Source: an uncultured Desulfosoma sp.
GTDB lineage: Bacteria; Desulfobacterota; Syntrophobacteria; Syntrophobacterales; DSM-9756
NCBI GenBank assembly: GCA_937960435.1
Contig: CALGPN010000015.1
Span: 62,001 to 126,000 of the forward strand
DNA: 64,000 nucleotides
Reading direction: 5' to 3'
Below are positions 1 through 64,000 of the stretch, piece after piece. The position numbers were made by a program, and so were the translations under genes. The notes beneath the pieces were generated by a model. The model was not told where the DNA came from, ran no database searches, and was given only the letters and a program-made list of their open reading frames with translations. Each line of letters opens with the position of its first letter. Position 1 is the first letter of the stretch.

Positions 1-528
1 CTCCGGGGCAGCCTTCAAATAGAGGTTCTCATGCGCGCCATTTCGGAGGCGGACACCCACGAGGAACTGCGCCACCTTTACAGAGAACAGATCAAAAAGA
101 TGCAGAGCTTTCCTTTCACGACCCCCGAACAAATGGAGGCCATCAAAAGTACCTACCACAAGCGCATGGATGAGATCAGCCGATCTGTGCTGCTTCACAT
201 TCAAAACGAGTTGGCGCAACTCGGTTCTTTCGGCGACCTGGATGAATTCCGCTCACGGCTGAGCCGATTCCTTCACAAAGCGGCTCTCTCGGAAGAGGAT
301 CACTTCTTGATTCAAGAGATGTTGGACCACCACCGAAGCCGCCTTCGAGATGAATTCCTCACCAGAGTGTCTGAAAAAGTCTATGCGATCACGGACCCTG
401 AAGCTTTGATTGCTTATTGGAACATGGTCAAGCAGGACCTGTTTCGGTTCCGTCAGTACATCGGCAAAGAGTACGAAGCCATGATCGCCTCTTATATCGA
501 CACAAAGCTGCAGCAGATCGTATCTTAG
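1..528 (+). CDS. Hypothetical protein, C-terminal part (frame is open to the window start; first internal ATG at 31)
   Basis: ORF track 31..528; codons 1-30 are also open in this frame. No recognisable domain. Confidence 0.5.
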   Translation, partial: LRGSLQIEVLMRAISEADTHEELRHLYREQIKKMQSFPFTTPEQMEAIKSTYHKRMDEISRSVLLHIQNELAQLGSFGDLDEFRSRLSRFLHKAALSEEDHFLIQEMLDHHRSRLRDEFLTRVSEKVYAITDPEALIAYWNMVKQDLFRFRQYIGKEYEAMIASYIDTKLQQIVS

Positions 529-1925
529 CCGGCTTCCTGAGACGAAACGTCCGGAGATTCCTTGAGGGGCAGGATGAAATAGATCGTGTTTCCATATTTT
601 TTCGGCTCGCAGCCCACTTCCCCGCCGTGGATTTCCACAACGTTTTTTACAAAGTGCAAGCCGTGCCCGGTTCCTTTTTCGCGACCCACGTTGGAGGCGC
701 GAAAACCTTCGTCGAAAAGTTTCTTCGCTTCCTCGACAGAAAGCGGTTGGCCCGTCGTAAAAATCCCGAACTGAACGCCGTGGATTCCTTCCCCGAAATG
801 GTTCTTCAGAATTTTTCGGTGGTACGAAACCATTTTGATCTTTTGGCCCCGCGCGTCCTCCACTTCCCGGGCGTATTTGACGGCGTTGGAAAAGAGGTTA
901 TCAAAGACTTGGGAAATCAAGCCCTTGTCCACAAAAAGCGTCACCTCTTCGTCGGGGATGTCCTCCAGTTTGTTGTCGACCATGATGCCGGCCTTGGCGA
1001 AGAAGGGCCTATACCGCTCCAAAAGCGGCTCTATGATCTCCGTCCGAAAGTTGCACGGCTGGCGCCGCAAAACGTAGGTGCCCTTCTCAAAGTGATCCCG
1101 CCGCAAAAGGGTTTCCAGAAACAAACTGGTGTGTTCGTAATGTTTTTTTAAAGCCTTGTATTCTTCTTCAAGCTCGTCATTGCCCGTAGACAGGAGGTGA
1201 TATAGTTCGCACAGTTCTCGGCACAGAGTACTGTCCTCGGTTTGAGTAAACATAATGATATCTTTGAGCTTTTCCTGCATCTCTCTGTAGTTTTCTATGG
1301 ACTTTTTCAGCTTCAAAATAAACAATTTGTAATAAAGATTCGGCGAAATGACATTATGTTCAATATCCGCGACCAACTGGTTGATGAATTTGATGTGCTG
1401 AATGTTTTGCTGAAGCAGCAATTTTTGGTGCAGATTATATCCGATTCGATTGCTGAATTTTTCAAGGAAGAAGAGCCCTTTATCGTTTACGCGGTCTTTG
1501 GGGTAGATTTCGAAGAGTCCCAAGATCCCTTGGCCTCCGGCAAAAGGCAGCCATTGGACCAGGGCCATGTTGCCGCGGATGGGCAGAAGATAAGACTGAT
1601 CGGTTTCCGTGATTTTGTCGGAAAGGGAGGGGCCAGCAAGATCCGGCCTTTGCCCTTCGGTGACCAAACCTTCTTCGCTGGTGCATACCTTCTCCAGCCG
1701 CCCGGTCTTGTGATGGATCACATAGAGGCGGCTTTCCAAATTGAAAAACTCCTTCGGCACCGTGACGCAAATGAGATAAAGATTTTCCAAGCTTGTGTAT
1801 TCTTGGGCCAAATCGAAGAAAGTGGCGAAGGCCTCTTCCTGAAGCCTCTCGAAATTGTATCGTTCGTAGGCCGATTTTTTTTCGCGCACCCGCGCGGTCA
1901 TTTCCTCAAGCTCTTTGCGGCTCAT
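525..1925 (-). CDS. Sensor histidine kinase-like protein with C-terminal HATPase domain
   Basis: C-terminal N/G-box-like motifs (NLFSNAVKYA, GTGHGLHFVKNVVEIHGGEV); N-terminal GAF-like region. Confidence 0.75.
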   Translation of the reverse strand: MSRKELEEMTARVREKKSAYERYNFERLQEEAFATFFDLAQEYTSLENLYLICVTVPKEFFNLESRLYVIHHKTGRLEKVCTSEEGLVTEGQRPDLAGPSLSDKITETDQSYLLPIRGNMALVQWLPFAGGQGILGLFEIYPKDRVNDKGLFFLEKFSNRIGYNLHQKLLLQQNIQHIKFINQLVADIEHNVISPNLYYKLFILKLKKSIENYREMQEKLKDIIMFTQTEDSTLCRELCELYHLLSTGNDELEEEYKALKKHYEHTSLFLETLLRRDHFEKGTYVLRRQPCNFRTEIIEPLLERYRPFFAKAGIMVDNKLEDIPDEEVTLFVDKGLISQVFDNLFSNAVKYAREVEDARGQKIKMVSYHRKILKNHFGEGIHGVQFGIFTTGQPLSVEEAKKLFDEGFRASNVGREKGTGHGLHFVKNVVEIHGGEVGCEPKKYGNTIYFILPLKESPDVSSQEAG

Positions 1926-1963
1926 GGAACCTCGTACTCCTCGCGCCCCTCGTGAAGAGGGGG

Positions 1964-2989
1964 TCAGTCCAGGGAAAATTCCAATTCGGATTTCAGGTCC
2001 CGTTCCATGAGATCCCAGACGGCCTGACGCGGATCCTTCCTTTCCTGGAGGATCTTATACATCTGCTCGCAGATGGGCATCTCCACCCCTATTTTCCGAG
2101 CCAGCTGATGGACCGAGGTGCAGGTGCGGACCCCTTCCGCCACCATGTGCATCTCCGCCAAAATATTTTCTAAGGATTCCCCTCGACCCAATCGATAGCC
2201 CACGGTCCGATTTCGGCTCAAGTCCCCGGTGCAGGTCAGAAGGAGATCCCCGATACCCGAAAGACCGGCAAAGGTTAAGGGATGAGCGCCCAAGCGCACA
2301 CCGAGGCGGGTGATCTCCGCAAGCCCTCGAGTAATGAGGGCAGCTCGGGTGTTGAGCCCGTAGCCCAGCCCGTCGCAGACTCCGGCCGCAATGGCGATGA
2401 CGTTCTTGAGGGCGCCGGCCAGTTCCACGCCGATTTTATCCGGACTGGTATAGACACGAAAATAGGGCGTATGAAACACGCGCTGAACTTCTTTGGCCGT
2501 CTCCAAATCTTCGGCGGCCACCGTGACGGCCGTGGGGGTTTTCTGCATGACCTCGCGAGCGAAAGACGGTCCGGCCAGCGTCGTGACCCGAACGCCCAGG
2601 GATGCCGGCAAAATTTCTTTCCAAATTCCCGACATGGTCAAGAGCGTCTCGTTTTCAATGCCTTTGGTGGCCGAAACGATGACGGCGTCTTTTTGAATAT
2701 GGGGCACCATTTGGACGGCCACGGTCCGGTAGACATGGGAAGGGACCACCATGACGAGGAGGCGTCGGCCTGCCGTCACCGCCTCGATGCTGTTGGACGG
2801 CACAATGCGCTCACTTAACCGAAAGCCCGGCAGATAAAGCGTGTTTTCCCGGCTGTTTCTCAGGGATTCGCACAGATCTTTTTCATAGACCCACAAGTCC
2901 ACATCATAGCCCTTCTCTCCAAGGAGATGGGCTAGGGTGGTCCCCCAGCTGCCTGCACCGATCACCGCGATCCGCATGTGGCCGCTCAC
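1964..2989 (-). CDS. gpsA: Glycerol-3-phosphate dehydrogenase [NAD(P)+]
   Basis: [14 protein letters not shown]-terminus, [28 protein letters not shown] motifs. Confidence 0.95.
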
Positions 2990-5409
2990 TGTGCCGTCTC
3001 CTCCTCGTCCGATTCCGCCACGACGGCTACATCCACGATTTCTTCCGAGGCATCCAGATCCATGAGCTTGACACCTTGGGTGGATCGGCCCATTTCCCGG
3101 ATTTCACGCACCTCGAGGCGGATCAATCGGCCCGTGTTGGTGATCAGAAGCACCTCATCGTCGTCTCTGACCTGGCGGAAGGCCACCACCTCTCCGTTCT
3201 TTTCGGTAATGCGCACATTCTGAACGCCCTGCCCCCCGCGTCCTTGCACCCGGTATTGCGAAGAGGCCGTTCGCTTGCCGAAGCCTTTGCGGGTCACCAC
3301 CAGCATGGAGGCCCCTTCGTCAATGGTGTCCATGCCCACAAGAACGCTTCCGGCCAAATCCATGGCTTTGACGCCACGGGCTTCACGGCCCATGGGCCGC
3401 ACGGTCTCTTCACGGATGCGAATGCACTTGCCGGCTCGGGTCATGAAAAACAAATCTTTCGTGCCGTCGGTCATGCAGGCGGCGATGAGCTCGTCTCCTT
3501 CGTCGATGGCCACGGCACGGATGCCCGTGCTGCGCGGATTGGCGAAAGCCCGGATCTCCGTCTTCTTGACGATACCCTTTCGGGTGGCCATGACGACAAA
3601 ACCGTCTTGATCGAAATTCCTCACCGGCATGACCGTGGCCACCCTTTCGTTTTCCTGCAGGGGCAGCAGATTGACGATGGCCTTTCCCATGGAAGCCGGC
3701 CCCACTTCCGGGATGGCATAGACTTTGAGCCAATAGACACGCCCCTGTGAGGTGAACACCAGCAGGTAATCGTGCGTCGAGGCGGTGAACAGGGCCCGCA
3801 CGAAATCCTCTTCCCGAATGCTCATCCCGGTTCGCCCTTTGCCTCCCCGCCGCTGGCTTCGGTACGTATCGACGGGCGTTCTTTTCACATACCCCGCATG
3901 GGAAATGGTCACCACCACTTCCTTGTCGTCAATGAGATCCTCCAGGGACACGTCCCGGGTCTCCGAAAGGATCTCCGTCCTTCTCCCGTCCCCATAGGTT
4001 TGGATGATCTCCTGGAGTTCTTGGTCGATCAATTGATCCACCAAGGCCGGAGAAGCAAGGATCGCCCGGTATCTTTCGATGTCTTTGAGAAGCTGTTCGT
4101 ATTCGTTGAGGATTTTTTCTCTTTCCAAGGCCGTCAGGCGCTGCAGCCGCATGTCCAAGATGGCCTGGGCTTGGGCGTCGCTGAGCTCCAAGGACGCCAT
4201 AAGCCGCTCCTTGGCCGTTGCCGGATTGGCCGCCGAGCGAATCAATCGGATGACCTCATCGAGATGGTCCAGGGCCTTCTTGAGACCTTCCAAGATGTGG
4301 GCCCTCTTTTCCGCCTGGCCGAGTTCCCAACGGGTGCGCCGAATGACCACATCCCGTCGAAAATCCAAGAAGTGCTGCAAGAGGCCCTTGAGGGTGAGCA
4401 ATTCGGGACGGTTGTTCACCACGGCCAGCAGGGTGACCCCGAAGGTGGATTCCACGGCGGTGAACTTGTAAAGCTGGTTTTCGACCACCTGAGGGTTTTC
4501 GCCGGCTTTGAGGGACAAGACGATGCGCATGCCTTCCCGGCTGGACTCATCGCGGATGTCCTGAATGCCCTGGATTCTTTTCTCCTTGACCAGCTCGGCG
4601 ATCCGTTCGAGCAGCCTGGCCTTGTTCACCTGAAAGGGCAATTCGGTGATGAGGATCTGCCGGCGTTTGGCGGTTTCCTCAATCTCCACCCGGCCTCGGA
4701 CGCGGATGAGTCCCCGGCCTGTTTCATAGGCTTCCCGAACGCCTTCCGTCCCCACAATGAAGCCGCCGGTGGGAAAATCCGGGCCGGGAATACATCGCAT
4801 GAGGTCCCTCAGGTTTGCTTCGGGGTTTTTCAAAAGAACTTGGAGGCCGCGGCACAATTCCGTGATGTTGTGGGGCGGGATGTTGGTGGCCATCCCTACG
4901 GCGATGCCCGAGGCACCGTTGAGCAGCAGGTTGGGCACTCGGGTAGGCAGGACGGACGGTTCCTTGAGAGAACTGTCGTAGTTCGGGAGAAAATCGACGG
5001 TTTCCTTTTCGATGTCCTGGAGAAACTCATGGGCCAGCCGTGCCATGCGGATTTCGGTGTAACGCATGGCCGCCGGAGGATCCCCATCGATGGAGCCGAA
5101 GTTGCCTTGACCGTCGATCAAAGGATATCGCATGGAAAAGTCTTGAGCCATGCGCACGATGGTATCGTAGACGGCCGCATCCCCGTGAGGATGATATTTA
5201 CCGATGACATCCCCGACAATGCGGGCGGATTTCTTGTACGGTTTGTTGTAGTCGTTTTTGAGCTCGTACATGGCGTAGAGCACCCGCCGATGCACGGGTT
5301 TGAGGCCGTCCCGCACATCGGGCAAGGCCCGCCCGATGATGACGCTCATGGCGTAATCGAGGTACGAAAGTTTGATTTCGTCCTCAATATTGACGGTAGG
5401 TAAGCTCAT
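2986..5409 (-). CDS. gyrA: DNA gyrase subunit A
   Basis: [33 protein letters not shown], full length 807 aa. Confidence 0.98.
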
Positions 5410-5456
5410 AGAGATCCTCGTTGACGACCGACATCATCGCCTCTGTGGCCCATCGA

Positions 5457-8096
<2,640 letters not shown>

Positions 8097-8127
8097 CTAA
8101 ACAAGCCTTTTTCCGACTCAGTCCACC

Positions 8128-9240
8128 TCACACCATCATGGGCATGATCAAAGCCAAAATGCTCGGATCCTCGGGATCCCGAAACACGCCGCCGTGGAAC
8201 CCGTCCACCCACTCAAACCGCACAGTTCGGCCCGAAAAGGTTTGCACCACATCCATGACATATCGGATGTTGAAAGCGATGGCAAAACTTTCCCCCTGAT
8301 AGTCGATGGGGATTTCTTCGTACGCCGTGCCGATTTCCACGTTTCCCGCTTCCAAGCCCAGAAGATTTTCGGAAATCAAGAAACGGACATGGATCGCCGA
8401 GGCGTCGGTGACCACCGCCATGCGGCGCAACGCGCCGTAAAATTCCCCGCGGGGAATTTCGATCCACCCCGAAACCGTTTCCGGAATAATCATTTCGTAT
8501 TGCGGAAAGGCCTCCTCGAGAAGATGCACACTGAGGTAGGTATCGCCCGTTTGGAAGATCAGCCGATTTTCGTGAAGAGCCCCGGCGGCGGAATCTGTTT
8601 TTTCCAGAAGCCGGATAATCTCCTGAATGCCTTTCCGCGGGACCACGACGCCGGAGTCCTGGCCGAAAAATTCCCCTGCAGGAAAAGGGATTTCTCTCAG
8701 GGCCAAACGATGCCCGTCGGAACTGACGAAACGCACCCGGTCGGCCGCTTTGGGATGCCAAAACATCCCCGGAACACTCAAAGCGTCTTCCTCCTGGGGG
8801 ACGGCGTAGAGAGTGCTTTCCAACGCGCGACCCACCGTGTCGGCATCCAGGTCATGAATGTGAGCCGGATTGACGGTCTCGAAATAGGGAAAATCCGATG
8901 CGGGTATGGTGGCCAAGGCGTAATGCACCGTGCCGGCCCTCACATTCAATCGGTCGCTTTCCGAAAGTTCGCAGTGGATCTGTTCCTGCCTCAGTTCCTT
9001 GACCCCTTCCAAAAACTTTCGCGCCGGAACGCTGGTCTGGCCCGCAACGTCTACCTGCGCCTCAATGGAGGTGCGCAAACTGATGTCCAAATCCGTGGCA
9101 GAAAATCTCAAGCGATTGTCTGACGTCGCTTCCAGCAAAACATGGGAAAGCACCTGCATGGTCGTTTTTTTCTGTTCGGTGACACCGACAACCTTGTGCA
9201 GGGCGGCGACAAGGGCTTCCCGGTTCATGGAGCATTTCAT
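8128..9240 (-). CDS. dnaN: DNA polymerase III subunit beta (sliding clamp)
   Basis: Full-length 370 aa beta clamp; ends LALIMPMMV. Confidence 0.95.
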   Translation of the reverse strand: MKCSMNREALVAALHKVVGVTEQKKTTMQVLSHVLLEATSDNRLRFSATDLDISLRTSIEAQVDVAGQTSVPARKFLEGVKELRQEQIHCELSESDRLNVRAGTVHYALATIPASDFPYFETVNPAHIHDLDADTVGRALESTLYAVPQEEDALSVPGMFWHPKAADRVRFVSSDGHRLALREIPFPAGEFFGQDSGVVVPRKGIQEIIRLLEKTDSAAGALHENRLIFQTGDTYLSVHLLEEAFPQYEMIIPETVSGWIEIPRGEFYGALRRMAVVTDASAIHVRFLISENLLGLEAGNVEIGTAYEEIPIDYQGESFAIAFNIRYVMDVVQTFSGRTVRFEWVDGFHGGVFRDPEDPSILALIMPMMV

Positions 9241-9563
9241 GGGAACGGTCCTCAGCGGCTTCCGGTTAAATGTTTCTATGATTTTCGTTTCTTAAAAGCG
9301 CTCACAACCATAATCAAACCCTGTTCAATTGTCAAAATGGAACCCATGTTATGAATTCGACTCAAAAAAAGACTACACAAACTTTCCAACGTGATTGGAG
9401 GCATATCAAGACCTTTCAGGGCATCTTTGGGGTATGGTCGACTTTTTTGAACATCATGCCTACAAAACCCGGGCTGTTCTGAACATCGTCTGTGCCTCTT
9501 GCCGACTGGACCGTTCCTGAGCCAACTCACTTGGACTATTGGGATTCCCATGACCTTTTCTGC

Positions 9564-9592
9564 TTGACAACCGAGCGAAGCTTCAGTACGGT
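9564..9592 (+). promoter_or_regulatory. Candidate sigma70-type promoter of fhs (TTGACA-N17-TACGGT)
   Basis: Exact TTGACA at 9564-9569, 17-bp spacer, TACGGT at 9587-9592. Confidence 0.45.
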
Positions 9593-9805
9593 GCCGAATG
9601 TGAAAAATAGTTCTTATGGCGAAAACCATTCCCCATTGCCGCTTTCTTCGCCGCATTGCTCGGATAGGCCGATTCCTGCAGTCGTGTCAACAGGGAGGTT
9701 TCCTGTGTGGCCCGAAGTGACAGGGGGACCTCAGAGGCCATGACGTGCTCGCGAGGACAATCCCACAAGTTCGACCCATAACGTTCACCTTTGAGGAGGA
9801 AAGCT

Positions 9806-11569
9806 ATGCCTTACGATCCGACCAAAATGGCAGATTGGCAGATTTCCGAAGAAGCCGAAAAGAACATGCCGACTCCGGACCAATGGCGGGACAAGCTTGG
9901 CCTGCAAAAGGACGAAGTGATCCCCATCGGGCGTTTGTGCCGCCTCAATTTCATGAAGATCATCGAGCGACTCAAAGACAAGCCCGACGGAAAGTACATC
10001 GAAGTGACGGCCATCACCCCCACCCCACTGGGGGAAGGAAAAAGCACCACCTCCTTGGGCCTCATGGAAGGTTTGGGCAAGCGAGGCAAAAACGTGGGCG
10101 GCTGCTTGCGGCAACCCTCGGGCGGACCCACCATGAACATCAAGGGGACGGCGGCCGGCGGCGGCAACGCCCTGCTCATTCCCATGACGGAATTTTCCAT
10201 GGGCCTGACGGGCGACATCAACAACATCGTGAACGCCCACAACCTGGCCATGGTGGCGCTGACGGCTCGCATGCAGCATGAACGCAACTACACCGACGAG
10301 CAGCTCCAGCGGCTCACCCGCATGCGCCGTTTGGACATCGACCCGACCCGTGTGGAAATGGGCTGGGTCATCGACTTTTGCGCCCAGGCGCTGCGCAACA
10401 TCGTCATCGGATTGGGCGGCCGCTTCGACGGCTATACCATGCAGTCCAAGTTCGGGATCGCCGTAAGCTCCGAAATCATGGCCATTTTGTCCATCGTGAG
10501 GGATTTGGCGGATCTCCGCGACAGGATGGGCAAGATCACCGTCGCTTTCGACAAGCGCGGCAACCCGGTCACGACCGGCGACTTGGAAGTGGCCGGCGCC
10601 ATGACGGCCTTCATGGTGGAATCCATCAACCCCACACTGTGCAGCACGGCCGAATACCAGCCGTGTATGGTTCATGCAGGTCCGTTCGCCAACATCGCCG
10701 TCGGTCAATCGTCCATCATCGGCGACCGTGTCGGCCTCAAGCTTTTCGACTACCATGTGACTGAAAGCGGCTTTGCGGCGGACATCGGGTTTGAAAAATT
10801 CTGGAACGTCAAGTGCCGCTTCAGCGGCCTCAAGCCTCATGTTTCCGTTCTGACGACGACCATCCGCGCCCTCAAGATGCACGGCGGAGGCCCGAAGGTC
10901 GTGGCCGGGCTCCCGCTGCCCGAAGAATACACCAAGGAAAACGTGGCCCTGGTGGAAAAGGGTGTGGCCAACATGGTCCATCATATCAACACCATCCGCA
11001 AATCCGGCATGAACCCGGTGGTGTGCATCAATGCGTTCCATACGGACACCAAAGATGAAATCGCTGTCGTGCGCAAAGCCGCCGAAGCGGCCGGCGCTCG
11101 CTGCGCACTTTCCGAACATTGGCTCAAGGGCGGTGAGGGCGCCTTGGAACTGGCCGATGCCGTCATCGAGGCCTGTGAACAGCCCAGCGAATTTAAGTTC
11201 CTCTATCCGCTGGAAATGAAGCTGCGCGACCGCGTGGAACTCATCGCCAAGGAAGTTTACGGGGCCGACGGTGTGGCGTGGCAGCCGGAAGCGGAAGCCA
11301 AGGCCAAGATGCTGGAATCGGATCCCAAATACGGCGATTTCGCTACCATGATGGTCAAGACCCACCTCAGCCTCACCCACGACCCGAGCCTCAAGGGCGT
11401 GCCTAAGGGCTGGATTTTGCCCATCCGCGATGTGTTGATCTACTCCGGCGCGAAGTTCCTGTGTCCGTGCGCCGGCACCATCAGCCTCATGCCAGGCACC
11501 TCGTCCGATCCGGCCTTCCGTCGCATCGACGTGGACGTCAAGACCGGCAAGGTCATGGGCCTGTTCTAG
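9806..11569 (+). CDS. fhs: Formate--tetrahydrofolate ligase
   Basis: [44 protein letters not shown] before ATG 9806. Confidence 0.97.
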
Positions 11570-11582
11570 TCAAGACCTGACT

Positions 11583-11617
11583 GACGGCGGGAGGTGCTCA
11601 CCTCCCGTCGCTTTTTT
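11583..11617 (+). terminator. Rho-independent terminator-like hairpin between fhs and folD
   Basis: GACGGCGGGAGGTG-CT-CACCTCCCGTCGC followed by TTTTTT. Confidence 0.6.
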
Positions 11618-11638
11618 GAACGACGAAAGGAGCGCGCC

Positions 11639-12529
11639 ATGTCGGCGAAACTCATTAAAGGAGCGGAAGTCGCCAAGCAGATCCGTGAAGAGCTTGCCGA
11701 GGAAGTCAAACGGATCAAGGAAAAATATGGGGTGGAACCCGGCCTGGTGACCATCCTTGTGGGAGAAAACCCGGCGTCGCAAAGCTACGTGCGGGCCAAG
11801 CAAAAAGCAGCCCACGAATTGGGCTTCTACTCCGTCCAAGACAACCAGCCGGCGGATATCTCCGAGGACGCTCTGCTGGCCCTCATCGACAAATACAACA
11901 AGGACCCGAAAATCGACGGCATTTTGGTGCAGCTGCCATTGCCGAAGCACATTGACGAAAACAAAGTTCTCTATGCCATCGACCCGGGCAAAGATGTGGA
12001 CGCCTTCCATCCGTTCAACGTGGGCAAACTCATGATCGGCCAACCGGACTATTTGCCGTGTACGCCCGCCGGCATCCAAGAACTCCTTATCCGCTCGGGC
12101 ACAGAAACCTCAGGCGCCGAAGTGGTGGTGGTCGGCCGTTCCAATATCGTCGGCAAACCCATTGCCGTCATGATGATGCAAAAGGGCAAGGGAGCCAACG
12201 CGACGGTGACCGTCTGCCACACCCGCACCAAGGATGTTCAATTTCACACGAAGCGAGCCGACATCCTCATCGTGGCGGCCGGCGTTACGGAATATGTCAA
12301 GGGCGATTGGATCAAGCCCGGAGCGGTGGTCATCGACGTCGGTGTCAACGAAGTGGGCCAGACGGCCGACGGCAAGAGAATCCTGAAAGGCGACGTGGCC
12401 TTCGATGAAGCCAAGGAAGTGGCCAGCGCCATCACGCCGGTCCCGGGGGGCGTCGGTCCCATGACGATCACGATGCTCATGAAAAACACGGTGCGCGCAT
12501 GCAAAGTCCATCACAACATTAAGGACTGA
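11639..12529 (+). CDS. folD: Bifunctional methylene-THF dehydrogenase / methenyl-THF cyclohydrolase
   Basis: VGENPASQSYVRAKQKAAHELG, VVVVGRSNIVGKP, TPVPGGVGPMT. Confidence 0.97.
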   Translation: MSAKLIKGAEVAKQIREELAEEVKRIKEKYGVEPGLVTILVGENPASQSYVRAKQKAAHELGFYSVQDNQPADISEDALLALIDKYNKDPKIDGILVQLPLPKHIDENKVLYAIDPGKDVDAFHPFNVGKLMIGQPDYLPCTPAGIQELLIRSGTETSGAEVVVVGRSNIVGKPIAVMMMQKGKGANATVTVCHTRTKDVQFHTKRADILIVAAGVTEYVKGDWIKPGAVVIDVGVNEVGQTADGKRILKGDVAFDEAKEVASAITPVPGGVGPMTITMLMKNTVRACKVHHNIKD

Positions 12530-12567
12530 CGCTGAGGGCTTGAGGCGCTCTCGCTGCGCTCCCAAGG

Positions 12568-12608
12568 AAAAAAGCGGCCCGTCGGGGTTTTCCCCGACGG
12601 GCCGTTTT
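12568..12608. terminator. Bidirectional terminator between convergent folD and mvhD
   Basis: CGGCCCGTCGGGG-TTTT-CCCCGACGGGCCG (13-bp perfect stem), A-run 5' and T-run 3'. Confidence 0.85.
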
Positions 12609-12628
12609 GGTTCTTTGAAGGACGGTAC

Positions 12629-13039
12629 TCAGTCTTTCAGCGGACTGGGCCCCAAGGCCCGGATCTTTTCCACCATGGCGCTCGCGGCGTCCACGAATTG
12701 TTGGCCTTTTCCGGCCATCATGTGAAAAAGAGCCACCCGGTCGGGTTCTACACCCAGAGCCGGTAGGAGTGTCTGGACATATTTGACTTTCTTTTGGGCC
12801 TTTTCGACGCCGTGTTTGAATTGGCAGCTGTCCGGCTGGCAACCGGCCACATAGACCCCGTCGGCCCCGGCTTCCAACGCTTTCAAAAGATGCAAACTGT
12901 CCAAACGCCCCGTGCACGGCAGCTGAATCACTTTGACGTTTTCCGGCAGGCTCAACCCCATCTTCTCCGCGATCTGGGCGGCCGAAGAGGCGCAATTGGC
13001 ACAGCAATAACCGATGATTTGCGGTTCAAAAGTGCTCAT
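12629..13039 (-). CDS. mvhD: MvhD-like hydrogenase/heterodisulfide reductase delta subunit (all-Cys form)
   Basis: IIGYCCANCASSAAQIAEKM, LPCTGRLDSLHLLKALEAGADGVYVAGCQPDSCQF. Confidence 0.88.
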   Translation of the reverse strand: MSTFEPQIIGYCCANCASSAAQIAEKMGLSLPENVKVIQLPCTGRLDSLHLLKALEAGADGVYVAGCQPDSCQFKHGVEKAQKKVKYVQTLLPALGVEPDRVALFHMMAGKGQQFVDAASAMVEKIRALGPSPLKD

Positions 13040-13081
13040 AGGACCACTCCTTGTCTCTTGTCTCGATAAGCCGTGGCGTCG

Positions 13082-15847
13082 TCAGTTCACGTCGGATCCC
13101 AGAAGACTCAGCGCCATGACGGCGATGTGGTCGTCACTCAGCCGTCGATAGGAAATGGCCTTCCCCGGGCATTCGCTCACACACATGCCGCATCCCTGGC
13201 ACAGACCCGGGTCGATGAAGGCATGGCCTTGCGGGCTGTCGATAAACGGAATGTGGAACGGGCAGGTGCGCACACAGGTCAGGCACACGGCGCATTTGTC
13301 GGGATCCACTTCCGCAACGGCGCCCCCGACGAGCATGACATCTTGGCGTAGAAGCCGCATGGCCCGGCCTGCCACGGCCCACGCTTCGGCAAGACTTTCT
13401 TCCACCGGTTTGGGGGCCAGAGCCAGCCCGGCGAAAAAGACACCTTCCGTCTCACCGTCCACAGGGCGCATCTTCGCCGGGGATTCCGCGAAGAACCCGT
13501 CCTCATTCAGGGAGACTTTGTAAAAGGCGGCCAGATCGGCGGCTTCCGCGGGGATGATGGCTGTCTGCAAAGAGATGAAATCCGGGGAAAGAGCGAGAGG
13601 CCGCCCGAGGATGGGATCCGTAACGACGACTTTCAATCGGCCATCCTCTATGCTCACCTGAGGTTTGGAATCCAGATCGAAGCGGATGAAAAACACGCCC
13701 TTTTCCCGGGCTTCTTTGTAAATCCGCTCCCTCTCGCCGAAGGTGCGCACTTCACGATACAGCACGTAGACATCCATATCCGGATTCAGGGTCTTGAGGT
13801 CAATAGCCGAACGGACGGCGAAGGTGCAGCACAGGCGGCTGCAGTAAGGCCTTTGGGGCTCACGGCTCCCCACGCACTGGATGAACACGGCGCACTGCGC
13901 GGATTTGAAAGCCGCGGGGTCATCGATGAGCTTTTTCGTAAAATCCGACCATCGGTAGATTTCCGGGTGCTTGCCGTAGGCGTACTCATCGGGTTTGATG
14001 GAATGAGCCCCCGTTGCCAAGACGACCACCCCGTGTTCGATTTCTTTCTTTTGCCCGTTGTGGCGCACGGTGCTGATGTAGTTTCCGGCGAAGCCTCGAG
14101 CCCCCACCACTTCGGCCGAGGTGAGCACGGTAATCTTGGGGTGCTGCGTGACCTTGTCGATGGTGCTTTTGAGAAAATCCTGGACCGATTCGCCCTTCCA
14201 TGCCGAGCGGACCTTGTGGGCATGTCCCCCCAGACGGTCTTTCTTTTCCACTAAGGTCACCGGCACGTCCATTTCGGCAAGGGCTAGGGCTGCCTGCATT
14301 CCGGCAAGACCGCCGCCGATGACCAAGGCGGATTTCTTCACGGGAACTTTGGCATAGTTCAGGGGTTCGAGCATACGGGCCTTGAGGACGGCCGTGCGGA
14401 AAAGGTCTTGAAGTCGGTTCATTTCCACAGGGGTACTTCCTAAGGCCCTGAGATCCACGAACTCATAGAGGCTGGGGTTCAGCCCCGCTTCCTTCATGGC
14501 GCTTTCCACCAGTTCTTGATGCATGAGGGGCGTGCAGCTTGCATACACCAATCTGTTGACGCCGGCGGCCTGGAGACGTTGCGAAAGCCGACCAAAGGCG
14601 GCGCTGTCCAAAAGGTCCAAGCGTTCCACAAAGGTCACGCCGGGGAGGGTCTTGACGAAAGCGGCCAAGGGATCGATCAAGGCTTCGAATTCGGGAAGCT
14701 TCGACGGGCACAAGCTCAAAACCACGCCCACGGAAGGCGCCTCTCCGCTCACATCGCGAAACTCCGCCACGGCGCCGTTTCCAGAAACGCCCTTCGTCCA
14801 TGCGGCGGCCTTGGCCGCGGCGGCACCCGCTTCCACCACACTTTGATGGACATCCCTGGGCCCTGTGGCACCGCCGCAGACGAAAACGCCCGCAACGTTG
14901 GTTTCGCAGGGCTTGAAATTGTCGACAGCCACGTAATGGTCTTCGGAGAGGGTCACGCCAAGCATCTTCGCCAGCTCTTCCAATTCGGCCGATGGGCGAA
15001 GCCCCACGGAGAGGACCACGAGATCGAAGGTTTCCACCTGCTTGGCGCCGTTTTCATCCACATATTCCAAGACCAGGTCTTCGGTACCGGCTGCTTTTTC
15101 AATGCTGTGAATCCGGCTTCGGACGAGACGCACCCCTTTTTGCTTGGCGTCTTCAAAGTATTTTTCATAGCCTTTGCCGTGCGTGCGCATGTCCATAAAG
15201 AAGATGGTCGTTTCCGCCTCCGGCAGGGCGTCCTTCAACTGCACGGCTTCCTTTAGGGCATACATGCAGCACACCGACGAACAGTAAGGCGCATCGCACT
15301 TATTGATTTCTCGGGATCCCACGCACTGGAGCCACGCCACTTTCTTGGGCGGTTGGCCGTCGGAAGGCCGCTTGGGAACGCCTTGAAAGGGGCCTACGGG
15401 TTTTTGGAGCCATTCCAGTTCGATGCTGGAGATGACGTTTTCATAGGCTGCATAAGCGTAGGTGTCGTAGGCCTGAGGGTTGAACGGTTCCACACCCATG
15501 GCGAGGATCACCGCATCGGCCTCTATGGGGGTTTCGCCGGTCGGTCCCGCAATGACGGCCTGGAATGCGCCGGCTTGGCCGGAGATCCTCGCGACGCTCG
15601 ACTTAGTCCATGCGCGGATGTTGGGGTGCATTTTACAGAGTGTGGCGCGATTTGCGGCCTTGCAGCAGCTGCACAAGGGGTAGAGGCGGTGAAGTTTGGC
15701 CACCGTCCCGCCCAGGTCGCTTTCCTTTTCCACCAGGTCCACGTGGTAGCCTTGAGCCGCCAGGTCCAGCGCGGCATTCAGCCCGGCGACACCGCCTCCA
15801 ACCACCAGGACATTGCCCTTGTTCTTCTTTTCTTTTGTTTCCGTCAT
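13082..15847 (-). CDS. hdrA: HdrA-like protein with two FAD/HdrA modules and C-terminal 2x[4Fe-4S] domain
   Basis: Two GGG(V/L)AG dinucleotide-binding motifs (VLVVGGGVAGLNAAL; ALVIGGGLAGMQAAL), QCVGSRE twice, C-terminal CxxCxxxCP pairs. Start set at MTETKEKK. Confidence 0.9.
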   Translation of the reverse strand: MTETKEKKNKGNVLVVGGGVAGLNAALDLAAQGYHVDLVEKESDLGGTVAKLHRLYPLCSCCKAANRATLCKMHPNIRAWTKSSVARISGQAGAFQAVIAGPTGETPIEADAVILAMGVEPFNPQAYDTYAYAAYENVISSIELEWLQKPVGPFQGVPKRPSDGQPPKKVAWLQCVGSREINKCDAPYCSSVCCMYALKEAVQLKDALPEAETTIFFMDMRTHGKGYEKYFEDAKQKGVRLVRSRIHSIEKAAGTEDLVLEYVDENGAKQVETFDLVVLSVGLRPSAELEELAKMLGVTLSEDHYVAVDNFKPCETNVAGVFVCGGATGPRDVHQSVVEAGAAAAKAAAWTKGVSGNGAVAEFRDVSGEAPSVGVVLSLCPSKLPEFEALIDPLAAFVKTLPGVTFVERLDLLDSAAFGRLSQRLQAAGVNRLVYASCTPLMHQELVESAMKEAGLNPSLYEFVDLRALGSTPVEMNRLQDLFRTAVLKARMLEPLNYAKVPVKKSALVIGGGLAGMQAALALAEMDVPVTLVEKKDRLGGHAHKVRSAWKGESVQDFLKSTIDKVTQHPKITVLTSAEVVGARGFAGNYISTVRHNGQKKEIEHGVVVLATGAHSIKPDEYAYGKHPEIYRWSDFTKKLIDDPAAFKSAQCAVFIQCVGSREPQRPYCSRLCCTFAVRSAIDLKTLNPDMDVYVLYREVRTFGERERIYKEAREKGVFFIRFDLDSKPQVSIEDGRLKVVVTDPILGRPLALSPDFISLQTAIIPAEAADLAAFYKVSLNEDGFFAESPAKMRPVDGETEGVFFAGLALAPKPVEESLAEAWAVAGRAMRLLRQDVMLVGGAVAEVDPDKCAVCLTCVRTCPFHIPFIDSPQGHAFIDPGLCQGCGMCVSECPGKAISYRRLSDDHIAVMALSLLGSDVN

Positions 15848-16058
15848 GGGATCCCCTCGACTCTTGAATGGATCAACGGACAAAATAGCTCCCCCAAACT
15901 CTGGCGGCAAACCTTCCGATGCCTCTCGCCCCGAGGCGACTTTGGAGACAAAAAGGCTCCTGTTCCGGTCTCTTGGTGAAGGTTCGGTGCTCCTTACCGT
16001 GGGCAGATGATCCACAACACACGGTTCTTGTATGTGAAAAAAGAGGCAACGTCAAGGT

Positions 16059-19000
16059 TCATTGTCCTTGTGCGGCGGCTTCGGGGCGAGCCGTCTGTTC
16101 GGTCCGGCACACAGCGGCCACGGCCTTGTGGAGCAGTTGGACGTCGGTGAAATGCTGAAGCTGGATGGCTTTTCCCGGGCATTCGGCCACGCAGGCGCCG
16201 CAGCCTTGGCATTTTGCCGGGTCGATGTAAGCCGATCGGCGCACGGACATGGTGGGGGTGACCACCACGGGCACCTCGTAGGGACAGGTGCGCACACACG
16301 TCAGGCACACAGCGCATTTGGCGGGGTCCACCACGGCCACGCGCCCACCGACAAAGAGGTTTTCCTTGCTGAGGACCGTGGCGGCCCGGGCGGCGGCGCC
16401 CTTGGCCTGGGCGATGGATTCTTCCAAGAATTTCGGGCTGTGTGCCAACCCGCACAGATAGAGTCCAGGGCCGGCAAAATCCAGAGGCCGCAGCTTCACG
16501 TGGGCTTCCATGAAAAACCCGTCCGCGTCGGTGCTCAGTTTGAACAGCCCCGCCAACGCCGCACTGGTCGCCCTGGGCACGATGGCGGCGCTGAGCACCA
16601 GAAGATCGGCTTGAAAGCGGACATATTCCCGAAGGTTCTGATCGAAGAGTTCGACGCGGACGGCGCCGTCTTCAAAGGTCACCTCCGGTTTTTCCTCCGG
16701 CCGATACCGAAAGAATCGGACACCCGCCTCCCGGGCTTTTCGGTAGAGCAATTCCCGGGTGCCGAAGGTCCGAATATCCCGATAAAGCACGGTCACATGA
16801 GTTTTGGGATTTTTTTCCTTGATGCGCAAGGCATTGGCCACGGCCGCCGTGCAGCACACCCGGCTGCAGTAAGGCCGCTGCTCGTCGCGCGACCCCACGC
16901 ATTGGATCATGACCACGTGAGAAAGGGCGTCGGTCCGGGCGGGGTCTTCGGCCAAGATCCTTTGCAGCTGCAATTGGGTCGTCACCCTCGGGTCGGACCC
17001 GTAACCGTACTCTGTGGGTTGATACTCTTCCGCGCCCGTGGCCACGACCAAGGCGCCGTACTCCAACGTCCTTTCCCCTTGGGGGGATTTGATACGGCTG
17101 AGGAAATGTCCCGTATGACCTTCAAAGGAGAGGATTTCCGTCTGGGTAAGCACCTCGATGTTGGGATGATGGCGCACGGTGTCGATGGTCTGGGAGACCG
17201 CCCGGGTCACATCGATCCCGCTGGGGTGGAACCGGATCCACGCTCGAGCCTGACCGCCCAGATCCGTTTCGCGCTCCACCAGGTAGGTGAAGAAGCCTTG
17301 ATCGGCGAGATACCGTGCGGCGGTCATGCCGGCCATGCCGCCTCCCACCACCAAGGCCTTCTGGGTCACGGCCACGGGCATTTCGTGAAGCGGTTCAAGG
17401 AAGAGAGCCTTGGCGACGGCCATGCGCACCAAATCCTTGGCCTTTTCCGTGGCTTTATCGGGGCTTGTCCCATGGACCCAAGAACACTGATCACGGATGT
17501 TGGCCATTTCAAAGAGATACTTGTTGATGCCCGCTTCCCGCAGGCATTCTTGAAACAGGGGCTCGTGGGTCCGAGGTGAACAAGAGGCGACCACCACGCG
17601 ATTGAGGTTTTTTTCCTGGATGATCCTCTTGATCTTTTCGGTGGAATCCGTGGAGCAGGAAAAAAGAAGATTTTCCGCGTGGACCACGTTGGGTAAGGAG
17701 GCGGCGTAAGCGGCGACGCCTTTCACGTCTACCACGCCGGCGATGTTGATGCCGCAATGACAGACGAAGACGCCGATCCGCGGAATGTCCCCGACAACGG
17801 AATGTTCTTGAACGACGACCGGTGGTGTTGTGCACGTGTGGCGCGCCGCGGCGAGCAGGCATTGGGCCGAAGCGGCTGCGGCGCTGGCCTGGGCTACCGT
17901 CTCCGGGATGTCCTTGGGATCCGTGCTCACGCCGCAGGAAAAGATCCCCGGCTGGCTGGTCTGCACGGGATCAAGGGGATCGGAGACGACGAAGCCGAAT
18001 CGATCCACATCCGTCCCGAGGCGTTGGGCGGTTTCCTTAGCCCCCTCCGATGGCACCAATCCCACGGAAAGAACCACCATGTCGAAGACTTCGCTCTGGA
18101 GCGTGTTGTTTTCGTCCACATAGGAAATTTCCAGGTTGTGCCCTTCCACGGTTTCGATGATGCGGCTGATCTGGCACCGCACGTAGCACACCCCGTGCTG
18201 GGCCTTCGCCCGTTCCCAATACCGCTCAAACCCTTTCCCCATGGCCCGAAGGTCGATATAGAAAATGGTGGTCTCCACATGGGGCTCATGGTCCTTGGTG
18301 ACGATGGCCTGTTTGGTCGCATACATACAGCAGACGCTGGAACAGTAGTCCCGCCCGATGGAAGCATCCCGGGATCCGACGCATTGAATCCACGCCATTT
18401 TTTTCGGCACGACGCCATCGCTGGGCCTTTGCACATGGCCGCCCGTCGGGCCCGATGCGGCGAGGATCCTTTCGTATTCCAAGCTGGTGATGACGTTGGG
18501 ATAGCGGCCGTAACCGTATTCGGGTTTTTGTGCGGCATCGAACGGATGATATCCGCACGCGTAAAGGATCGCACCCACTTCCACGGTCTCTTCCCGCGGC
18601 TGCATGGAGTGATCGATGGCCTGAGGCAGGCAGGCCTCCACACACCGATAGCACTCGCTGCACACGCCGCACTGGAGGCACCGTTGGGCTTCGGCCCGGG
18701 CCGTTTCTTCATCGAAGCCCAGCTGCACCTCCTGAAAGGATTGGATCCGCTCGGGCATGTCCAACCGAGGCATGCGGGATCGGGGCACCTTGGGCACCGG
18801 TTTGTCCGGGCATGGGGCCGTGCGGCTGGAAACCAGCCGACCTTCCCTCAAATCCACTCCGCGAAGATACCGGTCGATGGATTCGGCCACTTCTTTGCCG
18901 GCGGCGATGGCTTGAACGACGGTGGCCGGGCCGGAGGTCACGTCGCCCCCGGCAAAAACCCCCGGTCGATTCGTTTCATACGTGACAGGGTCCACCACAA

Positions 19001-20567
19001 AGGTCCCCCAGCGGCTCACCACGGGGCGGCTGTCCGGGTCCATGGCGTCGATGACGGAGGGATCGGTCATGAGGCCCACGGCGGCGATGACGCTCTCGAT
19101 CTTCACCTGGTATTCAGACCCCGCTACGGGAATGGGCCGGCGGCGGCCGCTTTCGTCCGGCTCTCCCAGTTCCATGCGGATACACTCGATGGCCGTGACA
19201 TGACCCTCCGCGTCTCCGTGGATGGCCACAGGCGCCGCCAGAAAATGCATCTGCACCCCTTCTTCCAGCGCTTCCTCCACTTCCTCTTGGTTCGCCGGCA
19301 TCTCGTCCCGGCTTCTGCGGTAAAACAGATGGACTTCTTCGAGGCCTAAGCGAATGCATGATCGGGCCACGTCCATGGCGCAGTTGCCACCACCGATGAT
19401 CGCCACTTTGCGACCGACGGGAGGCCTTTGGCCCATGTTCAGCTGCTTGAGAAAGCTCGTGCCCGTATAGACTTCCCGGAGATTTTCGCCGGGGATGTTG
19501 AGTTTGAGGTCCGTTTGGGTCCCGATGGCGAGGAAGAACGCTTCGTAGCCTTGCCGGCGCAGATCCTCCAGCTGGAAATCCCTTCCCAGGGCCGTGTTCG
19601 TTTGGATCTCCACTCCGAGCTTTTGGATGTGATCGATTTCCGCTCTGAGCACATGGCGCGGCAGGCGATATTCCGGGATGCCGTAGCGCAGCCAGCCGCC
19701 CGGTTCGGGCATCGCTTCAAAAATGGTGACGCCGTAGCCTTCCAACGCCAAATAATAGGCCGCCGTCAACCCCGCCGGTCCGGCACCCACGATGGCCACG
19801 CGACGCCCCTTGGGTTCCTTTTTCGGCGGCACAGGCGCCTCACCCGTTTGGGCTTCCCAATCGCAGACGAATCTTTTGAGGAAATCGATGGCAACGGGTT
19901 CATCCACCGTGCCGCGGCTGCACACCGTTTCACACGGGTGGTGGCATACGCGGCCGCACACCGCCGGCAAAGGATTGTCCTTTCGAATGAGGTCGAGGGC
20001 TTCGCGGTAGCGCCCTTGGGCTATGAGGGCCACGTAGCCTTGGACGCTGATGCCCGCGGGGCAGGCCGCCTTGCACGGTGCCATGCCCTTCTTGTCGATG
20101 GCGAAAGTGGAGGGGATCGCTTGGGGAAAGTGCCGGTAAATGGCCTTCCGCTTTCCCAGCCCCTGATCGAAGTCGGCCGGGAGTTCCACCGGGCACACAC
20201 GCAGACATTCCCCGCAGGCCGTACACCGGTCTTCCAGGACAAAGCGGGGTTCACGCCGCAAGGTCACCCGGAATCGGCCCGGTTCCCCTTCCAGCTTGGA
20301 GACGCTGGTTCGGGTGAGAATATCAATGTTTGGGTGGCTTGCCACCTCGATGAGTTTCGGCGAGATCATGCAGGTGGAACAATCGTTGGTGGGAAAGGTC
20401 TTGTCCAGTTTGGCCATATTGCCGCCGATGCTGATGTCTTTTTCCACGAGAAGGACCCGGTAGCCGCTGTTGGCCAAGTCCAGGCTTGCCTGCATGCCGG
20501 CAATCCCACCTCCGATGACCATGACCGATCCGCTGACAGAGTGTGTAGGTGCCGCCTGAGCGTTCAT
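16059..20567 (-). CDS. Giant HdrA-like flavoprotein (1502 aa): split HdrA module with inserted GltD/NfnB-like domain, followed by a second complete HdrA module and ferredoxin domain
   Basis: HdrA-type VIGGGIAGMQASLDLANSGYRVLLVEKDISIGGNMAKLDKTFPT, then GltD-like CPAGISVQGYVALIAQGRYREAL...VAIVGAGPAGLTAAYYLA...IPGENL...GGNCAMDVARSC, then HdrA again (QCVGSRD, VFVCHCGINIAG..., ALVVGGGMAGMTAARYLAD). Confidence 0.9.
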   Translation of the reverse strand: MNAQAAPTHSVSGSVMVIGGGIAGMQASLDLANSGYRVLLVEKDISIGGNMAKLDKTFPTNDCSTCMISPKLIEVASHPNIDILTRTSVSKLEGEPGRFRVTLRREPRFVLEDRCTACGECLRVCPVELPADFDQGLGKRKAIYRHFPQAIPSTFAIDKKGMAPCKAACPAGISVQGYVALIAQGRYREALDLIRKDNPLPAVCGRVCHHPCETVCSRGTVDEPVAIDFLKRFVCDWEAQTGEAPVPPKKEPKGRRVAIVGAGPAGLTAAYYLALEGYGVTIFEAMPEPGGWLRYGIPEYRLPRHVLRAEIDHIQKLGVEIQTNTALGRDFQLEDLRRQGYEAFFLAIGTQTDLKLNIPGENLREVYTGTSFLKQLNMGQRPPVGRKVAIIGGGNCAMDVARSCIRLGLEEVHLFYRRSRDEMPANQEEVEEALEEGVQMHFLAAPVAIHGDAEGHVTAIECIRMELGEPDESGRRRPIPVAGSEYQVKIESVIAAVGLMTDPSVIDAMDPDSRPVVSRWGTFVVDPVTYETNRPGVFAGGDVTSGPATVVQAIAAGKEVAESIDRYLRGVDLREGRLVSSRTAPCPDKPVPKVPRSRMPRLDMPERIQSFQEVQLGFDEETARAEAQRCLQCGVCSECYRCVEACLPQAIDHSMQPREETVEVGAILYACGYHPFDAAQKPEYGYGRYPNVITSLEYERILAASGPTGGHVQRPSDGVVPKKMAWIQCVGSRDASIGRDYCSSVCCMYATKQAIVTKDHEPHVETTIFYIDLRAMGKGFERYWERAKAQHGVCYVRCQISRIIETVEGHNLEISYVDENNTLQSEVFDMVVLSVGLVPSEGAKETAQRLGTDVDRFGFVVSDPLDPVQTSQPGIFSCGVSTDPKDIPETVAQASAAAASAQCLLAAARHTCTTPPVVVQEHSVVGDIPRIGVFVCHCGINIAGVVDVKGVAAYAASLPNVVHAENLLFSCSTDSTEKIKRIIQEKNLNRVVVASCSPRTHEPLFQECLREAGINKYLFEMANIRDQCSWVHGTSPDKATEKAKDLVRMAVAKALFLEPLHEMPVAVTQKALVVGGGMAGMTAARYLADQGFFTYLVERETDLGGQARAWIRFHPSGIDVTRAVSQTIDTVRHHPNIEVLTQTEILSFEGHTGHFLSRIKSPQGERTLEYGALVVATGAEEYQPTEYGYGSDPRVTTQLQLQRILAEDPARTDALSHVVMIQCVGSRDEQRPYCSRVCCTAAVANALRIKEKNPKTHVTVLYRDIRTFGTRELLYRKAREAGVRFFRYRPEEKPEVTFEDGAVRVELFDQNLREYVRFQADLLVLSAAIVPRATSAALAGLFKLSTDADGFFMEAHVKLRPLDFAGPGLYLCGLAHSPKFLEESIAQAKGAAARAATVLSKENLFVGGRVAVVDPAKCAVCLTCVRTCPYEVPVVVTPTMSVRRSAYIDPAKCQGCGACVAECPGKAIQLQHFTDVQLLHKAVAAVCRTEQTARPEAAAQGQ

Positions 20568-20629
20568 GATGCCTCCCTATCGCATCGACCAAGATCTTCT
20601 TCGATGCCGTATCGATCCTGCCAAATTCT

Positions 20630-21487
20630 TCAGAGGCCCGCCGAAGCGAGCAAAGGTTCGGGGTCCACCATGTGTCGTTTCATCCAATTGAGGGCGCTGC
20701 GTTCGCCGAGGGCGAGACCGATGAGGTCCGTAAAGTAAAAGATAGGCACAGGGAGCGGGAGTTGGTGTTCTTGGGCGATGCGTTTCTGGTAGAGATCCAG
20801 GTTGGCGTGGCACATCTGGCAGGAGACCACCATGCAGTTGGCGCCTTGATCCAAAGCCCGCCGGAAGAGTTTGCCCACCAGAGCCGTCACGAGATCGGGC
20901 CGCGCGACGGCATGACTGGCGCCGCAGCAATCGGTTTTGTAAGGCCAATCCAAGACCGTGGCCCCAAGAGTCTGGACCAACCGGTCCATGTCGGTGGGGT
21001 TTTCCCACGCCCGGGCATCCGTCACTTTGGGCGGGCGATTGACCATGCAGCCGTAATAACAGACGGCCCGCAAGCCCTGCAAAGGGCGCACGATCCCCCG
21101 CTCGATCTTATCCAGGATTTCGGGTCGGCTGAAATATTCCACGAGATCCCAGACCCGAACTTGGATACCTTCCGGTGTGGTTGAAGGATCCTCGGAGGCC
21201 TTCTTCTTCAGAGCCTTTTCCGCCGTCTTCAGGCGATTGAAACAAAGGGCGCAGGGGGCCGTCAGGTCCTCCAGACCCTGTTGTTGGGCCAAAATGAGGT
21301 TTCGGGCCGGCAGGGCGATGGCCAGTTCATGGTCCAGACTATGGGCCGCCGTCGCGCCGCAGCAGCTCCAATCCTCCAGTTCCACGAGCTCGATACCGAG
21401 TTTCCGGCAGACTCCCTGGATGGAGTCTGCGTAATCCCTCGCCGTACCTTCCAAGGAACATCCCGGATAATAACCGACCGTCGGCAT
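20630..21487 (-). CDS. hdrB: Heterodisulfide reductase subunit B-like (CCG domains)
   Basis: GYYPGCSLEGTARDY, CCGATAAHSL, CYYGCMVNRPP, DCCGASHAVARPD. Confidence 0.92.
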   Translation of the reverse strand: MPTVGYYPGCSLEGTARDYADSIQGVCRKLGIELVELEDWSCCGATAAHSLDHELAIALPARNLILAQQQGLEDLTAPCALCFNRLKTAEKALKKKASEDPSTTPEGIQVRVWDLVEYFSRPEILDKIERGIVRPLQGLRAVCYYGCMVNRPPKVTDARAWENPTDMDRLVQTLGATVLDWPYKTDCCGASHAVARPDLVTALVGKLFRRALDQGANCMVVSCQMCHANLDLYQKRIAQEHQLPLPVPIFYFTDLIGLALGERSALNWMKRHMVDPEPLLASAGL

Positions 21488-21507
21488 ACCTTCTCCTTCG
21501 GCAGCGA

Positions 21508-22128
21508 TCAGGAAGCGGAGGACTGCGTCGTGTTCTCGGACGACACAGGGGCTTTTTCAAAGAGGCGGCGCAGTTCATGCGTATCCCGAATCCCTCGGGG
21601 TCTCAAAGGCAGTCGGCCGCGGCGGAAAAGGGCCAGGCCCAACCGAATCTCCTCCCAAAGGGTACCGTCGGAAAGTTTGGCCTTCCACGCGCCGCTGGAC
21701 AGCATGTAGCGTTGCAAAAGCCCGGTTTCGAACACACGGCCTCTCCGGCCGATGTCATCCAGAAAAGCCTTGTGAAAAGCGTAGGAAAGGTTTTCCTTGG
21801 GCCGGACAAGGCCTCGGGCGTGGGCTTGCTGCTTGAGGTAGTCCATGAGTCCGGCGATATCGATCTCGTTGGGGCACCGGGTCGTGCAGGTTTCACAGGC
21901 CGAACACACCCAGACGGTGGCGCTGGAAAGCACCTTTTCCTCCAAACCTAGGAGCAGATAGCGCACGATTTGATCCGGGTAATAGTCCATGGCGAACGTC
22001 AACGGGCACCCGCTGGTGCATTTGCGGCATTGGTAGCAGAGCTCGGGGCTGATCCCGCTCAAGGCTCGGATTTTCCCGGTGACATCGTAGTCGGGTTCCA
22101 GGAACACCACCTCCGCACGGTCTTCCAT
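21508..22128 (-). CDS. hdrC: Heterodisulfide reductase subunit C-like (two [4Fe-4S])
   Basis: CYQCRKCTSGCPLTFAMDYYPDQIVRYLLLG, CSACETCTTRCPNEIDIAGLMDYL. Confidence 0.92.
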   Translation of the reverse strand: MEDRAEVVFLEPDYDVTGKIRALSGISPELCYQCRKCTSGCPLTFAMDYYPDQIVRYLLLGLEEKVLSSATVWVCSACETCTTRCPNEIDIAGLMDYLKQQAHARGLVRPKENLSYAFHKAFLDDIGRRGRVFETGLLQRYMLSSGAWKAKLSDGTLWEEIRLGLALFRRGRLPLRPRGIRDTHELRRLFEKAPVSSENTTQSSAS

Positions 22129-22145
22129 AACGCACCTCCCGGCAC

Positions 22146-22178
22146 AAAAAAAGAGAACGGGACAGAAGTCCCGTTCTC
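22146..22178 (-). terminator. Rho-independent terminator/attenuator-like hairpin immediately upstream of hdrC
   Basis: Perfect 11-bp stem GAGAACGGGAC/GTCCCGTTCTC, 4-nt loop, followed on the minus strand by TTTTTTT. Confidence 0.85.
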
Positions 22179-22234
22179 AACAAGAGGAAAATCGACCCGA
22201 TTCCGCGTGGCGTGCACCCGAAGGCCCGCACAGA

Positions 22235-23143
22235 CTAGGGTGCAAGAAACTCCGCCACCAGCTGATCCCATGTGAGATGCGGCACACTGCCATAGATATC
22301 CTCGACCACCTCACCACCGGTTGCCGCCAGAGGAAGTTCTGAGTCCGGAGCCACCAAGGCTTCCAGCCGGTGCACTTCCGCCGTCAGCCAGGATCGGGCC
22401 GCCTGATCGGTGTAAAGATCGGTTAGATCTCGCTTGAGATGGCGTGGTTCAACAACGACCAGCCATCCTTCGCCATAGGGATCCTCTTTGATGACCTTGG
22501 GGTCGTCTAAGGTTTTGTGGTTTACTGCGACGACCACGCCGTCCATGGGGGCCACAAGCGGCGCGATCTTTTCTTCCCGCCGAAGCGTCCACGCCGGTGT
22601 GTTTCTTTCCAAATGCACGCCCAACTTGGGTAGCCGAACATGAGTGACATATCCTAACAAGTGCATGGTGAAATCATCAACCCCAAATCGCACCAGCCCT
22701 CCATGTTCCACCCGAGCCCACGTATGGCGAGGATGATAGGCATAACCGTCGGCGAGCAGAAAGCCCGAGACGTTGTGCAACGCCGGCCGACCGAGGATCT
22801 CCGTCATCGTGCGGCTTTCCAGCATCTGATCGAACTCACAGGTGGCGCATTCATAGGCGTTGCCGCACAGACGCAGGGGAACGCGCCCCGAAAGCATATG
22901 CCGGCATTCCTTTTGGTCGTAGGTTTTCTCTTGATAGGCGGACCGCCACGGGCGAAGATGGCTTTCACCGGCGCTCACTCTTTCGGACATGGCTTTATCG
23001 AAAGCGCACGTGAGGCAATCATAGGCGTTGTCGCACAGCTTGAAGTTGATGACGCCGGCCTTCATCCACACACAGGGATGATCCCCCTCGAGCCCGAAGA
23101 CCCGGACTTTGGCCCTTTTCTCTTTGATGGATGTCACCTTCAT
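22235..23143 (-). CDS. GcvH-like (glycine cleavage H-protein fold) protein with duplicated Cys-rich N-terminal motif
   Basis: HPRHTWARVEHGGLVRFGVDDFTMHLLGYVTHVRLPKLG...APMDGVVVAVN resembles GcvH; repeated LC(D/G)NAY(D/E)C(L/A)TC(A/E)FD motif. Start set at MKVTSIKEKR with RBS GGAGGG. Confidence 0.75.
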   Translation of the reverse strand: MKVTSIKEKRAKVRVFGLEGDHPCVWMKAGVINFKLCDNAYDCLTCAFDKAMSERVSAGESHLRPWRSAYQEKTYDQKECRHMLSGRVPLRLCGNAYECATCEFDQMLESRTMTEILGRPALHNVSGFLLADGYAYHPRHTWARVEHGGLVRFGVDDFTMHLLGYVTHVRLPKLGVHLERNTPAWTLRREEKIAPLVAPMDGVVVAVNHKTLDDPKVIKEDPYGEGWLVVVEPRHLKRDLTDLYTDQAARSWLTAEVHRLEALVAPDSELPLAATGGEVVEDIYGSVPHLTWDQLVAEFLAP

Positions 23144-23185
23144 GGGAAACCCTCCTTTCCAGGGTAATGAGTTACCCATAGGAGG

Positions 23186-23201
23186 AGCATACGGCGTGCC
23201 A
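23186..23201 (-). promoter_or_regulatory. Candidate sigma54 (-24/-12) promoter TGGCACGCCGTATGCT driving the GcvH-like gene
   Basis: Matches TGGCACG-N4-TTGCW with one mismatch and GG-N10-GC spacing; 43 bp upstream of ATG. Confidence 0.7.
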
Positions 23202-23407
23202 GGATGCCGAAAAGAAGAAAAAAGTTTTCGAAGCCTCCAAAATAAGAAACGGCGCGCCCTCCGGGGCATAGTCCGGAAATCCTCTGCCGGAAGGGCCCTT
23301 CACGCTATGATGAAAGACACGACAGGGTGTTGTCTTTTTAGGCAATGGGCCGGGGCCCGCGCCGTAAAGAAGGCTTGGGCGCCGAATGGTCGTGGGGAGG
23401 GACCGTC

Positions 23408-24925
23408 ATGAAGGCTCAGGCCAAGGATCGACCGATGCGCATCGCCGTTATTGGAGGCGGTCGGCGCTGCAAGGCGTTTTTGGAAATGATGGATGCCCGG
23501 CGATTTCCGGGCCTTCGAGCCCAAATTGTGGCCGTGGCCGATCCCAACGAGGAGGCGGTGGGGGTCCAGCTGGCCCGATCCATGGGGATCTTTGTCACAA
23601 AAGATTATAAAGACTTCTACAAAATCCCCAATCTGGACTTGGTCATCCAGCTCACCGGCAAAGAAGAGCTTTTGGAAGATTTCATCAAACACAGTCGCGC
23701 CAAAGTCCGCGTGCTCGAGGCGGCCATTTCCCGCCTTTTCGGCGACATCATTCGGTTTCAAGAAGAATCCTTGCGGCGCGAGCGCCAGCTGGAACTGGTG
23801 GAAGGGATTGTGGAGAGCATGTTTTCGAGCATTCGAGACCGTGTGCTCATCATGCAGCCCGACCGCCGAATTGTGGACGCCAACAAAGCCTTTCTCGAGT
23901 GGGTGGGGATCAGCAAAGAGGGGATCGTTGGGAAATTTTGCCACCAAATCACCCATCGATCCCTGGATCCCTGCCATAAAAAAGATTTTCATTGCCCCCT
24001 GGACGAAAGTCTGGAAACGGGGAGCACGGGCCACGCGATTCATGAGCATTACGATAAAAACAATGAAGTGCGCTACTGCGAAATCACCACCGTGCCCCTG
24101 AAAAGCCCGGAAGGCGTCGTGGAGCTGGTCCTGGAAATCCAAAGAGACATCACGGACGAACTGGAAAAAAAACTGGAACAAAAAACTCGAGCCCTGAAAA
24201 GGGACTTGGCCCGCCTGATTCACGAAGACAAAATGATTGCTTTGGGAAAACTTGTGGCCAGCGCCGTGCACGAAATCAACAATCCCCTCTCGGGGATCCA
24301 TGCCCTGGCGCGCCTCATGCGCCGGCAGTTGGACGAGGGGCTCTCTCCCGGCGAACTGGACCAGTTCAAGTACTATCTCCAGCTCATCGATACCGAATCG
24401 GCGCGCTGCAGCGCCATCGTCTCCAATCTCCTTTCTTTCGCCCGCCAGCAGAAGTTGGAGCGTCGCTCGTTCGATGTGAATCGGATCATCCACAACGTGG
24501 TGATGTTGAGCCGACATCGCATGGAGCTTCAGCATGTGGCCCTGCAGTTGGAATTGGAGGAGGCTTTGCCGGAAATCCAAGGGGATCCGGGACAGATCCA
24601 GCAGTGTTTGATCAATCTTATCTTTAATGCCATGGAAGCCATGCCGGAGGGCGGCCGGTTGACCATCCGTTCCGCCTACGACGCCAAGCGGCGTGAAGTG
24701 CGCGTGGAAGTAGAAGACACGGGGGTGGGCATTCCAAAGGAGCTGTTGTCCCAAATTTTTGAACCGTTTTTCAGCACCAAGAGTCAAGACAAAGGGGTGG
24801 GACTTGGCCTTTCCGTCGTCTATGGTATCGTCAAAGAACATCGCGGCGCCATCTATGTCAAAAGTGAGGTGGGAAAGGGATCGTGCTTCATCGTGCGTTT
24901 TCCCACCGCGTCGGAAACTTCCTAA
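23408..24925 (+). CDS. PAS-containing sensor histidine kinase with N-terminal Rossmann-like domain
   Basis: N-terminal MRIAVIGGGRRCKAFLEMM...VAVADPN; PAS region; VHEINNPLSGIHALARLM H-box, NLIFNAMEAMPEGG, DTGVGIPKE, GVGLGLSVVYGIVKEH. Confidence 0.9.
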   Translation: MKAQAKDRPMRIAVIGGGRRCKAFLEMMDARRFPGLRAQIVAVADPNEEAVGVQLARSMGIFVTKDYKDFYKIPNLDLVIQLTGKEELLEDFIKHSRAKVRVLEAAISRLFGDIIRFQEESLRRERQLELVEGIVESMFSSIRDRVLIMQPDRRIVDANKAFLEWVGISKEGIVGKFCHQITHRSLDPCHKKDFHCPLDESLETGSTGHAIHEHYDKNNEVRYCEITTVPLKSPEGVVELVLEIQRDITDELEKKLEQKTRALKRDLARLIHEDKMIALGKLVASAVHEINNPLSGIHALARLMRRQLDEGLSPGELDQFKYYLQLIDTESARCSAIVSNLLSFARQQKLERRSFDVNRIIHNVVMLSRHRMELQHVALQLELEEALPEIQGDPGQIQQCLINLIFNAMEAMPEGGRLTIRSAYDAKRREVRVEVEDTGVGIPKELLSQIFEPFFSTKSQDKGVGLGLSVVYGIVKEHRGAIYVKSEVGKGSCFIVRFPTASETS

Positions 24926-24942
24926 AGAGAACGGAAATCGTC

Positions 24943-26292
24943 ATGACGGGGCGCTTCAAAATCCTTGTGGCCGACGATGAGCTCATTGTTCGGGAATCTT
25001 TGGTGGCCTGGCTGAAAAAAGGAGGCTATCAAGTGGACGCCGCCTCGGGGGGCGGGGAGGCGCTGGAGTCCCTGGAAAAATCTGCCTACGATTTGCTCTT
25101 TCTCGACATCAAGATGCCGGACATGAACGGCATTGACGTGCTCAGGGTGGTCAAGCAGCGCTACCCCGGGACCATGGTGGTCATGATCACGGCCTACGGC
25201 TCCGTAGAAAGCGCCGTGGAAGCCATGAAGCTGGGGGCCAACGACTACCTCATGAAACCTTTCGAACCCGAGCAGCTGGCTCTTCTGGTGGAAAAGCTCC
25301 TTCAGCACAAGAAACTTATCGACGAAAACATCTTGCTCCGGGAACAGATGGCGACGGCGGCGGTGGAGCGCTATCAGGATATGATCGGCGCCTCCCCCGC
25401 CATGCAGACTCTTTTTGAAATGGTGGAAAAGGTGGCCGCCGTGGATTCCCCGGTGTTGATCAAGGGCGAAACGGGCACGGGAAAAGAACTGGTGGCCAAA
25501 GCCATCCATGCGCGCAGCGCCCGCCGTTACGGCCCCTTCATTGCCATCAACTGCGGCGCCTTTACGGAAAGTCTCTTGGAAAGCGAGCTTTTCGGCCATG
25601 AGGTGGGCTCGTTTACAGGCGCCGTCAAGGCCAAAAAGGGCCGTTTGGAGCTGGTTCGCGGCGGGACTCTGTTTCTGGACGAAGTGGGGGAAATCCCGAT
25701 GAAGATGCAGGTGGACCTTTTGCGCGTGCTGGAAGAGCGCCGGATCCACCGGGTCGGGGGCACACGGGACATCCCCGTGGATTTTCGTCTGATTTCGGCA
25801 ACCCACCGGGATTTGACGAAAGCCATGGAAGCAGGCCACTTTCGTCGGGACTTTTACTTCCGGCTGAACGTGTTGGAATTGGAAGTGCCGCCGCTGCGGG
25901 CTCGTCGGGAAGACATCCCGATATTGGCGGATTTTTTTCTTCGTCGATTCCGGAAAGAAACGAATAAGCCGGTGGAAAGCTTGGACAAGAAAGCGGTGGA
26001 GCTGCTGTGCGCGTACGATTGGCCCGGGAATGTGCGCGAGCTGGAAAATGCCGTGGAGAGAGCTGTGGTGTTGGCCAAAGGCCGGATCTTGACGGAAGAC
26101 GATTTCGCCTTTTTGAAAAGAACCGTCGGGACGGTGGAACCCCAATCCCTAGAGGACATGGAAAGACTTCATATCCAGCGCATTTTGAACCTGTGCCGAG
26201 GCAACATCAGTCAAGCCGCCCGGATCCTCAAGATCAACCGCACGACCCTGCACAGCAAGATCAAAAGGTATGGGCTAACGGGGAGTGCGTGA
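24943..26292 (+). CDS. Sigma54-dependent response regulator (NtrC/AtoC family)
   Basis: Receiver DDELIVRES..DIKMPDMNG; AAA+ GETGTGKELVAKAIH, GAFTGAVKAKKGRLE (GAFTGA as SFTGA), Fis-type HTH at C-terminus. Confidence 0.95.
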   Translation: MTGRFKILVADDELIVRESLVAWLKKGGYQVDAASGGGEALESLEKSAYDLLFLDIKMPDMNGIDVLRVVKQRYPGTMVVMITAYGSVESAVEAMKLGANDYLMKPFEPEQLALLVEKLLQHKKLIDENILLREQMATAAVERYQDMIGASPAMQTLFEMVEKVAAVDSPVLIKGETGTGKELVAKAIHARSARRYGPFIAINCGAFTESLLESELFGHEVGSFTGAVKAKKGRLELVRGGTLFLDEVGEIPMKMQVDLLRVLEERRIHRVGGTRDIPVDFRLISATHRDLTKAMEAGHFRRDFYFRLNVLELEVPPLRARREDIPILADFFLRRFRKETNKPVESLDKKAVELLCAYDWPGNVRELENAVERAVVLAKGRILTEDDFAFLKRTVGTVEPQSLEDMERLHIQRILNLCRGNISQAARILKINRTTLHSKIKRYGLTGSA

Positions 26293-26894
26293 CGGTGGTC
26301 GGAGATGGGGAGGCGTTGGCCCCGGAGGGGCTTCAGGCGACCATCGGCGTGGTCCCTATGGGGGACGTGGGGGAAGTGGCGGTGCGCATTGTCGCGGCCC
26401 ATCTTCAAACCGTGCTGGGGCTTGCGGTCGACATTCTCGAGCGACGGCCCGTGAGCGATCGCTGCTATGTTCCCGATCGGCGTCAATACGACGCGGCCAA
26501 GCTCATCGCGGCTTTGAAGGAATGCAGCGCCTCGTGGCCGTATCTTAAAATTGTGGCTGTGTTGTCCGTGGATTTGGGCGTGCCCATCTTACGGTTCGTA
26601 TTCGGGGAAGCTGAAATGGGCGGGCGCTGCGCCGTGGTTTCGGGCTATCGGCTTCGTCGGAACGAAGACGGCACCGACGCGGGTCTGGAGGTTTACTACG
26701 AAAGGCTGGCCAAGGTGGCCTTACATGAGACGGCGCATACCTTGTCTCTTTTTCATTGTGACGATCCCCGTTGTCTCATGCACTTCGCCGCGTCGACCAA
26801 ACACCTGGACCGCATTCGACTGTTTTTTTGTGCGCGCTGTGCGTTTCTTCTCAAGAAAACCGTCCAAACCCTTCTGGAATCCCATGGCCCATAA
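26289..26894 (+). CDS. Archaemetzincin-like zinc metalloprotease (GTG start overlapping the upstream TGA)
   Basis: HETAHTLSLFHCDDPRCLMHF...CARC matches the archaemetzincin signature HExxHxxxxxHCx4CxM...CxxC. Confidence 0.85.
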   Translation: MTVVGDGEALAPEGLQATIGVVPMGDVGEVAVRIVAAHLQTVLGLAVDILERRPVSDRCYVPDRRQYDAAKLIAALKECSASWPYLKIVAVLSVDLGVPILRFVFGEAEMGGRCAVVSGYRLRRNEDGTDAGLEVYYERLAKVALHETAHTLSLFHCDDPRCLMHFAASTKHLDRIRLFFCARCAFLLKKTVQTLLESHGP

Positions 26895-26919
26895 AAGAGC
26901 CTTGGGCGTGCAAGGCGCC

Positions 26920-26948
26920 TTGACAACAAAAAGCCCATTGGATATAGG
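26920..26948 (+). promoter_or_regulatory. Candidate sigma70-type promoter of the mvhD(Sec)-metV-metF unit
   Basis: TTGACA (26920-26925), 17-bp spacer, TATAGG (26943-26948). Confidence 0.6.
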
Positions 26949-27021
26949 TTGATCTGTGAAAATTGTCTCATTGCCTGCGCCGTCTGTGCCATCGAGGGGA
27001 TACCCCCACAGCGAGAATTCG

Positions 27022-27468
27022 ATGAGCGACTTTGAACCCAGAATTGTGGCTTTTTGTTGCATGTTCTGAGCCTACACCGCCGCGGACCTGGCAGGTTCGA
27101 TGAGGCTCAACTATCCGCCCAACGTGCGCATCGTCAATGTGCCGTGTACGGGTCGGGTCGACGTAATCCATCTGCTCAGGGCCATCGAGACCGGGGCGGA
27201 CGGGGTGTATGTGGCCGGATGCATGGAAGGAGAGTGCCATTTCCGCAATGGCAACATCAAGGCCAAGCGGCGGGTTCTAGCGGTCAAAAAGATCCTGCAG
27301 GAAGTGGGGCTGGAGCCGGAGCGGGTGGAGATGTTCAATGTGTCCGCCTCCGACGGTCCGCGGTTTGCGGCCATCGCCCGGGAAATGACGGAACGGGTTC
27401 GGGCCCTCGGCCCCAGTCCCTTGCGGGATCCTGAGGTATGTGCGGCATGGATGGAGGCGGCGCAGTAG
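27022..27468 (+). CDS. mvhD: MvhD-like delta subunit, probable selenoprotein (in-frame TGA at 27067-27069)
   Basis: MSDFEPRIVAFCCMF-[TGA]-AYTAADLAGSMRLNYPPNVRIVNVPCTGRVDV aligns with the Cys paralogue YCCANC-ASSAAQIAEKMGLSLPENVKVIQLPCTGRLDS, TGA replacing Cys. Track only shows 27100..27468. Confidence 0.85.
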
Positions 27469-27596
27469 GCTGAATGCTTAGGGCACGGTGAGCGAACGCG
27501 CAAAGGGGGGTGCGGACGAACGCGGCCCGCATCACGGGTGACGGACCAGTCCGAGGGTGCGCGGCATCCGAGGACGCGCCAAGGGAGGAAAGATTT

Positions 27597-28268
27597 ATGG
27601 TTGTTGCCGAACGGAAACCCATAGAGGAAATCCTTGCGATGGTTGCCGACTTCAAAAAGGTTCTCCTGGTCGGCTGCAAGGGTTGCGTGACGGTCTGCTG
27701 TGCCGGGGGGACCAAGGAAGTGGGCATCTTGGGCTCCGCACTCCGGATCGCCAGGAAAAAGCAAGGCAACCCTCTGGAGGTTGTCGAGCACACACTGGAA
27801 CGCCAGTGCGATCCCGAGTATGTGGATCAGCTGGCGCCCATGCTCGCTGGCAACGGTTTTGACGCGGTCCTGTCCATGGCGTGCAGCGTCGGCCCCCAGT
27901 TCATCGCCAAAAAGTACACCATTCCCGTCTACCCCATGCTCAACACGACATTCATCGGGGGGGCTTTGGAACACGGCGTGTGGGCGGAATTTTGCCAATC
28001 GTGCGGCAATTGCATCATCCACAACTTCGGCGGTCTGTGTCCTATTGCGCGTTGTTCGAAAAGCTTGATGAACGGGCCGTGTGGGGGCTCGGCGAACAAA
28101 AAATGTGAGGTGAGCCCGGAGATCGACTGCATCTGGCATTTGATTTACGACCGCATGGTGGAACTCGGGCAGCTGGAAAAGCTCCGACCCGTATTCCCCA
28201 TCAAGGATTGGTCGACGAGCCGTGATGGTGGTCCTCGAAAGATCGTGAGGGAGGATTTGAAGCTATGA
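27597..28268 (+). CDS. metV: MetV-like methylenetetrahydrofolate reductase C-terminal (zinc/iron-sulfur) domain protein
   Basis: VGCKGCVTVCCAGGTKEV, FCQSCGNCIIHNFGGLCPIARCSKSLMNGPCGG. Confidence 0.88.
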   Translation: MVVAERKPIEEILAMVADFKKVLLVGCKGCVTVCCAGGTKEVGILGSALRIARKKQGNPLEVVEHTLERQCDPEYVDQLAPMLAGNGFDAVLSMACSVGPQFIAKKYTIPVYPMLNTTFIGGALEHGVWAEFCQSCGNCIIHNFGGLCPIARCSKSLMNGPCGGSANKKCEVSPEIDCIWHLIYDRMVELGQLEKLRPVFPIKDWSTSRDGGPRKIVREDLKL

Positions 28269-29191
28269 AAGCCGGAAGCAACCTGGAGAAGGTTTTTACC
28301 CAAGGGCATTTCGCGGTCACAGGCGAGTTGGGTCCTCCCCGCGGCGCATCTGTTGAAGTCATTGAAAAAAAGGCCGGCTATCTGCGCGGTGTGGTGGATT
28401 CCATCAACGTGACGGACAATCAAACCTCGGTGGTGCGGATGTCGAGCGTGGCCGTGTGCAAGCTTTTGGTGGACATGGGCTTGGAGCCGAACTTGCAAAT
28501 GGTCTGCCGGGATCGCAACCGCATCGCCATGCAAAGCGACCTTTTGGGGGCGTACGCTTTGGGCATTCGTAACGTGTTGTGCCTTTCCGGGGACCACAAC
28601 CGGTTCGGCGATCACCCCCAGTCGAAAAACGTCTTCGACGTGGATTCCATGCAACTCATCAGCATCGTAAAGAAGCTTCGCGACGAAGGCAAAATGTTGA
28701 GCGGCCAGGAATTGGAGGGGGTTCCCAAATTCTTTATCGGGGCGGCGGCCAACCCCTTCGGCGATCCCTTTGAATTCCGCGTGACGCGACTGGCTAAGAA
28801 GATCGACGCCGGGGCGGACTTCATCCAGACCCAGTGCATTTACAACATGGAAAAATTCCGAAAATACATGCACATTGCCCACGAAGAAGGCCTGACCGAG
28901 AAGTGTTACATCATGGCGGGCATTACCCCGCTGAAGTCCGTGGGCATGGCCCGATACATGGCCAATTTTGTGCCCGGCTTGGATGTGCCCGACTATTACA
29001 TCAATCGTCTGAAAGGCGTGGACAAGAAGAAACAGGCGGACGAAGGCATCAAGATCGCCGTGGAGCAAATCCAAGAGGTGCGGGAAATCCCGGGCGTCAA
29101 AGGCATCCATCTCATGGCCATCGAATGGGAACACAAGGTGCCCGAAATTCTTCAGGCCGCTGGGCTCCTGCCGAGACCTTCCGTCAACTGA
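28265..29191 (+). CDS. metF: 5,10-methylenetetrahydrofolate reductase
   Basis: FAVTGELGPPRGAS, NVTDNQTSVVRMSS, CRDRNRIAMQSDLLGAYALGIRNVLCLSGDH. Confidence 0.95.
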   Translation: MKAGSNLEKVFTQGHFAVTGELGPPRGASVEVIEKKAGYLRGVVDSINVTDNQTSVVRMSSVAVCKLLVDMGLEPNLQMVCRDRNRIAMQSDLLGAYALGIRNVLCLSGDHNRFGDHPQSKNVFDVDSMQLISIVKKLRDEGKMLSGQELEGVPKFFIGAAANPFGDPFEFRVTRLAKKIDAGADFIQTQCIYNMEKFRKYMHIAHEEGLTEKCYIMAGITPLKSVGMARYMANFVPGLDVPDYYINRLKGVDKKKQADEGIKIAVEQIQEVREIPGVKGIHLMAIEWEHKVPEILQAAGLLPRPSVN

Positions 29192-29217
29192 TCCAATCCG
29201 AAGGTTTGTCCTTGAAA

Positions 29218-29249
29218 ACGGGTGGGACGTTTTTCCCACCCGTTTTTTT
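29218..29249 (+). terminator. Rho-independent terminator after metF
   Basis: ACGGGTGGGA-CGTTTT-TCCCACCCGT followed by TTTTTT. Confidence 0.9.
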
Positions 29250-29353
29250 CCGACGTTGTTCGCTCTGTTTGACCGACAGCTCAACCTGTGATCACAGGGG
29301 CATCAAACGTGCCGTCTTCGCGTCCCCCCTGTGGGCATTTCGCGGGGGCGCAG

Positions 29354-29383
29354 TTGACACGACGGCCTCCTCCCGAATAGGAT
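29354..29383 (+). promoter_or_regulatory. Candidate promoter of cooC (TTGACA-N18-TAGGAT)
   Basis: Exact -35 hexamer and 4/6 -10 hexamer, 52 bp upstream of ATG 29435. Confidence 0.5.
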
Positions 29384-29434
29384 ATCGCGCCTTCCCGCGG
29401 GAAGGGACGTGTGCAGACATAAGGAGGATTTCCC

Positions 29435-30196
29435 ATGGGACTGACGGTGGCTTTTGGAGGCAAAGGCGGCACGGGGAAAACGACGCTGGCCGGCCTTTTG
29501 ATTCGATACCTTGTCGAAAAGAACATGAAACCCGTTTTGGCGGTGGATGCGGATTCCAACGCGAACCTGAACGATGTCTTAGGGATGCCTTTGGCCGAAA
29601 CCCTTTCGGATGCTCGAGAAATGATGAAGAAGGACGTGCCGACGGGCATGACCAAAGACATCTTTATGGAAATGAAAATGGAACAGGCTTTGGTCGAAGG
29701 GGACGGATTCGACCTCATCGCCATGGGCCAACCGGAAGGCCCGGGCTGCTATTGCGCGGCCAACAATCTTCTCAGCAGCCTTCTCGACCGCCTGATGAAT
29801 AATTACAAGTACCTGGTGATTGACAACGAAGCGGGCATGGAACACTTCAGCCGTCTGACCCAAAAGGATGTGGACGTGCTCGTGTTGGTGTCCGATCCCA
29901 GTCGGCGGGGCATGACGGCCGCCTGCCGGATCGCGGATCTGGTGAATTCCTTGCCCATGCGTGTGGGCCGAAAGGTCTTGGTGGTTAACCAAGTGCAGGA
30001 GGCGCCGACCCATTGGCCTGCGGAGGTGATCCAGACCTTTTCCAATGGAAACATTTATACCATGCCTGCGGACCCGCTTCTGGCCCAATTCGATATGGAG
30101 GGAAAGCCCACGAGCCAATTGCCGAAAGATTCCAAAATGGTCCAGGCCGCGTGGGCGCTTTTTGACAAGATTGTCCAGGAGGTCCAAAAATCCTGA
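29435..30196 (+). CDS. cooC: CooC-type CODH nickel-insertion/accessory ATPase
   Basis: [21 protein letters not shown] deviant Walker [31 protein letters not shown]. Confidence 0.92.
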
Positions 30197-30236
30197 GGCT
30201 TCGCGAGACGGGGCGTCGGTGAGGAGGGGGGAACGG

Positions 30237-30827
30237 ATGGTTGCCGTGCGACAAGCGTTGCTCAGCGTGACGGATAAAACGGGATTAGTGGATTTTGCGC
30301 GGGGGCTGGTGCGCCACGGCGTGCGGCTTTTGTCCACTGGAGGAACGGCCAAGGTGCTCAAAGAGGCCGGAGTGCCTCTGCGAGAAGTTGCCGACTATAC
30401 GGGCTTTCCGGAAATGCTTGATGGAAGGGTGAAAACCTTGCAGCCCAAAATCCACGGCGGAATTTTGGCTATGCGGGATCGCCCGGAGCACATGGAAACC
30501 TTGGCGGCCCACGGCATCGAGCCCATCGATATGGTCGTTGTGAACCTCTATGCGTTTGAAAAGACGGTGGCCGCTCCGGACTGCCGTTTCGAGGACGCCA
30601 TCGAAAACATCGACATCGGGGGCCCAGCGCTCATCCGGGCGGCGGCCAAGAACCACGCCCACGTGGTGGTGGTCACCGACCCTGAAGATTACCGGCCGCT
30701 GCTTCAGGAAATGGATGACAACAACGGCAGGGTTTCCCCGAACACAAGGTTGCGTTTGGCCGCCAAGGCTTTCTGCTTGACGCACCGATACGACGGGGCC
30801 ATTTGCCGTTACCTCGAGGGGCGCTAG
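30237..30827 (+). CDS. purH: IMP cyclohydrolase (PurH N-terminal MGS-like domain only)
   Basis: [50 protein letters not shown]; stops at 196 aa, lacking the AICAR transformylase domain. Confidence 0.9.
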
Positions 30828-30867
30828 GACGATTTCAAGGGCTATCGTGAGGCCCGAAGGCCGTGGG

Positions 30868-30892
30868 AAGCGGGGAGTTCCCCGCTTTTCTA
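30868..30892 (+). terminator. Short terminator-like hairpin between purH and purD
   Basis: AAGCGGGGA-GT-TCCCCGCTT followed by TTCT. Confidence 0.5.
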
Positions 30893-30925
30893 TTCCTGTT
30901 TCTTGAGGCTGTGGGGAAGGGGTTC

Positions 30926-32221
30926 ATGAAGGTACTCGTTGTGGGAAGCGGCGGCAGGGATCATGCCATTGCCTGGAAGTTCGCCCAGAGCCGACGGGTT
31001 AAGAAAGTTTACGTGGCGCACGGCAATGCGGGAATTTCCCGGACGGCCCAATGCGTGGATGTGCAGGCCCCAGAGGCCATCGTGGATTTTGCCGAAAAGG
31101 AAAGAATCGATTTGACGTTCGTCGGGCCGGAAAAACCTCTTTCCGCCGGGATCGTGGACCTTTTCGAAAGCCGCGGGCTGGCCATCATCGGGCCCGATCG
31201 GCGGGCAAGCCGCCTGGAATCAAGCAAGTGCGACACCAAGGTCATGCTCCGGAAATTAGGGATTCCCGTTCCGGAATTCGCGGTCTTTTCCGACCCGGAC
31301 CAAGCGCGCGCCTACGTCCGGTCCGTCGGCTATCCCGTTGTGGTCAAAGCCGACGGGCTGGCGGCGGGGAAGGGATCCTTGGTCTGCGACGATGTCGCCG
31401 ATGCGGAAGCGGCCATCCACGAGATTATGGAAGCCAAGATCTTCGGCGAAGCGGGATCCCGGGTGGACATCGAAAAGCGCCTTTACGGCCGGGAACTGTC
31501 GTTCTTTTGCTTTTCGGACGGCTACAGCCTGGCGCCCATGGTGGCCGCTCAGGACTACAAGCGGGCCTACGACAACGACCAGGGAAAAAACACGGGGGGC
31601 ATGGGTTCCTACTCCCCCCATCCGTGGCTGGACGAGGCCCTTGTCCGCACGATCATGGAGCGGGTCGCCGAACCGTTGATCCAAGGGATCCGAGAAAAGT
31701 ATGAGATTTTCTACCGCGGCGTTTTGTACCTGGGCCTCATGCTCGTTCAGGAAGGGACCGCGATCACTCCCTATGTCCTTGAAATCAATATTCGATTGGG
31801 AGACCCGGAGGCTCAGGTCATCCTGCCGCGTTTGGAAACGGACCTGGTGGATGTGTGCGAAGCCATCCTGGCCGGGCGGCTCAAAGAGGTGCCGTTGCGC
31901 TGGGATCCGCGGTACCGTCTGTGCCTGATCGCCGTGAGCGGCCGGACCAAAGGGAAAAAGGGGTGGTACAAGGGCTACCCGGACCGCTACAAGATCGGGG
32001 TCCCCATCTATGGTTTGGACACCGTGGATCCCGGGTGTTTGGTTTTCCATTCCGGAACGGGATGGGGCGATGACGGGGAGTTGATCACCACGGGAGGGCG
32101 GGTGTTCGGCATTGTGAGCACGGGAGAAACCCTCGAGGAAGCCCGAGCCTTCGCCTACCGCGAGATGGAAAAGGTGACGTTTGAAGGCATGTATTACAGG
32201 AAAGACATTGGCCGGGAATGA
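30926..32221 (+). CDS. purD: Phosphoribosylamine--glycine ligase
   Basis: KVLVVGSGGRDHAIAWK, VKADGLAAGKG, GGMGSYSPHP, NIRLGDPEAQVILPRL. Confidence 0.96.
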   Translation: MKVLVVGSGGRDHAIAWKFAQSRRVKKVYVAHGNAGISRTAQCVDVQAPEAIVDFAEKERIDLTFVGPEKPLSAGIVDLFESRGLAIIGPDRRASRLESSKCDTKVMLRKLGIPVPEFAVFSDPDQARAYVRSVGYPVVVKADGLAAGKGSLVCDDVADAEAAIHEIMEAKIFGEAGSRVDIEKRLYGRELSFFCFSDGYSLAPMVAAQDYKRAYDNDQGKNTGGMGSYSPHPWLDEALVRTIMERVAEPLIQGIREKYEIFYRGVLYLGLMLVQEGTAITPYVLEINIRLGDPEAQVILPRLETDLVDVCEAILAGRLKEVPLRWDPRYRLCLIAVSGRTKGKKGWYKGYPDRYKIGVPIYGLDTVDPGCLVFHSGTGWGDDGELITTGGRVFGIVSTGETLEEARAFAYREMEKVTFEGMYYRKDIGRE

Positions 32222-32273
32222 GACTCCGCCGGGCCGACGACGCACGAGGTTCGATTCAGGAGAAAGGGGCAAT

Positions 32274-32795
32274 ATGGCAAAAACCTTACCCGTTGTGGGG
32301 ATTCTTATGGGGAGCGATTCCGATCTCCCGGTCTTGGAAGGGGCCTTCGAAGTTTTGCAAAGGTTTCATGTTCCTTTTGAAGTGGCCGTTGTCTCGGCGC
32401 ATCGCACACCGGATCGAGCGGCTCGATACGCCGAAACGGCGGCGGCGCGAGGTTTGAAAGTTCTTATTGCGGCGGCTGGCTGGGCGGCCCATTTGGCCGG
32501 GGTCTTGGCGTCCAAAACCACACTGCCTGTCATCGGGGTTCCGGTGGATTCGTCGCCCCTCAAGGGGATCGACGCTCTCTTGTCCACGGTGCAGATGCCG
32601 CCCGGCGTTCCCGTGGCTACCATGGCCATCGGCAAGGGCGGCGCTCGCAATGCGGCCCTTTTTGCGGTGCAGATTCTCGCCCTCTCGGACCAGTCCCTTG
32701 CGGAAGCGCTCCGGTGTTCCAAGGAGGAGATGGCTTCGGAGGTCTTGGCCAAGAATGAAAAAATTGAGGCGTCTTTGAGAGTCCGGGAGCTCTGA
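32274..32795 (+). CDS. purE: 5-(carboxyamino)imidazole ribonucleotide mutase
   Basis: GILMGSDSDLPVLEGA, VVSAHRTPDRAARYA, AGWAAHLAGVLASKTTLPVIGVPV. Confidence 0.95.
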   Translation: MAKTLPVVGILMGSDSDLPVLEGAFEVLQRFHVPFEVAVVSAHRTPDRAARYAETAAARGLKVLIAAAGWAAHLAGVLASKTTLPVIGVPVDSSPLKGIDALLSTVQMPPGVPVATMAIGKGGARNAALFAVQILALSDQSLAEALRCSKEEMASEVLAKNEKIEASLRVREL

Positions 32796-33466
32796 TGACA
32801 GCCTTGCCTCGATGGGGCCTGCCGTTTTCCCGCGTGCCCCCAGATTTGAAAGAACTGCTGCAGCGAGGCGGCATAGTGGTCTATCCCACGGAAACGGTTT
32901 ACGGGTTGGGAGGAAACCCTGAGATTCCCGGGGTTGTGGAGAGAATTGCTGCGGTCAAGCGCCGATCTTCGGGAAAACCTCTGCCCCTCATTGCGTCGGA
33001 TGTGGAGACCGTTCGAAAATGGGTCTTGTGGCGGTCGGATCCGTTGGATCGGATCGCTGAAACGTTCTGGCCGGGGCCGTTGACCTTGGTTTTGCGAGCC
33101 GCCCCAGATGTCCCGAAAAGCGTCCAGTCCGTCGATGGGACCGTAGCCGTTCGGGTGAGTTCCCATCCCGTGGCGGGGATGCTCGCCAGAGCATGCGGGG
33201 GGTGGATTGTGGCCACCAGCGCCAATCTTTCAGGGGAACCGCCTGTTTCCGAGCCCTCGGCCCTTCCCCCGGCCCTCTTGAACGCCGTCGATGGACTTGT
33301 GGACGGCGGACGGATTCCTCCCAGTGCCCCGTCGACACTCCTGGCCGTCCGGTTCCATCACGGAAGTTTTTCATGGGCCGTTCTTCGGCAGGGCGCGGTT
33401 TCTCCGGAGACCTTGTCTTTATTCTTCGGCCGCGGCCCGGCCGCGACGTCGGAGGAGGCACATTGA
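32795..33466 (+). CDS. tsaC: L-threonylcarbamoyladenylate synthase family (Sua5/YrdC)
   Basis: GGIVVYPTETVYGLGGNPE, KRRSSGKPLPLIA, FWPGPLTLVLRA, TSANLSGEPP. Confidence 0.9.
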   Translation: MTALPRWGLPFSRVPPDLKELLQRGGIVVYPTETVYGLGGNPEIPGVVERIAAVKRRSSGKPLPLIASDVETVRKWVLWRSDPLDRIAETFWPGPLTLVLRAAPDVPKSVQSVDGTVAVRVSSHPVAGMLARACGGWIVATSANLSGEPPVSEPSALPPALLNAVDGLVDGGRIPPSAPSTLLAVRFHHGSFSWAVLRQGAVSPETLSLFFGRGPAATSEEAH

Positions 33467-35628
33467 TTTATTGGCTGATTTCGGTGGGCTTAATCTTGAC
33501 GGCGACGGCCGTTCTGGGGCTGTGGGGTGCCCGGCTGTGGCGAAGGGATCTCCAGGGACCGCGGCGCGTTGTTCTCACGGGCGGCGGCACGGGGGGGCAT
33601 GTGAATCCCGCGCTGGCCATTGCCGAAGCCATCAAGAATCGGGAACCGCACACCCGATTTCTCTATGTCGGTGTGGCCGGGAAGGCGGAAGCCGTCATTG
33701 TCAAGCGTGCGGGTCTGCCTTTACGGTTCGTGGTGTCCCGAGGCCTTCCGGGGTTTCGGCCCTCCTTGGCTTTGCTGCGTTTCCTCTTCACTTGGGTTGT
33801 GGGGACGGTCCAATCTCTCGGAATTTTGGTTCGGTTTCGGCCCCATTGGATCATCGCCACAGGGGGGTATGTGAGCGCACCCATTGTCACGGCAGGCGTC
33901 GTGCTCAAAGCCCTTCGTATCGGGCCGCTGAAAATTTTTCTCCACGAACAAAACAGTGTCCCGGGCCAGATGAATCTCCTCCTCGGGCGCTATGCTCACC
34001 GGGTTTTTTTGACCTTCCCGCAGACCTTGGCCTACTTTCCCAAAAACGGTGCCGTGGTGGGCTATCCCGTGCGGCATTCGATCTTGGAAATCCCCAAGGA
34101 AGAGGCCCGGAAAAGGCTGCCGTTCACGATCCCCGAAGGACGCAAGGTCGTTTTCATTTTCGGCGGTTCTCAAGGGGCGAGAACCATCAACCGTGCCGTC
34201 GTGGAAGCCTTGGCGGTGCTGGCGGAGCACCGCGACCGTCTTTTCATCATCCACGGCATGGGGCTGGCCGCCTCGGAAGACTACCACGCCGTGCAGGATA
34301 CCGAAGCCCTTTTGAAAGCGCGGTACGGGGAAGAAGGAGTTGCCTCCTTCCAAGACTTTTATTACCGCCAGGACTACTTTCACAACATAGCCGAAATTTA
34401 TGCCGTGAGCGATCTTGTGGTCTGTCGAAGCGGCGCCGGCAGTCTGAACGAACTGGCCCGCCTGGGCAAACCCTCCCTTTTGATCCCTAAGGCAAACCTT
34501 CCCGGCGATCACCAGGTCATGAACGCCAGGGCCATGAAGCAGGCCAGGGCTGCCGAGGTGCTCTTCGAGGACACTGTGGTGGAAGAGGGAGGCCTTCAGG
34601 ACCGCATCGACGGGGTTGTGTTGGCGGGGAAAATTTTGGAGCTCCTCGCCGATGAGGCGAAACTGGCCGAGATGACCCAGAAGTGCCGCCAGTTCTTTCG
34701 AAAGCAAGCGACGGCGAGAATCCTGAGCGAGCTCTACGGAGACCGCCGTTTCGACAACGGGTGGACGGCCCACAGCCTTGAATCCCTCCCTCCGCTCCTG
34801 ACGAACACCCAGCTTTTGCGCCGCCTCCAAAAGGCCTATGACGCGGATCCCGAGCATTACGATCCGGAACGGATCGCAGGTATCGCGGAAGATTTGGCCT
34901 ATTACCGGTATCGAGCTGCCGCGCTCCTCGTGCATCCGGCCTGGTCCGTACGAAACCTGGGCGTCAAACTCATTGGTCTGACACGATACCAAGAAAAAAC
35001 GCCCACGGTGCTCCACATGCTCTTGGATCGCACGCCGGCTTCGCGCATGGAACGTTTTTTCGGCGGCGATTACCGCCAGGTGGGCTTCATCCGCCGCAAC
35101 GCCGTGACGGCCGTGATGGTCATGAATCGCTTGGATGCCTCGGTGGAAGAGGCCCTCATGGGGGCCATGGAAGACCCCTATTACGAGGTGAGGGCTCAGG
35201 CGTGCCGCGCCGTGTCCCATTTCGGCAGGCATTTGGCCGGCAAGGAACGGTGGCTGAAAATCCTTCTGACCAAACTCGAAGACCGGTGTTTCGAAGTCAA
35301 GGTGGAAGCGGCTCGGGCGCTGGGGGAGATCGGCACGGACGGGCGAGCTCTGGAGGCCCTGTTGAGCCTGGGGGAGGCGTTCCACTGGCAGGTGCGCAAT
35401 GCGGCCTTGGTGGGAGTGCGAAGGCTCATGGAAAGGCAAGTCATCTGGCCGTGTGAGGATCTACTGCGGCGCGTCGGCCGTTTTATCCTCACCGCCCCCG
35501 ATTTTCGGCCTCATTTCGTCATTCGCGAAAATTTCAATGCCGTGATGCACTTGTGCCGGCATCCCGGGGCCGCAAGGCCGGCCGGCGAGAGTCCCGAAAA
35601 CGGGGCCGTATTGGGAAAACGCGCATGA
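33463..35628 (+). CDS. MurG-like glycosyltransferase with N-terminal TM segment fused to C-terminal HEAT-like repeats (proposed TTG start overlapping the tsaC stop)
   Basis: VVLTGGGTGGHVNPALAIAEAI, HEQNSVPGQMN, GGSQGARTINRAV, GAGSLNELARLGKPSLLIP; C-terminus AMEDPYYEVRAQACRAVSHFG..LEDRCFEVKVEAARALGEIG. Confidence 0.85.
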   Translation: MIYWLISVGLILTATAVLGLWGARLWRRDLQGPRRVVLTGGGTGGHVNPALAIAEAIKNREPHTRFLYVGVAGKAEAVIVKRAGLPLRFVVSRGLPGFRPSLALLRFLFTWVVGTVQSLGILVRFRPHWIIATGGYVSAPIVTAGVVLKALRIGPLKIFLHEQNSVPGQMNLLLGRYAHRVFLTFPQTLAYFPKNGAVVGYPVRHSILEIPKEEARKRLPFTIPEGRKVVFIFGGSQGARTINRAVVEALAVLAEHRDRLFIIHGMGLAASEDYHAVQDTEALLKARYGEEGVASFQDFYYRQDYFHNIAEIYAVSDLVVCRSGAGSLNELARLGKPSLLIPKANLPGDHQVMNARAMKQARAAEVLFEDTVVEEGGLQDRIDGVVLAGKILELLADEAKLAEMTQKCRQFFRKQATARILSELYGDRRFDNGWTAHSLESLPPLLTNTQLLRRLQKAYDADPEHYDPERIAGIAEDLAYYRYRAAALLVHPAWSVRNLGVKLIGLTRYQEKTPTVLHMLLDRTPASRMERFFGGDYRQVGFIRRNAVTAVMVMNRLDASVEEALMGAMEDPYYEVRAQACRAVSHFGRHLAGKERWLKILLTKLEDRCFEVKVEAARALGEIGTDGRALEALLSLGEAFHWQVRNAALVGVRRLMERQVIWPCEDLLRRVGRFILTAPDFRPHFVIRENFNAVMHLCRHPGAARPAGESPENGAVLGKRA

Positions 35629-36731
35629 TTTATCAAATCGCCAACATCATCTTGGACTCGTGGCCGGCTTTTTCCTTCTTGAGATTGGTCAACTACCTGA
35701 CGTTTCGGGCCATCGTGGCGGCCCTGACCTCCGCCGTTTTCGTGTTCCTTTTCAGCCGCCGGTTCATTCTTTACATGCATCGGCGCGGGTTCCAGGACCA
35801 GCAGCGGGAAACGGGGCTTTCGACCCACGACAAAAGCGGCACGCCCACCATGGGCGGGGTCTTGATCGTGGGTGCCGTGGTTTTTTCCATGATCCTGTGG
35901 GGCAACTGGAGGAACCCCTTTTTGCTGCTGCCCATGATCGCCATGCTCTGGCATGCTCTCATGGGCTTTTGGGACGACTACACCAAAATCCTCAAAAAAA
36001 GCGGCAATAGGGGGCTTTCGGAAAAAACCAAGCTGGCGTTGCAGAGCCTTTTCAGCGCCGGATTTGCCTGGATCATGGTGGGCCCCCTTTCCCCCGTGGG
36101 AGCCGAGATGGCCGGGCGCCTCTACGTGCCGTTCATCAAGGTCCCCGTGGCCACCCTCCATCCCCTCATTTACGCGGTGTTCATTTTTCTCTTTGTCATT
36201 TTCGTCTCCAACGCCGTCAACATCACCGACGGCTTGGATGGTTTGGCCATCACGCCCTCCCTTTTTGTCATGGGCGTCCTTGGGGTCTTCGCCTACGTGC
36301 AGGGCAACACGATCTATTCGGCCTACCTTTTTTACCCTTACCTCAAGGGGGCAGGCGAACTCACCGTCTTTGGGGCCGCCTTCGTTGGGGCCGGTTTGGG
36401 GTTCCTATGGTATAATGCCTATCCGGCTCAAATTTTTATGGGCGATACGGGATCCCTGGCCATCGGCGGGACCGTGGCGGTGATGTCGGTTTTGCTGAAG
36501 CAGGAGTTCCTTTTCCCGATTCTCGGGGGTCTTTTCGTGGCCGAGGCCTTGAGCAGCCAAATCCAAGACAAGATCGGGGTGCGCTGGTTGGGGCGCCGCC
36601 TTTTTTACCGGGCGCCCCTGCACCACAACTTGCAACATCGAGGCATTGCGGAAACCAAGGTCGTCATTCGCTTGTGGATCATCTCCGGCCTCTTGGCCCT
36701 CGTCGCCCTCGCCACCCTGAAAATCCGCTAG
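35625..36731 (+). CDS. mraY: Phospho-N-acetylmuramoyl-pentapeptide-transferase
   Basis: KSGTPTMGGVLI, NAVNITDGLDGLAI, FMGDTGSLAIGG, PLHHNLQHRG; overlaps the upstream stop (ATGA). Confidence 0.93.
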   Translation: MIYQIANIILDSWPAFSFLRLVNYLTFRAIVAALTSAVFVFLFSRRFILYMHRRGFQDQQRETGLSTHDKSGTPTMGGVLIVGAVVFSMILWGNWRNPFLLLPMIAMLWHALMGFWDDYTKILKKSGNRGLSEKTKLALQSLFSAGFAWIMVGPLSPVGAEMAGRLYVPFIKVPVATLHPLIYAVFIFLFVIFVSNAVNITDGLDGLAITPSLFVMGVLGVFAYVQGNTIYSAYLFYPYLKGAGELTVFGAAFVGAGLGFLWYNAYPAQIFMGDTGSLAIGGTVAVMSVLLKQEFLFPILGGLFVAEALSSQIQDKIGVRWLGRRLFYRAPLHHNLQHRGIAETKVVIRLWIISGLLALVALATLKIR

Positions 36732-36733
36732 GC

Positions 36734-38074
36734 TCAGCTCGTGCCGTGCCTTGGCTCTATGAGGCTCATGGGCCGGCCGACGCAGTCGTAATGGAATCCG
36801 AGCGCTGTCATCTGATGGGGCTCGTAGACATTGCGAAGATCCACAAAGATGGGCTGCACCAGCAGAGACTTGATGCGGGCCAGATCTAGGGCGCGATATT
36901 CGTTCCATTCCGTGAGCAGCACGACGCAGTGAGCGCCCTCACAGGCTTCATACGGTGAGCGACAGTACGTGACCTCCGGCAGGAGCTTGGCGGCCTCTTT
37001 CATGGCTTGAGGGTCATGGGCCCGGACCAGGGCGCCGTGTTCCATGAGCGCCGGGATGATGGTCAAGGCGGGCGCTTCCCGCATATCGTCCGTTTCCGGC
37101 TTGAAGGCTAAACCGAGAACGGCGATGGTTTTGCCCGCCTCACTGCCGCCCAAGGCCGCACGGATTTTCCGCACCATGCGGGCCTTCTGCGCCGCGTTGA
37201 CTTCGACGACAGCTTCCACGATGCGACAGGCGACGCCATGTTCCTGCGCGATCCTCAGGAGAGCCAAGGTATCTTTGGGAAAGCACGATCCCCCGTAGCC
37301 CGGACCCGGATGCAAAAACTTGCGTCCGATGCGTCCGTCCAGCCCCATGCCTTTGGCCACGGCATGAACGTCCGCCCCCACTTCCTCGCAAAGGTTGGCC
37401 ATTTCGTTGATGAAGCTGATCTTTGTGGCTAAGAAGGCGTTGGAGGCGTATTTGATGAGTTCGGCCGTCTCGATGGTTGTGACCACAAAAGGCGTTTCAA
37501 TGAGGTACAGCGGCCGGTAAATGGCTCGCAACCTCTCTTCGGCCCGAAGGCTGTCCACTCCGATGACGACTCGGTCGGGACGCATAAAGTCGGCGATGGC
37601 GGCGCCCTCTCTCAAGAATTCGGGGTTGCTTGCCACATCGAAATCGGCGGAAGGGTTTTCTTGGGCAATGATGCGGGCGACCTGCCGGGCGGTGCCCACC
37701 GGCACGGTGCTCTTGTTGACCACCACGGTGTAGTCCCGCAGTCGAGGGGCGATGGTTCGCGCGGCCTCGTAGACATAGCTGAGATCGGCATAGCCGTCGC
37801 CGCGACGCGAGGCCGGGGTCCCGACGGCAATGAAGATCACGTCGGCGCGACCGATGAAAGGGTCGAACTCCGAGGCAAAAGAGAGCCTTCCGGCCGCACA
37901 GTTTTTCTCCACCATGGCCTGCAGGCCGGGTTCGTAGATGGGCAAATGCCCCTCTCGAAGCCTCTGGATTTTCGGGGCGTCGATGTCGATGCATGTGACC
38001 TCGTGTCCGAATTCGGCGAAGCAGGTGCCGCTGACCAACCCCACATAGCCTGTTCCGATCACCGCTATTTTCAT
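36734..38074 (-). CDS. ugd: UDP-glucose 6-dehydrogenase family
   Basis: MKIAVIGTGYVGLVSGTCFAEFGHEV, NPEFLREGAAIADFMRPDRVVIG, GPGYGGSCFPKDTLAL. Confidence 0.95.
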   Translation of the reverse strand: MKIAVIGTGYVGLVSGTCFAEFGHEVTCIDIDAPKIQRLREGHLPIYEPGLQAMVEKNCAAGRLSFASEFDPFIGRADVIFIAVGTPASRRGDGYADLSYVYEAARTIAPRLRDYTVVVNKSTVPVGTARQVARIIAQENPSADFDVASNPEFLREGAAIADFMRPDRVVIGVDSLRAEERLRAIYRPLYLIETPFVVTTIETAELIKYASNAFLATKISFINEMANLCEEVGADVHAVAKGMGLDGRIGRKFLHPGPGYGGSCFPKDTLALLRIAQEHGVACRIVEAVVEVNAAQKARMVRKIRAALGGSEAGKTIAVLGLAFKPETDDMREAPALTIIPALMEHGALVRAHDPQAMKEAAKLLPEVTYCRSPYEACEGAHCVVLLTEWNEYRALDLARIKSLLVQPIFVDLRNVYEPHQMTALGFHYDCVGRPMSLIEPRHGTS

Positions 38075-38177
38075 TGTCTGTTCATCTCCGGATGCTGTAA
38101 TCTTTAAATGATTTGGGCAAATTCACTTGATTGCCCGCCACTTTAGCACAGCCGCTCAGGAAGTGAAGAGCCAAGCC

Positions 38178-40766
38178 ATGCCCCGTGCGTCTCTCGGGAT
38201 GAAAATCTTTGCGGCCCTTGTGGCCGTCAGCGCCGTGAGCCTCGCCATATCGGGCGCTTTCCTTTTTTGGCGCGGGAGTCACTTGCTTCGGCTCAAAAGC
38301 GCAGAGCAACTGGCCACGGCATCGGCCGCCACGGCCCATTTTGTGGATCATTGCCTGGAAGATGCGCTCCGGTATGCGAAATCATGCATCCTCATGCCCG
38401 CCTTCGGCCGAGACGGCCTGAAGACGGACAGCGGTTCGGAGGCCGACGAGCCGCCCTCTCGGGCCCGGTTTGAGGAGGCCGGGCGGGCTTTTTTGGAAAC
38501 CTTCCCTTGGGCGAAAGCCGTGGCGGTGCGGAATCCGCGCGGGGAAATCCTTGTCGGTTACGGACAAGAGTCCACCCTTTCGACGGCCGTCACAGCCTGC
38601 GAGGCGATTTCTCTATCTCCCAGGGGCTGCCTTGTTAAAGGGCCCGAATCTCCCGATGGGAAGTCGGTCTTCATGGAACTGGGACTGAGTCGGATCGGAA
38701 ACGGGCACGAGTCCGGCTGTTTCGTGACGTTTTCGGTGGACGTTTCCCTGTTGGCCATGTCGGCTCCGGTCTCGAACCGACTCTTCAAGGATACCGCCGT
38801 GGTCTTGGGCAGACCCGACCGAGCCGACGGGGTTCTCCTCAAAGGATCCGATTGGGTGGACGATACCGTCAAAAAGGAGCTGGCAGTCGGGCTCGGCCAA
38901 AGTTTTCTCAGCGGCGTCCAAGAAACTCCAGGCACCTTCCCCGTCCAAGGCCGAGTTCTCTTGGTGGCCTCGAGCCCGCTCCCTAAGCTCCGCTGGCCTT
39001 TGGCCCTGGCCTATCCGGCCGAAAGGGCCGGTATGCCTTCATCGACCCTCGTGACGGCGATCGCTGTGACCATGAGCGTCGCCCTGGGGTTTTCCATCCT
39101 GGTCTCGTGGTATGTGTCGGCATCGCTGGTGCGGCCGATTCAGCGCCTTCGGGAAGCTTTTCGGGAATTCAGTCGAGGGCGTTGGGATGTTCGAGTCCCG
39201 GTGACCTCCCGGGATGAAATCGGGGAACTCACCGACGGTTTCAATGAAGGTGTCGCCTTCCTTAGCAGTCAGCACCGAAAACTCAAGAGATTTCAAACTC
39301 TGGTCCATCACGCCCAAGATGCCGTGGTGCTCTGTTCTCCCACAGGAACCCTGGTCTACGCCAACCGTTCGGCCTATGAGTTCTTCGGTTTTCAGGGGCG
39401 GGAAGAAACCGTCCTCGTACGGCTTCATGATCGGGTGTGTCCGGTGGATCGCGAATGTTTTGAAAAAACCGTCTGGCCTCTGATGGTCAACGGCCATTGG
39501 GAGGGGGAAATCCGGTTCTGTCGCCGAGACGGCCGAACCTTGGTGGGATGGGTCCGCGCGGGAAGTGTCCCCGGAGAAGAAGACGGATCGACTCTGGTGT
39601 ACGCCGTCATTCGGGACAGCTCCGAGCGCAAGGCGGCGGAAAAGGCTTTGCGTGACGCGGAAGAATACTACCGCACGCTCTTTCGCACGAGCCGCGACGC
39701 CATTGTGGTGACCGACCCCTCGGATGTCATTGTGGACGTGAACGAACCGGGCTTCCCCTCCGTTTTCGGCTACCATCGACATGAAATTTTGGGGCGCCCT
39801 GCGGCGGAATTGATGGTGGAGGCCTTCCATGGGGGCGCTCCCGATGCACCCCCCCGCTCGGTCGTCCCGGGACGGTGGACCCTCAAGTGGCGCCGCAAGG
39901 ACGGCTCGGTTTTTGTCGGCGAAACCACCCTGGACGCCCTCAAGGGCGGCAGGGACGAGCTTCGCGGCTACGTGCGGGTCATCCGCGATGTGAGCGAACG
40001 CGAAGCCTTCTTGGAAAAGCTCGAGAAGGCTTATCAGGACCTCAAGAGCCTGGACGCCCTCAAGGATAAATTCCTGGCAGGCGTCAGCCACGACCTGCGG
40101 ACCCCGCTCATTCCCGTGCGGGCTTTTTTGGAAAAACTGATCCAAGGCCGCTGGGGGCCGTTAACCCCGAGACAGGAGGAATTCCTTCGATACTGCCTCA
40201 TCGGGGTCAGCCGAGAAATGATTCTTGTCGAGGAGTTGCTGGACTACACCCGGCTGAAATCGGGAAGTCTTTCTTTGCGTCATGAAAAGGTGGATTTGCA
40301 GGAAGTGGTTCGAACGAGCCTGTTTCTGTTGAAAATCCTTGCGGAAACCAATCGATTGAGCGTTATCGTGGACATGCCCGTGGATCCGGTCCCCCTTTGG
40401 GGTGATTACAACAAGCTGTTGAGGATTTTCCAGAATTTGTTTTCCAACGCCGTGAAATACAACAGACCGGGAGGTCACGTGGCGGTGCGGGGATCCTGGC
40501 AAGGTCCCTCCCGGTTTCGCGTAGCCGTGGAGGATTCGGGGATCGGGATCCCGCAGGAGAGTCTGCGGCGCATCTTCGACGATTTCTTCCGGGTGGAATC
40601 TACGGCGGGGGAAGCCAGGGGCTCGGGGATCGGTTTGGCCGTCGTTCGAGAACTGGTGCGCTTACATGGGGCGGAATTGGAAGTCCAAAGCACCTTGGGG
40701 GTGGGCAGTGTGTTCGCCGTGACGTTCCCTGTCATGAGGGAAACGGAGCAGGAAGAACCTCGCTGA
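38178..40766 (+). CDS. Membrane sensor histidine kinase (extracytoplasmic sensor, HAMP, PAS x2, HisKA, HATPase)
   Basis: Two TM segments, PAS-like regions, GVSHDLRTPLIPVRAFLEKL H-box, NLFSNAVKYNRPGG, GSGIGLAVVRELVRLHGAEL. Confidence 0.9.
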   Translation: MPRASLGMKIFAALVAVSAVSLAISGAFLFWRGSHLLRLKSAEQLATASAATAHFVDHCLEDALRYAKSCILMPAFGRDGLKTDSGSEADEPPSRARFEEAGRAFLETFPWAKAVAVRNPRGEILVGYGQESTLSTAVTACEAISLSPRGCLVKGPESPDGKSVFMELGLSRIGNGHESGCFVTFSVDVSLLAMSAPVSNRLFKDTAVVLGRPDRADGVLLKGSDWVDDTVKKELAVGLGQSFLSGVQETPGTFPVQGRVLLVASSPLPKLRWPLALAYPAERAGMPSSTLVTAIAVTMSVALGFSILVSWYVSASLVRPIQRLREAFREFSRGRWDVRVPVTSRDEIGELTDGFNEGVAFLSSQHRKLKRFQTLVHHAQDAVVLCSPTGTLVYANRSAYEFFGFQGREETVLVRLHDRVCPVDRECFEKTVWPLMVNGHWEGEIRFCRRDGRTLVGWVRAGSVPGEEDGSTLVYAVIRDSSERKAAEKALRDAEEYYRTLFRTSRDAIVVTDPSDVIVDVNEPGFPSVFGYHRHEILGRPAAELMVEAFHGGAPDAPPRSVVPGRWTLKWRRKDGSVFVGETTLDALKGGRDELRGYVRVIRDVSEREAFLEKLEKAYQDLKSLDALKDKFLAGVSHDLRTPLIPVRAFLEKLIQGRWGPLTPRQEEFLRYCLIGVSREMILVEELLDYTRLKSGSLSLRHEKVDLQEVVRTSLFLLKILAETNRLSVIVDMPVDPVPLWGDYNKLLRIFQNLFSNAVKYNRPGGHVAVRGSWQGPSRFRVAVEDSGIGIPQESLRRIFDDFFRVESTAGEARGSGIGLAVVRELVRLHGAELEVQSTLGVGSVFAVTFPVMRETEQEEPR

Positions 40767-40782
40767 AAAGAGGGAGTTTCCG

Positions 40783-41352
40783 GTGCCCGGGTATGGAGGA
40801 GGTGGGGTGGAAGTGAACCAGAGGGAGAGTGCGGTGGAGGTGTTCAAGTTTTCTAAGAAGGGCGATGCTGGAGAAACCAGCCTGCTGACGGGCGAGAGGG
40901 TGTCCAAAGGGAGCCTGAGGCCGGAGACCTATGGAACCTTGGACGAGGCCAGTTCCGTTTTGGGATTGGCCAAGGCTTTCAGCACCAATGCCAAGCTGCA
41001 GGGCCTGGTCCATGCCATTCAGGAAGATCTGCTCGTGCTGGGGGCTCAACTGGCGGGCACGCGGGAACAGCCCAGCCGGTGGAAAGTGGAAGACCGGCAT
41101 GTGGAGCGCCTGGAAGAATGGATCGAGGCGTTGCAACATGAGGTCCCGCTGCCCCGGCGTTTTGTCCTGCCCGGGGCGAACCCCGTGAGCGCCGCTTTGG
41201 ATATGGCGCGAACGGTCGTTCGGCGTGCCGAACGCTGCGCCGTGCGGCTGAAGGAATCGGGGCTGCTGGAAGAGCCCTTGGTCCATGCGTACCTCAACCG
41301 ATTGGCGGATCTGCTGTTCACCATGGCCCGATACGCCGAAAAGTACCCGTAA
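40783..41352 (+). CDS. Cob(I)alamin adenosyltransferase (PduO/EutT-like)
   Basis: ETSLLTGERVSKGSLRPETYGTLDEASSVLGLAKA, FVLPGANPVSAALDMARTVVRRAERCAV. Confidence 0.88.
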   Translation: MPGYGGGGVEVNQRESAVEVFKFSKKGDAGETSLLTGERVSKGSLRPETYGTLDEASSVLGLAKAFSTNAKLQGLVHAIQEDLLVLGAQLAGTREQPSRWKVEDRHVERLEEWIEALQHEVPLPRRFVLPGANPVSAALDMARTVVRRAERCAVRLKESGLLEEPLVHAYLNRLADLLFTMARYAEKYP

Positions 41353-41408
41353 CTTCTTTAGCCTTCGGGCCGCCCTGCGAGGTGCGCTCGAAACGGCGTG
41401 CCTCATTG

Positions 41409-41449
41409 ACGCCCCGGCGCGGAACGCTCCGCCCCGGGGCGTTTTTTTT
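41409..41449 (+). terminator. Rho-independent terminator after cob(I)alamin adenosyltransferase
   Basis: ACGCCCCGG...CCGGGGCGT followed by TTTTTTT. Confidence 0.85.
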
Positions 41450-41613
41450 GGACGGCGTGTGCGCTCCTGAGCCCCGGGGATGGAGAATCGGAGTGGAAAA
41501 CCGAAAAAAAAGTAAAGTAAAGAAAGGCGAAGAAACATAGAGATCAGTTTCAAAAATCTCTTCCGATTCAATGAGAATGCCTCTTGAAAATCTTTAATGG
41601 GCTTTTTTTAGGC

Positions 41614-41642
41614 TTGCCATTTTGCCGAGGTTCCTTTATCTG
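41614..41642 (+). promoter_or_regulatory. Candidate sigma70-type promoter of groESL (TTGCCA-N17-TATCTG)
   Basis: Immediately upstream of CIRCE, 17-bp spacer. Confidence 0.55.
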
Positions 41643-41645
41643 CTG

Positions 41646-41672
41646 TTAGCACTCAGTTGGAACGAGTGCTAA
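41646..41672. promoter_or_regulatory. CIRCE element (HrcA operator)
   Basis: Exact TTAGCACTC-N9-GAGTGCTAA. Confidence 0.97.
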
Positions 41673-41704
41673 CATGAGAGCGTCGTGGAAAGGAGATGAA
41701 GGCC

Positions 41705-41992
41705 ATGAAGTTACGTCCACTGCATGACCGAGTGATCGTCAAACGCTTGGAAGAGGAAGAACGGACCCAAGGCGGCATCATCATCCCCGACACGGCCAAG
41801 GAAAAGCCTCAGCAGGGTAAAGTCCTGGCCGTGGGCAAAGGTAAACTCCTGGACAAGGGGGAGGTCGTTCCCCTGATGGTCAAGGAAGGGGATCGCGTGC
41901 TCTTCTCCAAGTATGCCGGCACGGAAGTCAAGGTGGAAGGCGAAGAGCTTCTCATTATGCGTGAGGACGACATCCTGGCCATTCTCGACTGA
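41705..41992 (+). CDS. groES: Co-chaperonin GroES
   Basis: [44 protein letters not shown]. Confidence 0.98.
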
Positions 41993-42004
41993 TCGCATGG
42001 ATGA

Positions 42005-43636
<1,632 letters not shown>

Positions 43637-43660
43637 TCTTAATTTTCGGCGGCGCCCCAC

Positions 43661-43691
43661 AAGAACCCGGACGTGGTCCGGGTTCTTTTTT
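43661..43691 (+). terminator. Rho-independent terminator after groEL
   Basis: AAGAACCCGGAC-GTG-GTCCGGGTTCTT followed by T-run. Confidence 0.92.
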
Positions 43692-43766
43692 GTTGCGCCG
43701 AAGGGCGCGAGTTGCTAAGCACGGAACGTTTCCAATCCGGGTCCGGGCAAGAAAGGAGAAGCCGTT

Positions 43767-44135
43767 ATGGCTCGTGTTACTGTGGAAGACTGCCTCAGGC
43801 AGGTGGAAAATCGTTTCGCCCTGGTGCATCTGGCGGTTCGCCGCGTGCTCCAGTTGCGAAAAGGGGCGACGCCGCTTATCGATGCGCCGAAGAACAAGGA
43901 AGTGGTCATCGCTTTAAGGGAGATTGCGGCGGGAAAGGTCACCCCGCAAAACATTCTGGAATTGGAGGCGCGGGAAGACCAAAACGGAGAATTGATGCGA
44001 CGCCGCAGGATCGCTTCCACGTCGGAAGAGATCCAGGAGGTCATGGAGGAGTCCGCCCCGAGCGGTTCCCTGGAGGAGTCCATGGAGGAGGCGGTCGCCG
44101 AGGGGCAGGGCGAAAAGGACGAAGACGCAGAGTGA
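43767..44135 (+). CDS. rpoZ: RNA polymerase omega subunit-like with acidic C-terminal extension
   Basis: [30 protein letters not shown]...[17 protein letters not shown]. Confidence 0.88.
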
Positions 44136-44506
44136 TGCAGCGCGAGACCGCGAGGCGGGGTCACGAGTCGATGGGAAACGAGGGTTTCTTATCTTGTCTG
44201 GAAAAGCGCGAGCTGCTCAATCGCACAGCGCTTTCCATCGATGATCTGTGCGCGCGGGCTCGAGCTTTGGAAGAGGCGGGTTTGATCCACGACGCCGTGG
44301 ATTTTTATGAAAAGGCTCAGGCGTGGGGTGAAATCGAGCGGCTCATCCCCTTGGCCGTTGAGGAGGGGGATACTTTCCTTTTCAGCCGGCTTTACCGTCT
44401 GCTCAAAAAGGACCCTCCCCCGGAGCAGTGGCGAGCCTTGGCGGCGCAAGCCGAAGCGCTGGGAAAGATACGCTACGCACAGCGTGCCATGGAGCAGGTT
44501 TCTTGA
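44135..44506 (+). CDS. Small hypothetical protein overlapping the rpoZ stop (TGATG)
   Basis: In-frame ATG 44135; helical, TPR-like composition; no recognised family. Confidence 0.6.
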   Translation: MQRETARRGHESMGNEGFLSCLEKRELLNRTALSIDDLCARARALEEAGLIHDAVDFYEKAQAWGEIERLIPLAVEEGDTFLFSRLYRLLKKDPPPEQWRALAAQAEALGKIRYAQRAMEQVS

Positions 44507-44596
44507 CAAACTTGGGCGCCGTGCTTAGACAAGGAGCGGTTTTGCCACCCATTCGAACATTTCCTCAACACGTCTTCGGCACAGGTGAAAGAAATT

Positions 44597-45742
44597 ATGG
44601 CAGCAACCCGGGACTATTACGAAATCCTCGGTGTTTCACGCAATGCCACCGAAGAGGAAATCAAGAAAGCCTACCGTAAGCTTGCCCTGCAATATCATCC
44701 CGACCGCAATCCGGGGGACAAGGACGCGGAGGAGCGTTTCAAGGAGGCGGCCGAGGCCTACGAAGTGCTGCGGGACCCGCAGAAACGTCAGCTCTACGAT
44801 CAGTTCGGGCATGAGGGCCTGCGGGGCGCCGGCTTCCAAGGGTTTCAGGGTTTCGAAGACATCTTCAGTTCCTTTGGGGACATCTTTCAGGAATTCTTTT
44901 CCTTCAACTTCGGCACGTCCCAGAGATCGCGCAGCAGCGCCCGGCCGGGAAACGATCTCCTCTACGAGTTGGAGATCACTTTCGAAGAGGCGATCTTCGG
45001 CACCGAAAAGGATTTGGACATCGACACTTACCGGCAGTGTGAACGCTGCGGCGGTAACGGGTCCGAACCGGGCTCCTCGGAAAGCACCTGCCCGTTGTGC
45101 CGGGGGCGTGGCCAAGTGGTCCAAAGCCAAGGGTTTTTCCGCATCGCCACCACGTGTACGCGCTGTCACGGCTCGGGCCGAGTGATTACGACCCCTTGCC
45201 GAGACTGCGGCGGACAGGGCCGGGTGCGGCGCGTCAAGAAGGTCCATGTGAAAGTGCCGCCGGGAGTCGATTCCGGAACGCGGTTGCGGTTGCGCGGTGA
45301 GGGAGAAAGCGGGTATCGCGGGGGCATGGCGGGGGATCTCTACGTGCGGCTCAAAGTGAAGCCCCATGAAGTTTTCGAGAGGGACGGCAACGATTTATAC
45401 GCCAAGATTTCCGTCTCTTTCGCCCAAGCCATCCTAGGCGACGAAGTGACCCTAAAGACTCTGGACGGTGAAAAAACGATAAAAATTGAGCCGGGCACAC
45501 AGCCCGGAACGGTTTTGAAATTCCATGGCGAAGGGGTGCCGTCCCTCCGGGGTTTCGGGCGCGGCGACCTCTTCGTGCAAGTCGACGTGACCATCCCCTC
45601 CAAGATCACCCCCCGCCAAAGAGAGCTTCTCCAGGAATTTATGGCCATTGAGGAAGAAAAAGCCGACAAGAAGATGCGCAAATGGCCTTGGAGCAAACGC
45701 CGTCATGACAAAGACCGGGTCGTGGGCGAAGCCGCCCGTTAG
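44597..45742 (+). CDS. dnaJ: Chaperone DnaJ
   Basis: J-domain [38 protein letters not shown] region, four CxxCxGxG-type zinc motifs. Confidence 0.96.
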
Positions 45743-45822
45743 GGCCCCGTGGGTTGATTTTCACGCTTGTTTCCTAGGGGCCCCGGAGTTCGGCTGCTGA
45801 CGGTGGGAAAGGAGGGTCGATC

Positions 45823-46035
45823 GTGCGGGTTGACCATCATCCCGGCCAATACCAGGACTTTCACGCCACGGCGCTCTATTGCCCAAGGTGTCGGCAGGCC
45901 ATGCCGGTGCGCAGCCGGCTTTTGCTGATCCTTCCCGACGGGGAACTCCATGAGTATCTGTGCGGGGTGTGTGCCACATCGGTGGGCACGAAGACCGTTA
46001 GACAAGAGCGCGAAACCCGCCTTTTCATCCCGTGA
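45823..46035 (+). CDS. Small zinc-ribbon-like hypothetical protein (GTG start)
   Basis: LYCPRCRQAMPV...YLCGVCATS paired CxxC motifs. Confidence 0.55.
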   Translation: MRVDHHPGQYQDFHATALYCPRCRQAMPVRSRLLLILPDGELHEYLCGVCATSVGTKTVRQERETRLFIP

Positions 46036-46105
46036 CGGTTCATGGCGTGTCGTGGAAAGTGGGAGAGGTTGAGAGTGCAGTGGGGTTGCGCAGAGGTGGA
46101 CAGCG

Positions 46106-47101
46106 ATGATCGAAGCGCGAGGTTTGACCAAATGGTACGGCCCTGTGCCGGCCATTCAGGACGTCAGTTTTGAGATCGCCAAAGGGGAAGTGGTGGGTTT
46201 TCTCGGTCCCAATGGGGCGGGCAAGTCCACCACCATCCGGATTTTGACATGTTTCATGCCGCCCACGGCGGGCTCCGCCATGGTGGACGGCCTGGACTGC
46301 CTCGAAAACTCCCTCGAAGTGCGTCGCCGCATCGGCTATCTTCCTGAAAACGTGCCCTTATACAACGAGATGACCGTGCGACGTTTTCTTTCCTTTGTGG
46401 CCCAAGTCAAGGGCGTGCCGTGGAAGGACATCGGCAGGGAAGTGGATCGCGTCACGGACGTGTGCGGTTTGGCATCCGTCCGAAACCGCATCATCGGGAA
46501 CCTTTCTAAAGGATTCCGGCAAAGGGTCGGGTTGGCGCAGGCGTTGATCAACAACCCCCCCGTGCTCATTCTCGATGAGCCGACCATTGGGTTGGATCCG
46601 ACGCAGATTGTGGAAATCCGAAAACTCATCCAGGACCTCCGGGAAGACCATACGGTTCTTTTGAGCAGCCATATTTTGCCGGAGGTGGCTCAGATCTGCC
46701 GCCGGGTGCTCATCATCAACAAGGGCCGCATCGTGGCCACCGACACCCCGGGTGCCCTCACGGCGCAGCTCCAAAAGTCGGCGAAAATCCGCCTCACCGT
46801 CTCGGGGGACGGAACCGGTTTGGCACACGCCTTGGGGCGCCTCGACGGGGTCTTGCAGGTTCATCTGGAGGCTGATGATCCCGTGCGGCTCGTGGTGGAA
46901 ACCGATCGCAGCCGGGATCTTCGCCCCGCCCTGGCACGCACCGCGGTGGACTACGGGGTGGACCTTTTGGAACTGAAAACCGTGGACCTCAGTTTGGAAG
47001 ACATCTTTATGCATCTGGTGACGGAAGAGCCTTTGGAGCACGGCGGGGCCGTGGCCGAAGGCGTTCAGGACCCGGCGCGCACGGAGGTTATGGACTCATG
47101 A
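46106..47101 (+). CDS. ABC transporter ATP-binding protein (GldA-like)
   Basis: FLGPNGAGKSTTIRILTCFMPPTAG, LSKGFRQRVGLAQALINNPPVLILDEPTIGLDPTQI. Confidence 0.92.
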   Translation: MIEARGLTKWYGPVPAIQDVSFEIAKGEVVGFLGPNGAGKSTTIRILTCFMPPTAGSAMVDGLDCLENSLEVRRRIGYLPENVPLYNEMTVRRFLSFVAQVKGVPWKDIGREVDRVTDVCGLASVRNRIIGNLSKGFRQRVGLAQALINNPPVLILDEPTIGLDPTQIVEIRKLIQDLREDHTVLLSSHILPEVAQICRRVLIINKGRIVATDTPGALTAQLQKSAKIRLTVSGDGTGLAHALGRLDGVLQVHLEADDPVRLVVETDRSRDLRPALARTAVDYGVDLLELKTVDLSLEDIFMHLVTEEPLEHGGAVAEGVQDPARTEVMDS

Positions 47102-47868
47102 GGGGCTTTTGGGCGGTCTACCGCAAAGAGCTTTACGCGCTGTTCGCTTCCCCCATTTTCTATGTGGTGGCGTTCATCTTTCTTGTGCTGCACGGTTACT
47201 TTTTCTACACGGCCTTGGCCTATTACAGCATGGTGAGCTTTCAAGCGGCTCAGAATCCCTTCATGGCTCACCAGCTGAACCTCATGGACATGGTCGTGCG
47301 CCCCGTCCTCATGGATGTGAGCGTCGTCTTGCTGCTCACGGCGCCCCTGTTGACCATGAGGACCTATGCGGACGAGAGGCGCTCGGGCACCATGGAGCTT
47401 CTTTTCACGTTGCCCGTCACCGACAAGGGGGTTCTGGCGGCCAAGTTCGCCGGGGTGCTCACGACCCTGGCCCTCCTTCTTGTGGGAACGCTGCCGTCCA
47501 TGGCTGTCCTGGGTGCGGTGGCCGACCCCAACTGGAATGCGATCCTGTGCGCCTATCTGGGTCTGTTTCTGCTTGGCTCGGCATTCCTCGCTTTAGGCAT
47601 GTTTTCGTCCGCCTTCACCAAGAATCAGATCGTCGCCGCGGTGCTCTCCTTCGGAGCCCTGCTCTTTTTTTGGGTCATCGGGTGGCTCAGTTCCATTATG
47701 GGCCCGACGTCCATGCGTCTCGTAGAATACCTCTCCATCATCCGCCACTTCGACACCTTCTCCAAAGGGGTGCTCGATTCTCGGGATGTGATCTATTACC
47801 TTATTTTCACAAGTTTTTTCCTCTTCGTGACCGTACGTCAGATCGAATCCTACCGGTGGCGCGGTTAG
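47098..47868 (+). CDS. ABC transporter permease (GldF-like)
   Basis: Six hydrophobic segments, N-terminal YRKELYALFASPIFYVV; overlaps the ATPase by 4 nt. Confidence 0.85.
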   Translation: MRGFWAVYRKELYALFASPIFYVVAFIFLVLHGYFFYTALAYYSMVSFQAAQNPFMAHQLNLMDMVVRPVLMDVSVVLLLTAPLLTMRTYADERRSGTMELLFTLPVTDKGVLAAKFAGVLTTLALLLVGTLPSMAVLGAVADPNWNAILCAYLGLFLLGSAFLALGMFSSAFTKNQIVAAVLSFGALLFFWVIGWLSSIMGPTSMRLVEYLSIIRHFDTFSKGVLDSRDVIYYLIFTSFFLFVTVRQIESYRWRG

Positions 47869-47907
47869 GTTTTGAAAGACCAAACCGGACGTGACGGAGG
47901 TCTTGGG

Positions 47908-49365
47908 ATGCCGAAGACTCTGAAATCTCGACGGCTGCACTACGGATCCAGCGCGGTTTTTTCGACCGTGGTGTTTTTCGCCATCCTGGTTCTGGTGGCT
48001 CTCATTGCGGAAAAGCACCCTCTGCGAGCGGATCTGACCGAAACGGGGCAATTCAGCCTTTCGGAACAAAGCCAAAAGATCGTCAGTTCGCTCCAGGAGC
48101 CTGTAACCGTCAAAGCCTTTTTTGCCGGTGGCGCCCCTGAGGCTTCACGGGCCAAGGACCTTCTGGAAACCTATCGATACTATAACAAGAACATTCGCTA
48201 TGAGTTCATTGACCCGGACAGGGAACCGCAACTGGCTCGTCAGTATGAGATCCGAGATTACGGCGTTCTCGTGGTGGAAGGGCTAGGACGCAAGGAGACC
48301 GTGCCCCGCGCCGACGAGGAGGCCTTGACCAACGCCCTGTTCAAGCTCAGCCGCAATGAAGACAAGACGGTGTACGTCCTCGCGGGCCACGGGGAGCGTT
48401 CCCCGGAGGAGATGAACAAAACCGGGTATTCCTCGGCCAAATCGGCCCTGATCAAAGAAAACTATCAGGTCAAGCCGCTCCATTTGATGCAGCAGCCCCA
48501 GGTTCCTCAGGATGCGGCGGTGGTTCTCGTCCCGGGCCCCCAAAAGCCGCTCTTCCCCGAAGAAATCGCATCCTTGGAGGCGTATCTGCTTCGCGGCGGC
48601 AAGATCGTCTTTTTCCTGGATCCCGAAAAGGACGGCGGAGTGCGATCCTTTTTGGAAAAATATGGGATCGCTTTGGGGGACGACATGATCATCGACAAGC
48701 TGAGCCGAGTCTTCGGCGGGAGCTATCTCATGCCTGTGGTCACCCAATACGGCTCTCATAAGATCACCCAGGGATTCAACGTCGCCACCTTTTACTCGGA
48801 AGCCCGCTCTGTGTCGGCTGTGGAAAAGCCCCCGGAGGGCGTCACCGTCGTCCCCTTGGCCTCCACATCCGAAAATGCCTGGGCGGAAAAGGACATGGAG
48901 CGGCTCTTTCGAGGGGAGGCGGCCTTCGACGAAAGCAAGGACAAACCCGGTCCCGTAACTCTCGGGGTGGTGGCGGCCGTAGACACAAAAAAGTTCACGG
49001 AAAAGCAGCTCGACACCTCTTCTGCCCCAAAGGAGTCCGGCGAATCCGACAAACCGAGAGCCGAAAAGGACAGCTCCGAGAATAAGCCGACTCTGGGCTA
49101 TATTGTGGTTTTCGGGGACTCGGACTTCGTGGACAACACCCACTTCGGTGTTTCCGGCAACGGGGATCTTTTCCTCAATATGGTCCATTTCCTCGCTGAG
49201 GAAGAAACGCTGATCACCATCGAACCACGAAAACAGAAATCGCAGACCTTGATGCTGACGGAAAACCAAGCCCGGATGCTTTTCTGGACGTCCATGGTGG
49301 GCGTGCCGTTGATCGTCCTGCTCATCGGGTTCGGGGTGTACCGTGTTCGGAGGTCACAGCGATGA
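47908..49365 (+). CDS. GldG-like ABC auxiliary protein
   Basis: N- and C-terminal TM; DLTETGQFSLSEQSQKIVSSLQEPVTVKAFF; position after permease. Confidence 0.85.
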   Translation: MPKTLKSRRLHYGSSAVFSTVVFFAILVLVALIAEKHPLRADLTETGQFSLSEQSQKIVSSLQEPVTVKAFFAGGAPEASRAKDLLETYRYYNKNIRYEFIDPDREPQLARQYEIRDYGVLVVEGLGRKETVPRADEEALTNALFKLSRNEDKTVYVLAGHGERSPEEMNKTGYSSAKSALIKENYQVKPLHLMQQPQVPQDAAVVLVPGPQKPLFPEEIASLEAYLLRGGKIVFFLDPEKDGGVRSFLEKYGIALGDDMIIDKLSRVFGGSYLMPVVTQYGSHKITQGFNVATFYSEARSVSAVEKPPEGVTVVPLASTSENAWAEKDMERLFRGEAAFDESKDKPGPVTLGVVAAVDTKKFTEKQLDTSSAPKESGESDKPRAEKDSSENKPTLGYIVVFGDSDFVDNTHFGVSGNGDLFLNMVHFLAEEETLITIEPRKQKSQTLMLTENQARMLFWTSMVGVPLIVLLIGFGVYRVRRSQR

Positions 49366-50744
49366 AGTGGCGCCACACGCTGATCTACGTGCTCGTGTTG
49401 GGGCTCCTCGGAGGCTACTATTACTATTTCGAAGTGGTGAAAAAGCAGCAAAAAGATGAAGCGCAACGAGCCAAGAACCGATTGTTCTCGATTGAGGTTG
49501 AGGCCGTCGAAGAGGTGATCCTCGAGGGCAAAGGCCGCTCGGAGGTACACCTGACGAAAAGAGACAGCCTCTGGGTTTTGGATCGACCGGTGAGGAGCGA
49601 GGCTGATCAGAGCGCTGTGGACACGCTGGTTCATGCCCTGGTGCAGTTGGAAAAGAGCCGCGACGTGGATGAAGCGGCTAAGGATCCAGGGGTCTACGGC
49701 CTGACGGAACCGGATCTTGTGGTGCGTTTCCGATCCGGTGAGTCCTGGCAACGCCTCCGCATCGGGGCGAAAAACCCCACAGGTGAAAGCCGCTATGCGG
49801 CCAGGGGCGATGAAAACACCGTCTTTCTTTTGGCTGCAGGAAGCGTGGACGCCTTGAACAAGGGGCTCGATGAGCTTCGCCGGCGGGATCTCCTGGCCTT
49901 TGAAGATGACGAAATCCATCGGCTCACCGTCACGTGGGCCGACGGGCACCGGCTGGTACTCGCCCGAGATGAGAAAGACAAGGACATCTGGCGATGTCCC
50001 GAGGACCCCGAGCGGCGCGTGAAGCGCACCAAGGTGGACGGAATCCTCAACCAAATCCGCTGGGCTCGGGCCAAGAGCTTTTTAGATGAGCTCGGCGAAC
50101 AGTCCTCCTTATGGTCCCGGGGGGATCCGGACGTCCAGGTGGCCTTAGAGGGGAGTGACGGGTCGGAACGAGGACTCCTCAAGATCGGGAGGAAAAAAGA
50201 CGATCCCGAGACCTACGTGGCTTGGAGCTCCCAAATGTCATCGCTTGTCTCGGTCGACGGCTCTGTGCTCAAGGACCTCCCCAAGACTGTCCGCGATGTG
50301 GAGGACCGTTCGGTGGCGACGCTGGATTCCAAGAGTGTCACCCGCGTCCGCTACCGGCTCCAGGGGGAAATGGGTGAGTTGGTGCTCCAGGACGACGGCA
50401 AATGGGCTCATGTGGGACCCGACGGATCGCGGCGGGTGCTCAAAGAATCCTGGCGCGTGCGCCCTCTCTTTTGGGAATGGGAAGATTTGGAATACGAAGA
50501 AAAAGTTTCCCCCGACAAGCAACCCCCCGAAGATCACAGTCTGAATCGCCTGGAGTTTTCGGGAAAGGACGGGATGATGCTCACCGTGTCCTGGCCTGGG
50601 CCGAACCGGGACGATACGGCGGAAACCATTCCGCTTTGGACGAACCCCGGCGAAGCCTACTTGGTCAAGGCCGAAAAAATCAAGAAGATCGAACGAAAGA
50701 TCCAAGATGTCCTGAAAAGCCCTTCAGACAAAGCCTCTTCGTGA
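49362..50744 (+). CDS. DUF4340-type protein associated with Gld-like ABC transporters
   Basis: N-terminal TM then EEVILEGKGRSEVHLTKRDSLWVLDRPVRSEADQSAVDTLVHAL; gene context. Confidence 0.75.
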   Translation: MKWRHTLIYVLVLGLLGGYYYYFEVVKKQQKDEAQRAKNRLFSIEVEAVEEVILEGKGRSEVHLTKRDSLWVLDRPVRSEADQSAVDTLVHALVQLEKSRDVDEAAKDPGVYGLTEPDLVVRFRSGESWQRLRIGAKNPTGESRYAARGDENTVFLLAAGSVDALNKGLDELRRRDLLAFEDDEIHRLTVTWADGHRLVLARDEKDKDIWRCPEDPERRVKRTKVDGILNQIRWARAKSFLDELGEQSSLWSRGDPDVQVALEGSDGSERGLLKIGRKKDDPETYVAWSSQMSSLVSVDGSVLKDLPKTVRDVEDRSVATLDSKSVTRVRYRLQGEMGELVLQDDGKWAHVGPDGSRRVLKESWRVRPLFWEWEDLEYEEKVSPDKQPPEDHSLNRLEFSGKDGMMLTVSWPGPNRDDTAETIPLWTNPGEAYLVKAEKIKKIERKIQDVLKSPSDKASS

Positions 50745-50765
50745 CGCGGGCTCAAAGAATCCCTG

Positions 50766-50806
50766 AGCGGACGGCCCGAAAAAGAGATCGAGGCCGTCCG
50801 CTTTCT
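50766..50806 (+). terminator. Rho-independent terminator after the Gld-like cluster
   Basis: AGCGGACGGCC...GGCCGTCCGCT followed by TTCT. Confidence 0.65.
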
Positions 50807-51272
50807 ATTCTCGGCCCCCCCGATAGCTCACCTTTTCCAGCGGCAGGGGACGGCACCCCTCGGGCAACGCCCCCGTTTCCACCACGACGTCGATGGTGAT
50901 GCCTCCGCGGGCATACCACAGTCCGACGACACGCAGGTATTTGGGTTCCATAGCTTGATGGAGGCGCTTATGAATGGTTACCGTGCAGGCTTCGTGGAAT
51001 GCCCCGTGGTTGCGAAAACTGCCGAGGAAAAGTTTAAACGACTTGCTTTCCACGAGCTTGTGCCGGGGGACGTAGTCCACAATGATGACGGCAAAATCGG
51101 GTTGCCCCGTGATGGGACACAGGGAAGTGAATTCGGGGGCCGTGAGGCGTACCACGTAGTCCATGTCGGGGTGGGGGTTGGCGAAGGTTTCCAGAACGGC
51201 CTCGTCCGGGTGGGCCGGAAGGGATACGGGCCGTCCGAGAAGGGTCAATCGATCCTGGTCGTCGTGCGGCAT
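50805..51272 (-). CDS. queF: NADPH-dependent 7-cyano-7-deazaguanine reductase
   Basis: [49 protein letters not shown]. Confidence 0.95.
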
Positions 51273-51350
51273 CGTCCGGTTTTCCTTGGAGGCTGATCGT
51301 GTGGGTTCCGCCTGTTTGCGGACACGGGAATCGTCCCACGAAAAGGGGGA

Positions 51351-52109
51351 TTAGCGAAGAAGTCTCTTGATTTGGTTGTGGTGTTTGCGAAAGACGTCCT
51401 CGGCGAGTCGCCCCAGTTCGTTTTGGATCAGCACCGGGGGCGGGAGATCCAGGGGGGGCGGCAGCGCGAATCGGTCTACCTTCATGGGGTGGATGTACAG
51501 CTTTTTTTCCACGGACATGATCTCTTCCGCCGTGAAATTACTTCCTAAGAAGTGTTTGTGTTCCAATCCGCACACATCCAGGCTCTTGAGAAAATTAAGG
51601 ATGGTCAGGAGATCGAAATTGGATTGAAAATTTTGGATGTTAATGTTGAGGGCCCGCACTTCCAGTTCCAAATCGCTGAAGGCGTCCTTGTACTTGCCCA
51701 TCCACGTCAGCAGTCGGTTATAGGATTCCAGGACGAGCTTTCTAAACTTGCCCTTGTGGGTCAAGGCGCTCACCTTGATGAACCGGACGCCTCTGGCAAA
51801 AGGCTTTTCAAGGCATTCCCGCCAAAAGGACGTTTCGGGAATGTGCAGCAGTTCGATGAGACGTGCGAGCATTTCCGCGTCCATCATCAGGTAACCGAGC
51901 CGCGTGAACCGCTTGCCCACCTCGTGCGCCAGAGCGCGCACATCCTCCGCCCGGGCTTCCACATCCTCTGTTTCGATTTCAATGAGGCGCCTTTGGGTCA
52001 GGTAGTTCTCGAGGACTTCTTCTTTGACCTGCCGCGTGAGACACGTGATAAGGTCGTCTTCCACAACGTCACCTCCCGGGAGCGTCCCATCTTCACTCGT
52101 CGCGCGCAC
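51351..52109 (-). CDS. Conserved-looking hypothetical protein
   Basis: Clean 252-aa ORF adjacent to the RecA-fold ATPase gene; no recognised domain. Confidence 0.65.
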   Translation of the reverse strand: MRATSEDGTLPGGDVVEDDLITCLTRQVKEEVLENYLTQRRLIEIETEDVEARAEDVRALAHEVGKRFTRLGYLMMDAEMLARLIELLHIPETSFWRECLEKPFARGVRFIKVSALTHKGKFRKLVLESYNRLLTWMGKYKDAFSDLELEVRALNINIQNFQSNFDLLTILNFLKSLDVCGLEHKHFLGSNFTAEEIMSVEKKLYIHPMKVDRFALPPPLDLPPPVLIQNELGRLAEDVFRKHHNQIKRLLR

Positions 52110-52176
52110 CCTCAGGAGACAAGGGAATCCGCACGCCTCGCGGAAGGGGAGCGTGAAGGGCGGCGTTTTCTTGGGC

Positions 52177-52914
52177 TTACGAGGAACACTGGGCTTTCAG
52201 TCCTTCGTGCGCTTCTGCCAAGAAAAACGTTCGGGGATTGAGTACCAGAGCCGCACGGGGCGGCCTGTATTGATCGCCGTGTTTCAGAATCACCATGGAA
52301 ATGGCTTGGGCTTTGGGTTCCAAGAGAATGATGGCTTCGAAGAGATCGTCCAGCTCATGGCAGGGATAGGGTATCCCTTTGTCGTTGGCGATGTCGATGT
52401 GACGATGGATGCGGCATGAAAACCACACGGAAGCCCCGTGATTCTCAGCGGTCTTCTGAATGGCTTCCAGCTGCTTTCGCGAAACCCGCTCGAAATCCAA
52501 GCCGTCCAGAATGATGACCGTGGGTTCGAACCGCACCTGATCCCGCAGGCTCCGGATGTTTTCTTCCAGTTTGGCCGGCGTGAACGTGTGGTGCATGTAG
52601 GACATGATGAACCGGGACGCCACCATGCCCTCCTTGATGGTGTTCAAGAGGGCCTCATCGGAGATGGCGGACTTGAAGTTCCGGTAGAGTTCCTCGTACC
52701 AGATCTTGATCTTATCCGGCAGTTCGTCGATGCAGGTGTGGAGCACCTTCTGGCCTTGCGCGAGGGCCTCGAGGGCGATGTGCGTTAGGCACGCCGTCTT
52801 GCCGACTCCTGCGCGGGCGAGAAGCACGCCCATTTGGCCGGGCTGCAGCGGTTGGCCGAGGCAGGAGCGGACGAGGGTTGCCGGAAAAGGTAGGGAACCG
52901 TCAAACGATGCCAT
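52177..52914 (-). CDS. RecA/KaiC-fold P-loop ATPase-like hypothetical protein
   Basis: MGVLLARAGVGKTACLTHIALEALAQGQKVLHTCIDE (Walker A), PTVIILDGLDFE (Walker B). Confidence 0.8.
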   Translation of the reverse strand: MASFDGSLPFPATLVRSCLGQPLQPGQMGVLLARAGVGKTACLTHIALEALAQGQKVLHTCIDELPDKIKIWYEELYRNFKSAISDEALLNTIKEGMVASRFIMSYMHHTFTPAKLEENIRSLRDQVRFEPTVIILDGLDFERVSRKQLEAIQKTAENHGASVWFSCRIHRHIDIANDKGIPYPCHELDDLFEAIILLEPKAQAISMVILKHGDQYRPPRAALVLNPRTFFLAEAHEGLKAQCSS

Positions 52915-53044
52915 GCAAAGCTCTCCTTTACGAAAGTCCGAGGAGCAGGAACGGTTTGATCCGTGCCGAACGGTCATACGCCTGTATGATACACCACGAA
53001 GTGTTCCCATGGGTAGAGGAGAACGGCCGCCGAACCCATCGGCT

Positions 53045-55114
53045 TCACTCCGCCTTTTTCCTTCGGATCACCTCCTCGGCGATCCCCCTGGGCACGGGGC
53101 TGTAGCGGGAAAATTCCATGGTAAACTCCGCCTTGCCTTGGGTGGCCGACCGGAGCACCGTGGAATAGCCGAACATTTCCGACAAAGGCACTTCCGCTTC
53201 GATGCTGGAGAAGGTGCCGTCTTCCGCGGTGCTGATGATGATTCCGCGGCGCTGGTTTAAGGTGCCGAGAACCGCCCCTTGGAATTCGGTGGGCGTTTCA
53301 ACGACGACACGCATGAGGGGTTCCATGAGCTGAGGTTTGGCCTTTTCGTACGCCTGGCGGAAAGCGCCGATGGCGGCCTGCTGGAAGGCCAGATCCGAGG
53401 AGTCCACAGGGTGGGTGTTGCCGTCGTGGATGGTGACCCTCACGCCGGTGATGGGAAAGCCTCCCAGCGAACCTTTCTTGAGGCACGCGCGGAATCCTTT
53501 GTCGCACGAAGGGATGAACTCCTGGGGGATGACGCCGCCGGTAATCCGGTTGACAAACTCGTAGTCTCCTTCGGCCAGGGGTTCGATAAAGCCGGCCACG
53601 CGGCCGTACTGGCCGGCGCCGCCGGTTTGTTTCTTATGGGTGTAGTCGAAATCGGCCCTCTGGGTGATGGTTTCCCGGTAGGCGACCTTGGGCTGGCCCG
53701 TGGACACCTCGGCACCGTATTCGCGCCGCATGCGTTCCACATAGACATCGAGGTGCAGTTCCCCCATGCCGCAAATGAGCGTCTCCCCCGTCTCTTCGTC
53801 CAGAAAGGACCGAAACGTGGGGTCCTCTTTAGTGAACCGGGTCAGGGCCTTGCTGAGGTTCATCTCCGCTTTCTTGTCCTTGGGCTTGATGGCCAAAGAG
53901 ATCACCGGTTCCGGCACGTAAATGGATGTCATGGTCAGGCGCCGGCTTCCGTCGGTAAACGTGTCCCCGGACGCGCAGTCGATCCCGAAAAGGGCCACGA
54001 TATCTCCGGCGGCGGCCGCGTCAATGTCTTCCATCTCGTCCGCGTGCATGCGGCCCAGCCGTCCCACTTTGGACACCTTGCCGGTTCGCGTGTTGACGAT
54101 GGTCGATCCCTTTTCGATGGAGCCTTGGTAGAGGCGTACATAGGTCAACTGACCATAGCGGGTCACTTCCAGTTTAAAGGCCAGCATAACCAAGGGCGCA
54201 TCGGGGTCGGATTTCAAGGGCACTTCCTCGTTGTCTCGATCGGCGTCCAAGGCGACGTTCGTCACGTCAGCCGGGCTGGGCAAATAGCGGATCACGGCGT
54301 CCAGCAGGGGCTGCACGCCCTTGTTCTTGTAAGCCGAACCCAGGAGAACAGGGGTAATGCGAAGATCCAGGGTCGCCCGCCGGACGGCCGCGTGAATGAG
54401 CTCCTCCGTGACCGCCTCTTCCAGGATCGCTTCGGTCAGCTCATCGGAAAAGAGCGACAGCGTATCGAGCATCTCTTCGCGTTTTTCCCGGGCGAGAGGA
54501 AGGAGTTCCTCGGGGATATCCTGTTCCAGAACCTCTTCGCCGTTGGGGCCTTCAAAGGTGACGGCCTTCATGCGGATCAAATCCACGACGCCTTCGTGAG
54601 CCGCTTCCAACCCCAGGGGAATTTGCAGGAGCACGGGAACATGACCGAGTTTTTCCCGGAGTTGGTCGGCCACCTTCAGGGGGTTGGCTCCCGCACGGTC
54701 GCATTTGTTGACGAAGGCGATGCGGGGCACGTTGTAGCGCTTCATCTGCCGGTCCACGGTCACCGACTGGCTTTGCACCCCGCCCACGCCGCACAGCACC
54801 AAAATGGCCCCGTCCAAGACCCGCAGGGAGCGCTCCACTTCGATGGTGAAGTCCACGTGGCCCGGGGTGTCGATGATGTTGATGGGATGGCCCTTCCACG
54901 TGCAGTGCGTCGCCGCGGACTGGATAGTGATGCCCCGCTCCTTTTCCAATTCCATGGAATCCATGGTGGCGCCCACACCGTCTTTGCCTTTGACTTCGTG
55001 AATGGCGTGAATCTTCCTCGTGTAGAAGAGAATGCGCTCGGTGAGAGTGGTTTTTCCCGAGTCGATGTGCGCGCTGATGCCGATGTTGCGGAGCTTCGTC
55101 AACTCTTTGATCAT
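53045..55114 (-). CDS. fusA: Elongation factor G
   Basis: [62 protein letters not shown]. Confidence 0.95.
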
Positions 55115-55296
55115 AGATCGTCTCCATAAAGACCGAAGAAAAGTTTCCCGCCCCAAAGCAAATAAAAACGGGCACTCTACCGCCGTGCCCGTCGGGGGAA
55201 ACCGTCGTTATCAAAATTCCGATCGAAAGGAAAGGAAAAAAATAGTTACACAGAATTTTTCGAGGGATCTTCAACCGCACCCCCGGCTTAATCGCC

Positions 55297-57135
55297 TCAA
55301 GGGCGGCTGCTCCTGTTCATTGTCAGGATCTTCGGCGGGGTCGCATTCTCCTTTCGAGCCGTTTTCTCGAGGTTTTTGCCGGGCGCCGTGGTCTGGACGG
55401 CCTTCTGGAAAGACCCAGAGTCTTTGGATTCGGCGTTCTTCGCCTCAGGCTTCGGCGCTTCTTTGGTCGATCGCGTCGTCGGTGCCGCAGCTTCGGGCGC
55501 CTTTCGACCTTCTTCCGCCCCGTTGGCCGGCTTCTTGGCGTTTTTCGTGCTGCCGCTGGATGGAGCCAAAGGGGTCGCGGTTTTTACGGGCGGGTTGGAA
55601 GGGCCCTTGGTCGGAGCGGAAACGGGCCTGTCCTCTTGAGCTTTGATCGGATTTTCCGGCTTTGGGAACGGCCTTGAGACGATGAGCGTGGATCCCGGCT
55701 TGAGGGAGCCTGTGCTGGGCAGATTGTTCCACGTGCGAAGATCGCTGACGGAGACGCCGTATTTTTTCGCGATGGAAACGAGCGTATCGCTCTTTGCCAC
55801 CACGTGGGTGGAAGGGGACTTTGGCGCGGCGGCTTTGGGGCCCAAGGCCTGAGGAGCGTTCTCTTTCATGGTCTTGCCGTTCGGCGCCTTCAGGTCCTTG
55901 TCCTCCTTTTCGGCACTGGCGTCCTTGAATACCCGAGCCACCACGAGTTTCGATCCGACGGGCAGCGGCTTCTTGGCCGAGATGTTGTTCAGGCGACACA
56001 GCTCCGAGACGGACAGCCCGTAGGCCCGCGCCACGGAGGACGCCGTCTCACCCCGGCGCACCGTGTGCGTTTTTTCCACTTTTTCTTTCGGCTCACTGCG
56101 CTTCCAACGACTCACATCGACACTGGGGAGGTAGTCCACCGAGGCCACCTGAAGGGGTTCGGGGGGGATGATGGTCCGCGGCCTGAGGCTTTCAGCCAAA
56201 TGGACGGGCTCCAGTTCGAACGCTCGCCGGTAATAGACCAGCGGGGTTCCAGGGCTGAGGGGCATGTTGGGCTGAAGATGGTTCCAGCGAAGAAGGTCCT
56301 GGAGGCGTACCCCCAGATTTTGCGCCAAGGCGGCGATGTCGGTTTGGCGCTTGTCCACGTAATAGAGGACTTTCTTGGGGAGAAAGCCCGCCTGAGCCAG
56401 TTCGATGAGGGCTTTCTTGTCCGGATCCAGAGAATCCGCCTGGGCCGCCAGAGTGGACCACGGGGCGTAGAACCGCACGTGAATATGATCGTCGTGCAGC
56501 GGTTCATGGCGGATGGCCGCTTCGGAGGATCCCGATCCCACGTCGTTGAACAGCCGGTTCAGCAGATCCTCGTCAAACCCTCGGGATAACGCGTACTCGA
56601 AAAGCATTCTTTGGATTTTTCGGTCGACGAAAAGATATTGGACGCGGCCCGTCCGAATGAGGGCCTCCATGAGGGACCAGGTCTTGGGCACATCGAGATT
56701 GCCCGCATGCATGGGGATGAAACGATCTAGGGGCTGATTGCCTATGGCGTACATACCCAGATCCACATCGCGCCCGTTCTGGTGCGATTTGTGGCCCCTC
56801 ATGGGACCGCCCCCGGGCGCCGAAAAGTCACCGATGAAGAGATCCACGGTTTGGGGATATTTTTCACGTACCGTCTCGATGGCGTCCAACAGACTGCCGA
56901 CCAACTCGGGCGTCGCGTAGGCCCGGTCCGGGTCGCGGACGATGTAGCCCCCCATATCGGTGGGAAAGGGGACGCCGTTGACGAGACGGCCGCGATAGGG
57001 CTCTCCGATGGACAGGGTTAAGGCTTGGGCGGGAGCTATCCATGCGAGGCAGGTACAGAGGGTGACCAGGTTTGCGAAAAAAGCCAAAAACCGATGCCGG
57101 CGCGCCGTCAAAAGGTGTGGGCCGGCGGACCTCAT
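55297..57135 (-). CDS. MepA-like murein endopeptidase with C-terminal LysM repeats, secreted
   Basis: Signal-like N-terminus; FIGDFSAPGGGPMRGHKSHQNGRDVDLGMY and HEPLHDDHIHVRF metal-binding motifs; LysM-like THTVRRGETASSVARAYGLSVSELCRLN and THVVAKSDTLVSIAKKYGVSVSDLRTWN. Confidence 0.85.
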   Translation of the reverse strand: MRSAGPHLLTARRHRFLAFFANLVTLCTCLAWIAPAQALTLSIGEPYRGRLVNGVPFPTDMGGYIVRDPDRAYATPELVGSLLDAIETVREKYPQTVDLFIGDFSAPGGGPMRGHKSHQNGRDVDLGMYAIGNQPLDRFIPMHAGNLDVPKTWSLMEALIRTGRVQYLFVDRKIQRMLFEYALSRGFDEDLLNRLFNDVGSGSSEAAIRHEPLHDDHIHVRFYAPWSTLAAQADSLDPDKKALIELAQAGFLPKKVLYYVDKRQTDIAALAQNLGVRLQDLLRWNHLQPNMPLSPGTPLVYYRRAFELEPVHLAESLRPRTIIPPEPLQVASVDYLPSVDVSRWKRSEPKEKVEKTHTVRRGETASSVARAYGLSVSELCRLNNISAKKPLPVGSKLVVARVFKDASAEKEDKDLKAPNGKTMKENAPQALGPKAAAPKSPSTHVVAKSDTLVSIAKKYGVSVSDLRTWNNLPSTGSLKPGSTLIVSRPFPKPENPIKAQEDRPVSAPTKGPSNPPVKTATPLAPSSGSTKNAKKPANGAEEGRKAPEAAAPTTRSTKEAPKPEAKNAESKDSGSFQKAVQTTAPGKNLEKTARKENATPPKILTMNRSSRP

Positions 57136-57395
57136 GCCGCAACCGGGAAAGTGGGCCGACCGTTCCAGGATGTCCCTCCTTCGCTCGGGGTTTACCTTGA
57201 TACGCGTCGAGTAACCTCTTATCGTATGGCGGTGCGCATCACCGCCACGGTGAAACCTCGATGGGCGCACCTCCCCACGGAACATCCTGCGGCGCGCCTA
57301 ACATCGTGAAAACTAGTCCTAACTAAAAGAAGGAAAAAGATCTGTCAAAGAAAAAATGTAAGCTCGCTCAATGACATGGAAAAAGTAAGACTCAG

Positions 57396-57716
57396 CTAAC
57401 TTCCGGAGGCGTCCTCAGTCCTTTGGTTTTCCTCAGGGCGGTATGAGACAGTGGGGTTATGGTGGGCTTTTTCCGACCACGTCTGAGCATTTAAGCTTTC
57501 AAAAAGGGCGATTTGTTCGGCGAAACTCAGTCGGGGCGTTATGCGCGCGGGGCCTCGGCAAGCCTGGCAGCGCGCTTCCGAACACTGCTGGCAGAAATGA
57601 CAGTCGGGACATGGGTTCTTTTTGACCCCATCGTGCACGGCCGAAGGCTGATAGACGCGGTAAAGACCGCATCGATAAACGAACGAGGAGGATTCCTTTA
57701 AATTTTTCCCCGGCAT
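57396..57716 (-). CDS. Small Cys-rich hypothetical protein
   Basis: CPDCHFCQQCSEARCQAC cluster. Confidence 0.45.
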   Translation of the reverse strand: MPGKNLKESSSFVYRCGLYRVYQPSAVHDGVKKNPCPDCHFCQQCSEARCQACRGPARITPRLSFAEQIALFESLNAQTWSEKAHHNPTVSYRPEENQRTEDASGS

Positions 57717-57806
57717 GGCGACGCCCCTTCATTTGGGTTGTTTGCTTTTGCCGTCTAAATTAAGAGGCTGGGGTTTCGAGGGCAAGAGCGTCACTGGGGG
57801 AGGCCG

Positions 57807-58304
57807 GTGAAGGAACCGTGGGATCACGACTATTTCATGGGTTTGAGCCTGGAGGAGGCGGATCGGGCCGCCGAACAGGGTGAAGTCCCGGTCGGCGCCG
57901 TCTTGGTGGGTTGGGACGGGACGGTGTGGGCTCGGGCCCATAACTTGACGGTAACGGAGCGGGATCCTACGGCTCATGCGGAAATCGTCGCTCTGCGGCG
58001 CGCCGCGGCGCTCCTGCGCAACCATCGCTTGCCCGGCACCGTGCTCTACGTCACCTTAGAGCCCTGCCCCATGTGCGTGGGGGCCCTGATTCAAGCCCGT
58101 GTGGACCTCTTGGTCTACGGAGCGGCGGACCCCAAGAGCGGCGCGGCGGGCGGTGTTGTGGACTTGACAAAGCCGGGCTGTTTCCCCCATAGTGTTCAGG
58201 TTCTGGGCGGGGTTCGCGCCGAAGAGTGCGCGAAACGTCTCGCCCGGTTTTTTCGGGAGCGGCGCCTGTGCCGCCGATGCGGAGAGGTACCGAAGTGGCC
58301 GTAA
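57807..58304 (+). CDS. tadA: tRNA-specific adenosine deaminase
   Basis: HAEIVALRRAAALL, TLEPCPMCVGALIQARVDLLVYGAADPKSGA. Confidence 0.93.
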   Translation: MKEPWDHDYFMGLSLEEADRAAEQGEVPVGAVLVGWDGTVWARAHNLTVTERDPTAHAEIVALRRAAALLRNHRLPGTVLYVTLEPCPMCVGALIQARVDLLVYGAADPKSGAAGGVVDLTKPGCFPHSVQVLGGVRAEECAKRLARFFRERRLCRRCGEVPKWP

Positions 58305-58376
58305 CGGGGTCGACTCGAAATCGACTTGTCCTGTGAAGAGCAGGGCACGTGGGTTCGAATCCCACCCTCTCCGCCA
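58281..58376 (+). tRNA. tRNA-Ser(CGA) with encoded CCA
   Basis: Acceptor GGAGAGG/CCTCTCC, long variable arm, anticodon loop ctCGAaa, GGTTCGAATCC T-arm; overlaps the end of tadA. Confidence 0.95.
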
Positions 58377-58424
58377 CGTGGATCATCATCACGGTCAATG
58401 CCGTCGTCCGAAGCTTTGCGCTGC

Positions 58425-58518
58425 GGAGAGATGCCCGAGCTGGCCGAAGGGGCACGACTGGAAATCGTGTGTTCCGTCAAAAGCGGAACCGAGGGTTCGA
58501 ATCCCTCTCTCTCCGCCA
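58425..58518 (+). tRNA. tRNA-Ser(GGA) with encoded CCA
   Basis: Acceptor GGAGAGA/TCTCTCC, anticodon loop ctGGAaa, long variable arm, GGTTCGAATCC. Confidence 0.95.
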
Positions 58519-58555
58519 TTTTTTTCCCCAAAAACCCCATGCCCTCGAATTCCCC

Positions 58556-60430
58556 ATGTCCTATCTGGTCCTGGCCCGCAAATGGCGCCCTCAGACCTTT
58601 GAGGAAGTGGTCGGGCAGCCCCATGTGACCCGAATCCTCAAAAATGCCGTCCAATCGGGGCGTATCGCCCACGCATACCTCTTCACGGGGCCGCGAGGCG
58701 TGGGGAAAACCTCCGTGGCCCGCATCCTCGCCAAAGCCCTGAACTGCCAGCAGGGCGTGTCCCCTGTCCCGTGCAACCGATGTTCCAACTGTGTGGAAAT
58801 CGGCCAGGGCAAGGCCGTGGATGTGTTGGAAATCGACGGGGCGAGCAACCGCGGCATCGACAGTATTCGGGAACTGCGGGAGACGGTGCGCTATCGGCCG
58901 GCCAAGAGTGCCTACAAGATTTACATTATCGACGAAGTCCACATGTTGACCACGGAGGCGTTCAACGCCCTGTTGAAAACCCTAGAGGAACCCCCTGCCC
59001 ACGTCCTGTTCATCTTCGCCACCACGGAGCCGCACAAGATTCCGGCAACCGTTTTGAGCCGCTGCCAGCGCTACGATTTTCGGCGGATCGCCACGCCGGA
59101 CATCCTTGAACAACTCAGACGCATCGCTCGGCAGGAAGGCGCGGCGTTGCCCGAATCGGTCCTGTATGCTGTCGCGCGGGAAGCCGATGGAAGCCTGCGG
59201 GACGCCCAGAGTCTCATGGAACAGCTCCTGGCTTTGCGGGGGGAAGACCAAGAAGACGCCGAACTCCTGGATCTGCTCGGCGTTGTGGATCGGGAGAGCG
59301 TGCTCCAGGCCGCCGAAGCCGTGATCGACGCCGACCCGGCGGCCTGCTTCGATATCGTGGAGCGGATCTATCGGCGTGGGATTGACGGGCGGCGATTCTG
59401 TCAGCGGTTGTGTGAACTCTTCCGCGACTTGCTGGTGATCTCCTTGCGAAAGGACACCCCGGCGGGCGCAGCCGATGTACCGGCCCCCGAGCGGGAGCGG
59501 TTGCAACGGATGGCCGCGCGGACGACGGAGGAAAATCTCTTCCACTCTTTTCAAATTCTGGTCTCGGGAGAAGAAGACATTCGCCGGGCGTCGTTGCCTC
59601 GCGTGGCTTTGGAACTGCTGCTCCTTCGGCTGGCCTGTCTTCCTCGGAGCGAATCCCTCGAAAAGATTTTGCAACGGTTGGAAAAACGGGACTTTTCCCG
59701 TGAACCGACGGGCACCCGAATTTCATCGACGGATTGGAAAACAACGCAGTCCGAAGCCTTAAAAGCCGGGAAGGCGGAAAAGGGCCCCGGAAGCGATGTC
59801 CCTGGGACGGTCATGGCCTCGGAGCAAGGGGCGGGCCGTCCGGTGCCGAGCTTGACCGACGGAGAGGCTCTTGGGGCGAAGGCCGCCCCGCCGCCAGCCG
59901 AAAGTTCGTCGGACCGTGTGCCGGCGGCCGACGGCGGGGGGCCCCTTCTCGAGGGCTCTTCGGACGCATCCGAGACGGAGTCCGCGGGGGAGCCGACGGC
60001 GGAAGAGATTGTGCGGCGCTGGGACGATTTCCGCCGGTGGCTCGAGCGGACACATCCAGTCATCGGGGCCAAGCTGGCCCAAAGCACGGCCAAAGCGTCC
60101 CCGTCGGGGGGGGTGACGGTGGAAGTTTTGGAAATTTACGAAGACAGCGTCAAAAACGGCGACACGGAAGAGACTCTTCGGACCTGTCTTGCGCAATATT
60201 TTCATGGGAAGAGGCCCACGTGCGGGATAACATTCGGTGCGCGGAAAGCCCAGCCCACGGACCGGGCTCGAACCCGGAAGGACAGCGGGCGCACGACGGC
60301 CGCGGTGCTGCGCCATCCGGTGGTGCAGCAAGCTTTGGAAATCTTGGGGGGGGAACTGGTGGAAATCCGGCCCTTGCGGCCCAAGAGCCCCGCCCGACAA
60401 TCGTCGGGTGAGGCCGACAAACCCTCATGA
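58556..60430 (+). CDS. dnaX: DNA polymerase III subunit gamma/tau
   Basis: LARKWRPQTFEEVVGQPHVTRILKNAV, FTGPRGVGKTSVARILAKALNC, IDEVHMLTTEAFNALLKTLEEPP. Confidence 0.95.
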   Translation: MSYLVLARKWRPQTFEEVVGQPHVTRILKNAVQSGRIAHAYLFTGPRGVGKTSVARILAKALNCQQGVSPVPCNRCSNCVEIGQGKAVDVLEIDGASNRGIDSIRELRETVRYRPAKSAYKIYIIDEVHMLTTEAFNALLKTLEEPPAHVLFIFATTEPHKIPATVLSRCQRYDFRRIATPDILEQLRRIARQEGAALPESVLYAVAREADGSLRDAQSLMEQLLALRGEDQEDAELLDLLGVVDRESVLQAAEAVIDADPAACFDIVERIYRRGIDGRRFCQRLCELFRDLLVISLRKDTPAGAADVPAPERERLQRMAARTTEENLFHSFQILVSGEEDIRRASLPRVALELLLLRLACLPRSESLEKILQRLEKRDFSREPTGTRISSTDWKTTQSEALKAGKAEKGPGSDVPGTVMASEQGAGRPVPSLTDGEALGAKAAPPPAESSSDRVPAADGGGPLLEGSSDASETESAGEPTAEEIVRRWDDFRRWLERTHPVIGAKLAQSTAKASPSGGVTVEVLEIYEDSVKNGDTEETLRTCLAQYFHGKRPTCGITFGARKAQPTDRARTRKDSGRTTAAVLRHPVVQQALEILGGELVEIRPLRPKSPARQSSGEADKPS

Positions 60431-60446
60431 GGAGGCGACACAGACG

Positions 60447-60773
60447 ATGAAAGGATTCAATCCGCTCCAGCAGCTCAAGACTTTTCAGAAACGATTGGCT
60501 CAGGTGCAGGAGGAACTGGCGCAGCGCACGGTGGAGGCGTCCGCAGGGGGCGGGATGGTGACGGCGACGGCCAACGGGCGTCAGGAGATCTTAAAGATCA
60601 CCATTGACCGTCAGGTGGTGGACCCCGACGATGTGGAGATGTTGGAGGATCTGATCACGGCCGCCGTCAACGAGGCTTTGAAGCGCTCGCAGCAGATGAT
60701 GGCCGAGGAGATCGGCAAACTGGCGGGCGGGGTGAATCTGCCGCCGGGGCTTAACATCCCGGGCCTTTTCTAG
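60447..60773 (+). CDS. ybaB: YbaB/EbfC nucleoid-associated protein
   Basis: MKGFNPLQQLKTFQKRLAQVQEEL, LEDLITAAVNEALKRSQQMMAEEIGKLAGG; between dnaX and recR. Confidence 0.93.
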   Translation: MKGFNPLQQLKTFQKRLAQVQEELAQRTVEASAGGGMVTATANGRQEILKITIDRQVVDPDDVEMLEDLITAAVNEALKRSQQMMAEEIGKLAGGVNLPPGLNIPGLF

Positions 60774-60789
60774 GAAAGGACGGCCCTTT

Positions 60790-61398
60790 ATGGTGACCAA
60801 AGCCCACCCGCCCGTGCTGAGGGAACTCGTCCGCAGGTTGTCCAAGCTCCCGGGGATCGGGGAGAAAAGCGCGACACGCCTGGCCATGTTTTTCTTGAAG
60901 GCCCCGGAAGAGGTTGTGGAAGGTTTGGTCGAAAACCTGGTGCGCCTGAAGAGGGACATTCGCACGTGCCCTGTGTGCTTTCATTTTACCGACGGCGCCT
61001 TGTGTTCCATCTGCGCCGATCCGTCCCGGAAAACCGGGGAGATCTGTGTGGTGGAAACCAGTGCGGACCTTCTGGCCATCGAAGAATCCGGGGCCTTCAA
61101 AGGCCGTTACCACGTCTTGCAAGGGGCCCTGGCTCCTCTGGATGGGATCGGTCCGGACGATTTGCGCATCCCGGAACTTCTGAGCCGTTTGGAACAGGAA
61201 GACGTCCGCGAAGTGATCCTGGCGACGAACCCCACGGGTGAGGGGGAAGCTACGGCCCATTATCTCGCCAAGCTCCTGGAAAAGAGCCCAGTTCGGGTCA
61301 CGCGCATCGCCTCGGGAATCCCCATGGGCGGCGATGTGAAATACGCGGACAAGGTCACCTTGGAACGCGCCCTTCAGGGTCGGCGGAGCGTGCTATAA
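60790..61398 (+). CDS. recR: Recombination protein RecR
   Basis: RLSKLPGIGEKSATRLAMFFL, TCPVCFHFTDGALCSICADPSR, ARCs ATNPTGEGEATAHYLAKLL, ASGIPMGGDVKYADKVTLERAL. Confidence 0.96.
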   Translation: MVTKAHPPVLRELVRRLSKLPGIGEKSATRLAMFFLKAPEEVVEGLVENLVRLKRDIRTCPVCFHFTDGALCSICADPSRKTGEICVVETSADLLAIEESGAFKGRYHVLQGALAPLDGIGPDDLRIPELLSRLEQEDVREVILATNPTGEGEATAHYLAKLLEKSPVRVTRIASGIPMGGDVKYADKVTLERALQGRRSVL

Positions 61399-61568
61399 AG
61401 CACAAAATGGCTTGACCCTTGAAGCGCCGCATCGTTATATACGCCTGAGTCGACGTGGGTCACACGGGGACGGGGTCACATCGATTGTGCCGCATCCTCC
61501 TTTCCCCACACCAAAACCGCCGCATCAGCGGTCCTGCCCTGAACCTGTAGAGACGACGGAGTGTGTTT

Positions 61569-62117
61569 ATGGTGGAGATTCGTTTTCACGGTCGAGGCGG
61601 ACAGGGAGGGGTCACGTCTGCGGAGCTGACGGCCCTGGCTGCCATTGAACAGGGCAAATTCGCCCAAGCCTTCCCCAGTTTCGGCCCCGAACGGCGGGGC
61701 GCTCCGGTCATGGCTTTTGTGCGCGTGAGCGACCGGCAGATTCGGACCCGGGAAAAGGTCTACAGTCCCAATTTCGTGGTGGTGCTGGACCCCACCCTGC
61801 TTCAGATTGTCAACGTGGAAGCGGGGGTCCCGGAAGACGGCATCATCATCGTCAACACGAAGCTCAGCCCGGCGCAACTGCGGGAGTCTCTCGGGTTCAA
61901 GCGCCGCCTGGCCGTGGTGGATGCAAGCACCATCGCCGTGGAAGTTCTGAGGGTGCCCATTACCAATACGACCATGTTGGGGGCTTTGATCAAGGCGACG
62001 GACGTCGTGTCGATCGACGCCCTGCGCGGCCCGCTGGAAAAGCGTTTCGGGCCCATTGCGGAAAGGAACCTCAAGGCGTGTCTTCGCGCCTATGATGAGA
62101 CGGTGGTGGAGGGATAA
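61569..62117 (+). CDS. porG: 2-oxoacid:ferredoxin oxidoreductase gamma subunit
   Basis: EIRFHGRGGQGGVTSAELTALAAIEQGKFAQAFPSFGPERRGAPV. Confidence 0.92.
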   Translation: MVEIRFHGRGGQGGVTSAELTALAAIEQGKFAQAFPSFGPERRGAPVMAFVRVSDRQIRTREKVYSPNFVVVLDPTLLQIVNVEAGVPEDGIIIVNTKLSPAQLRESLGFKRRLAVVDASTIAVEVLRVPITNTTMLGALIKATDVVSIDALRGPLEKRFGPIAERNLKACLRAYDETVVEG

Positions 62118-62120
62118 GCC

Positions 62121-62414
62121 GTGGCCAAAGAAACGGGAGTGGTAAGCTGGAAGGACTTGGCCCTGGGGTGCACATTGACGGAGCCTGGAACGGCCGCGCA
62201 ACTGAAGACGGGCGATTGGCGTTCCATGAGGCCCGTGACCAACTACGAACTGTGCAACAAATGCGGCCAATGCTACATCTTTTGCCCGGATATGGTCTAT
62301 TCCCGGACGGCCGAAGGCTATTACGAGGCCAACTACTATTATTGCAAGGGCTGCGGCATCTGCGCCCGGGAATGCCCCAAGGACGCGATCCAAATGGTAG
62401 AGGAGGAAAACTGA
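62121..62414 (+). CDS. porD: 2-oxoacid:ferredoxin oxidoreductase delta (ferredoxin-like) subunit
   Basis: CNKCGQCYIFCPD, CKGCGICARECPKDAIQM. Confidence 0.92.
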   Translation: MAKETGVVSWKDLALGCTLTEPGTAAQLKTGDWRSMRPVTNYELCNKCGQCYIFCPDMVYSRTAEGYYEANYYYCKGCGICARECPKDAIQMVEEEN

Positions 62415-62415
62415 G

Positions 62416-63591
62416 ATGGGCAAGAGAGTGGGAATGGAAGTCTCCATCGCCGCGGCCGAAGTGGTGGGCCTGTGCGATGTGGACGTGATCGCGGCCTATC
62501 CCATCACGCCGCAGACGCACATTGTGGAGCATCTTTCGGAACTGGTGGCCGAGGGCCATCTGGATGCGGAATTCGTCCCGGTGGAATCGGAGCACAGCGC
62601 CATGAGCACCTGCGTGGGGGCGGCCGCGGCCGGTGCCCGCACCTTCACGTCCACGAGCTCCCAAGGGTACGCCCTCATGGCCGAAATCTGCTACATCGCC
62701 TCAAGCCTTCGGCTGCCCATCGTCATGGCGGTGGCTAACCGGGCTTTGAGCGCCCCCATCAACATCTGGAACGACCACGCGGACATGATGATGTCCCGGG
62801 ACACGGGCTGGATCCAAACGGTGGCCGAAAACGGTCAGGAAGTGGTGGACCTTTTGCTCCACGCCTATCGGGTGGCTGAAGACCCAAGGGTGCTTCTTCC
62901 CGTGATCGTCAATCTGGACGGTTTCACGTTGAGCCACATGATCGAGCCCATTTGGCTCCCGGACAAGGAAGAGGTGGATCGATACCTGCCGCCGTATAAA
63001 CCGAAGCTTCGGTTAGACCCTCGAAACCCCATGACCTTCGGTCCCGTGGGCATGCCGGAAGTTTATACCGAAGCGAAGAAAGCCCAAGATGAGGCTATGA
63101 ACGGCGCCTTGCCCGTGATCATCGAAGCGTGGGGGGAATTCGAAAAACAGTTCGGCCGGGCGTATCGTCCGGTGGAAACCTACAAGACGGACGGGGCCGA
63201 GATTCTTTTTTTGACCATGGGCAGCATCTCCGAAACGGCCATGACGGCCGTGGACAAAATGCGTGCCGAAGGCAAGAAAGTGGGGCTGGTGCGCTTGAGG
63301 CTGTGGCGGCCGTTCCCGGCCAAGGAACTGGTGGATGTGCTGAAGCGGGCGAAAGCGGTGGCGGTGGTGGACCGGGCCATGGCTTTCAGCACGCGAAGCG
63401 GCCCTTTGTGCGTGGAAGTCAAGGCGGCTCTTTACGATCACGGGGTTTCGCCTTACGTGCAGAATTTTATCGCCGGCTTGGGCGGTCGCGATGTGACGGT
63501 GGAAGATTTTGAGGCGATGGCGGCCAAGACCGGCGACGGTCTCTCCAAAGGCCTTCCCATGGCATACGAAATCGTGAATGTGAGGGAATAA
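62416..63591 (+). CDS. porA: 2-oxoacid:ferredoxin oxidoreductase alpha subunit
   Basis: VDVIAAYPITPQTHIVEHLSELVAEG, ESEHSAMSTCVGAAAAGARTFTSTSSQGYALM. Confidence 0.94.
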   Translation: MGKRVGMEVSIAAAEVVGLCDVDVIAAYPITPQTHIVEHLSELVAEGHLDAEFVPVESEHSAMSTCVGAAAAGARTFTSTSSQGYALMAEICYIASSLRLPIVMAVANRALSAPINIWNDHADMMMSRDTGWIQTVAENGQEVVDLLLHAYRVAEDPRVLLPVIVNLDGFTLSHMIEPIWLPDKEEVDRYLPPYKPKLRLDPRNPMTFGPVGMPEVYTEAKKAQDEAMNGALPVIIEAWGEFEKQFGRAYRPVETYKTDGAEILFLTMGSISETAMTAVDKMRAEGKKVGLVRLRLWRPFPAKELVDVLKRAKAVAVVDRAMAFSTRSGPLCVEVKAALYDHGVSPYVQNFIAGLGGRDVTVEDFEAMAAKTGDGLSKGLPMAYEIVNVRE

Positions 63592-63594
63592 GAT

Positions 63595-64000
63595 ATGGGC
63601 ATCGCAGCGGAAGCACTCAAGGATTTCAAGGGTTTCAACCCGAAAAAGCTCCCCGAAGTGGAGCCGCTTTCTCCCGGACACCGCGCCTGCCAGGGCTGCG
63701 GCGAGATCCTGGCGCTGCGTCAGGTTTTGAAGGCCTTGGGGGAAAACGTCATTGTGGCCAGCGCCACCGGGTGCATGGAAATCGTCACCTCGCCTTTCCC
63801 TCAAACCGCGTGGCGTGTGCCGTGGATTCACGTGGCTTTTGAAAACGCCGCGGCGGTCATCAGCGGCGTGGAGTCGGCCTACAAGGCCATGAACCGCAAG
63901 GGGAAGATCCAACAGCCGGATGTGGTGTTCCTTGCCTACGGCGGCGACGGCGGCACGGCCGACATCGGCTTGCAGGCCCTGAGCGGCGCCTTGGAACGGG
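63595..64000 (+). CDS. porB: 2-oxoacid:ferredoxin oxidoreductase beta subunit, truncated by window end
   Basis: ATG 63595; [46 protein letters not shown]...[21 protein letters not shown]-binding motif. Confidence 0.92.

Follow-up and report, generated by a model that had tools for sequence, protein, structure and literature searches.

The plus-strand gene at 27022-27468 of the window, by which we mean the whole analysed stretch of 64,000 nucleotides from an uncultured Desulfosoma sp., encodes a 148-aa MvhD/FlpD protein that almost certainly carries selenocysteine (Sec), the actual incorporation of which we infer from sequence-level support, namely the reading frame, homology, Sec/Cys interchange, SECIS conservation, the Sec machinery of the genome and gene order. 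Under the proposed mechanism, UGA 27067-27069 would be decoded as selenocysteine by tRNA-Sec(UCA) together with SelB, and the latter would be positioned by a bacterial SECIS (bSECIS), the essential part of which would be the hairpin 27084-27098. Sec16 would thereby take the place of the second cysteine in the C13xxC16 motif of a small iron-sulfur electron carrier, and electrons would most likely pass between an HdrA-type flavoprotein and a MetVF-type methylene-tetrahydrofolate (methylene-THF) reductase of the Wood-Ljungdahl pathway, as suggested by the accompanying metV and metF genes. We consider this reading as a whole, including the Sec-containing MvhD, the SECIS at 27084-27098, Sec16 within the CxxC motif and the MetVF electron route, to be highly probable.

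From ATG 27022 to TAG 27468, the reading frame is open through the TGA, and it is the same frame as that of the ORF called at 27100. With TGA translated as U, the product begins with MSDFEPRIVAFCCMFUAYTAADLAGSMRLNYPPN... and belongs to the FlpD/MvhD family PF02662, scoring 172.5 bits where the cut-off is 22.3 (residues 8-130 aligned to positions 1-123 of the 123-position model, E 4.4e-51). Because the model is aligned from its first position across the TGA, the segment preceding this codon belongs to the protein. The upstream extension proposed in a preliminary description of this DNA is thus borne out by the translation and the full-length family match, and so is its warning that standard gene calling shortens the protein: the standard-code ORF begins at 27100, and its product would be without C12, C13 and residue 16, losing the CxxC motif. 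Nor do the homologues start at the downstream MRLNYPP, as they would if the extension were spurious; the upstream FEPxIxxFCCxxU/C signature is common to them. The ORF start at 27100 is also what speaks for regarding the UGA as a true stop, or the gene as decayed, with translation restarting at ATG 27100 to yield a 122-aa protein lacking CxxC. We consider this very improbable, given that 46 distinct genes carry TGA at exactly this codon, that the coding sequence is conserved to either side of it and Cys codons take its place elsewhere, and that synonymous positions 3' of it are held constant solely when TGA is present, a pattern that decay would not yield.

In-frame TGA codons that extend an ORF are common by themselves (72 cases in the window), and the evidence must therefore rest on homology; what sets 27067-27069 above chance is, in our assessment, the homology spanning the TGA combined with the synonymous-site conservation 3' of it. 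Among the homologues from 80 loci, collected by scanning the genomes of bacteria and archaea, plus the copies in the same genome, the codon aligned with residue 16 is TGA in 50 matches, TGC in 32 and TGT in 23, and the three other codons (GAC, GAC and GGT) belong to remote paralogues from the same genome with 31-35% identity. Close homologues exclusively have TGA (46 distinct genes) or TGC/TGT, confirming the earlier claim that the TGA sits exactly at the second cysteine of the motif (C13-M-F-U16). TGA is universal among the nearest relatives (Desulfacinum, Syntrophobacteraceae and others; 70-86% identity) down to ~75% identity, below which TGA still predominates and Cys forms are interspersed. 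When 39 genomes of the order were searched, the best orthologue contained exactly one TGA in 8/8 genomes of the window's own family, and the same-family orthologues with the identical TGA are 81-90% identical to the protein described here. A misread TGT or TGC, named in the preliminary description as a potential refutation, might be suspected of a single assembly of a draft genome; nevertheless, with TGA recurring in all eight family genomes and dozens of separately sequenced orthologues from many independent assemblies, sequencing error is refuted in practice and we assign it a negligible probability. The all-Cys paralogue at 12629..13039 (PF02662, E 8.4e-40), with which the gene had been aligned, is real, carries CCANC and is 50% identical, but lies on the minus strand.

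Residue 16 is Cys or Sec in 103/103 aligned proteins, an alignment whose rows were chosen to have one of the two at this position, with the three remote Asp/Gly paralogues excluded; C13, C/U16, C42, C67 and C72 are kept in every one of these rows. This conservation throughout makes Sec16 a candidate ligand or near neighbour of the iron-sulfur cluster. In a tree of the 103 proteins, in which the deep forks are weakly resolved, the Sec label requires seven changes, which suggests that Sec and Cys were exchanged for one another several times in the evolution of MvhD.

The core of the predicted SECIS, GGACCU-GGC-AGGUUC (27084..27098, plus strand), combines a 6-bp stem with a 3-nt loop starting with GG (GGC, 27090-27092) located 20 nt from the UGA, in line with what has been published for bSECIS on loop, stem, guanines and spacing (PMC13188914). 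Its signature is best seen at synonymous sites: when the 46 distinct TGA genes were compared with 31 Cys homologues, each with at least 56% identity, third-base entropy in the codons GCG-GAC-CTG-GCA-GGT was 0-0.15 bits in the former versus 1.0-1.8 bits in the latter, and the flanking codons varied about equally in both groups. The exact hairpin occurs at the same offset in 44/46 TGA genes versus 0/31 Cys genes (Fisher p ~1e-19, ignoring relatedness), and the arms still pair in the two inexact TGA genes (L041, L066). In a second search, the hairpin was present in 25/25 TGA genes, 5 of which carry a stretch identical to one in the first set, versus 0/4 Cys genes, and the hairpin string, with one mismatch permitted, occurs a single time in the 3.0-Mb genome. 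Being nearly invariant, the hairpin offers almost no countable covariation.

Folding energies tell little. The core with its flanks, GCGGACCUGGCAGGUUCGAUG, folds at -8.2 kcal/mol, also in keeping with the bSECIS rules, and the 15-nt core by itself at -4.5 kcal/mol; for 27067-27110, RNAfold gives -17.8 kcal/mol with a z of -2.2, which is modest alone, and the z values against dinucleotide shuffles range unremarkably from -2.2 to +0.15 according to the stretch folded. Nor did folding energy, whether as MFE or as synonymous-recoding z, favour the TGA genes over the Cys genes, the latter being slightly better on average, and it was dropped as SECIS evidence in favour of synonymous-site conservation. 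Rfam returned zero family matches for the SECIS region. The preliminary description had envisaged a nested hairpin, and both of its arm pairs are indeed present; the inner one, ACCT 27086-27089 / AGGT 27093-27096, lies in the conserved core, but the outer arm GCCT 27070-27073 / AGGC 27103-27106 (27070..27106, plus strand), although it folds in this gene, differs in most TGA homologues and is probably not required. The hairpin thus provides a clean case of a SECIS that is visible through frozen synonymous sites and invisible to folding energies alone, and the 15-nt element, kept nearly letter for letter in dozens of Sec-MvhD genes, can serve as a search string for repairing Thermodesulfobacteriota annotations.

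The 3.0-Mb genome (61 contigs, 95% complete) encodes the complete selA/selB/selC/selD set on which the preliminary description had made its reading depend: selA (623 bits), selB (408 bits), selD (375 bits) and a tRNA-Sec with the anticodon TCA (74.5 bits). SelD carries a TGA of its own in the known GAGUASKL motif (UxxK Sec; L021:1531-1533, residue 28 when translation begins at 1450), which gives the genome another Sec gene, of a well-known kind. The co-occurrence of the TGA with selA offered no contrast, selA being found in 39/39 genomes of the order. Contig 34 additionally encodes a tRNA-Sec-like tRNA-Cys and a second SelB-like factor, and these raise the alternative that the UGA is read as cysteine by SelB* and the selC* tRNA, all the more so as selC* with an opal anticodon has been described in Desulfobacterales (PMC7609411). 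Here, however, the anticodon of the selC*-like tRNA is GCA, which is unable to read UGA and rules it out as the UGA reader in its own genome, whereas the canonical tRNA-Sec has TCA; furthermore, strong SelB* matches occur in 23/395 genomes of the phylum, in which the TGA with its hairpin is widespread. We accordingly give decoding as cysteine hardly any credence, and retain selenocysteine as the preferred reading.

The contig-34 locus (L014:1441-4618; also L105-L110 and L112) deserves attention in its own right. It consists of the selC*-like tRNA-Cys(GCA) gene, an mvhD paralogue, a 184-aa ORF with no Pfam match (L014:3422-3976, minus strand) and the second selB-like gene, and this arrangement, including the ORF between the mvhD copy and selB*, is kept in 7 genomes of the order. 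In other parts of the phylum, selC*-like tRNAs adjoin selB* without mvhD. The tRNA resembles tRNA-Sec and, its 4-bp T-stem carrying a bulged A as read from the sequence, fits the previously described selC* tRNA-Cys, which selB* is known to follow (PMC7609411, a review); an mvhD copy and a 184-aa ORF inserted between the two were not found described in the open-licence literature. The mvhD of contig 34 is the closest paralogue of the Sec-containing gene in this genome (65% identical, with TGT as the codon at the Sec position) and, in the 103-protein tree with its weakly resolved deep forks, branches as sister to the entire Sec-containing clade. The operon connects the enigmatic SelB*/tRNA-Cys* pair to an MvhD sister to the Sec-containing proteins. 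At the Sec position, the codon is TGT in 8/8 selB*-linked mvhD copies, and the other Cys codons of these genes are mixed; coming from few independent lineages, and with no hairpin behind the UGU conserved among the eight sequences, this uniformity is suggestive only. It would be a long shot, in our estimate, that both parts of the following scheme hold: that Sec16, as a selenolate, coordinates the [2Fe-2S] cluster, or is its redox-active neighbour, in an MvhD devoted to methylene-THF reductase and tunes the electron-transfer step of the Wood-Ljungdahl pathway, and that SelB* with tRNA-Cys* inserts cysteine at the equivalent UGU of the sister MvhD in the selC*-selB* operon. In other loci, tRNA genes with the anticodon TCA, labelled tRNA-SeC by ARAGORN, adjoin the second selB (L113:1152-1243, L114:1243-1334, L135-L140 and L150), and these are candidates for either opal selC* tRNAs or additional tRNA-Sec genes.

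Downstream of the Sec-containing mvhD lie, on the plus strand, a metV-like gene for the MetF partner subunit (27597..28268, 223 aa from ATG 27597; C-terminal DUF5981/PF12225, E 1.4e-35 when translated from GTG 27510) and metF for methylenetetrahydrofolate reductase (28265..29191; PF02219, E 4.3e-43). The order mvhD(Sec)-metV-metF spans 27022-29191 and forms one cluster, as expected of an Hdr-type MetVF complex; metV is found in 66/80 homologous loci and metF follows mvhD in most of them. An HdrABC-MvhD-MetVF assembly has been proposed as the Hdr-type methylene-THF reductase of acetogens, and in Sporomusa ovata tagged MvhD pulls down HdrB, HdrA and MetF (PMC9430772); work on MvhD and VhuD places a [2Fe-2S] cluster in MvhD, from which electrons are fed to HdrA (PMC6019823). 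The setting of the gene suggests a role in electron transfer involving methylene-THF reductase and raises the question of why the electron carrier of this enzyme would use selenium. The electron route is nevertheless the weakest part of the explanation because no hdrA is adjacent: mvhD(Sec) of this window and its counterparts in the four closest loci (L024-L027) lack a neighbouring hdrA, and in most of the remaining homologous loci hdrA/hdrL immediately precedes mvhD. A possible partner is the hdrL-hdrA-mvhD cluster on the minus strand at 12629-20567, ~7 kb from mvhD(Sec), which comprises a 1502-aa HdrA with a glutamate-synthase-small-subunit-like fusion, a 977-aa HdrA and, as its last gene, the all-Cys MvhD, with HdrA2-type matches at 13082-16015 and 16059-20567. 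An in-frame TGA upstream of hdrA at 16054 (minus strand) was rejected as a Sec candidate, the likely HdrA start being the internal MTETKEKK. The surroundings further include an archaemetzincin-type (peptidase M54) gene that immediately precedes mvhD(Sec) (26007-26894) and, downstream of metF, a MinD/CooC-like ATPase gene (29435-30196), which occupies the same place in Desulfacinum (L025-L027) and may encode a maturation factor of the pathway.

Sec-containing FrhD/MvhD/VhuD proteins (PF02662, CxxU) constitute an established, catalogued selenoprotein family (PMC13188914; PMC9312934), in agreement with the earlier remark that such subunits are known in anaerobes; for instance, Desulfobacterium autotrophicum HRM2 has four mvhD genes with Sec (PMC2702500) and Desulfococcus multivorans has one (PMC5109826). 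The gene at 27022-27468 adds to this documented family of sulfate reducers and methanogens, with which it shares the Pfam domain, the CxxU position and occurrence in sulfate-reducing Deltaproteobacteria, but it was missed by standard ORF calling and is located directly upstream of metV-metF with no adjacent hdrA. We found no description of a metVF-linked Sec form, or of the invariant 15-nt element, in the open-licence literature, and a term search of the report on the Moorella/Sporomusa system (PMC9430772) returned no mention of Sec for its MvhD. Homology to the MvhD of the HdrABC-MvhAGD complex (PDB 5odc chain D; 7bkb chain F) extends over the full length (E ~1e-40), but in that protein a cysteine is aligned with U16, and the partner hydrogenase subunits were not seen at the 27022-27468 locus. 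In the HdrABC-MvhD-MetVF system of Moorella thermoacetica and Sporomusa ovata (PMC9430772), mvhD is linked to metV and metF, as it is here; the two differ in that hdrA/hdrL of the present window reside elsewhere, at 12629-20567, in the company of an all-Cys mvhD of their own.
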